A stretch of DNA of 36,901 bases from Methylobacteriaceae bacterium (GTDB taxonomy: Bacteria > Pseudomonadota > Alphaproteobacteria > Rhizobiales > Beijerinckiaceae): assembly GCA_019242655.1 (NCBI GenBank), contig JAFAVH010000373.1, forward strand, positions 1 through 36,901, in the 5' to 3' direction. Under the pieces are notes generated by a model that saw nothing but the letters and a program-made list of their open reading frames with translations, had not been told where the DNA came from and did not search any database. The translations under genes and the position numbers were made by a program. This document shows, piece by piece, positions 1-36,901 of the stretch. The stretch's first letter is position 1; each line of letters begins with the position of its first letter.

Positions 1-26
1 GACGGAAGCCGGGCCGATCCGTCTGG

Positions 27-1004
27 CTAACCATCCGCCAGCCGTTTTGCCGCGCGCAGCGTGTTTGCCATCAGTATCGCGATCGTCATCGGTCCGACGC
101 CGCCGGGCACCGGGGTAATCGCCCCGGCCCGTTCCAAGGCCTGCGCATAGCCGACATCGCCGACAAGCCGCGTCTTCGGCGCCTCGCCCGGTGCGGTTTC
201 CCGCGGCACGCGGTTTATGCCGACGTCGATGACGATGGCGCCGGGCTTGACCCATTCGCCGCGGATCATCTCGGGCCGGCCGACGGCGGCGACGAGTATG
301 TCGGCGCGCCCGGTGAGTGCCGGAAGATCGGTCGTTCGCGAATGCGCGACGGTGACGGTGGCGTCGCACTGCAGAAGCAGCTGCGCCATCGGCTTGCCGA
401 CGATGTTGGACCTCCCGACGATCAATGTATCGGCGCCGCGGATTTGCCGGCCCAAAGCTTTCGCTGCTTCCTCGATGAGGAGCAGCGCGCCGGCCGGCGT
501 ACAGGGAACGAAGGCGCGTTCGGTCTCGCCAATGGCGATGCGCCCGACATTGATGGGACTGAAGCCGTCGACATCCTTCTCCGGCGCGATCGCCTCGATG
601 ATGCGCGTGGCGTCAATGCCTTCGGGGAGCGGCAGTTGCACCAGGATGCCGTGGATCGCTGCATCCCCGTTGAGTTGCCGGACGAGCGCGAGCAGCTCCG
701 CCTCACTTGTCGTGGCGGGGAGATCGTGCTGCACGGAATGAAAGCCGCTGGCGCGCGCCACCTTGCCCTTCGAGCCGACATAGACTCGGCTCGCGGCATC
801 TTCGCCGACGAGCACGGTCGCAAGGCCGGGCTTGATGCCGCGGCGCTGGAGCGCCTCGGCATCGCGGCGCACCTGCTCCAGCAGACGGTCGGCGGCGGCG
901 CGGCCGTCGATGATGAGCGCCTTCCCGCCGGAGGGACGCAGGATGCCGGCCGTCTCCGCGTCGTCGCCGATTGTTGCCGCCGCTGCCTGCACTGAAGTCC
1001 GCAT
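27..1004 (-). CDS. folD: Bifunctional methylene-THF dehydrogenase / methenyl-THF cyclohydrolase FolD
   Basis: FolD interconverts 5,10-methylene-, 5,10-methenyl- and 10-formyl-tetrahydrofolate in the cytosol and supplies one-carbon units for purines and fMet. The 325-residue product shows the family signatures in order: VYVGSKGK with the catalytic Tyr and Lys, the segment [21 protein letters not shown], the dinucleotide-binding [11 protein letters not shown], and the C-terminal [10 protein letters not shown]. The conserved core begins near residue 29 ([10 protein letters not shown]), so this protein carries about 28 extra N-terminal residues compared with the usual length of about 290. No better internal start is visible, so I kept the ATG. 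The aldose epimerase gene ends 14 nt upstream on the same strand, so the two are probably cotranscribed. The function is secure; only the start is uncertain. Confidence 0.96.
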
Positions 1005-1018
1005 CCGCGCCCTGGGTC

Positions 1019-1930
1019 TCAGCGCCCTTTTGGCAGATGCGGGCGCGGCTGCAAATCCGGTCCGAGCCGCGAGATATCGGGCACGAATTCAAAGCGCGCC
1101 GCGTGCCAGCCCCGTTCGCCCGGGGCGAGGGCGATCATCGAGGGCTTGTCGAAGAGGTCGCCGTCGAAATGCTCGGGATCGCCATGTCCGGTCCACGCCT
1201 CGATTGCCAAGAACGGCGCCGGCGGCCGCGCCCAGAGCGCAAGATGGGGAAAGTTCTCGGCCGAGAGGAGAAGGCCCTGCCCTGCTCCATTGTCGTAGAG
1301 GAGCTTGCTGCTGCTGACATTGAGGAAGCAGAGAGCCTCGTTGGCGAACAATGCAGGCGTGAGGTGCAGAATGGTGCCTTCGAGCGGCACCGGCCGCTTG
1401 CCGGCCGAGAACAAACCATCCGACGTGATGACCGGCACTTCCGGTGTCTCGGACGTTTTGAAGACGATGCGGTGCGGGGCGTTGGAGCCGGCGAGCGGCC
1501 AGCGAAACCCCGGATGCAGACCGGCGGCGTAGGGCATCGGACCGTTGCCGGTATTCTCGACGAGGAGCGTGACGTCCATCGCGGCCGGCGTGAGCCGGTA
1601 CGCGATCTCGAAGCGAAACGCGAAGGGATAGAGCACGCGCGTCGCCGGCCCGTCTTCCAGAACGAGCCTGACATATCCGTCACCCTGCTCGGCGACCGCG
1701 AAATCCATGTCGGCGGCGAAGCCATGCAGCCCAAGCGGGTATTCCGTCGCTCTGACGCGCACGCGGCCGCCGCGCGTCCACCCGACGACAGGAAACAGGA
1801 TGGGCGCGATGGCGGACCAGACCGCAGAATCGCCCGGCCAGAGGAGGTCCGTCCCCCCGTACGACCATTCGCGCCATTCGGCGCCTCGCAGCGCGATCGA
1901 TGCGCGCGCAGCTCCGGCTGCGAGAATCAC
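1019..1930 (-). CDS. Aldose 1-epimerase family protein
   Basis: This 303-residue protein matches the aldose 1-epimerase (galactose mutarotase-like) superfamily, which interconverts alpha and beta anomers of sugars. Visible features are the N-terminal strand pattern with [11 protein letters not shown] and DLLWPGD, the segment [25 protein letters not shown] with a likely active-site His, and [13 protein letters not shown] with a second conserved His. The general form resembles the LacX-like bacterial subgroup rather than GalM. It starts with GTG, and I see no signal peptide. It lies 14 nt upstream of folD on the same strand and is divergent from the chemoreceptor gene. The true sugar substrate cannot be read from the sequence; hexose-6-phosphate epimerisation is an alternative. 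Confidence 0.88.
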
Positions 1931-2011
1931 GCGCCGGCACGCCGCCGCGCCTCCGGCAGCCGCCCGTATAGATAACGCCGCGTAAACCTTGGCGCTTCAT
2001 AGTTGCGAGTC

Positions 2012-3355
2012 ATGACGCGTCTTATGACACCGATCATCTCGCTCAGCGACCGGCTTGCGCTCTACGACCTCGACGGGCGCGGGGATGAAATTCGTACGCT
2101 GCGGCCACTTATCCATGATCTATTGCCACGCGCAGTCGATAAATTTTTCGAACTGCATGCGCCCGTCCCCGGTCTTGCGGGAATTGTGCAGAAGCATAGC
2201 AGCGATCTATTCGACATCGCTCAAGTGCATATCAAATTGCTGTTCGAAGGAAGTTTCGACGACAGTTATTTCCAGAGCGCAAGCCGGCTCGCGAAAGCAC
2301 ACGAGCAGGCGGGCACCAGCCTTCGCTCGCACATGTTCTTCTGCCACATCATTTCATGGTTGCTCTGCGACAGCATTGCCAATGCGCGTCCATGGCAAAA
2401 GCGCCGCGCGGTCGAACAATATCGCCTGGTCACCCGGTGCCTTGCATTCGACACCGCGACGATGTCGTCGCTTGAGGCGGCCGATCTGATGAAACTCGCA
2501 TCCGCGCGGCGTGACGCCATCGAAAAAGCAATCGGCCAGATCGGCTCGTCCATCGATCATGTTTTGAAATCGCTCGGCGAGGCTGCCAATACATTCAAGT
2601 CGACCTCAAGCGATCTGAACGGCGTCATCGAAGCGACCCAACATCGCGGCACGCACGCGGTTCGCGCCGCTCTGAGCAGTTCCGAAAGCGTCGCGCAGAC
2701 GGCAACCGAGCTCACGTCTCTGATGTCGGCAAGTCACCAGATCAGCCATCGTGCCGAGGATAGCCGGCAGCGCCTCACCGCAGCGCTCGGCGCACTCAAC
2801 AAGTCGGAAACGACGATTGCCGATCTTTCCGGCACGGCGGAAAAAATCGGCGCGCTCGTCGAAATGGTCAATGGCATCGCCTCGCAGACCAATCTTCTTG
2901 CCTTGAACGCGACGATCGAGGCGGCACGCGCCGGACGCGCCGGCGGCGGATTCGTCGTTGTTGCCGCGGAAGTGAAGAAGCTCGCCGCGGAAACCGAACG
3001 TGCAACCGAGCAGATTTCGCACTGGGTGAGCGTCACGCAAGACCAAACCAGGCAGGCCGCCGAAGCGCTCGCACATGCGGCCGGGCAAATGGCAACGATC
3101 GTGCCGGCGACGCAGGCGATTTCGGAGGCCGTGACCCAGCAGGAACAAGCGACGCAAACGATCCTACAGCATGTCGACTTCTCGCAAACGCAAAGCGAGC
3201 AATCCGTCGCCGACATCAATGGGCTCGAAGACGCGATCAACGCATTGTCGCAATGCGCCAACAGTCTGATCGCCGCCTCCGGTCAGCTCTCCAGCAAAGC
3301 GGCGGATTTGTCGGGCCGCGTGTCGAGCTTCTTCGACGAGGTCCGCTCCGCCTGA
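2012..3355 (+). CDS. Globin-coupled methyl-accepting chemotaxis protein (HemAT-like)
   Basis: This is a soluble chemoreceptor of about 447 residues with no transmembrane segment and no HAMP domain. Residues 1 to about 165 resemble the globin-coupled sensor domain. The stretch [18 protein letters not shown] fits the F-helix region, and its His, at about residue 97, is the predicted proximal haem ligand. After a helical linker comes the methyl-accepting signalling domain, with the hairpin tip [17 protein letters not shown] followed by [15 protein letters not shown]. By family analogy it senses O2 or another gas and controls CheA. No che genes lie in the window, and there is no C-terminal CheR-docking pentapeptide. 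I chose the ATG at 2012; a TTG at 2003 and an ATG at 2024 are also in frame. Haem binding is inferred and not proven. Confidence 0.88.
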
Positions 3356-3362
3356 GGCCGGG

Positions 3363-4019
3363 TTACGCGGCGTTCCAGCCGCCTTCGCCGATCAGCGGAA
3401 CGAAAGCGACATCGGCGAGCTCTTCCTCACGATAGTCCGCCCGATCTTCCCGAACGACCCTGATGAGGCTTTGACGGTGCTGGGATTCGCCTACAGGGAT
3501 CACCAGCCGCCCGCCGATCGCCAGTTGCTCGCGTAAATCTGTCGGGACTTTGGGCCCGCCGGCCGTCACGATGATCGTGTCGAATGGCTGCGCCTCTGAC
3601 CAGCCGAGCGTACCGTCACCGACGCGAATCTCGACATTGTTGACGCCGAGCTCCAGCAGCCGCCGCCGCGCCGTGTCCGCGAGCCCGGGATGGCGCTCGA
3701 TCGTGTAGACCTGCGCCGCGATCGTAGCCATGACCGCTGCGGCATAGCCGGACCCGGTGCCGATCTCGAGCGCCCGGTCGCCCGGCCGCAGCTCCGCCGC
3801 CTCGATCATGTAGGCGACGATAAAGGGCTGGGAGATGGTCTGGCGGTCGGCGATCGGCAGCGGCTGGTCTTCGTAGGCCTCTTCCTCCCAGCCAGGCAGG
3901 ACGAAGGCCTCGCGCGGGATGCGGCCCATCGCCTCGAGGACCAACGGATCGCGAACCCCGCGGCGCGCGATCTGGTGCTCGACCATGCCGGCGCGGGCAC
4001 GGGCATAATCCATAATCAT
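3363..4019 (-). CDS. pcm: Protein-L-isoaspartate O-methyltransferase
   Basis: Pcm transfers a methyl group from S-adenosylmethionine to L-isoaspartyl residues and so starts repair of aged proteins. The 218-residue product has the N-terminal MVEHQIARRGVRDPLVLEAM, the Pcm segment PLPIADRQTISQPFIVAYM, the SAM-binding loop ALEIGTGSGYAAAVMA, the acidic loop end VYTIERHP, and the post-I segment FDTIIVTAGGPKVP. Length and motif order are normal for the family. The gene is convergent with the chemoreceptor gene, with only 7 nt between the stops, and divergent from the GH15 gene. No strong Shine-Dalgarno sequence is seen before the ATG; a second ATG two codons in is possible. Confidence 0.95.
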   Translation of the reverse strand: MIMDYARARAGMVEHQIARRGVRDPLVLEAMGRIPREAFVLPGWEEEAYEDQPLPIADRQTISQPFIVAYMIEAAELRPGDRALEIGTGSGYAAAVMATIAAQVYTIERHPGLADTARRRLLELGVNNVEIRVGDGTLGWSEAQPFDTIIVTAGGPKVPTDLREQLAIGGRLVIPVGESQHRQSLIRVVREDRADYREEELADVAFVPLIGEGGWNAA

Positions 4020-4087
4020 GACTGGCCATGAACCCGAGCCGTGGAAGCTTCGTTCCCGTCCGCACGCGCCAGAGCTTAGGGAGCACC

Positions 4088-5908
4088 ATGGCCGCCAGGA
4101 TTGAAGACTATGCCCTTATCGGCGACCTGCAGACCGCCGCCCTCGTCGACCGGCGAGGCTCGATCGATTGGCTCTGCTGGCCGCGCTTCGATTCCGATGC
4201 CTGTTTTGCGGCCCTGCTCGGCACGCCTGACCACGGCCGGTGGCTGATCGCAGCGAAGGATGAATCCGCGAAATACTCGCGCAACTACCGCGACGGCACG
4301 CTTGTCCTCGAAACGAAGATCGAAACGGAAGACGGCGAGGCGCTGCTCATCGAGTTCATGCCGCCGCATGAAGATGCTTCGCATGTCGTGCGCATCATCA
4401 AGGGCATTCGTGGTTGCCTTGCCATGCGAACCGAGCTCGTCATGCGCTTCGGCTACGGCGCGCTCGTGCCCTGGGTGACGAAGCGCAGCGAGATCACATT
4501 GCGGGCAGTCGCCGGCCCGGAAAAGATCGTGCTTCGCACGCGCGTCCCTTTGCGCGGCGAAGACATGAAGACGGTCGGCGATTTTGATATCGAAGAAGGC
4601 GAGGTTCATCTGTTCACCCTGACGTACGGTCCCTCGCATTTGCCCGATCCGCATCCGATCGATCCGGAAGTCGCGTTGGACACGACCGAAGCATTCTGGC
4701 GCGAATGGTCATCGCTATGCCGCGAGGCTGGAGAATGGTCTGCGACGGTTCAGCGCTCGCTCATCACGCTGAAAGCGCTCACCTATGAGGCGACCGGCGG
4801 CATTGTCGCGGCGCCGACGACGTCGCTGCCGGAAACGCTCGGCGGTGGGCGCAATTGGGACTACCGCTTTTGTTGGCTGCGCGACGCGACGCTGACGCTG
4901 CTCGCATTCATGAATGCCGGCTTCTATGACGAAGCCAAAGCCTGGCGCGACTGGCTTTTGCGCGCGGTGGCCGGCTCGCCCGATCAGACGCAGATCATGT
5001 ACGGCCTTGCCGGCGAGCGGCGTCTCACCGAATTCGAGCTCGAGTGGCTTCCCGGATACGAGAACAGCGCTCCGGTGCGCATCGGCAACGGCGCGCACGG
5101 ACAATTGCAGCTCGACGTCTATGGTGAAGTCATCGACACGCTCTATCAAGCGCTCAAGGGCGGATTGCCCGTGAGCAAAGACAGTTGGGCTTTGCAATGC
5201 AAACTGCTCGATCACCTCGCCGCGATTTGGGACGAGCCCGATCGCGGCATCTGGGAATCGCGCGGCGAGCCGCGCCATTTCGTTTATTCCAAGGTGATGG
5301 CTTGGGTCGCTTTCGACCGCGCCGTGAAAAGCGTCGAGGATTTCGGCTTCGAAGGTCCCGCGGATTACTGGCGCGACATATGCAAGTGCATCCACGAAGA
5401 TGTCTGCGAGAAAGGCTTCGACAAGCAACTGAAAAGTTTTGTCCAGTCCTATGGATCGAAATGGCTCGACGCGAGTCTTCTGCTCATCCCGTCGACAGGT
5501 TTCCTGCCGATCGAAGATCCACGCGTGCGCGGCACGATCGAAGCTGTCGAGAAGCGCCTGATGCAAGATGGGTTCGTGATGCGTCACGATCCGGCCGAGA
5601 TCGAGACGGGCCTCGCGCACGGCGAAGGCGCATTCCTCGCCTGCTCGTACTGGCTCGCCGACTGCTACATGATGCTCGGGCGCAAGACGGAAGCACGCAC
5701 ATTGTTCGAGCGGCTGCTTGCGATCCGCAATGATCTAGGCCTGCTTGCCGAGGAATACGATGTCGACAAGAAGCGGCAAGTCGGCAATTTCCCGCAAGCC
5801 TTCTCGCACATCGCGCTGGTGACGACAGCGCATAATCTCAGCAGTTCCGAAAAACCCGCCGAGCAGCGCGGCAACGGCAAGGAAGGGAGTGCCGGGCAGC
5901 GGAGTTGA
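4088..5908 (+). CDS. Glycoside hydrolase family 15 protein (glucoamylase/trehalase-like)
   Basis: The product, about 606 residues, has the two-part layout of bacterial GH15 enzymes. An N-terminal beta-sandwich domain begins IEDYALIGDLQTAALVDRRG and SIDWLCWPRFDS. A catalytic (alpha/alpha)6 barrel has GGGRNWDYRFCWLRDA at about residue 255 and the active-site segment GLLAEEYDVDKKRQVGNF at about residue 553. No signal peptide is visible, so it should act in the cytosol. Bacterial members of this subgroup hydrolyse alpha-glucosides such as trehalose or maltodextrins; which one cannot be told here. I prefer the ATG at 4088 (preceded by GGGAG) over an ATG at 4028 that would add 20 atypical residues. 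It has no sugar-transport or trehalose-synthesis neighbours. Confidence 0.92.
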   Translation: MAARIEDYALIGDLQTAALVDRRGSIDWLCWPRFDSDACFAALLGTPDHGRWLIAAKDESAKYSRNYRDGTLVLETKIETEDGEALLIEFMPPHEDASHVVRIIKGIRGCLAMRTELVMRFGYGALVPWVTKRSEITLRAVAGPEKIVLRTRVPLRGEDMKTVGDFDIEEGEVHLFTLTYGPSHLPDPHPIDPEVALDTTEAFWREWSSLCREAGEWSATVQRSLITLKALTYEATGGIVAAPTTSLPETLGGGRNWDYRFCWLRDATLTLLAFMNAGFYDEAKAWRDWLLRAVAGSPDQTQIMYGLAGERRLTEFELEWLPGYENSAPVRIGNGAHGQLQLDVYGEVIDTLYQALKGGLPVSKDSWALQCKLLDHLAAIWDEPDRGIWESRGEPRHFVYSKVMAWVAFDRAVKSVEDFGFEGPADYWRDICKCIHEDVCEKGFDKQLKSFVQSYGSKWLDASLLLIPSTGFLPIEDPRVRGTIEAVEKRLMQDGFVMRHDPAEIETGLAHGEGAFLACSYWLADCYMMLGRKTEARTLFERLLAIRNDLGLLAEEYDVDKKRQVGNFPQAFSHIALVTTAHNLSSSEKPAEQRGNGKEGSAGQRS

Positions 5909-5933
5909 GTATCGCCGACGCACCGGCGTCATT

Positions 5934-5952
5934 GCGCGCGACAAGCGCGCGC
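5934..5952. terminator. Possible bidirectional stem-loop between convergent genes
   Basis: A 7-bp perfect GC stem (GCGCGCG / CGCGCGC) with a 5-nt loop lies in the 51-nt gap between the convergent GH15 and GST genes. On the plus strand a weakly T-rich stretch (GTTGTATT) follows. There is no clean U-tract on either strand, so this is a tentative terminator. Confidence 0.35.
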
Positions 5953-5959
5953 GTTGTAT

Positions 5960-6631
5960 TCACTTCATCAACTCGTACGGCCCGCCTTTTTCCAGCGCGC
6001 GCTTGTAGGCCGGGCGCGCGTGGATACGTTCGACAAAGGCCGCGAGTTTCGGCCGGCTTTGATTGGAGCCGCCGCGCATGGCGGCAATCTCGCAGGGAAA
6101 ACTCATCTGGATGTCGGCAGCGGTAAACTCGTTGCCGGTGAACCATTCATGCTTGGCGAGCTCGCTCTCCATGAAATCGAGGATCGAGCTGATTTGCCGA
6201 TCGAGAAAGCCCTTGCGCACCTGACCGGCAATGCCTTTCACCACCGGCTTGATGAAGAACGGCATCTTGCGCTTCTCCATCGTGTCGAAGATCAGCTTGA
6301 TCAGGAACGGCGGCATCGCCGAGCCCTCGGCAAAGTGCAGCCAATATGTGTAGCGCAGTGCATCGTTCGTGCCGGCCGGCGGCTTCAACTTGCCCTGTCC
6401 GTATGTGTCGACGAGATATTCGACGATCGCGCCGGATTCGGCGATCGTCTTGCCGTTGTCCGTCACGACAGGCGATTTGCCGAGCGGATGCACGGCCCGC
6501 AATTCCGGCGGCGCCAGCATCGTCTTCTTGTCGCGCTGGTAGTGCTTGATTTCGTAAGGCACGCCCAGTTCTTCGAGCAGCCACAGCACGCGTTGCGAGC
6601 GCGAATTGTTCAAGTGATGAACGACGATCAT
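5960..6631 (-). CDS. Glutathione S-transferase family protein
   Basis: This 223-residue cytosolic protein has a thioredoxin-like N-terminal domain: VVHHLNNSRSQRVLWLLEEL, with a Ser in the catalytic loop, then LGKSPVVTDNGKTIAESGAI with the conserved Pro and the Glu-Ser glutathione-binding pair. A helical C-terminal domain follows, containing FTAADIQMSFP, the N-capping region typical of GST folding. It should conjugate glutathione to electrophiles or reduce peroxides, but the substrate cannot be inferred. It starts 24 nt after yacG on the same strand, so it may be the last gene of an infA-maf-yacG-GST unit. Confidence 0.93.
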   Translation of the reverse strand: MIVVHHLNNSRSQRVLWLLEELGVPYEIKHYQRDKKTMLAPPELRAVHPLGKSPVVTDNGKTIAESGAIVEYLVDTYGQGKLKPPAGTNDALRYTYWLHFAEGSAMPPFLIKLIFDTMEKRKMPFFIKPVVKGIAGQVRKGFLDRQISSILDFMESELAKHEWFTGNEFTAADIQMSFPCEIAAMRGGSNQSRPKLAAFVERIHARPAYKRALEKGGPYELMK

Positions 6632-6655
6632 CGCAAAGCCCCCTCCCCGAACCTC

Positions 6656-6865
6656 TTAGCGCCCGCTTTGCTGCGGTGCCTCGCCGTCTTCGTCCTCATC
6701 GGCGCCGCCAGCTGGAATCGCATACACGCCGCCGAGCCAGCGGTTCAAATCGATGTCGGCACAGCGCTTCGAGCAGAACGGGCTATAGTCCGCCTCTGCC
6801 GGCTTGCCGCAAATCGGACAGGCAGGACGTTGCGCGGTTTGCGGAATGGATGCGTCAGGCGGCAT
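6656..6865 (-). CDS. yacG: DNA gyrase inhibitor / zinc-binding protein YacG
   Basis: YacG is a small zinc protein that in E. coli binds GyrB and inhibits gyrase. The 69-residue product has the zinc motif [20 protein letters not shown] followed by [16 protein letters not shown], which is the family core. The acidic C-terminus ([12 protein letters not shown]) is also usual. I chose the ATG at 6865. It overlaps the 3' end of maf by 11 nt and gives the usual size, whereas a TTG at 6904 would add 13 residues. The overlap points to translational coupling with maf. Confidence 0.92.
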
Positions 6866-7493
6866 GCTTCCAGGAGAAATGGATGGGAAATCCTTCTCCT
6901 GCAAGCAGCATCATCGCCTCATAGACCGGCAGGCCGACGACCGAAGAATAGGAGCCAACAAGCCGCACGACGAACGAGCCCGCAAGACCCTGGATGGCGT
7001 AGCCGCCGGCTTTGCCGCGCCACTCGCCGCTGGCGATATATGATTCGATTTCCTGGCTGGAGAGCCGCTTAAACCGCACCCGCGTCTCAACGACCCGCTG
7101 GCGCTCGCCGGTTCGCGGCGAAATCATCGTCAGGCCCGTATAGACGCGGTGCTGCCGCCCTGAGAGAAGCCGCAGACATTCGACCGCCTCTTCGCGGATC
7201 TCCGGTTTCGGCAGGATGCGGCGGCCGACCGCGACGACCGTGTCGGCGGAGAGAAGGAACGAGCCCGAAAGCTCCGGCCGTGTATCGACGATCTTGAGCG
7301 CGTTCTTGGCTTTCTCGGCGGCGAGACGCACTGCGAGCGAACGCGGCAGCTCGTTCTTGAGCGGCGTCTCGTCGATGTCGGCGGGCATCAGCGCGTCAGG
7401 TTCGATGCCGACCTGCTGCAGAAGCTGCAAACGCCGCGGCGAAGCCGAGGCGAGCACCAGTTTCGGCCGCGAAGCCGTCGCGTCGCTCGTCAT
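6855..7493 (-). CDS. maf: Maf-like nucleotide pyrophosphatase
   Basis: Maf proteins hydrolyse non-canonical or specific nucleoside triphosphates and are linked to septum formation. The 212-residue product has the hallmark N-terminal [14 protein letters not shown], the DIDET segment, [24 protein letters not shown] with the catalytic Asp, and [13 protein letters not shown]. The C-terminal part [20 protein letters not shown] is also conserved. The segment [15 protein letters not shown] is compatible with a dTTP/UTP-type Maf, but subtype calls from sequence alone are weak. It lies between infA (19 nt upstream) and yacG (overlapping), an order common in alphaproteobacteria. Confidence 0.95.
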
Positions 7494-7512
7494 CGTTCCG
7501 TGCAGAGGAGAC

Positions 7513-7731
7513 TCATTTGAACCGGTAGGTTATGCGACCCTTGGTCAGGTCGTAAGGTGTCATCTCGACGAGCACCTTGTCGCCAGTCAGCACGCGAATG
7601 CGATTCTTACGCATTTTTCCGGCTGTGTGAGCAATGATTTCGTGGTCGTTTTCGAGCTGTACGCGGAACGTTGCGTTTGGCAGAAGTTCCGTCACCGTGC
7701 CGGGAAATTCCAGAAGTTCTTCTTTCGCCAT
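7513..7731 (-). CDS. infA: Translation initiation factor IF-1
   Basis: IF-1 binds the ribosomal A site during initiation. The protein has exactly 72 residues, the usual length. It begins [20 protein letters not shown] and ends [12 protein letters not shown], with one S1/OB-fold domain. Conserved RNA-binding positions are seen in [12 protein letters not shown] and [12 protein letters not shown]. It is the first gene of the minus-strand cluster with maf and yacG and is divergent from the small gene at 7827, so its promoter should lie between 7732 and 7826. Confidence 0.98.
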
Positions 7732-7826
7732 TTTGACCCTTGTTTCGCGGCCCGCCGCCGGCCCGCCGAATTGGCGCGGACCCTAGTCGAGAACCATGCG
7801 TTTGTGAACTGCCGAAGGAATGCGGA

Positions 7827-8213
7827 ATGAGCGACCTCGAAGACCTCAACGCAAAAGCGGCCCGCCTGTGGCTCGAATTCATGCAGGCGCAGGCGAAAGC
7901 CGCAACCGACGTCGCCCGGAAGCTGCCGGACGTCACGCGCTCGCTTGCGCAGGCGGGTCTCCCGCTGGCGGCGGAGGTCAAAAGCTGGATCGAGGGCGCG
8001 CTGCCTGCACCGGCTCGCCCTGTCGACGTGCCGCCGCAAGCGGCGGCCGCTGAGCCGGCGCCGCCGGTCGCTACGACAGCAACAGGCGCATCAGGAGATG
8101 ATCAGTCTCGTGCGGCGCTGAAGAGCCGATCCGCGCGCCCGTTGGTGCGCGTCAATCATCGGCGGCTGAAAGCGCCGAAATCGATGTCACGGCGGCGGAG
8201 GCGGCGGGCCTGA
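7827..8213 (+). CDS. Small uncharacterised protein with arginine-rich C-terminus
   Basis: I do not recognise this 128-residue protein. Residues 1-55 form a predicted amphipathic helical part (NAKAARLWLEFMQAQAKAA and LAQAGLPLAAEVKSWIEG), loosely reminiscent of phasin-like or PHB-associated helical proteins, which is a guess. An Ala/Pro-rich linker follows (about residues 55-85), then a strongly basic tail with the run SRRRRRRA at the end. The ATG at 7827 is preceded by GAAGGA, a plausible Shine-Dalgarno; an upstream in-frame start at 7740 would add atypical sequence. The last 27 nt overlap the 3' end of pssA on the other strand. The N-terminal part looks like real coding sequence; the tail could owe much to the CGG-rich DNA. 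Confidence 0.6.
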   Translation: MSDLEDLNAKAARLWLEFMQAQAKAATDVARKLPDVTRSLAQAGLPLAAEVKSWIEGALPAPARPVDVPPQAAAAEPAPPVATTATGASGDDQSRAALKSRSARPLVRVNHRRLKAPKSMSRRRRRRA

Positions 8214-9047
8214 GCCCGGCTTTGTTGCGACGGCGCCTGCAGTGGCGCGTCTGTTGTAGCCGTAAGCACTAAGTGGAATGACTGCCAAATAGATGAAGGT
8301 CAGGATGGCGAGCATTTCCATCGGATACGTCGCAAGCATCAAAACGACAAAAGCGACAGCGAACAGAAGCAAAGCAAAATATTCGCGCGGCACACGGTCC
8401 GTGCTTTTTCCGGAATAATGCGGCACGCGGCTCGCCATCAGGAACGCAATGACGAGCACGAAGGCAATCTCGAGCGGGATATATTCGCCCGCCGCCGGCC
8501 AGCCCAGAACCGAATAGTGCAAGTAAAGCGGCAGCAGGACGACGCAGGCCCCCGCCGGCGCCGGCATGCCGACGAAATAGCGCGCCTGCCAGGCCGGGCG
8601 GCCGGGCTCGTCGAGGCTGACATTGAAGCGCGCGAGCCGCAGCGCGCAGGCGATTGCGAAAATCATCGCCGCGAGCCAGCCGAAGCCACGATTTTCGTGC
8701 AGGCTCCAGAGATAGAGGATGAGCGCCGGCGCGACGCCGAAATCGACGAAATCGGCGAGCGAGTCGAGTTCCGCGCCGAAGCGCGACGTCCCTTTCAGGA
8801 CACGTGCAATGCGGCCATCGAGCCCGTCAAGGATTGCTGCAGCGATAATGGCGTAAATGGAATTCTCGAACCGGCCTTCGATTGCGAAGCGAATTGCCGT
8901 CAGCCCGAGCGCAAGCGCGAGCAGCGTGACGAGGTTCGGTAAGAGCACGCGCAGCGGAATTCGCTGAAAGCGCCGCCGCCGCAGCACAGGCGCGGGCGGT
9001 GCGCCATCGACAAACTCATTCTCCGCATCGGACTCGTAACCATCCAT
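8187..9047 (-). CDS. pssA: CDP-diacylglycerol-serine O-phosphatidyltransferase
   Basis: PssA makes phosphatidylserine from CDP-diacylglycerol and serine at the inner membrane. The 286-residue protein has several hydrophobic segments and the CDP-alcohol phosphatidyltransferase motif DGLDGRIARVLKG, then G, ELDSLADFVDFG, which gives the DG(x)2AR(x)8-9G(x)3D(x)3D pattern with shifted spacing. The N-terminus is charged and cytosolic. The C-terminus is an odd poly-proline end (GSGPPPPPP) whose DNA is shared with the arginine tail of the opposite gene. Its ATG directly follows the TGA of psd (TGAATG), so the two genes are translationally coupled and form the phosphatidylethanolamine pathway. Confidence 0.95.
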   Translation of the reverse strand: MDGYESDAENEFVDGAPPAPVLRRRRFQRIPLRVLLPNLVTLLALALGLTAIRFAIEGRFENSIYAIIAAAILDGLDGRIARVLKGTSRFGAELDSLADFVDFGVAPALILYLWSLHENRGFGWLAAMIFAIACALRLARFNVSLDEPGRPAWQARYFVGMPAPAGACVVLLPLYLHYSVLGWPAAGEYIPLEIAFVLVIAFLMASRVPHYSGKSTDRVPREYFALLLFAVAFVVLMLATYPMEMLAILTFIYLAVIPLSAYGYNRRATAGAVATKPGSGPPPPPP

Positions 9048-9746
9048 TCAGATGACTCTGAAAGCGAGTGGCGTATTCGGCGTGCCGATTTCGGCAAGGA
9101 TCGTCTCGCCTGCAATTGCCTTGCTGCCGAGCGCGACGAGCACGCTCGTATCTTCTGGCATGTAAACATCGACTCGCGAGCCGAAACGGATCAAGCCGAT
9201 GCGTTCGCCTGCAGCGATCGTATCGCCTTCGTGCACGAACGGCACGATTCGCCGCGCCACGAGACCAGCAATCTGCACGATGCCGTAAGTGCCGCTCGGC
9301 GCCTCGATCAACAGAGAGTTGCGTTCATTGTCCTCACTCGCCTTGTCGAGATCGGCGTTGATGAAAAGGCCGGGCTTATAGGCGATGCGGCGGATGAGGC
9401 CGGCAACGGGTGAGCGGTTCACATGACAATCGAAGACCGACATAAAGACGGAGACGCGCTGGCGCGGCTCGGCCCCGAGGCCGAGCTCGGGCGGCGGCAT
9501 GAAACGGCCGACCGAGCTCACATAACCGTCGGCGGGCGAGACGATGAGCCCATCGCGCAGCGGCGTGACGCGCGGTGGATCGCGAAAGAAATAGGCGCAC
9601 CAACAGGTTAGGATCGCACCGAGCCAGCCGAGCGGGCTCCAGAGCCACCCCAAGAAAATCGCCACGGCGGCGAAGATGGCGATGAAAATATAGCCCTCTG
9701 GATGGATGGGCACGATCTGCTTGCGGACGGACTGGTACATCGACAT
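9048..9746 (-). CDS. psd: Phosphatidylserine decarboxylase proenzyme
   Basis: Psd decarboxylates phosphatidylserine to phosphatidylethanolamine. The 232-residue length from the chosen ATG is that of the small (type II) proenzymes. It begins with [10 protein letters not shown] and a membrane segment (about residues 20-50). The segment NRSPVAG carries the conserved region around the charge-relay His ([11 protein letters not shown]), and the self-cleavage site appears as [11 protein letters not shown], where Gly-Ser is cut to make the pyruvoyl group. A GTG at 9812 would add 22 residues; the ATG at 9746 is preceded by GGAAG and matches the usual N-terminus. It is the first gene of the psd-pssA pair. 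Confidence 0.95.
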
Positions 9747-9947
9747 CGGGACTTCCGCGAGACCTCCTGGTTTCGGGCCGCGGTTCTTCGCACTAAAATC
9801 CGGCGAAGTCACGGGAAGCCTGGGCCGTTCGGGATTTGCCGGCGAAAGCTTTTATGCTTTAGTCCCCGCTGTTTGGGTAGGGTGTAATCTATTGTCGGCA
9901 AAGGGATTGCACCAAATCGAGCTTAATCCGAAGGGTGGGGGATAATC

Positions 9948-10768
9948 ATGAAATATGGTGCGCTACTACGGAACGCCGTCTGTGCAACGGTGGTGACATT
10001 TGCGCTCACGCATTCCGCGCAGGCGACGTTGCGCACATTTGTTAGCAACAATGGGAACGACGCCAATACGGCGACGAGCTGCCAGCCGACGGCACCCTGC
10101 CGCACATTCGCGCAGGCGATCACGGTAACCGATCCTTCCGGGGAAATCGTCGCGATGGACGCTTCCGGTTACGGGCCTGTGACGATCACCAAGGCTCTGA
10201 GCATCATCGGCGTCGATGGCGCAACCGTTGGGGCTCCTGCGGGAGGCATTGGCGTCACCATCAATGCGGGAACAGGCAACCTCGTTGTTATCCGTATCAG
10301 ATCAACGGTTTCAAATTGGGCGGCAACACCGGCATTCAGTTGAATAGCGGCACGTTGGATGTGGAAAATGTTGGCTTGACGGCGTTAGGGACCGGAATGA
10401 CCGTCAATAGCACACATGCCAACCTCTACAATGTTTCGTTCATTGGCAACATAACAGGCCTTCAGACAATTGGCGCCGGCGTTCCATTTAACAGTGGTGG
10501 TAGCTTCTACGACACTAACAATGCGTGTCTCACATCGGGGGCATGCCCGACGCTCGTGCGCATCGCCGGAGGGAACATAGTGAGCAACGCTACTGTGTTT
10601 CTGGAGACCAATCCGACGTCGACCGGCGGTAAGCCGAGCTTGACGATCTGGTTTTGGAACGGACTTAATCCACACATCACCGGCTTTGGCACCTATATAA
10701 CGACCTTTGGAACAGGCGCCGGCACCGCGCCGAGTCCCGGAGGTTACGGCACTGGGCAGTTCAACTAG
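9948..10768 (+). pseudogene. Secreted beta-helix-like protein, disrupted by a frameshift
   Basis: The first part (9948-10295) encodes a signal peptide ending THSAQA and then LRTFVSNNGNDAN, SCQPTAPCRTFAQAI and DASGYGPVTITKALSIIGVDG, a pattern known from right-handed parallel beta-helix secreted proteins. Around 10295-10300 the coding sense moves to another frame, which continues QINGFKLGGNTGIQLNSGTL and runs to a stop at 10768 (ending GGYGTGQFN). Joined, the two parts read as one Gly/Asn/Thr-rich repeat protein of about 270 residues. The first frame alone ends at 10343 with unrelated sequence. A good Shine-Dalgarno (GGTGGGGG) precedes the ATG. The base composition looks less GC-rich than the neighbours. 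The break could be a real mutation or a sequencing error. Function unknown. Confidence 0.7.
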
Positions 10769-10804
10769 GCCTGGAGCAGAAGCTCGCGATCGTAAGCAGC
10801 GAGA

Positions 10805-12034
10805 TTACGACATAGCAGCGGATTGCTGCGCCGCGCTGGACCAAGCGCTGCGCAGCTTCCAGGCAAGCGGCAGCGTAAGCAGTACCACGCCGGCGACGAT
10901 GCCCATCATGCTGGGGATGCCAAGCGCGTCGCTGAACAATCCGTAGATGAGCGGCGAGACCGCGCCCGAGCCGATCGTACCGGTATAGAAAATCGCGAAA
11001 GCGCGGCGCCGGTCCTCTGCAGACACGAGTTCCGGAACGCTGCCATAAAGCACCGACGACGTACCGTTGAGCATGATGCCGAGGACCGGCAGAAGCAGGA
11101 ATGCGGGGACGAGCGGCAGCGGAATCAATAAAAGCACGCAGAGCGCCGTCAGTCCCTCTGTGAGGAACACCGTCGGGATCGTCCCGAGCCGCGCGCCGAG
11201 ATGGCCGCACACGAATTTGCCGACCGCGCCGCCGGCGAAGACAAGCGTCAGTGCAAAACCCACGCTCTGCACGCTTGCACCTTTCTGCTGCAACAGAAAC
11301 GGCAGGAAGGTGAGAAAACCCATGCGCGTCGCGCTGTCGATGACGCCAATGGACAAGAGCGTCACGAAGTTCGCGCGAGAGGGAATGGCGGTTGTCGGTT
11401 GCGTGTAGGATTTCTGTGCCTCAGAATCCGCATGATGAGCGCCGCGATGAGCAGCCGGCGCGAGCGCGACAAAGATCGCCATCGCTGCCAGCAGTCCAAA
11501 AATCCCGACGCTCAGCGCGGCGCCGCGCCAAGACGAGAACAACAGGAGCAGCGCGATGGCGGCGGGAAAAATCATCTTGCCGATATCGCCGGCGAAATTG
11601 TAGGTGCCGATCGCTTTCCGCGACGCGGCGCCTTCATAGGTTTCGGCGACAAGCTCCGATCCGATTGGATGCTGCGTCGACAAACCGAGACCGAGCACGG
11701 CGAGCGCGATCACGAGCACCGCGAATCCTGCGCTGACACCGGCCAGCAAATAACCGCACGCGGCAAGCCCCGTGCCGAGCGCCAATATTGTGCGATTGCC
11801 GAAACGGCCGGCAAGATGGCCCGCGGGGACCTGGAACAAAGCCATCCCGCCCGCATAGATCGAGCGCAGTAGACCCGTCTGCGCATAGGCCAGCGCGAAC
11901 TCCGCCTGGAACAGCGGCAACAGCACGTACATGAGATCGGTGAAGCCGTCATGCAGCGCATGCGCGGCATAAGCGACATAGGCCGGACGCTTGTCAGTGA
12001 CAGTGGGGACTTCGAAACTCGGCCGGAGATTCAC
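10805..12034 (-). CDS. MFS transporter, fosmidomycin-resistance (Fsr)-like
   Basis: This 409-residue inner-membrane protein has about 12 predicted helices. The N-terminal AAHALHDGFTDLMYVLLPLF resembles the Fsr-type MFS signature in helix 1, and VPAGHLAGRFGNRTIL fits the MFS loop 2-3 motif. STQHPIGSELVAETY in helix 4-5 is also typical of the Fsr group. The central cytosolic loop is His-rich (APAAHRGAHHADSEAQ). Members export antibiotics or other small molecules; the substrate is unknown here. The GTG start at 12034 is supported by a strong GAGGAGGAG just upstream. It is divergent from the TRAP binding-protein gene with 83 nt between, so the two may share control. Confidence 0.9.
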   Translation of the reverse strand: MNLRPSFEVPTVTDKRPAYVAYAAHALHDGFTDLMYVLLPLFQAEFALAYAQTGLLRSIYAGGMALFQVPAGHLAGRFGNRTILALGTGLAACGYLLAGVSAGFAVLVIALAVLGLGLSTQHPIGSELVAETYEGAASRKAIGTYNFAGDIGKMIFPAAIALLLLFSSWRGAALSVGIFGLLAAMAIFVALAPAAHRGAHHADSEAQKSYTQPTTAIPSRANFVTLLSIGVIDSATRMGFLTFLPFLLQQKGASVQSVGFALTLVFAGGAVGKFVCGHLGARLGTIPTVFLTEGLTALCVLLLIPLPLVPAFLLLPVLGIMLNGTSSVLYGSVPELVSAEDRRRAFAIFYTGTIGSGAVSPLIYGLFSDALGIPSMMGIVAGVVLLTLPLAWKLRSAWSSAAQQSAAMS

Positions 12035-12066
12035 TTGCGCTCCTCCTCGAGGCGCTTTCTAAATGG

Positions 12067-12092
12067 ATTGCCAGTGCCTGTCATGACGCAAT
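12067..12092. promoter_or_regulatory. Possible operator: spaced inverted repeat in a divergent gap
   Basis: ATTGC and GCAAT form 5-bp inverted arms separated by 16 nt in the 83-nt gap between the divergent MFS and TRAP-binding-protein genes. Such an arrangement can bind a dimeric regulator, but 5-bp arms occur by chance and no regulator gene is adjacent. Confidence 0.2.
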
Positions 12093-12117
12093 TCGCTGCC
12101 CCGCTCGGAGGAAATAA

Positions 12118-13131
12118 ATGAGACGATCGCTACTTGCGGCAGCAATCTGCATCTGCTTCACCGCACCGCTCGCGGCGCAGGACAAGCAGATCGAGTTAAA
12201 GGTGTCGCTCTGGGTCCCGCCGTCGCATCCGATCGCCGTCTCAACCAGGGAATGGGCCGCCGACATCGAGAAGCAGTCCGGCGGCACGATCAAATTGACC
12301 GTATTCCCCTCCGAGCAGCTCGGCAAAGCTTTCGATCATTATGATATGGCACGCGATGGGCTCGCCGACATCACCTACGTCAATCCCGGTTATCAACCCG
12401 GCCGTTTCCCAATCATCGCGCTCGGCCAGATCCCGTTCACATTCACCGATGGCCGCAAAGGTACGGCCGCGCTCGATGCCTGGTATCGCAAATACGCTCC
12501 GGCCGAAATGAAGGACACGCATTATTGCTTCGCCTTTATCCATGATCCCGGCACGTTCCACTCGCGCAAGAAGATCGTCGTGCCGGACGATATTCGCGGC
12601 ACCAAGGTGCGTCCGGCGCAAAGCACGATCGGGCAGATGGTGACGATGCTTGGGGGCACCAACGTGCAGGCCTCGGCGCCGGAATCGCGCGACATGCTGG
12701 AACGCGGCGTCGCCGATGCGATCGCGTTTCCCTGGGGCTCGATCTTTCTCTTCGGCATCGACAAAGTGGTGAAATACCATCTCGACGTGCCGCTCTACAC
12801 GACGCTCGCGACCTACAACATCAACAAAGCGAAATATGAGGCGATGTCGCCGGCACAGAAAAAGGTAATCGACGATCATTGTACGACCGACTGGGCCGTG
12901 AAGCTCGTCGGTCCATGGATCGATTTCGAAGCCGCGGGCCGCGACAAGATGAAAGCGGCGCCCGGCCATCAAGTTTCGACGCTGACGCCGGAACAGCTTT
13001 CGCTATGGCAGAAGACGGTCGAGCCGCTCAAGCAGAATTGGGCGGACGCGGTGAAGAAAGCCGGCAACGATCCCGACGCGGTCGCGCGCGAAATGAAGGA
13101 GACGATCGTGAGATATGGAGCGGGATTCTGA
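12118..13131 (+). CDS. TRAP transporter substrate-binding protein (DctP family)
   Basis: The 337-residue product has a clear Sec signal peptide (RRSLLAAAICICFTAPLAAQ) and then the periplasmic DctP fold. Family marks are the early strand ELKVSLWVPPSHP, the segment TVFPSEQLGKAFDHYDMARD, GLADITYVNPGYQPGRFP, and DDIRGTKVRPAQSTIG, in which the Arg normally binds the ligand carboxylate. GVADAIAFPWGSIFLFGID follows in the second lobe. The start is supported by GGAGG six nt upstream. No DctQ or DctM membrane subunit lies in the window, so this is an orphan binding protein. The FAD-dependent oxidase signal-peptide start lies 14 nt downstream, suggesting an operon. An organic acid ligand is likely but inferred. 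Confidence 0.92.
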   Translation: MRRSLLAAAICICFTAPLAAQDKQIELKVSLWVPPSHPIAVSTREWAADIEKQSGGTIKLTVFPSEQLGKAFDHYDMARDGLADITYVNPGYQPGRFPIIALGQIPFTFTDGRKGTAALDAWYRKYAPAEMKDTHYCFAFIHDPGTFHSRKKIVVPDDIRGTKVRPAQSTIGQMVTMLGGTNVQASAPESRDMLERGVADAIAFPWGSIFLFGIDKVVKYHLDVPLYTTLATYNINKAKYEAMSPAQKKVIDDHCTTDWAVKLVGPWIDFEAAGRDKMKAAPGHQVSTLTPEQLSLWQKTVEPLKQNWADAVKKAGNDPDAVAREMKETIVRYGAGF

Positions 13132-13145
13132 CACGAGCGGATGCG

Positions 13146-13198
13146 ATGAACCGGCGTGATTCGCTCAAGGCCCTCGCGGCGACCGAGCATTCTCCGCA
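13146..13198 (+). other. Frame-disrupted twin-arginine signal peptide of the downstream oxidase
   Basis: An ATG at 13146, 14 nt after the TRAP gene stop, begins MNRRDSLKALAAT, an excellent start of a twin-arginine signal. After 13184 the sense moves to the frame of the downstream oxidase, which reads AFSAMPLQAHAQ with a typical AHA cleavage site. Adding one base near 13185-13186 (for example making ACC GCA GCA TTC) would join them into one complete signal peptide fused to the oxidase. I infer a one-base deletion, real or from sequencing. Confidence 0.7.
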
Positions 13199-14956
13199 AT
13201 GCCGCTGCAGGCACATGCGCAAATTTCCGCGCCATCGCGTCCCTCCACACGCGTGCGGCCCGGCGATGCCGCGTGGCCCACGGAGGCCATATGGGAGCAG
13301 CTCAATCGTGACGTCAGCGGCGCGCTCGTCCGGGTGCAGTCGTCACTGGCGGCCTGTCTCGACAATCCGCAAAACGCGGCGTGTGAGGGGGTATTCAGGT
13401 TACTCAAAAATCCATACGCAATCGGCGATGATGTTGCGCTTACCGAAAATCTCGGCTGGGTTGGCGCGTGGACGTCGCAACCGAGCGCATATGCCGTTGC
13501 AGCACGCACGGCGCAGGATGTTGCGGCTGCGGTAAACTTCGCGCGCATTCACAATTTGCGCGTCGTCGTGAAAGGTGGTGGGCATAGCTATCAAGGCGCA
13601 TCCAATTCTGCCGATTCGCTGCTCGTGTGGACGCGCAAGATGAATGCGATCACGCTACACGACGGTTTCATCGCAGAAGGGTGCAACGGCGCTCCGCAGC
13701 CCGCCGTCACAATCGAAGCGGGTGCGCTGTGGGGCCAGGCTTACAATGCGGTTGCCGTGACGGGCGGCCGGTATGTGCAAGGTGGCGGCTGCCTGACAGT
13801 CGGCGTCGCCGGTCTTATTCAAGGTGGCGGTTTTGGCAGCTTCTCAAAAAAATACGGCTTGGCCGCTGCGAGCCTGTTGCAAGCCGAGATCGTCACGGCG
13901 GACGGCGTCATTCGTATCGCCAATGCCTGCACAAACTCAGATCTCTTCTGGGCCATCAAAGGCGGAGGCGGCGGCACTTTTGGCGTGGTGACGAAACTCA
14001 CGCTGAAGACGCACGACCTGCCGAACTTTTTCGGCGCGGTGAACGCGACGATCAAGGCCGGCTCCGATGATGCCTATCGACGGCTGATCACGCGAGTGAT
14101 GACATTCTATCGCGACAGCTTGTTCAATGCGCATTGGGGCGAGCAGATCGTTTTGCGATCGAACAACATTTTGACTATACGCATGGTCTTTCAGGGCCTC
14201 GATCAAGCGCAAGCGATAGCGGTATGGCAGCCCTTCTTCGACTGGATCGGAGCCTCACCGCAGGAGTTCACGCTCGTCGAAAAGCCTGTCATTGTTGCCG
14301 TGCCGGCACAGCACTTCTGGAATCCCGCTGTCTTGAAGACGGTGCCTGGCATCGTTGTCGCCGACGGTCGACCGGGCGCACCCGAGGGAAATATCGTGTG
14401 GGCCGGAGACGCGCCGCAATCCGGACAAGTGCTGCACGGCCTTCAATCGGCTTGGCTTCCCGAATCTTTCCTGCGCGACGATCAACGCGAGCGCCTCTGC
14501 GATGCATTCTTCGTGGCGACGCGCCATTGGGCGGTTGAACTGCATTTCAATAAAGGTCTCGCCGGCGCGCCTGCCGAAGTGATTACCGCCGCGCGCGAGA
14601 CCGCAATGAACCCAGCCGTTTGCGGCGCTTTCGCGTTGGCTATCATCGCCGGCGGACAAGGGCCGAGTGTTCTCGGCATTGCCGGTCATGAGCCGGACAT
14701 CACCGACGCGCACCGGCGCGCAGATGCCATCGGTCAGGCGATGAAGGAGCTGACGACGCTTGTTGCGAATGCCGGGTCGTATGTCTCTGAAAGCAATTTC
14801 TTCGAGAATGATTGGCAACAATCCTTCTGGGGCGCGAATTATCCGCGCCTGCTTGCGACCAAGGATCGCTACGATCCGGAAGGACTGCTCTTCGTTCATC
14901 ACGGCGTCGGGAGCGAGGGCTGGAGTGACGACGGATTTACAAGACTATCGCGGTAA
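13199..14956 (+). CDS. FAD-linked oxidoreductase with BBE domain
   Basis: As written the protein has 585 residues from an internal ATG; the natural start is probably the twin-arginine signal at 13146 in another frame. It belongs to the PCMH/VAO family. The FAD-binding domain has VVVKGGGHSYQGASNS, where the His (about residue 129) is the usual 8-alpha FAD link. GGGCLTVGVAGLIQGG has a Cys (about 198) that in bicovalent members links C6 of the flavin. The C-terminal BBE domain ends NYPRLLATKDRYDPEGLLFV. Members oxidise sugars, alcohols or alkaloids with O2; the substrate here is unknown. The gene follows an orphan TRAP binding protein and overlaps the opposing ABC gene by 12 nt. If the frameshift is real, the product loses export. 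Confidence 0.85.
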   Translation: MPLQAHAQISAPSRPSTRVRPGDAAWPTEAIWEQLNRDVSGALVRVQSSLAACLDNPQNAACEGVFRLLKNPYAIGDDVALTENLGWVGAWTSQPSAYAVAARTAQDVAAAVNFARIHNLRVVVKGGGHSYQGASNSADSLLVWTRKMNAITLHDGFIAEGCNGAPQPAVTIEAGALWGQAYNAVAVTGGRYVQGGGCLTVGVAGLIQGGGFGSFSKKYGLAAASLLQAEIVTADGVIRIANACTNSDLFWAIKGGGGGTFGVVTKLTLKTHDLPNFFGAVNATIKAGSDDAYRRLITRVMTFYRDSLFNAHWGEQIVLRSNNILTIRMVFQGLDQAQAIAVWQPFFDWIGASPQEFTLVEKPVIVAVPAQHFWNPAVLKTVPGIVVADGRPGAPEGNIVWAGDAPQSGQVLHGLQSAWLPESFLRDDQRERLCDAFFVATRHWAVELHFNKGLAGAPAEVITAARETAMNPAVCGAFALAIIAGGQGPSVLGIAGHEPDITDAHRRADAIGQAMKELTTLVANAGSYVSESNFFENDWQQSFWGANYPRLLATKDRYDPEGLLFVHHGVGSEGWSDDGFTRLSR

Positions 14957-16909
14957 CAGCTCTTTCTCGTCCTGATCTTCCGGCTGTTCTGCCGACGGAT
15001 CGAGTTTGATCTTCGCGGCGACAGGCTCCTCTTCCGCGGCGCGGCGCAATTTCGCCTCCGCCTCGTCGACCTCGCGCTGGCGGTTCCACATCGCGGCGTA
15101 GACGCCGCCCGCATCGAGTAGCGACAGGTGCGTGCCGCGCTCGACGATCACGCCTTTGTCGAGTACCAGAATCTCATCGGCATCGACCACGGTCGACAGC
15201 CGATGCGCAATCACGATGGTCGTGCGCCCCTTGGAAATGCGATCGAGCGCCGCCTGGATCTCGCGCTCGGTAAACGTATCGAGCGCCGAGGTCGCCTCGT
15301 CGAGCACCAAGATGGGCGGCGCCTTCAGCATCGTGCGCGCAATCGCGACGCGCTGCTTCTCGCCACCGGACAGTTTCAGCCCGCGCTCGCCGACCTGCGC
15401 ATTGAAGCCGCCCGGCACGATGCCGAGGAAAGCGTCGATCTGCGCCATGCGCGCCGCGTCTTCGATCTCGCTCTCGCCCGCTTTCCAGCGGCCATAGCGG
15501 ATGTTGTAGCCGATCGAATCGTTAAACAGCACCGTGTCTTGCGGGACCATGCCGATCTGCGTACGCAACGAATCCTGCGTGACATCCCTGATGTCTTGTC
15601 CGTCGATCGAAATCGCCCCGGCCTGCGGCTCGTAGAAGCGGAAGATCAGCCTGGAAATGGTCGACTTGCCGGCGCCCGACGGTCCGACGATCGCAACGGT
15701 GCGCCCCGGCGGCACATCGAAGCTGACGCCGCGTAGGATCGAGCGCACCGGATCGTAAGCAAACCAGACGTCGTCAAATCGCACATGGCCCTCGGTGACG
15801 AGGAGCGGCAGCGCGCCTGCGCGGTCCTGTATCTCGGGATTATGCGCGAGCACTTCGAACATCTTTTCGATGTCTATCACCGCCTGCTTCACTTCGCGAT
15901 AGAACATGCCCATGAAGTTCAAAGGCTGGTAGAGCTGGATCATCATCGCGTTGATCAGGACAAAATCACCGATTGTGTTCGTGCCGTTGTGAATACCGGC
16001 GACGCACATGATCATCACCGCGGTGAGGCCGAGCGTGAAGATCACTGCCTGCCCCGCATTGAGCACGGCAAGCGACGTATATGTCTTGACGCTCAGATGC
16101 TCGTAGCGCTCCATCGACTTGTCGTAACGCGCCGCCTCTCGTGCCTCGGCATTGAAATACTTCACGGTCTCATAGTTCAAGAGACTGTCGATCGCCTTCG
16201 TATTGGCATCGACGTCGCTCTCGTTCATCGAGCGGCGGATGGTGATACGCCAGTTCGTCGCGATCGTAGTGAACACCATGTAAGCGACGATCATGACCAT
16301 TGTCGCCAACGCGTAGCGCCAGTCGAACTGGAACAGAAATACGCCGAGGATCAGCAGGAACTCGACGAGCGTCGGAACCCCGGTCAGCATGACCAGACGC
16401 ACGATCGTCTCGATCGCATTGCGCCCGCGCTCGAGAATGCGCGTCAAACCGCCGGTTTTGCGCTCGAGATGAAATCGCAAGGACAGACGATGCATGTGGA
16501 TGAACACATCATTGGCGAGACGTCGCACCGCGTTCATCGCCACCGCCGCGAACAGGCCGTCGCGTAGTTGCGTGAGAAAAGCCATGATGACGCGTAGCGC
16601 GCCATAAAGAAGCGTCAGCGCAATCGGACCGGCGAGCAGAGCCGGCAGCGCAGCATCCCTGCCCTGCTCGCCGGTGAGCGCATCCGTCGCCCATTTGAAC
16701 GCGTAAGGAATCGCGATCGTGACCAGTTTTGCCGCGAGCAGCAGAACGACGGCGAGAAATATGCGCGTGCGCAGATCGGCGCGCTCGTGTGGCCAAATAT
16801 ACGGCCACAAATGCCGGAACGTGCGCGTGAGCGACGCGTCGCCGAGCGTGTCCTTGTCCACGCGCGGCGTCGGCGCGCGTGGAGAATCGGGAGGTGCCAG
16901 ATGTTTCAT
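14945..16909 (-). CDS. Atm1/HMT1-type ABC exporter, membrane and ATPase domains fused
   Basis: The 654-residue half-transporter has six membrane helices (about residues 50-340) and a C-terminal ATPase. The segment SLLNYETVKYFNAEAREAAR is diagnostic of the Atm1 family, which exports glutathione-linked sulfur or metal conjugates and supports heavy-metal tolerance. The ATPase shows Walker A GPSGAGKST (about 408), the Q-loop MVPQDTVLFNDS, the signature LSGGEKQRVAIART, Walker B ILVLDEATSALD and the switch IAHRLST. It should act as a homodimer. The C-terminal tail is charged (QREVDEAEAKLRRAAEEEP). No good Shine-Dalgarno is visible before the ATG. The LysM gene ends 100 nt upstream on the same strand. 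Confidence 0.95.
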   Translation of the reverse strand: MKHLAPPDSPRAPTPRVDKDTLGDASLTRTFRHLWPYIWPHERADLRTRIFLAVVLLLAAKLVTIAIPYAFKWATDALTGEQGRDAALPALLAGPIALTLLYGALRVIMAFLTQLRDGLFAAVAMNAVRRLANDVFIHMHRLSLRFHLERKTGGLTRILERGRNAIETIVRLVMLTGVPTLVEFLLILGVFLFQFDWRYALATMVMIVAYMVFTTIATNWRITIRRSMNESDVDANTKAIDSLLNYETVKYFNAEAREAARYDKSMERYEHLSVKTYTSLAVLNAGQAVIFTLGLTAVMIMCVAGIHNGTNTIGDFVLINAMMIQLYQPLNFMGMFYREVKQAVIDIEKMFEVLAHNPEIQDRAGALPLLVTEGHVRFDDVWFAYDPVRSILRGVSFDVPPGRTVAIVGPSGAGKSTISRLIFRFYEPQAGAISIDGQDIRDVTQDSLRTQIGMVPQDTVLFNDSIGYNIRYGRWKAGESEIEDAARMAQIDAFLGIVPGGFNAQVGERGLKLSGGEKQRVAIARTMLKAPPILVLDEATSALDTFTEREIQAALDRISKGRTTIVIAHRLSTVVDADEILVLDKGVIVERGTHLSLLDAGGVYAAMWNRQREVDEAEAKLRRAAEEEPVAAKIKLDPSAEQPEDQDEKELLPR

Positions 16910-17009
16910 ATGCGGAGGATCGGGGACAGAGCGGAAGTCCTATATGGGTTGAGCGCGCAAAACCGCAGCGCCCGCGCGACGACGCTTCGCCGCGTCACCG
17001 CGCTTTAGA

Positions 17010-18332
17010 TCAGTTGCCGGGCAGAACGAGCACCTGGCCCGAATAAATCAAGTTGGGATTGCGGATCTGACTGGAATTCGCCTCGTAGATCATCGTGTAG
17101 CGCATACCGCGGCCCAAGCGCAGGCGGCTGATCCGCCAGAGACTGTCGCCACGCGCGACCGTCGCAGTCGACACCGCGGGGACGATCGGGTTGGCCGCTT
17201 GGTTCTCCTGAGCGCCAGAGGTTCCGGTGTGATCGGGCGCCACGCCTGCGGGCGCCGTCGAGGGCGCGTTCCGCGCAGCCCCTTCATTCGGGCCTAGCGA
17301 TGAGGGGGGTGGCGGGGCGGAGGCAGTGGCGATCTGGCTGCCGGCGGCCGGCGGTTTTCCCACCTGCACGCCTAACGGGGTAGCGGCCGGCTGAGGCGCA
17401 GTCGCCACCTCGGGCGGCGGAGCCGGCTTAGCCGCCGCTATTGCTGCGGGCGCATCGAAGGGAACCTCGGCCCGGGAGAGCACTCTGCCCTGCGCGCCGA
17501 CCGCATCGGCGCGCAGCGCATATTTGCCGCCGCTCACGCCTCTGTTGATGGTGAGGGACCATTTGCCGTCGCTCGCGGTTGCCGCATCGGCAACATGGCT
17601 GCCGTTGAGATAGAGGCGAACGGTGGAGCCGGCCGGCGCCGTACCGGTCGCGAGGAAGCGGCCGCCCGCCTCGACCTCAGCCGTCTGGATCATCACTTGG
17701 CCGCTCGGCGATGTCGCTGACGGCGGCGCGGCAGGGGTCGCCGCTGTGCCCGGAACTGTCGCAGATGGCGCGGAACCGGGCGTGGACAAAACGACGCTGG
17801 GCTTGCCCGGCTCGGCCAGCGTCACCAAGGGACCCGTTCCCGGCCGAACCGCAACCGCGACGCTCTGCGTAGAGGCAACCGGCGCTTGCCCGTCCGGCGT
17901 GATCTGCAGGGCAAGCAAATGGTCGCCGTTTGAGAGCGGTGGCGGAAGCAGCACGAAGTGTCCGTTTTGATCGACCTTTTCGCCGGCGATGACTTTACCC
18001 TGGTCCAGGAGCTCGACCCGAGCGGCACCGGGCGCGCGGCCGGCCACGACAGTCTCGCCATTCGGCGCGACGCGCACGATGTCGAATTCCGGCGGCTTCG
18101 GACGCGTCGCCGGCGTGTTCGCTTCGGCCGGAGGCGCCGGCGGCAACGCCGCGATGGATTGTGGCGGTGCGGGCGGTACCGAAGGTGCGGGGACGATCGC
18201 TTCGGGTCGTACGGATGGCAGGGCCGCGACGGCGGGCGGCTTTTCCGCCGCGCGGAAATAGATGAAGGCGCCGCTCGCAGCCGCGAGAGTGATGAGCGAA
18301 CCTAAAATGATGCGAACCGCAAAAGGTGTCAT
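17010..18332 (-). CDS. Membrane-anchored LysM peptidoglycan-binding protein
   Basis: The 440-residue protein starts with a membrane segment (VRIILGSLITLAAASGAFIYF) that anchors it or serves as an uncleaved signal. Long Pro/Ala-rich linkers and at least two Ig-like modules follow, the second around GKWSLTINRGVSGGKYALRA, typical of bacterial Ig-like repeats. At the C-terminus (about 388-437) sits one LysM domain, VARGDSLWRISRLRLGRG to NPNLIYSGQVLVLP. It should bind peptidoglycan in the periplasm. Proteins of this layout are common in Hyphomicrobiales but have no settled role. The gene is divergent from the LOG-family gene. Confidence 0.88.
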   Translation of the reverse strand: MTPFAVRIILGSLITLAAASGAFIYFRAAEKPPAVAALPSVRPEAIVPAPSVPPAPPQSIAALPPAPPAEANTPATRPKPPEFDIVRVAPNGETVVAGRAPGAARVELLDQGKVIAGEKVDQNGHFVLLPPPLSNGDHLLALQITPDGQAPVASTQSVAVAVRPGTGPLVTLAEPGKPSVVLSTPGSAPSATVPGTAATPAAPPSATSPSGQVMIQTAEVEAGGRFLATGTAPAGSTVRLYLNGSHVADAATASDGKWSLTINRGVSGGKYALRADAVGAQGRVLSRAEVPFDAPAAIAAAKPAPPPEVATAPQPAATPLGVQVGKPPAAGSQIATASAPPPPSSLGPNEGAARNAPSTAPAGVAPDHTGTSGAQENQAANPIVPAVSTATVARGDSLWRISRLRLGRGMRYTMIYEANSSQIRNPNLIYSGQVLVLPGN

Positions 18333-18460
18333 GACTCAGGGATTTCCTGCCCAAATCTAACGCAACGAACGGCGCGCCGCCATCACTCTATCTGCATCTG
18401 CCGGCTTCGCATTTCCCGGCGGCCTTGCCGTTATATGCCCTGCGGTTCATGTAGGCGGCG

Positions 18461-19078
18461 ATGAATCAGGTCGTCAGAACCGAGGTCCAAACGATTCGGA
18501 GCGTCTGCGTCTATTGCGGCTCGGCCGACGCCGTCGATCCGACTTACGTCGCAGCCGCAGCTGAACTCGGCGAATGCCTGGCGCATGCCGGGATGCGGCT
18601 CGTCTATGGCGGCGGCTCGAACGGGCTCATGGGCGCGGTGGCGCGCTCCGTCATCGACAATGGCGGCTCCGTCACCGGCATCATTCCCGAATTTCTCAAA
18701 AATCGCGAGCTGATGCTGAAGAGCGCGCAGGACCTTGTCGTGGTGCCGGACATGCATACGCGCAAGCGCCTTATGTTCGAGCGCGCCGATGCGTTTATCG
18801 CGCTTCCCGGCGGCATCGGCACGCTCGAGGAGCTTGTCGAGCAGCTGACCTGGGTGCAGCTCGAGCGGCATACGAAGCCGGTGCTGATCGCCGACATCGG
18901 CGGCTTCTGGAAACCACTCCTCTCGCTCTTTGCCCATATGCGCGAGCACGGATTCATCCGGCCGGAATTCGAGGTGCGCTATCTCGTCGCCGAAAAGATC
19001 GCGGACGTGATCCCGATGCTGCAGATCGCGGCCGAGCGGCGGCCGGTTGAAAGAACGCGGCTCGACCCGCGGCTTTGA
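18461..19078 (+). CDS. LOG-family protein (nucleoside 5'-monophosphate phosphoribohydrolase)
   Basis: The 205-residue cytosolic protein has the TIGR00730/LOG signatures: SVCVYCGSADAVDPTY, LVYGGGSNGLMGAVA, TGIIPEFL, and the catalytic PGGIGTLEELVE, matching PGGxGTxxE. LOG enzymes release free cytokinin base from the riboside monophosphate. In bacteria without plant partners related proteins act on AMP-like nucleotides, so the substrate is uncertain. The N-terminus before SVCVYCG is about 14 residues, normal for the family. It is convergent with cimA. Confidence 0.93.
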   Translation: MNQVVRTEVQTIRSVCVYCGSADAVDPTYVAAAAELGECLAHAGMRLVYGGGSNGLMGAVARSVIDNGGSVTGIIPEFLKNRELMLKSAQDLVVVPDMHTRKRLMFERADAFIALPGGIGTLEELVEQLTWVQLERHTKPVLIADIGGFWKPLLSLFAHMREHGFIRPEFEVRYLVAEKIADVIPMLQIAAERRPVERTRLDPRL

Positions 19079-19087
19079 CGCCGCGGC

Positions 19088-20680
19088 CTAGGTCGCGCCG
19101 GACTTCATCAGCTTGTAGGTGATGGAATCGACCAGCGCCTGGAACGACGCGTCGATGATGTTCGCCGACACGCCAACGGTCGACCAGGTGCCGCCTTCGG
19201 AATCGCCGCATTCGATCAGAACGCGGGTCACCGCGTCCGTGCCGCCCTGGAAAACGCGCACGCGATAGTCGCGCAGTTCAACGTCTTCGATATATTTCTG
19301 GTATTTGCCCAAATCCTTGCGCAGCGCCAGATCGAGCGCATTGACGGGGCCGTTGCCCTCGGCCGCGGAGATCAACTCTTCGCCGCCGATCTTCACCTTC
19401 ACGATCGCCTCCGACACGGAGACGAGCTCGCCCACCGCATTGAAACGGCGCTCGACGTTGACGCTGAAGCGCTCGACGTCAAAGTAATGCGGGACTTGTC
19501 CGAGAACGCGCCGTGCCAGCAGCGCGAAGGATGCGTCCGCACCTTCGTAGGCATAACCGAGCGCTTCGCGTTCCTTCACTTCGTCGAGCAATCGCGCAAT
19601 GCGCGGATCGCTTTTGTCGACCGCGATGCCGAGGCGTTCCAGTTCGGCGAGCACATTGGATTTGCCGCCCTGATCGGAGACAAGGACTTGCCGTTGGTTG
19701 CCCACCGCTTCCGGCGGCACGTGTTCATAGGTGCGCGGATCCTTCAACACGGCCGAGGCGTGAATGCCGGCCTTCGTGGCAAAGGCGCTTGCGCCGACAT
19801 AGGGCGCGTGGCGATCCGGCGCGCGGTTCAACAACTCGTCGAGCGTGTGGCTGACTTTCGCCAGCATCGCGAGCTTATCCGGGGTGACGCCGATCTCGAA
19901 TCGATCCGCGTAATCGCGCTTTAGCAGCAGTGTCGGAATCAGCGAGACGAGATTGGCGTTGCCGCAGCGCTCGCCGAGCCCGTTCAATGTGCCCTGCACA
20001 TGGCGCGCGCCGGCGCGAATTGCCGCAAGCGTATTGGCGACGGCGTTCTCTGTGTCGTTATGCGTATGAATGCCGAGGCGATCGCCCGGAATATGCCGCG
20101 CGACATCGGCGACGATCGTCTCGATCTCATGCGGCAGCGTGCCGCCATTGGTGTCGCAGAGCACGATCCAGCGCGCGCCGGCTTCGAGCGCGATCTTGAC
20201 GCATTCGAGCGCATAATCCCGATTGGCTTTGTAGCCGTCGAAAAAATGCTCGCAATCGAGAATCGCCTCGCGGCCTTTCGCATGCGCCGCCGCGATCGAC
20301 TGCTTGATGCCTTCAAGATTTTCGTCGAGCGAAATGCCGAGCGCGACGCGCACATGATAATCCCACGTCTTTGCAACGAAGGTGATCACGTCGGCATCGG
20401 CGTCGAGCAGCGCCGCGACGCCCGGATCGTTCGCGGCCGAGCGGCCCTCGCGCTTGGTCATGCCGAAGGCGGCAAAACGCGCTTTGACCTGCGGGCGTTT
20501 CTCGAAGAACTTCGTATCGAGCGGATTGGCGCCGGGATAGCCGCCTTCGATATAGTCGATGCCGAGCTCGTCGAGCAATTTGGCGATGTGGCGCTTGTCG
20601 TCGAGCGAGAAATCGACGCCGGTCGTCTGTGCGCCGTCGCGCAACGTCGTGTCGAAGAGGTAGACGCGCTCGCGCGGCAT
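19088..20680 (-). CDS. cimA: (R)-citramalate synthase
   Basis: CimA condenses acetyl-CoA and pyruvate to citramalate, a threonine-independent entry to 2-oxobutyrate and isoleucine. The 530-residue protein begins VYLFDTTLRDGAQTTGVDFS and IDYIEGGYPGANPLDTKFFE, the citramalate/isopropylmalate synthase core; the segment YIEGGYPG is typical of the CimA group. The metal site HTHNDTENAVAN and the loop GTLNGLGERCGNANL follow. The C-terminal regulatory domain has DYRVRVFQGGTDAVTRVLI, expected to bind isoleucine for feedback control. I chose the ATG at 20680, which overlaps the GNAT stop by one base (TGATG), over a TTG one codon earlier. It is the last gene of guaB-GNAT-cimA. Confidence 0.94.
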   Translation of the reverse strand: MPRERVYLFDTTLRDGAQTTGVDFSLDDKRHIAKLLDELGIDYIEGGYPGANPLDTKFFEKRPQVKARFAAFGMTKREGRSAANDPGVAALLDADADVITFVAKTWDYHVRVALGISLDENLEGIKQSIAAAHAKGREAILDCEHFFDGYKANRDYALECVKIALEAGARWIVLCDTNGGTLPHEIETIVADVARHIPGDRLGIHTHNDTENAVANTLAAIRAGARHVQGTLNGLGERCGNANLVSLIPTLLLKRDYADRFEIGVTPDKLAMLAKVSHTLDELLNRAPDRHAPYVGASAFATKAGIHASAVLKDPRTYEHVPPEAVGNQRQVLVSDQGGKSNVLAELERLGIAVDKSDPRIARLLDEVKEREALGYAYEGADASFALLARRVLGQVPHYFDVERFSVNVERRFNAVGELVSVSEAIVKVKIGGEELISAAEGNGPVNALDLALRKDLGKYQKYIEDVELRDYRVRVFQGGTDAVTRVLIECGDSEGGTWSTVGVSANIIDASFQALVDSITYKLMKSGAT

Positions 20681-21195
20681 CAATGCACCGCGCTGGTCTG
20701 CGGCGTTTGGCCCAGATCATTAGCGGCGAGCCGCTTTTCCATTGCCGTATTGCCGAGCCACTCGCCGAAACAATCGACGGTCTGACGATGCAGAGACTGG
20801 TAGCCGCGTTTCTCGAAGAAATTCCGCGCGGTGTCGCTTGCATCGACGCTGAGTTTCGTAGCGCCACGCGCGGCGGCAAGTTTTTCAAGAGCGTCGCAGA
20901 GCGTTGTCGCAATGCCCTGCCCTACCGCCTGCGGATCGACGTAAAGCATGCGGATATGATCTTGCCCGCGCAACGAGGCGAAACCCGCAATGTCGCCCTG
21001 CAACAGCGCGACGAGCGTCAGATCGCTCGCAAGTCTTGTGGCGAACTCGTCTTCATCGGCGAGCGCTGCCCAAGCCCCCTGTTGCGATTCATTGTAATCC
21101 TCGCTCGTCAATTCCTCGATGCTGGCGCGGAAGACCGCGGCGAGCCGCGGTAGATCGGCGGGAAGAAAAGGACGAAGGGACACTGTCATAGACAT
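20680..21195 (-). CDS. GNAT-family N-acetyltransferase
   Basis: This 171-residue protein has the GNAT fold. The N-terminal helix-strand part is VSLRPFLPADLPRLAAVFRA. The acetyl-CoA loop appears as MLYVDPQAVGQGIATTLCDAL, matching the Q/RxxGxG/A pattern (QAVGQGIA). The C-terminal part is LSVDASDTARNFFEKRGYQS. The acceptor substrate cannot be told. It sits between guaB (17 nt upstream) and cimA (one-base overlap), so it should be cotranscribed with both. No good Shine-Dalgarno precedes its ATG. Confidence 0.9.
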   Translation of the reverse strand: MSMTVSLRPFLPADLPRLAAVFRASIEELTSEDYNESQQGAWAALADEDEFATRLASDLTLVALLQGDIAGFASLRGQDHIRMLYVDPQAVGQGIATTLCDALEKLAAARGATKLSVDASDTARNFFEKRGYQSLHRQTVDCFGEWLGNTAMEKRLAANDLGQTPQTSAVH

Positions 21196-21212
21196 AAATC
21201 ACGCAAGTCGGC

Positions 21213-22844
<1,632 letters not shown>

Positions 22845-22853
22845 TCAGACCTT

Positions 22854-24341
22854 GTGAAGGGCTGTACCCGGTCCGTCTGTGTCCTCGCCAAAGAAGCCGT
22901 GCCCCCGCAAATCCTCACGCCGCTCATCGTCGCCTGTGCTCTGTTCATGGAGAACCTCGACGGCACGGTGATCTCGACCTCGCTGCCGGCGATCGCCGCC
23001 GATCTCGGCGAAGATCCGATCGCGCTGAAGCTGGCGCTTACCTCGTATCTGCTGTCGCTCGCGATTTTCATTCCGGCCTCCGGCTGGGCGGCGGACCGTT
23101 TCGGAGCACGCACCGTGTTCCGGACCGCCATCGTCGGCTTTACGCTGGGCTCGATCCTCTGCGGTCTCTCAAGCACGCTGCCGGAATTCGTTGCCGCGCG
23201 CGTGCTGCAGGGCATTGGCGGGGCGATGATGGTGCCGGTCGGGCGCCTCGTTCTGGTGCGCGGTGTGCCGCGCGCCGAACTCGTCCGTGCGATGACGTAT
23301 CTCAGCGTCCCGGCATTGCTCGGCCCGGTGCTCGGGCCGCCGGTCGGCGGCTTCATCACCACGTACTTTCACTGGCGCTGGATTTTCTGGATCAACGTAC
23401 CGATCGGCGCGATCGGCGTCATGCTCGCGACCTTGTTCATCCCGAATCTGAAAGAAGAAGCGCCCTGGCCGCTCGACCGTGTCGGCTTTCTGCTATCCGG
23501 CACGGGGCTTGCCGCGCTGATCTTCGGCCTGACCGTTGCTGGGCGGGGCTTCATCTCGCCGGCCGCGAACGCGGTGCTGATTGCAGCCGGCGTGGTCCTG
23601 GTCGCACTTTATATCCTACATGCGCGACGGGTGCCGTTCCCGATCATCGATCTCCGGCTTCTGCGCATGCCGACGTTTTTCGCGGCAATTGTCGGCGGCT
23701 TCTTCTTCCGCGTCGGCATCGGTGCGATCCCGTTTCTGCTGCCGCTTCTGTTCCAAGCGGGATTCGGGCTAACGCCCTTCGAATCCGGGTCGCTCACCTT
23801 TGTCGCCGCGGCCGGCGCGATGCTGATGAAAACGACCGCCGCGCCGATCTTACGCACGCTCGGCTTCCGTCAGGTGCTCGTCTGGAACACGCTTCTCTGC
23901 ACCGGTTTCCTTTGCGTGAACGCATTCTTCCGCCCGTCGACCCCGCACCTTCTCATCATTGCGGTGCTGCTTGCCGGCGGTTTTTTCCGTTCGCTGCAAT
24001 TCACGTCGCTTAATGCGCTTGCATTTGCCGACATCGACAATCGCGCGATGAGCCGCGCCACGAGTTTTGCCGCGGTCGCGCAGCAACTCTCGCTTTCCGT
24101 CGGCGTATCGGTGGGCGCCGCGGGACTGGAATTCGCGCGAGGACTGCACGGCAGCGGAGCACTGACGGTCGCCGACTTCACGCCGGCCTTTCTTCTGGTC
24201 GCGGCCGTCTCGGCAATGTCGATCGTGGCGTTCTGGCGCCTCGAACCGGATGCAGGCGCAGTCGTATCAGGCCGCGGCGTGAAAGAGGAGGTCATAGCTG
24301 CCGACGCGGGAGCGCCTCAGCGCTCCGGCACCGGCGGATAA
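22854..24341 (+). CDS. MFS multidrug efflux transporter, DHA2 (14-helix) family
   Basis: The 495-residue protein has about 14 predicted helices, as in the EmrB/QacA group. Family marks are MENLDGTVISTSLPAIAADL in helix 1, the loop motif GWAADRFGARTVFR, the helix 4 motif ARVLQGIGGAMMVPVGRL, and the DHA2 motif C region LLGPVLGPPVGGFITTY. It should export drugs or other amphiphilic compounds by proton antiport. The GTG at 22854 has no clear Shine-Dalgarno, and a second in-frame GTG lies at 22899. It is divergent from guaB and overlaps the opposing ABM gene by 25 nt. There is no adjacent membrane-fusion (EmrA) gene. Confidence 0.93.
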   Translation: MKGCTRSVCVLAKEAVPPQILTPLIVACALFMENLDGTVISTSLPAIAADLGEDPIALKLALTSYLLSLAIFIPASGWAADRFGARTVFRTAIVGFTLGSILCGLSSTLPEFVAARVLQGIGGAMMVPVGRLVLVRGVPRAELVRAMTYLSVPALLGPVLGPPVGGFITTYFHWRWIFWINVPIGAIGVMLATLFIPNLKEEAPWPLDRVGFLLSGTGLAALIFGLTVAGRGFISPAANAVLIAAGVVLVALYILHARRVPFPIIDLRLLRMPTFFAAIVGGFFFRVGIGAIPFLLPLLFQAGFGLTPFESGSLTFVAAAGAMLMKTTAAPILRTLGFRQVLVWNTLLCTGFLCVNAFFRPSTPHLLIIAVLLAGGFFRSLQFTSLNALAFADIDNRAMSRATSFAAVAQQLSLSVGVSVGAAGLEFARGLHGSGALTVADFTPAFLLVAAVSAMSIVAFWRLEPDAGAVVSGRGVKEEVIAADAGAPQRSGTGG

Positions 24342-24985
24342 TATTGCGGCGTCTCGCGGCGGTCTCGCATCGAATAGTCGCGGATGACTCGAACGTGGCG
24401 ATGGCGTGGGCGAATGCCGCTTGTCTCCGCCGGCACCCATGCTTCCGCATCGGCAGCATCTTTCCACGCAAGCAGTAAAAGCAGCTTACCCGGATTGTAG
24501 ATGCTCTCGAAGATTTCGTGATCGACAAGCCCGGGTGCATCTTCATCCAATCGAAGCGCGCCTGACAATTCTGCCGCGGCGATCGCGGGCTTTTCCTCAA
24601 CTGCGTTGATCTCGGTGATGGTCATCGCCTTGGCAATGCCGGTTTCGGTGAGATCGAATCTCTGTCCAACAACGCCGAGGCCATGTGGCGGATGCGTGTC
24701 AGCGCTGATTTCGCCGACCCGCAGATGATAATCCTCAAAAATGTCCGAGCGCCCGAGCGCTTGTGTATGATGATGACGCGTCTCGGTGCGCCAACGGATA
24801 ACGGATTTCTCGTCACGCCACGTCGACAAGGACAGCACGCGCCTTTCCTTCCGTTTCGATCCGAAACGCTCATTGTCGATGAAGCCGTCGATTGATTCGA
24901 GGACTGGCTTGAGCTCTTTTGCATGCTCAAGATAGTCGTCGAATGTTTCTTTGTGCGGCTGCACGATGAAGATGACTGAGAACAT
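24317..24985 (-). CDS. Tandem antibiotic-biosynthesis-monooxygenase (ABM) domain protein
   Basis: The 222-residue protein appears to hold two ferredoxin-like alpha/beta-barrel modules. The first (about 1-100) reads MFSVIFIVQPHKETFDDYLE, with GFIDNERFGSKR and LSLSTWRDEKSVIRWRTETR, a form known from ABM-family proteins. The second (about 115-200) starts AMTITEINAV and includes LLLLAWKDAADAEAWVP, with similar spacing. Such modules form dimeric barrels that can oxidise or degrade small aromatics or haem, often without cofactor; the actual role is unknown. The ATG is preceded by AGAGGAAGG. It follows the NIPSNAP gene by 15 nt on the same strand. Confidence 0.85.
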   Translation of the reverse strand: MFSVIFIVQPHKETFDDYLEHAKELKPVLESIDGFIDNERFGSKRKERRVLSLSTWRDEKSVIRWRTETRHHHTQALGRSDIFEDYHLRVGEISADTHPPHGLGVVGQRFDLTETGIAKAMTITEINAVEEKPAIAAAELSGALRLDEDAPGLVDHEIFESIYNPGKLLLLLAWKDAADAEAWVPAETSGIRPRHRHVRVIRDYSMRDRRETPQYYPPVPER

Positions 24986-25000
24986 GCCTTCCTCTTCTGA

Positions 25001-25312
25001 TTAGCCGGCAGTAACAGGCCGAAGAAACGTTCGCTCTTCGCTCAGGATGAAGCGCTCCGCCTGCGCCAGGCGGAAATTGGCAGCGCCGGCTTCATCTACT
25101 TTCAAGCGCGCGCGATATTGCTCGTAAGCGGCGAGGCTCTCAAACGAGATCAGCGCGAGCGCGATATTATCGGTGCCCTCGTGCGGCATGAAATAACCTA
25201 TGAGATCGCCGCCGCAGGCGGGGATGATCATCAGCCAATTACGCGCGTATTCTTCGAACCGGTCACGCTTGTAAGGATCGAGTACGTAGCGGATGCAGCA
25301 GGTGACGGTCAT
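25001..25312 (-). CDS. NIPSNAP family protein
   Basis: This 103-residue protein begins [20 protein letters not shown] and contains the segment [20 protein letters not shown], the NIPSNAP pattern of a dimeric alpha/beta barrel. NIPSNAP proteins have no agreed biochemical role in bacteria. I chose the ATG at 25312, because GGAGG lies seven nt upstream; a start at 25345 would add 11 residues. The ribosome-binding site lies inside a hairpin (25319-25340). It sits between the NAD(P)HX repair gene and the ABM gene, and all three read leftward. Confidence 0.85.
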
Positions 25313-25318
25313 GTCGTG

Positions 25319-25340
25319 TCCTCCGGGATTGCCCGGGAGA
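25319..25340 (-). promoter_or_regulatory. Hairpin covering the NIPSNAP Shine-Dalgarno
   Basis: On the minus strand TCTCCCGGG, loop CAAT, CCCGGAGGA form a stem with eight pairs (one G-U) and one C-A mismatch. The 3' arm holds the whole GGAGG, so the fold would hide the ribosome-binding site. It could be a translational control element, or a chance fold in GC-rich DNA. Confidence 0.45.
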
Positions 25341-25380
25341 AACACTCAAATCTTGTCACAGTCCCGCATGATCGTTTCGA

Positions 25381-26916
25381 TCAGGTTCGAAACGTCATCG
25401 CGTTCGGGTCGGCAATCAGTTGCGCCCACACCTGCGGCAGCATCTCCGGCAGATCTTCCGAGATGAGCCCGGGCCCGAAGCGCTTTGCTGCCTCACCATG
25501 CATCCAGACCGCGGCGGCGGCAGCGTCGAAGCCAAGCATGCCTTGCGCGAGCAGCCCGCCGATCATGCCGGCGAGGACATCACCTGCCCCGGCAGTGCCG
25601 AGCCACGCCGGCGCGTTGCGTGCAATTGCAGCGCGGCCGTCGGGATCGGCCACGACCGTATCCGCGCCCTTGAGCACGATGGTCGCGCCGGAGATACGCG
25701 CCGCTTCGCGCGCCCGCTCGATTTTCGCCCCCTCGCGAAGGCTTCCAAACAGGCGCGCGAACTCGCCCTCATGCGGGGTCAGCACGACCGGTCCGTCGCT
25801 CGCCTGGATAGCAGCAAAGAGCCGCTCCGGGTGACCGGCGAAACTCGTCAATGCGTCGGCGTCGAGCACATGCGCGCGCGGCTTTGTCCCGCAGCTCGGG
25901 GCAAGCGCGATTTCGACGAGCGCACAGGTCTCCTCGCCGACGCCCAGCCCAGGTCCGAGCACCACGCCGTTCTTACGCGGATCGGCGAGCAGCTTCGCCA
26001 GAGCGGCCGGTCCGTTCGCTTCGCGCACCATTATCGCAGTGAGCGAGACCGCGTGCGCAGTAAGCGCGTCGCGCGGCGAGGCGACAGTCACCAGTCCCGC
26101 GCCGGCGCGCAACGCGCCGCGTGCGGCAAGCCGCGCGGCGCCGGTTTCCGGCATCCTCCCGGACACGACGACTGCATGACCGCGTGTATATTTGTGGCCG
26201 CCGAGCTGCGGCAGGTGCAGAGCGTGATGCCAGAGACCGGGCTCGTTGATGAACGTCTTCGGCGCGATCTCGTCGAGCACGGATGTGGGGATGCCGATTT
26301 CGGCAAGGGTCGGATGCCCGCAATATGTCCGACCCGGCAGCAGCAAATGGCCCGGCTTCAATCGAAAGAAGGTGACGGTCTCCGTCGCATGCACACAGGC
26401 ACCACGAATCTGTCCACTTGTGCCGTCGAGCCCTGAGGGAACATCGACGGCGATGATCGGCCGGCCGGTCGCGCGGCCCCATTCGTCGATAGTTTCGACG
26501 GCGCGCTTTGCCTCGTCTTCGAGGTCGCGCCTAAGCCCGGCGCCAAACAGCGCGTCGACGATGAGATCTGTGTCGTTCAGCGCGAGCCCGTGCGTGTTTT
26601 CGACGTCGCCGTTCCAGCGATGCGCTGCCTCGGCCGCATCTCCTTTCAAGCGGCTTCCCGGGACAAGGGTCGCAACCCGGACATCGAAGCCGAACTCGCG
26701 CAAAAGCCGCGCGGCGACATAGCCGTCGCCGCCATTGTTGCCGGGCCCGCAGAACACCGCGGCGCGGCGTCCGCCCGCCGCATGCAGCCGCCGCGCGGCC
26801 ACGCGAGCGACCGCCGCGCCGGCAGCCTCCATGAGCGACATGCTGGCGATGCCGGAGGCTGCGGCAAGCCGATCGGCATCGGCCATCTCCGTCGTCGTCA
26901 GAAGCTCAACCGGCAC
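25381..26916 (-). CDS. nnrDE: Bifunctional NAD(P)HX epimerase / ADP-dependent dehydratase
   Basis: This 511-residue enzyme repairs hydrated NADH and NADPH. The N-terminal epimerase domain (about 1-215) starts ELLTTTEMADADRLAAASG and has the YjeF-N motif FCGPGNNGGDGYVAARLL. The C-terminal dehydratase domain, ribokinase-like, has GGHKYTRGHAVVVSG, VLGPGLGVGEE, LTPHEGEFARLFG, and the nucleotide site WLGTAGAGDVLAGMIGG. The fusion order is that of E. coli Nnr. It starts with GTG, five nt after the hybrid kinase stop, so the two genes are probably cotranscribed, which is not a usual partner for this housekeeping gene. Confidence 0.95.
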   Translation of the reverse strand: MPVELLTTTEMADADRLAAASGIASMSLMEAAGAAVARVAARRLHAAGGRRAAVFCGPGNNGGDGYVAARLLREFGFDVRVATLVPGSRLKGDAAEAAHRWNGDVENTHGLALNDTDLIVDALFGAGLRRDLEDEAKRAVETIDEWGRATGRPIIAVDVPSGLDGTSGQIRGACVHATETVTFFRLKPGHLLLPGRTYCGHPTLAEIGIPTSVLDEIAPKTFINEPGLWHHALHLPQLGGHKYTRGHAVVVSGRMPETGAARLAARGALRAGAGLVTVASPRDALTAHAVSLTAIMVREANGPAALAKLLADPRKNGVVLGPGLGVGEETCALVEIALAPSCGTKPRAHVLDADALTSFAGHPERLFAAIQASDGPVVLTPHEGEFARLFGSLREGAKIERAREAARISGATIVLKGADTVVADPDGRAAIARNAPAWLGTAGAGDVLAGMIGGLLAQGMLGFDAAAAAVWMHGEAAKRFGPGLISEDLPEMLPQVWAQLIADPNAMTFRT

Positions 26917-26921
26917 GCGAT

Positions 26922-29096
26922 TTACGCGTCGAGAACTTGGCGAACCTTCGCTGCCAAGTCTTTGTAGGTGAACGGTTTCGGCAGGACGTCCACGCCCTGA
27001 TCGAGCGTTCCCTTGGCGAGGATCACATCGCGCGTATAGCCGGTCGTAAACAGCACCTTCAATCCTGGCGCGGAAGCGATTGCGGCATCGGCCAAATTGC
27101 GTCCGTTCATCTGCCCGGGCAACACGACATCCGTAAAAAGCAAATCGATCGGTCCCGCCATCTCAATCAGCTTGATTGCGGACGGACCATCCGGTGCCGA
27201 GATGACCTTGTAGCCGAGATCCTCGAGGACCTGCACACCGAAGACCCGGAGATCCTCGTGATCTTCGACGACAAGGATCGTCTCTGCGCCACGCGGCGCC
27301 AGAACTTCCTTCCGCGTTTCGGTGTTTTCCGCGCCGGCCCCTTTCTCATGCCGCAGCAAATAGATTTTGACGCTCGTTCCGCTCCCCGGTTCGCTGTGGA
27401 TTTTCAACACGCCGTTCGACTGGCGCACAAAGCCGTAGACTTGGCTGAGGCCAAGTCCCGTTCCCTTGCCCACTTCCTTTGTCGTGAAGAAAGGCTCGAA
27501 AGCGCGCTCGAGCGTCGTCTGATCCATGCCAATGCCGGTGTCGGTAATGGCGATCAGGACGTAGGGACCGGGCGAGCCGGCTTCGGGCAGCGTTTTCAAG
27601 AAGTTCTCGTGGAGGTGAACATTGCGCGTCTCGATCGTCAGCCGGCCGCCGTCCGGCATGGCGTCGCGCGCGTTGACGGCGAGGTTGAGGATCGCGCTTT
27701 CGAGTTGATTGGGGTCTGCGTGAATGTGCCAACGCTCATCGGAAAAACGCGTCTCGAAATCGATCTTTTCGCCCAACGTGCGGCGCAGAAGTTCACTCAT
27801 CGAGTCAATCAGTTGGTCGGGCGCGATGATGCGCGGGTCGAGCGGCTGATTGCGCGAAAAGGCAAGCAACCGATGGGTGAGCGTCGCAGCACTCTCGACG
27901 CTCTGCACCGCCATGTCCGCAGCGCGTGAGATGCGCGCCGTATCGGCCGAATGCGGCAGCGCCGGGATGCGGCGGCGGATAGTCTCAAGTCCTCCCAGAA
28001 TGACGGTAAGCAAATTATTGAAATCGTGTGCAATACCGCCCGTGAGCTGGCCGACTGCTTCGAGCTTCTGCGCCTGCCGCAATTGCGCTTCGATCTTGCC
28101 GCGCTCTTCGATCGCCTTCTCCCTTTCACCGACCGCGACGGCGAGTTCCTGGTAGGCAGCGAGCTGGCGCACCAGGGTCCAGATGGCGAAGGCAGCAGCG
28201 ACAGCGGCAATCGCCGCGATGCCGAAAATGGTCAGCGCGACTTTCCGCCAATCGGAGAGGATTTGGTCGAACGTGCGCGTGACATTGATGACAAATGGAA
28301 AGTCCTTGGCCGCGGCTGTCGCGACCAGCCGCGAGGGCCCATCTAGAGAACGCTCGGTCTCGTAGGTGCCGAAATCGGCGTTATCGAGCATGCCGTCGAA
28401 AGATTTGATCGGGAAGCGCTGCCCGATGCCGGAAATCCTCGGATAGCGCGCAAGCAGGATGCCATCGCGGCGCCAGAGGCTTACCCCGCCGCCGTCGCCC
28501 AGGCGCAGGCTGCGATAGAGGTTTTCGAAATAACCCGTGTCGATCGCGCCGAGCACGAATCCGACCAGCTTACCGTCCTTGGTATCGACGCGGCGCCCGA
28601 GATGCACCGTATAGGTGCCTGTCGCGCGGTGCTCGATAGGAGCGCCGATGAACGCTTGCTCCGCCGGATGCTGGCGCAGCGTTTCAAGAAAATCCCGCTC
28701 GGCCGCACTGACCTCCGGGATTGCATGTTCGCGGGAGAAGTTGATGAGGCGTCCGTCGGTCGCAACGAGCGTCAGTCCGGCGAGTTGCGGCAGGCCGGCA
28801 ATGCGCCCCTGCAGGAACGTGTACATTTCGTGCCCCGCTTCTTTGTGGGCGTAACTCTCCGCGTCGATAACGCCATCGGCGAGAAGCTTCGTCTGCACGC
28901 TGCGAAGCACCAGGTCGACGCTCTGCAGCGAACGCGACGTCTCCTCGACGAGCAGCAGATCGAGGCTGGTCAGATCCCGTTTGGCGTCGGCAATGTCGCG
29001 ATAGCGCAGCTCCAAAGCCACGCCGAGCGCGGCGCCGAGAATGGCCCCGACGGTGAACAATCCCAGCCAGAACAGCGTGTGCTTCGACCGGTTCAC
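26922..29096 (-). CDS. Hybrid sensor histidine kinase with receiver domain
   Basis: The 724-residue protein has an N-terminal membrane helix (about 8-28), a periplasmic Cache-like sensor region (about 30-275, with LAGLTLVATDGRLINFSREH and YTVHLGRRVDTKDGKLVG), a second helix (VALTIFGIAAIAAVAAAFAI), and a coiled coil. The kinase H-box follows: QLTGGIAHDFNNLLTVILGG, His at about 356. The ATPase motifs are AVNARDAMPDGGRL, ITDTGIGMDQTTLERAFEPF and GKGTGLGLSQVYGFV. The C-terminal receiver starts ILVVEDHEDLRVFG, with the phospho-acceptor Asp in LLFTDVVLPGQ (about 656). There is no output domain. The signal and target are unknown, and no separate regulator gene is adjacent. It starts with GTG and is divergent from the sufA-like gene. 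Confidence 0.94.
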   Translation of the reverse strand: MNRSKHTLFWLGLFTVGAILGAALGVALELRYRDIADAKRDLTSLDLLLVEETSRSLQSVDLVLRSVQTKLLADGVIDAESYAHKEAGHEMYTFLQGRIAGLPQLAGLTLVATDGRLINFSREHAIPEVSAAERDFLETLRQHPAEQAFIGAPIEHRATGTYTVHLGRRVDTKDGKLVGFVLGAIDTGYFENLYRSLRLGDGGGVSLWRRDGILLARYPRISGIGQRFPIKSFDGMLDNADFGTYETERSLDGPSRLVATAAAKDFPFVINVTRTFDQILSDWRKVALTIFGIAAIAAVAAAFAIWTLVRQLAAYQELAVAVGEREKAIEERGKIEAQLRQAQKLEAVGQLTGGIAHDFNNLLTVILGGLETIRRRIPALPHSADTARISRAADMAVQSVESAATLTHRLLAFSRNQPLDPRIIAPDQLIDSMSELLRRTLGEKIDFETRFSDERWHIHADPNQLESAILNLAVNARDAMPDGGRLTIETRNVHLHENFLKTLPEAGSPGPYVLIAITDTGIGMDQTTLERAFEPFFTTKEVGKGTGLGLSQVYGFVRQSNGVLKIHSEPGSGTSVKIYLLRHEKGAGAENTETRKEVLAPRGAETILVVEDHEDLRVFGVQVLEDLGYKVISAPDGPSAIKLIEMAGPIDLLFTDVVLPGQMNGRNLADAAIASAPGLKVLFTTGYTRDVILAKGTLDQGVDVLPKPFTYKDLAAKVRQVLDA

Positions 29097-29253
29097 GCGT
29101 GGCCCACATCCTCAGCCCGGCACAAGCGGAGCATGAGCCGGGCGGCCAGCCAAATCAATGGCGCCGGCGAGGCCCTCGATCTTTGCCCTAATGATGATTA
29201 TTTGCGATGCTGAGATGCATATGAGGGGCGAGATTCCCCGCCCGGAGAAGACG

Positions 29254-29640
29254 ATGGCCGCGCCGCGCCGCAAGATCAAAGTGATGTCGCTGACCGATGC
29301 CGCGGCGGCGCGCGTGCGCGACATCGTCGAAAATGCCGCTAAGCCGCTCGCGGGCCTCCGCGTCGGCGTCAAGAATGGCGGCTGCGCCGGGATGTCCTAC
29401 ACGATGGAAATGGCCGAGGCAGCAAACCCGACCGATGAGATCGTCGAGGACAAGGGCGTGACCGTCCTTATCGACCCGAAGGCGATCCTGTTCCTGCTCG
29501 GCACCGAGATGGACTACCAGACGACAAAATTGTCGTCGGGTTTTGTCTTCAACAATCCGAACCAGACCTCGGCCTGCGGCTGCGGCGAGAGCGTCGCCAT
29601 CACTCCGGCAAGTCCCGAACTCGCTGGCCTCCAGGCCTGA
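29254..29640 (+). CDS. sufA: A-type iron-sulfur carrier, SufA/HesB/IscA family
   Basis: A-type carriers hold and deliver Fe-S clusters or iron to apoproteins. The 128-residue product has the conserved Cys in VGVKNGGCAGMSYTMEMA and the paired Cys in TSACGCGES, giving the three ligands. LSLTDAAAARVRDIVENA at the N-terminus and the segment LFLLGTEMDYQTTKLSSGFV are also typical. I chose the ATG at 29254, preceded by GGAG; longer readings from 29221 or 29158 add atypical sequence. No other suf or isc genes lie in the window. The glpD gene starts 3 nt after its stop, in the same reading frame. Confidence 0.92.
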   Translation: MAAPRRKIKVMSLTDAAAARVRDIVENAAKPLAGLRVGVKNGGCAGMSYTMEMAEAANPTDEIVEDKGVTVLIDPKAILFLLGTEMDYQTTKLSSGFVFNNPNQTSACGCGESVAITPASPELAGLQA

Positions 29641-29643
29641 GGC

Positions 29644-31197
29644 TTGGGTGAGGCTTCCGGCCCGGATCAGAGGGGCCTCTACGATCTCCTGATCATCGGC
29701 GGCGGCATCAACGGCGCCGGCATCGCTCGCGATGCGGTGGGTCGCGGCTTAAAAATTCTGCTCGTCGAGCAGGACGATCTTGCTGCCCACACCTCCTCGG
29801 CCTCGACCAAACTAATCCATGGCGGGCTTCGCTACCTCGAGACCTACGACTTCCGCCTCGTCCGCGAATCCCTGCTCGAACGCGAGCGGTTGCTCGCCGT
29901 GGCGCCGCATCTCGTGCAACCGTTGCGTTTCGTCCTGCCGCACGATCCGCTCACGCGCCCGGCCTGGCTCGTGCGGCTCGGCCTCTTCCTTTACGACCAT
30001 CTTGCACCACGAAGGCGGCTGCCGTCCTGCGAGCGTCTCGATCTTAGGAAAGACGCGCGCGGCGCGCCGCTGAAATCCCTTTCGTCCGTTGCCTTCGCCT
30101 ATTCCGATTGCGCAACCGACGATTCGCGGCTCGTTGTCGCCAATTGCGTGGATGCCGCCGAACGTGGCGCAACCATCCGGACGCGCACGCGGCTCGAACA
30201 GGCCGAGCGCACCGAAGGGCTCTGGAACTGCATCATGGTCGATCGCGACACGAGCGCCATGTCGCGGGTCCGCGCGCGTGGGCTGATCAACGCCGCCGGG
30301 CCTTGGGTTTCGGAGGTGCTGAATTCGCTTGGGCATCCGACGCAAAAGCACGTGCGGCTCGTCAAAGGCAGTCACATCGTCGTTCGTCGCCTGTATGAGG
30401 GCGAGCATGCCTACATGCTGCAGAATCCCGATCGCCGCATCGTTTTCGCGATTCCGTATGAGCGCGATTTCACGCTCATCGGGACGACCGACATTCCGTT
30501 CGAAGCGCCGCCGGTGCAGCCGGTGATTTCGGATGACGAAGCCGATTACTTGCTGGAAACGATCGGCCGTTGGTTCAAGAAGCCGGCGACATCCGCCGAT
30601 ATTGTTTGGACCTATTCCGGCGTGCGGCCGCTGTTCGACGACGGTTCGCACAACGTGTCTGCAATGACTCGCGACTACGCCTTCGATCTCAACGCACCTG
30701 ACGGCGCGGCGCCGCTTCTGTCGATCTTCGGCGGCAAGCTTACGACGTACCGGCGGCTCGCCGAACACGCGCTCGATGATTTGCAGCGCTTTTTCCCGCA
30801 GATGAAGGCCGCGTGGACCGGCGACGCGCCGCTTCCCGGTGGGAATGTGCCGGGCGGTGATATCGACACTTATGCGCGCGAATTTTCCGCGCGACACCCA
30901 TTCCTGCAGCCCGAGACGGCGGAACGGCTCGTGCATTCTTACGGAACGCGCGCCGATGAAGCGATCGGCAACGCGAAATCGCTCGACGATCTCGGCCGCG
31001 ATTTCGGTTCTGGCTTGTCCGAAGCAGAGGTGCGTTACCTCACGCAGAAAGAATGGGCGCAAGGCGCCGATGATGTTTTGTGGCGCAGATCGAAGCTGGG
31101 ATTGCGTATCACTGGAGAGACATCGGAAGACATTGACGCGGCGCTGCTGCAGATGCGTTCCGAAACGATTGCAAGCCGCGCCAAAGTCGAAACCTAG
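29644..31197 (+). CDS. glpD: Glycerol-3-phosphate dehydrogenase, aerobic FAD type
   Basis: GlpD oxidises glycerol-3-phosphate to dihydroxyacetone phosphate and passes electrons to quinone at the inner membrane. The 517-residue protein begins LYDLLIIGGGINGAGIARDA, the FAD dinucleotide fold, then SSASTKLIHGGLRYLETYDF. Further conserved parts are VRLVKGSHIVVRR, FAIPYERDFTLIGTTDIPFE, WTYSGVRPLFDDG and LSIFGGKLTTYRRLAEHAL. The only canonical start between the sufA stop and the FAD motif is the TTG at 29644, with a weak Shine-Dalgarno, so coupling to sufA translation is likely. Its TAG stop shares a CTAG palindrome with the stop of the opposing DUF4239 gene. Confidence 0.95.
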   Translation: MGEASGPDQRGLYDLLIIGGGINGAGIARDAVGRGLKILLVEQDDLAAHTSSASTKLIHGGLRYLETYDFRLVRESLLERERLLAVAPHLVQPLRFVLPHDPLTRPAWLVRLGLFLYDHLAPRRRLPSCERLDLRKDARGAPLKSLSSVAFAYSDCATDDSRLVVANCVDAAERGATIRTRTRLEQAERTEGLWNCIMVDRDTSAMSRVRARGLINAAGPWVSEVLNSLGHPTQKHVRLVKGSHIVVRRLYEGEHAYMLQNPDRRIVFAIPYERDFTLIGTTDIPFEAPPVQPVISDDEADYLLETIGRWFKKPATSADIVWTYSGVRPLFDDGSHNVSAMTRDYAFDLNAPDGAAPLLSIFGGKLTTYRRLAEHALDDLQRFFPQMKAAWTGDAPLPGGNVPGGDIDTYAREFSARHPFLQPETAERLVHSYGTRADEAIGNAKSLDDLGRDFGSGLSEAEVRYLTQKEWAQGADDVLWRRSKLGLRITGETSEDIDAALLQMRSETIASRAKVET

Positions 31198-31979
31198 GGA
31201 TGCTTCCCCTCCCCGAATTCCTCGTACACCTTTTGCAGGGCTTCCGGCTGCACTTTCACCGAGCCGGCAAACGGGCGATCGATCGCGACGATCACGAAAA
31301 GCCCCGCGAAAATTAACAAGGACAGCATCCCCGTCATCAGCGTCTGCACAACGACGTTCTGCGTGCCGAAAAAGAACGTGAAGCTGATCGTGAGCACCGC
31401 GCCGCCAAACAGCACCAGCCATAATACGCTTGGAACCGTTCCCACGGCCGCGATGAGCCGGTCGCGGCGCGCCTGCGTGACGAGATCGAGCTCCCGGAGC
31501 ATCTCGCTGAGCACGATCCTGCTGCGCTCGTCGCTGGAACGCACGCCAAGAACAGTCGCATAGGCGTGATCGAGTGCTTGGCGGACATGCGCGCTGTCGC
31601 GCCCCTGCTCCATTGCCGGCCATTCCTCATTGATCGCCGCTTTGGTATAGTCCGTCAGGTTCTCGCGAAAGACTTTGGCAGTCTCTTCATCGAGCCCGCC
31701 GGACAAGCGATAGAGCGTGGCGATCGCGCCCGCCTCCTTTGCGGCCGTGCGCTCGCCCTCGGCGAATTTCTCCCATACGACAATGACGGCGAACGCAAGC
31801 AAAACGGCGTAGAGAACGCCGACCGTGGCGAACTTGAAGCCGGCGACCTCGTTGTTGACGCGTAGCCGATCGAGATGGACGCGGCGGCGGATGAGAGCGG
31901 GACCGCTCATCGCGACGAGCGTCGTCAAGCCGACGAGTATGATCGCGGACAACCAAAGTGGCAGCGTGCTGAGAAACAT
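31194..31979 (-). CDS. DUF4239 family membrane protein
   Basis: This 261-residue protein has an N-terminal pair of membrane helices (SALPLW-like [19 protein letters not shown] and [20 protein letters not shown]), a long cytosolic helical middle (about 80-175), and two more helices near the C-terminus ([19 protein letters not shown] and [20 protein letters not shown]). The motif [20 protein letters not shown] is the DUF4239 hallmark. No function is known for the family. It is opposite in strand to the glp genes that flank it and its stop overlaps that of glpD. It is divergent from glpK. Confidence 0.88.
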
Positions 31980-32117
31980 CGCGCTTTCCGCTATTGCCGG
32001 ACGAACCGATGCTCATCCTGTACTTCGCGCCGGGCGCAAGCTCAATGGCGGTACAGAAAACAATCGAAATCGAACAGACAATCGGCTACGAATTGCCGAA
32101 ATAGGCGGGGAGGACGC

Positions 32118-33614
32118 ATGCCATCTTACGTCGGCGCAATCGATCAAGGCTCGACATCAACGCGCTTCATCATTTTCGATCGCGCCGGGAAAATCATCGC
32201 GCAAGCGCAGCGCGAACATGAGCAGATCTATCCGCGGCCGGGTTTTGTCGAACACGACGCGAGCGAAATTTGGCGCAATACGCGTCTGGTGATCACAGAG
32301 GCTTTGTCGCAGGCAGGTGTTGTCCCGGGCAATCTCGCCGCCATCGGCATCACCAATCAACGCGAGACGACGCTCCTATGGGACGGCCGCAAAGGCGCAC
32401 CTCTCCACAACGCGTTGGTTTGGCAAGACACCCGCACCGATACGCTGGTCGCGCAATTTGCCAAAGACGGCGGCAAGGATCGCCTACGCGACAAAACCGG
32501 CCTGCCGCTCACGACATATTTCTCGAGCCTCAAACTGAAATGGCTCATCGACAATGTGCCTGGTGCGGGCGCCGCAGCTGAAGAGGGCAATGCGCTATTC
32601 GGCACCATCGATTCGTGGCTCGTGTGGAATCTTACAGGCGGCGTGAACGGCGGCCGCCACATCACCGACGTCACGAATGCCTCGCGCACGCAGCTCATGG
32701 ATTTGCGCACGCTCGAATGGGATCAAGCGATTCTCGATCTCTTCGGCATCCCGCGCGCGTGCTTGCCGGAGATCGTTTCTTCGTCGGAACAATTTGGCAT
32801 CGCGGGCGAGCCGCTCGCCGGCGTACCGATCTGCGGCATTCTCGGCGATCAGCAGGCGGCGCTTTTCGGCCAAGCATGTTTGCAACCGGGCGAGGCGAAG
32901 AACACCTACGGCACCGGCTGCTTTCTTCTGATGAATACCGGCGAGACGCCCTACCCCTCCACGCACGGGCTGCTCACGACGCTCGCTTACAAGCTCGGCG
33001 ACGCGCCTCCGGTTTACGCGCTCGAAGGATCGATCGCCATTGCCGGCGCGCTCGTGCAATGGCTGCGCGACAATCTGCAGCTGATCGCGACGTCGGCCGA
33101 GATCGAGACGCTGGCGCGCAGCGTCGACGACAATGGCGACGTCTACATCGTGCCGGCTTTCTCCGGCCTATACGCCCCGCATTGGCGCGAGGATGCGCGC
33201 GGCGTCGTTTGCGGGCTCACGCGCTTTGCCGGGCGCGGTCATATCGCCCGCGCCGCGCTCGAGGCGACCGCCTTCCAGACGCGCGAGATAATAATAGCGA
33301 TGAGCGCCGATTCCGGCGTGCCGATTCGCGAGTTGCGTGCCGATGGCGGCATGGTCGTCAACGATCTGCTCATGCAATTCCAAGCCGATCTCCTCGATGT
33401 CGAGGTGGTACGCCCGCAAGTCATCGAGACGACGGCGCTCGGCGCCGCTTATGCGGCAGGGCTCGCCGTCGGCTACTGGGCCTCGCCCCAAGATATTTCC
33501 GACAATTGGGCTGTCGGCCATCGTTGGCATCCGCAAATGGGCGAAGGACGCCGTGCGCAGCTGAATGCGGCATGGGACAAGGCGGTCGTGCGGTCCTTGG
33601 GATGGGTCGGCTGA
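32118..33614 (+). CDS. glpK: Glycerol kinase
   Basis: GlpK phosphorylates glycerol with ATP, giving the substrate of GlpD. The 498-residue protein starts [20 protein letters not shown], and then shows [32 protein letters not shown] with the glycerol-binding Arg-Glu pair, [61 protein letters not shown] and [20 protein letters not shown]. All are family marks, and the length is normal. The ATG at 32118 is preceded by GGGAGG. glpD lies 0.9 kb upstream, with a DUF4239 gene on the opposite strand between them. No glpF or glpR is in the window. Confidence 0.97.
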
Positions 33615-33722
33615 TCCGTCAATCGTCGCACAATGCTTGAGCTTGGCAATCGGCTGCGATTGTTACACTCTCCCGGACTATCTTTATCGGGGTGAACCCG
33701 AAATGCCAGTTTGGGGTGGGGA

Positions 33723-34838
33723 GTGACGATCGACCTTACAGACGCAGGGCCGATCCTGATCGAACGCGCGAGCCCTCGGCCGGCGCCGAGATCGGACGGT
33801 TCGACCTTCCGGGCGCAGCAGAGCCACACTTATGCGGCGCTCGACCTCGGCACGAACAATTGCCGTCTTCTCGTCGCGCGACCGCACCAAGACCGCGCAC
33901 GCAACGGTTCGGACGGGCTGCGCATCGTCGATGCCTTTTCGAGCATCGTGCGGCTCGGAGAAGGCCTGCACCAGACGGGCGAGCTTGGCGAGGTGGCGAT
34001 CGCCCGCACGCTCGAGGCGCTTGCAGTCTGCCGCACCAAAATGGATCAGCGCGGCGTCACGCGCGCGCGCCTCATCGCGACGGAAGCGTGTCGTATGGCC
34101 GCGAATGGCGAGGAGTTCCTCGAACGCGTGCGCGAGGAACTCGAGCTCGAACTCGAAATCATCGATCGCGAGACGGAGGCGCGGCTTGCCGCGCTTGGCT
34201 GCGCGGCGCTCGCCGACCCGCAAGCCGAAGGCGTGCTCATCTTCGATATCGGCGGCGGTTCGTCGGAGTTGATCTGGTTTGATCCGGCACAGACACAAGA
34301 TGGTTCCGCGACGGATCGCGTCGACATCCGGCTTTGGACCTCGCTGCAGATCGGCGTCGTGTCGCTGGCCGAACAGTTCGGTGGGATGGACGTGTCACCG
34401 GAAACCTATGATGCAATGGTGTCGCATGTCGCCCGCGCCGTCGAAGCGTTTCTGAGCCGTGCGATGGGCGAGCGCCACTGCTCGCGATTCCATCTGCTTG
34501 GCACATCGGGGACGGTGACGACGGTTGCCGGCGTGCATCTCAACCTCGCCCGCTACGACCGCCGCCGCGTCGATGGGTTATGGATGTCGGCTGGCGACGT
34601 CAGTGCAGCGATCGCGCGGCTCAGGCGCATGTCCTATGCCGAGCGGGCCGCACATGGCTGCATCGGGCCGGCGCGCGCCGACCTCGTGCTTGCGGGATGC
34701 GCGATCCTGGAAGCGATCCGCCGCGCCTTTCCGGCGCCGCGATTGCGCATCGCCGACCGCGGCCTGCGCGAGGGCATCCTGATCGAGCTCATGCGCGCCG
34801 ATGGTGTCTGGGACCACCATGCCGAGACGGTGGCGTGA
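33723..34838 (+). CDS. Exopolyphosphatase / pppGpp phosphohydrolase (Ppx/GppA) family protein
   Basis: The product of about 371 residues has the ASKHA-fold ATPase-like domain. Family marks are YAALDLGTNNCRLLVARP, DAFSSIVRLGEGLHQTG, TEACRMAANGEEFLERV, and the second phosphate loop VLIFDIGGGSSELIWF, followed by LGTSGTVTTVAGV. Enzymes of this group hydrolyse inorganic polyphosphate and/or pppGpp; alphaproteobacterial short forms like this lack the C-terminal HD domain of E. coli Ppx. I prefer the GTG at 33723 (G-rich Shine-Dalgarno just upstream) over a TTG at 33711. Its stop overlaps the rlmE start (GTGA), so the two are coupled. Confidence 0.92.
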   Translation: MTIDLTDAGPILIERASPRPAPRSDGSTFRAQQSHTYAALDLGTNNCRLLVARPHQDRARNGSDGLRIVDAFSSIVRLGEGLHQTGELGEVAIARTLEALAVCRTKMDQRGVTRARLIATEACRMAANGEEFLERVREELELELEIIDRETEARLAALGCAALADPQAEGVLIFDIGGGSSELIWFDPAQTQDGSATDRVDIRLWTSLQIGVVSLAEQFGGMDVSPETYDAMVSHVARAVEAFLSRAMGERHCSRFHLLGTSGTVTTVAGVHLNLARYDRRRVDGLWMSAGDVSAAIARLRRMSYAERAAHGCIGPARADLVLAGCAILEAIRRAFPAPRLRIADRGLREGILIELMRADGVWDHHAETVA

Positions 34839-35545
34839 CGCCGAAGAGCGGCGGCCAGAAATCAGGACGCGAAGGCGGACGCTCGCTCAAGACGCGGGTC
34901 AAGACGGCGCGAAAGCGCTCGCTCTCCTCGACGCTTTGGCTCGAGCGTCAGCTCAATGATCCCTATGTCGCGCGCGCGCGTCACGAAGGTTTGCGTTCAC
35001 GCGCGGCGTTCAAGCTCATCGAGATCGATGACAAATACCAGCTACTGAAATCCGGTCAGCGCATCGTCGACCTCGGCGCAGCCCCAGGAGGATGGTCGCA
35101 AGTCGCGGCGAAGCGTATCGGCGCGGCTAACGGCAAGGGCCACGTTGCCGGCATCGATCTTCTTGACATCGATCCCATTGCCGGCGTCGACTTTGCCGTC
35201 ATGGATTTCAACGCAGCGGACGCACCGGCGCGCCTAAAGCGGATGCTTGGTGGACCGGCCGATGGCGTTCTCTCCGACATGGCCGCCAACGCGACCGGAC
35301 ATCGCAAGACCGACCATCTGCGCATCGTCGCGCTTGCGGAACTCGCCGCCGAATTTGCCCGCGAGGTTCTGTCGCCAGGTGGTTTCTTTCTCGCAAAAGT
35401 GCTGCAGGGCGGCACCGAAGGCGAGCTGCTCGCGGGCCTCAAGCGCGATTTCGCCAAAGTGCATCACGTGAAGCCCGCCGCGAGCCGCGCTGATTCCGCG
35501 GAGCTTTATGTGCTGGCGACGGGGTTTCGTGGGGCGAGCGACTGA
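34835..35545 (+). CDS. rlmE: 23S rRNA (uridine-2'-O)-methyltransferase RlmE
   Basis: RlmE (FtsJ/RrmJ) methylates the 2'-hydroxyl of U2552 in the 23S rRNA A loop. The 236-residue protein has a basic N-terminal extension rich in Lys, Arg and Ser, then WLERQLNDPYVARARHEGLR, RSRAAFKLIEIDDKYQLL, and the SAM motif IVDLGAAPGGWSQVAA. The K-D-K-E catalytic tetrad is recognisable in RAAFKL, SDMAANATG, FLAKVLQGG and SAELYVLA. The GTG start lies in the overlap GTGA with the Ppx/GppA stop. The order ppx-rlmE is common in alphaproteobacteria. Confidence 0.96.
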   Translation: MTPKSGGQKSGREGGRSLKTRVKTARKRSLSSTLWLERQLNDPYVARARHEGLRSRAAFKLIEIDDKYQLLKSGQRIVDLGAAPGGWSQVAAKRIGAANGKGHVAGIDLLDIDPIAGVDFAVMDFNAADAPARLKRMLGGPADGVLSDMAANATGHRKTDHLRIVALAELAAEFAREVLSPGGFFLAKVLQGGTEGELLAGLKRDFAKVHHVKPAASRADSAELYVLATGFRGASD

Positions 35546-35550
35546 AAGCC

Positions 35551-36901
35551 TTATGTCACCTCGAACCAGCCAGACAGCCCGCTGATCTGGTGCTCGATAA
35601 CATCGCAATTGATCGCCCATTTGCCGGGATTGTCGGCAACGAAAGCGACGCGTTTGGTGCGGCCCTCAGCGACGATGACGGCATTTCGCCAATAAGGCTC
35701 CCACCCATCGTCAAGATCGTGCAGGAGGCGCACGACGTGGCCATGGACGCGCATGTTCTGCGTCACCAGCGTTTTGTTGACAAAGCCGAGCGACACCGAC
35801 GCGCCCCGTTTCACCGAAAATAGCGGCTTGCCATCAAACCCGCCGGGCTGTCCGTTCAGCGTCCACAAGGTCTTTGCGCCGGCAGCGACGCGCGCGCTTC
35901 CGCCCTCGACAACAATGTCCACTTTCTTTGCCGCGGCAAGTGGGATGCCGGCCGGCAGCAACGGATTGAGCGGCAGCGAAGCGATCGCAAGGCGCGCGGG
36001 ACGCTTTTCCCCCTTTGTCTTCAATACGCAGAGATCGCGGTCGGCCTCGTTCATGCCGCGTAAGACGACTTTCGCGCTTTCGCTCTCACCATCCGGCAAA
36101 TCGAACATGAGATCGAAACGTGCGCCGGGCCCAACCGGAATCGTCTGCCGGACAGGCTCGAACGGATCGCAGGGCTGTCCGTCGATCGCCATGACAAACG
36201 GCTTGAATCCTTCGAAGGCGATGAACATGAATCGCGCATTGGCGACATTCGCCAGCCGCAGGCGAATCCGCGATCCCGGCGCGAATGTCTCTTGAATGGG
36301 CGCCGCTTGCGTGTTTGCCGTGAGGAGCGAGCCGATCCGCCCCGCCCCGCCGACGTCGGCAGGATTGCCGAAATCCTTGACGAGCATGCCCTGCTCATCG
36401 AGACGCCAATCATCGATGAGAAGCGCAAAATCGCGGTCTACCTGCGGCGGCGAAGGCTCGTCGACGATCAACAAGCCGTAAAGGCCGCGCGCGATCTGCT
36501 CGCTCGTGAACGGCGCAACAAATGGGCGATAGAGATAAAGCCCGCTATCGGGCACCTTGAAACGATAATCGAAAACGGCCCCCGACATCACCGGCTTCTG
36601 CGTAAGGCCCACAACACCATCCATTGCATTTTGGATGCGCACGCCCTGCCAGTGCAGGCTCGTCGGCTGATCGAGCTTGTTGAGGAGGCGCACCACCACC
36701 TCTTCGCCGACTTTGGCGTGCAGCAACGGCCCGGGCACTTGGCCGTCATAGCCCCACATATCCGTTTCGGATGCGGCGCCGGGCTTAATGCGGTGAGGAG
36801 ATTTCCGTGCCTCGAGGACGCGCATGCCTTCCGGTGCGGCGGCATCCGCTGGTTTTGCCGCGCCTTGCGCGCGGGCGGCGATCGGTAGCAACGTCGCCGC
36901 A
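35551..36901 (-). CDS. Multicopper-oxidase-fold protein with most copper ligands lost (5' end outside the window)
   Basis: The reading frame is open to the right edge, and the visible start of the protein (AATLLPIAARAQGAA) looks like the end of a signal peptide with an ARA cleavage site, so only the first residues are missing. About 446 residues show three cupredoxin-like domains. The usual copper motifs are altered: LHWQGVRIQ has Gln for the second His, LYLYRPF replaces the YHxH site, TQNMRVHGH has lost the first and second His, and INCDVIEHQISGLSGWFEV keeps the Cys and the last His but not the flanking ones. This resembles FtsP/SufI-type or other copper-poor multicopper-oxidase relatives in the periplasm. 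Ordinary laccase activity looks unlikely. The role is unknown. Confidence 0.85.
   Translation of the reverse strand, partial: AATLLPIAARAQGAAKPADAAAPEGMRVLEARKSPHRIKPGAASETDMWGYDGQVPGPLLHAKVGEEVVVRLLNKLDQPTSLHWQGVRIQNAMDGVVGLTQKPVMSGAVFDYRFKVPDSGLYLYRPFVAPFTSEQIARGLYGLLIVDEPSPPQVDRDFALLIDDWRLDEQGMLVKDFGNPADVGGAGRIGSLLTANTQAAPIQETFAPGSRIRLRLANVANARFMFIAFEGFKPFVMAIDGQPCDPFEPVRQTIPVGPGARFDLMFDLPDGESESAKVVLRGMNEADRDLCVLKTKGEKRPARLAIASLPLNPLLPAGIPLAAAKKVDIVVEGGSARVAAGAKTLWTLNGQPGGFDGKPLFSVKRGASVSLGFVNKTLVTQNMRVHGHVVRLLHDLDDGWEPYWRNAVIVAEGRTKRVAFVADNPGKWAINCDVIEHQISGLSGWFEVT

Follow-up and report, generated by a model that had tools for sequence, protein, structure and literature searches.

A copper-depleted clade of multicopper-oxidase-fold proteins in Beijerinckiaceae and its almost invariant loop

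Several proteins have been described in which the multicopper oxidase (MCO) fold was kept without copper. SufI of Escherichia coli, also known as FtsP, is reported to be a substrate of the Tat pathway with an MCO fold, 2 of the 12 copper ligands and no metal in the crystal, and has been proposed to act as a scaffold (PMC2661564). Insect MCORP and plant SKU5 are likewise described as MCO relatives that are copper-depleted yet maintained and in use; both are said to retain the two type 2 His, and MCORP is reported to have contained very little copper (PMC4203857). A further protein that should be considered is Melac13220 (WP_147019975.1) from Methylobacterium extorquens, which was published as an Fe2+-activated 'non-blue laccase' of about 50 kDa. 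As reported, the protein was colourless, lacked both the 610 nm band and the 330 nm shoulder and was EPR-silent, contained 0.71 Cu and 2.33 Fe per molecule, and bound Fe2+ in ITC with N = 1.81 and K of about 3.2e7 per molar. Oxidation of ABTS (kcat of 14.6 per second, with an optimum at pH 1.5) and of 2,6-DMP was reported, together with dye decolorisation and a five-fold activation by Fe2+, for protein expressed in the E. coli cytoplasm with 1 mM CuSO4 added, and the authors state that a type 1 site is present (PMC9456135).

Here, we analyzed an MCO-like gene in a window of 36,901 nucleotides, this being the entire stretch of DNA considered and also an entire contig (C48) of assembly G000, which comprises 434 contigs and is incomplete. 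Genes related to it are called multicopper oxidases or laccases on domain content alone, as Pfam calls all three domains. If our reading is right, this call is wrong for a gene family across most Beijerinckiaceae genera, and the family would add to SufI, insect MCORP and plant SKU5 another independent instance in which the MCO fold outlasted its copper. Beijerinckiaceae include many methanotrophs and methylotrophs, for which copper supply matters. In the open-licence literature searched, no description of the clade presented below was found.

Fold and copper ligands of the window protein

The gene is the last of the contig (35551 to 36900, minus strand) and presents an open frame of 449 residues to the stop, with the 5' end missing where the gene is cut at the contig end. 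The encoded protein belongs to the MCO superfamily, as three cupredoxin domains are found both by Pfam (Cu-oxidase_3, Cu-oxidase and Cu-oxidase_2 at 110.5, 55.5 and 36.5 bits, respectively, all above their cut-offs) and in the predicted structure. The structure comparison that a preliminary description of this DNA had proposed yielded an MCO fold predicted with confidence (AlphaFold2, mean pLDDT 94.9, pTM 0.92), the matches of which include CueO, SufI and Lac15. The nearest solved structures, by sequence (E 7e-69 to 7e-52) as well as by fold (Z 46 to 52), are Lac15 (4f7k) and the Pseudomonas MCOs 6vow and 6vox. In the sequence alignments, however, these three, unlike the window protein, keep full copper motifs, and they lack the H-x-L-D-D-G-W loop described below, of which 6vox presents a faint echo, TEPWFTD.

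SufI (2uxv_A) resembles the window protein in being an MCO fold largely without copper ligands, and matches the model with a Z of 43.0 and an rmsd of 2.3 over 388 residues at 18% identity, although CueO, at Z 42 to 44, ties with it within the error of the aligner. The comparison with FtsP made in the preliminary description is thus fair in kind but does not hold as an identification: the window protein scores 44.9 bits, as compared to an NCBIfam equivalog cut-off of 581, and other MCOs are closer in both sequence and fold. Among the identified neighbours of the window gene and of its relatives, whose neighbourhoods differ from one another, no cell-division gene was found. Judged by score, the clade to which the window protein belongs is independent of FtsP.

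At the 12 canonical ligand positions, the window protein reads H83, Q85, R125, F127, Q381, R384, H386, N431, C432, D433, H437 and L442 (HQRFQRHNCDHL, versus the canonical HHHHHHHHCHHM), such that 4 of the 12 are canonical. We take the assignment of these positions to type 1, type 2 and type 3 copper to follow CueO, and the corresponding columns of 24 intact homologues agree. The ligand alignment returned the four motifs, as they had been read in the preliminary description, in the form of LHWQG, YLYRPF, TQNMRVHGH and NCDVIEHQISGL, all on the minus strand. In motif 1 (HWQ, 36646 to 36654), H83 is kept and H85 is replaced by Gln, while in motif 2 (RPF, 36520 to 36528) both His are lost (R125 and F127), with a three-residue insertion relative to intact MCOs following. 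In motif 3 (QNMRVHGH, 35737 to 35760), Q381 and R384 take the place of the type 1 and type 2 His, respectively, and H386 is kept. Motif 4 (35575 to 35610) keeps C432 and H437, with N431 and D433 replacing His and L442 replacing Met. The earlier estimate that few ligands are left stands, except that of the two His in VHGH only H386, and not H388, aligns with a ligand. The expected loss of the trinuclear site is supported as well, and the loss involves the type 1 site too and extends to the whole clade.

A functional MCO, laccase or CueO would present the type 1 Cys-His-His and eight trinuclear His, as compared to the four canonical positions found here. In line with this, the window protein scored 109.2 bits against the CueO model (cut-off 525) and 128 against CopA (cut-off 478.95). 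Judged by its residues, four-copper chemistry is impossible for this protein by any known MCO mechanism.

The copper-depleted clade and its loop

To place the window protein, we considered 100 related genomes, 79 of which contained a match at E 1e-20 or better, and took 71 homologue rows from the genomes with matches and from the window's own genome. The best 80 of 244 named loci were then added, with 9 proteins being duplicated between the two sets. With duplicates removed, the final alignment comprised 142 rows, 24 with intact copper motifs and 118 depleted. When referring to these numbers, it should be noted that rows were picked by similarity to the window protein and that copper-intact relatives in other families are undersampled. 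Two depleted rows (L003 and L029) are truncated and were excluded from C-terminal counts, which hence refer to 116 of the 118 rows, and one further depleted row (L070) lies on a long branch.

The ligand columns of the 71 rows could be sorted into two groups by eye. In the tree of these rows, the 47 depleted ones formed one clade with a support of 100/100, and all came from the window's family; the 24 intact rows comprised 4 from the window's family and 20 from elsewhere in the order. The split persisted when all motif and loop columns were removed (SH-aLRT 100), requiring one change, as compared to 20.1 for shuffled labels, and the window protein grouped with the depleted rows, apart from the intact MCOs, in both cases. 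The search for close homologues suggested in the preliminary description thus found intact copper motifs solely in a separate sister group, the 24 rows, and in none within the depleted clade. Named records of Methylocapsa, Methylocystis, Methylosinus, Beijerinckia, Rhodoblastus and Methylobacterium identify the family as Beijerinckiaceae in the wide sense.

The 118 depleted rows present at most 8 of the 12 ligands, and most present 3 to 6. Of the 118, 12 retain the type 1 Cys and none the His beside it (the H433 column), and a complete type 1 set of His-Cys-His is found in none of the 116 rows covering the C-terminus. Of the columns conserved at 0.9 or more in intact rows, the 63 that hold no ligand still show a median frequency of 0.9 among depleted rows. 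The 12 ligand columns have lost constraint far more than these (Mann-Whitney p = 3e-6), with frequencies anywhere from 0 to 0.9, H386 (0.90) and H83 (0.82) being the least eroded. The ligand strings differ by lineage, with Methylocystis and Methylosinus mostly reading HHRSLHHHDDHL, Methylobacterium HHRLQHHSATRL and the window HQRFQRHNCDHL, a string that places the window protein among the more eroded members.

The Methylocystis and Methylosinus loci, including L112, have a motif 4 of their own, with HDDILEHE found lineage-wide in place of HCHxxxHE. In these proteins, the type 1 Cys and one type 3 His are replaced by Asp and five trinuclear His are kept, and a different metal site may be present.

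The clade genes are under purifying selection, as dN/dS (Nei-Gojobori) was 0.08 to 0.32 in all 12 pairs tried. Among the window gene, the same-genus gene and a second copy in the assembly, values of 0.08 to 0.11 were obtained, although dS is near 1 in the window's genus and these ratios are rough. One could suspect a decaying gene or an assembly error, given that the gene is cut at the contig end and that the second copy, 81% identical, lies on a short contig; we consider this extremely improbable, as these low ratios, and the same losses in independent isolates and metagenome-assembled genomes, argue otherwise. A pseudogene is ruled out by dN/dS, and a local sequencing or assembly error by the recurrence of the changes in other genomes.

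Column conservation revealed, between motifs 3 and 4, an almost invariant clade loop of consensus RLLHxLDDGWEPYW, which is not mentioned in the preliminary description and appears to be new. In the window, the loop comprises residues 391-404, R391-LLHDLDDGWEPY-W404 (35689 to 35730, minus strand; pattern match at 35689 to 35712), and fits the consensus. DDGW is found in 115 of the 116 depleted rows that cover the loop, with the remaining row reading DDGY, and in none of the 24 intact rows. Where conservation is confined to the depleted clade and absent from intact MCOs, the columns concentrate at residues 394-403, with F247, P255, P316 and I319 located elsewhere. By weight, the frequencies are 1.00 for R391, L393, D397, D398, G399 and P402, 0.99 for W400, 0.97 for H394 and 0.94 for E401, where the rest is Asp. 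In the AlphaFold2 model, the loop follows a short strand (390-393) and precedes another (407-410). The clade-specific segments, namely about residues 247-255 of domain 2, the domain 2/3 linker and the loop, may lie along the edge of domains 2 and 3 near the former type 1 site, which is our guess based on laccase structures.

The loop was found even where the ligands are gone. A gene in genome G031 (L196) retains 0 of the 12 ligands and still contains the loop (HPADDGWEPYWRD, with DDGWEPYW), indicating that selection has moved from copper to the loop; another, in genome G118 (L195), retains 2 of the 12 and reads DDGWVPYW. The loop is thus the feature that the gene family retains. It is the strongest lead to the function of the clade, as well as a clear clade marker that indicates where to mutate. 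Together with a more variable pocket, it sets the clade apart from SufI/FtsP, MCORP and SKU5, of which the latter two are eukaryotic, represent independent losses and keep two type 2 His, whereas the window protein has one.

Within the window's family, 171 of 298 genomes contain DDGWxxYW, and these represent 31 of 43 genera. This is an undercount, as one genus (g11) reads EPYF. In a sample of the order, DDGW[ED]P[YF] is found in 18 of 397 genomes; the window's family, with 20 genomes in this sample, accounts for 17 of them, and the remaining one (G667) comes from another family and is described below. In a sample of the class, 6 of 289 genomes contain DDGWxxYW, with only two matches in MCO genes, both from the window's family; the other four are three frames that appear DsbD-like by eye (DDGWKTYW, DDGWHIYW) and one frame of 40 residues. 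As the pattern is rare outside the family, the loop was rejected as a general motif. The DsbD-like proteins (L177, L178 and L182) contain a look-alike, LDDGWKTYWRNPGDAG or LDDGWHIYWRSPGEAG, that is close to the LDDGWEPYWRN of the clade and probably reflects convergence in a beta-sandwich turn.

One MCO-like gene from another family of the order (L193; G667:C2:674000-678000) combines 6 of the 12 ligands with the full DDGWEPYW loop (HPLDDGWEPYWLD). In a quick tree, this gene fell with the intact rows or between the intact and depleted groups, and may be an early branch or intermediate, or a transfer. It should be useful for dating the gain of the loop relative to the loss of copper.

Binding protein, metalloprotein or laccase

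In one genus of the family, the sense primer of Melac13220 matched 14 of 111 genomes at one mismatch or less, three of them exactly among the matches listed. Seven of the eight loci listed are open frames of 478-489 residues in which LHWHG and DDGWEPYW are present and motif 4 is degenerate, and the eighth is a short unrelated frame. The ligand string was HHRLQHHSATRL in all four primer-matched genes examined, as in five named Methylobacterium records, and the best of the four ends one mismatch from the antisense primer. Genes of this type are 45% identical to the window protein, keep H83, H85, H384 and H386, that is, four of the eight trinuclear His, compared to two in the window protein, and lack the other four together with the type 1 Cys and His. 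Based on these primer matches, Melac13220 very probably belongs to the depleted clade. If so, the missing ligands would explain why neither the 610 and 330 nm bands nor an EPR signal was observed, offering a sequence reason for the odd spectra of the published 'non-blue laccase'.

An ordinary, if non-blue, laccase, as published, would agree with the reported turnover of ABTS and the decolorisation of dyes. However, the primer-matched genes lack the type 1 Cys and His and half of the trinuclear His, the absent bands and EPR signal fit this loss of ligands, and the words 'motif', 'conserved' and 'copper-binding' do not occur in the main text of the report (PMC9456135). We thus consider it very unlikely that the clade consists of laccases.

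We rather favour, with somewhat better than even confidence, a Tat-exported periplasmic protein of MCO fold that is no longer an oxidase and has a binding or scaffold role, SufI-like in kind but not in family. As the sequences show, type 1 copper and most of the trinuclear site disappeared in an ancestor within the Beijerinckiaceae line. Purifying selection preserved the fold, the new loop between motifs 3 and 4 became almost invariant, and the old copper pocket was left free to drift, lineage by lineage. The folded protein would then be exported by Tat and present the loop to a periplasmic partner or ligand; most likely, the loop would bind a partner protein or ligand, and the protein would have a scaffolding or binding role like the one suggested for SufI/FtsP in E. 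coli. As for export, the first residues of the truncated frame, AATLLPIAARAQ (36865 to 36900, minus strand), are putatively the C-terminal part of a Tat-type signal peptide, as they align in register with the complete signal that the same-genus gene L074 encodes, MSDFTRRTLLQGVAATLLPIAAHAQ; the RR part falls outside the contig in the window and is present in the same-genus gene. A loose pattern found an RR motif in 107 of the 118 depleted rows, and most clade genes appear to carry Tat-like signals.

Two points argue against this scaffold or binding role. The reported oxidation of ABTS and 2,6-DMP by Melac13220 and its iron binding argue for a metal-dependent activity, and many members retain some His, as H83 and H384 are found together in 78 of 116 depleted rows, and H83, H85, H384 and H386 in 54 of 116. 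The clade could accordingly be a re-purposed metalloprotein that holds iron, or another metal, at the residual trinuclear His or at H394, D397, D398 and E401 of the loop and performs redox or binding chemistry, a possibility to which we give appreciable but clearly minor weight. A new metal site had also been considered in the preliminary description. It would account for the 2.33 Fe and 0.71 Cu, the ITC stoichiometry and the Fe2+ activation of Melac13220 (PMC9456135), the sense primer of which is exact in clade genes that keep the four His. In the loop, moreover, His, Asp, Asp and Glu/Asp are found at 94 to 100%. However, with H85 and H384 lost in the window protein and every His lost in L196, a site built from the old His cannot be shared by the whole clade. 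The abundance of Trp, Tyr and Pro in the loop also fits a protein interface. Moreover, iron carried by any protein could oxidise ABTS at pH 1.5. This is the pH at which the activity of Melac13220 peaks, and its expression was cytoplasmic, in E. coli supplied with copper sulphate (PMC9456135), such that the iron result, although the main evidence against a pure scaffold, is open to doubt.

In a more specific form, one bacterial family would have given up the copper sites of the MCO fold and made an iron protein of it, with a new metal site formed by the invariant loop, H394-x-L-D397-D398-G-W-E401-P-Y-W. We regard this as improbable; if true, the two irons of Melac13220 would be a first, unrecognised look at such a site, and even the member with zero ligands would bind iron. 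Whether the clade has an iron site or a scaffold role is directly testable.

Also improbable is the survival of a mononuclear, type 2-like copper site, made of H83 with H384 and neighbouring residues and serving periplasmic copper binding or delivery. The presence of this pair in two thirds of the rows agrees with such a site, as does the finding that insect MCORP and plant SKU5 likewise keep just the two type 2 His (PMC4203857). Yet the window protein has R384, its genus and many other lineages lack one of the pair, MCORP contained very little copper, and no copper-handling gene family was found in the conserved neighbourhood.

Gene neighbourhood and second copy

A trigger-factor family gene (tig), followed by clpP, clpX and lon, all identified by Pfam, lies divergently upstream in 68 of the 100 loci in which the MCO-like gene was called, with 2 of 102 loci (L090 and L171) left out, as a shadow frame outcompeted the MCO gene. 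By set, tig could be seen at 18 of 20 loci of one and at 54 of 80 loci of the other, with 9 duplicate proteins between the two. Most genera other than the window's have this divergent arrangement. The distance from the MCO-like gene to tig has a median of 493 bp and ranges from overlaps to about 5 kb, and the window's genus lacks the arrangement altogether. Because the distance varies so widely and the arrangement is absent in this genus, we take it as inherited gene order, and a chaperone role was not accepted on its basis.

The second copy in the assembly (L003, G000:C305:1983-3083) lies on a 3 kb contig, is 81% identical to the window protein over 366 residues and reads HWHG in motif 1. What lies upstream in the locus is found on contig C305 and what lies downstream on the window contig; the two parts are adjacent in a same-genus genome (G001), where the order is maeB, YciI-like, rhodanese-like, MCO, rlmE and ppx; the YciI-like and rhodanese-like names are our own assumption, given by eye. 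A second piece of maeB is found on G000:C334, 85% identical to that of C305. A true paralogue is unlikely, and the second copy and the two maeB pieces are more simply read as fragments of another, closely related genome that is probably present in the bin.

In the window, the MCO-like gene is convergent with an FtsJ-family (rlmE-like) gene and adjoins a Ppx/GppA gene. Further along the window, an NAD(P)H-hydrate epimerase/dehydratase gene (YjeF_N and Carb_kinase; 25384 to 26916, minus strand) is found. In other genera, genes of this family often lie downstream of the MCO-like gene as well (33 of 100 loci), a hint that an ancestral neighbourhood has been rearranged.
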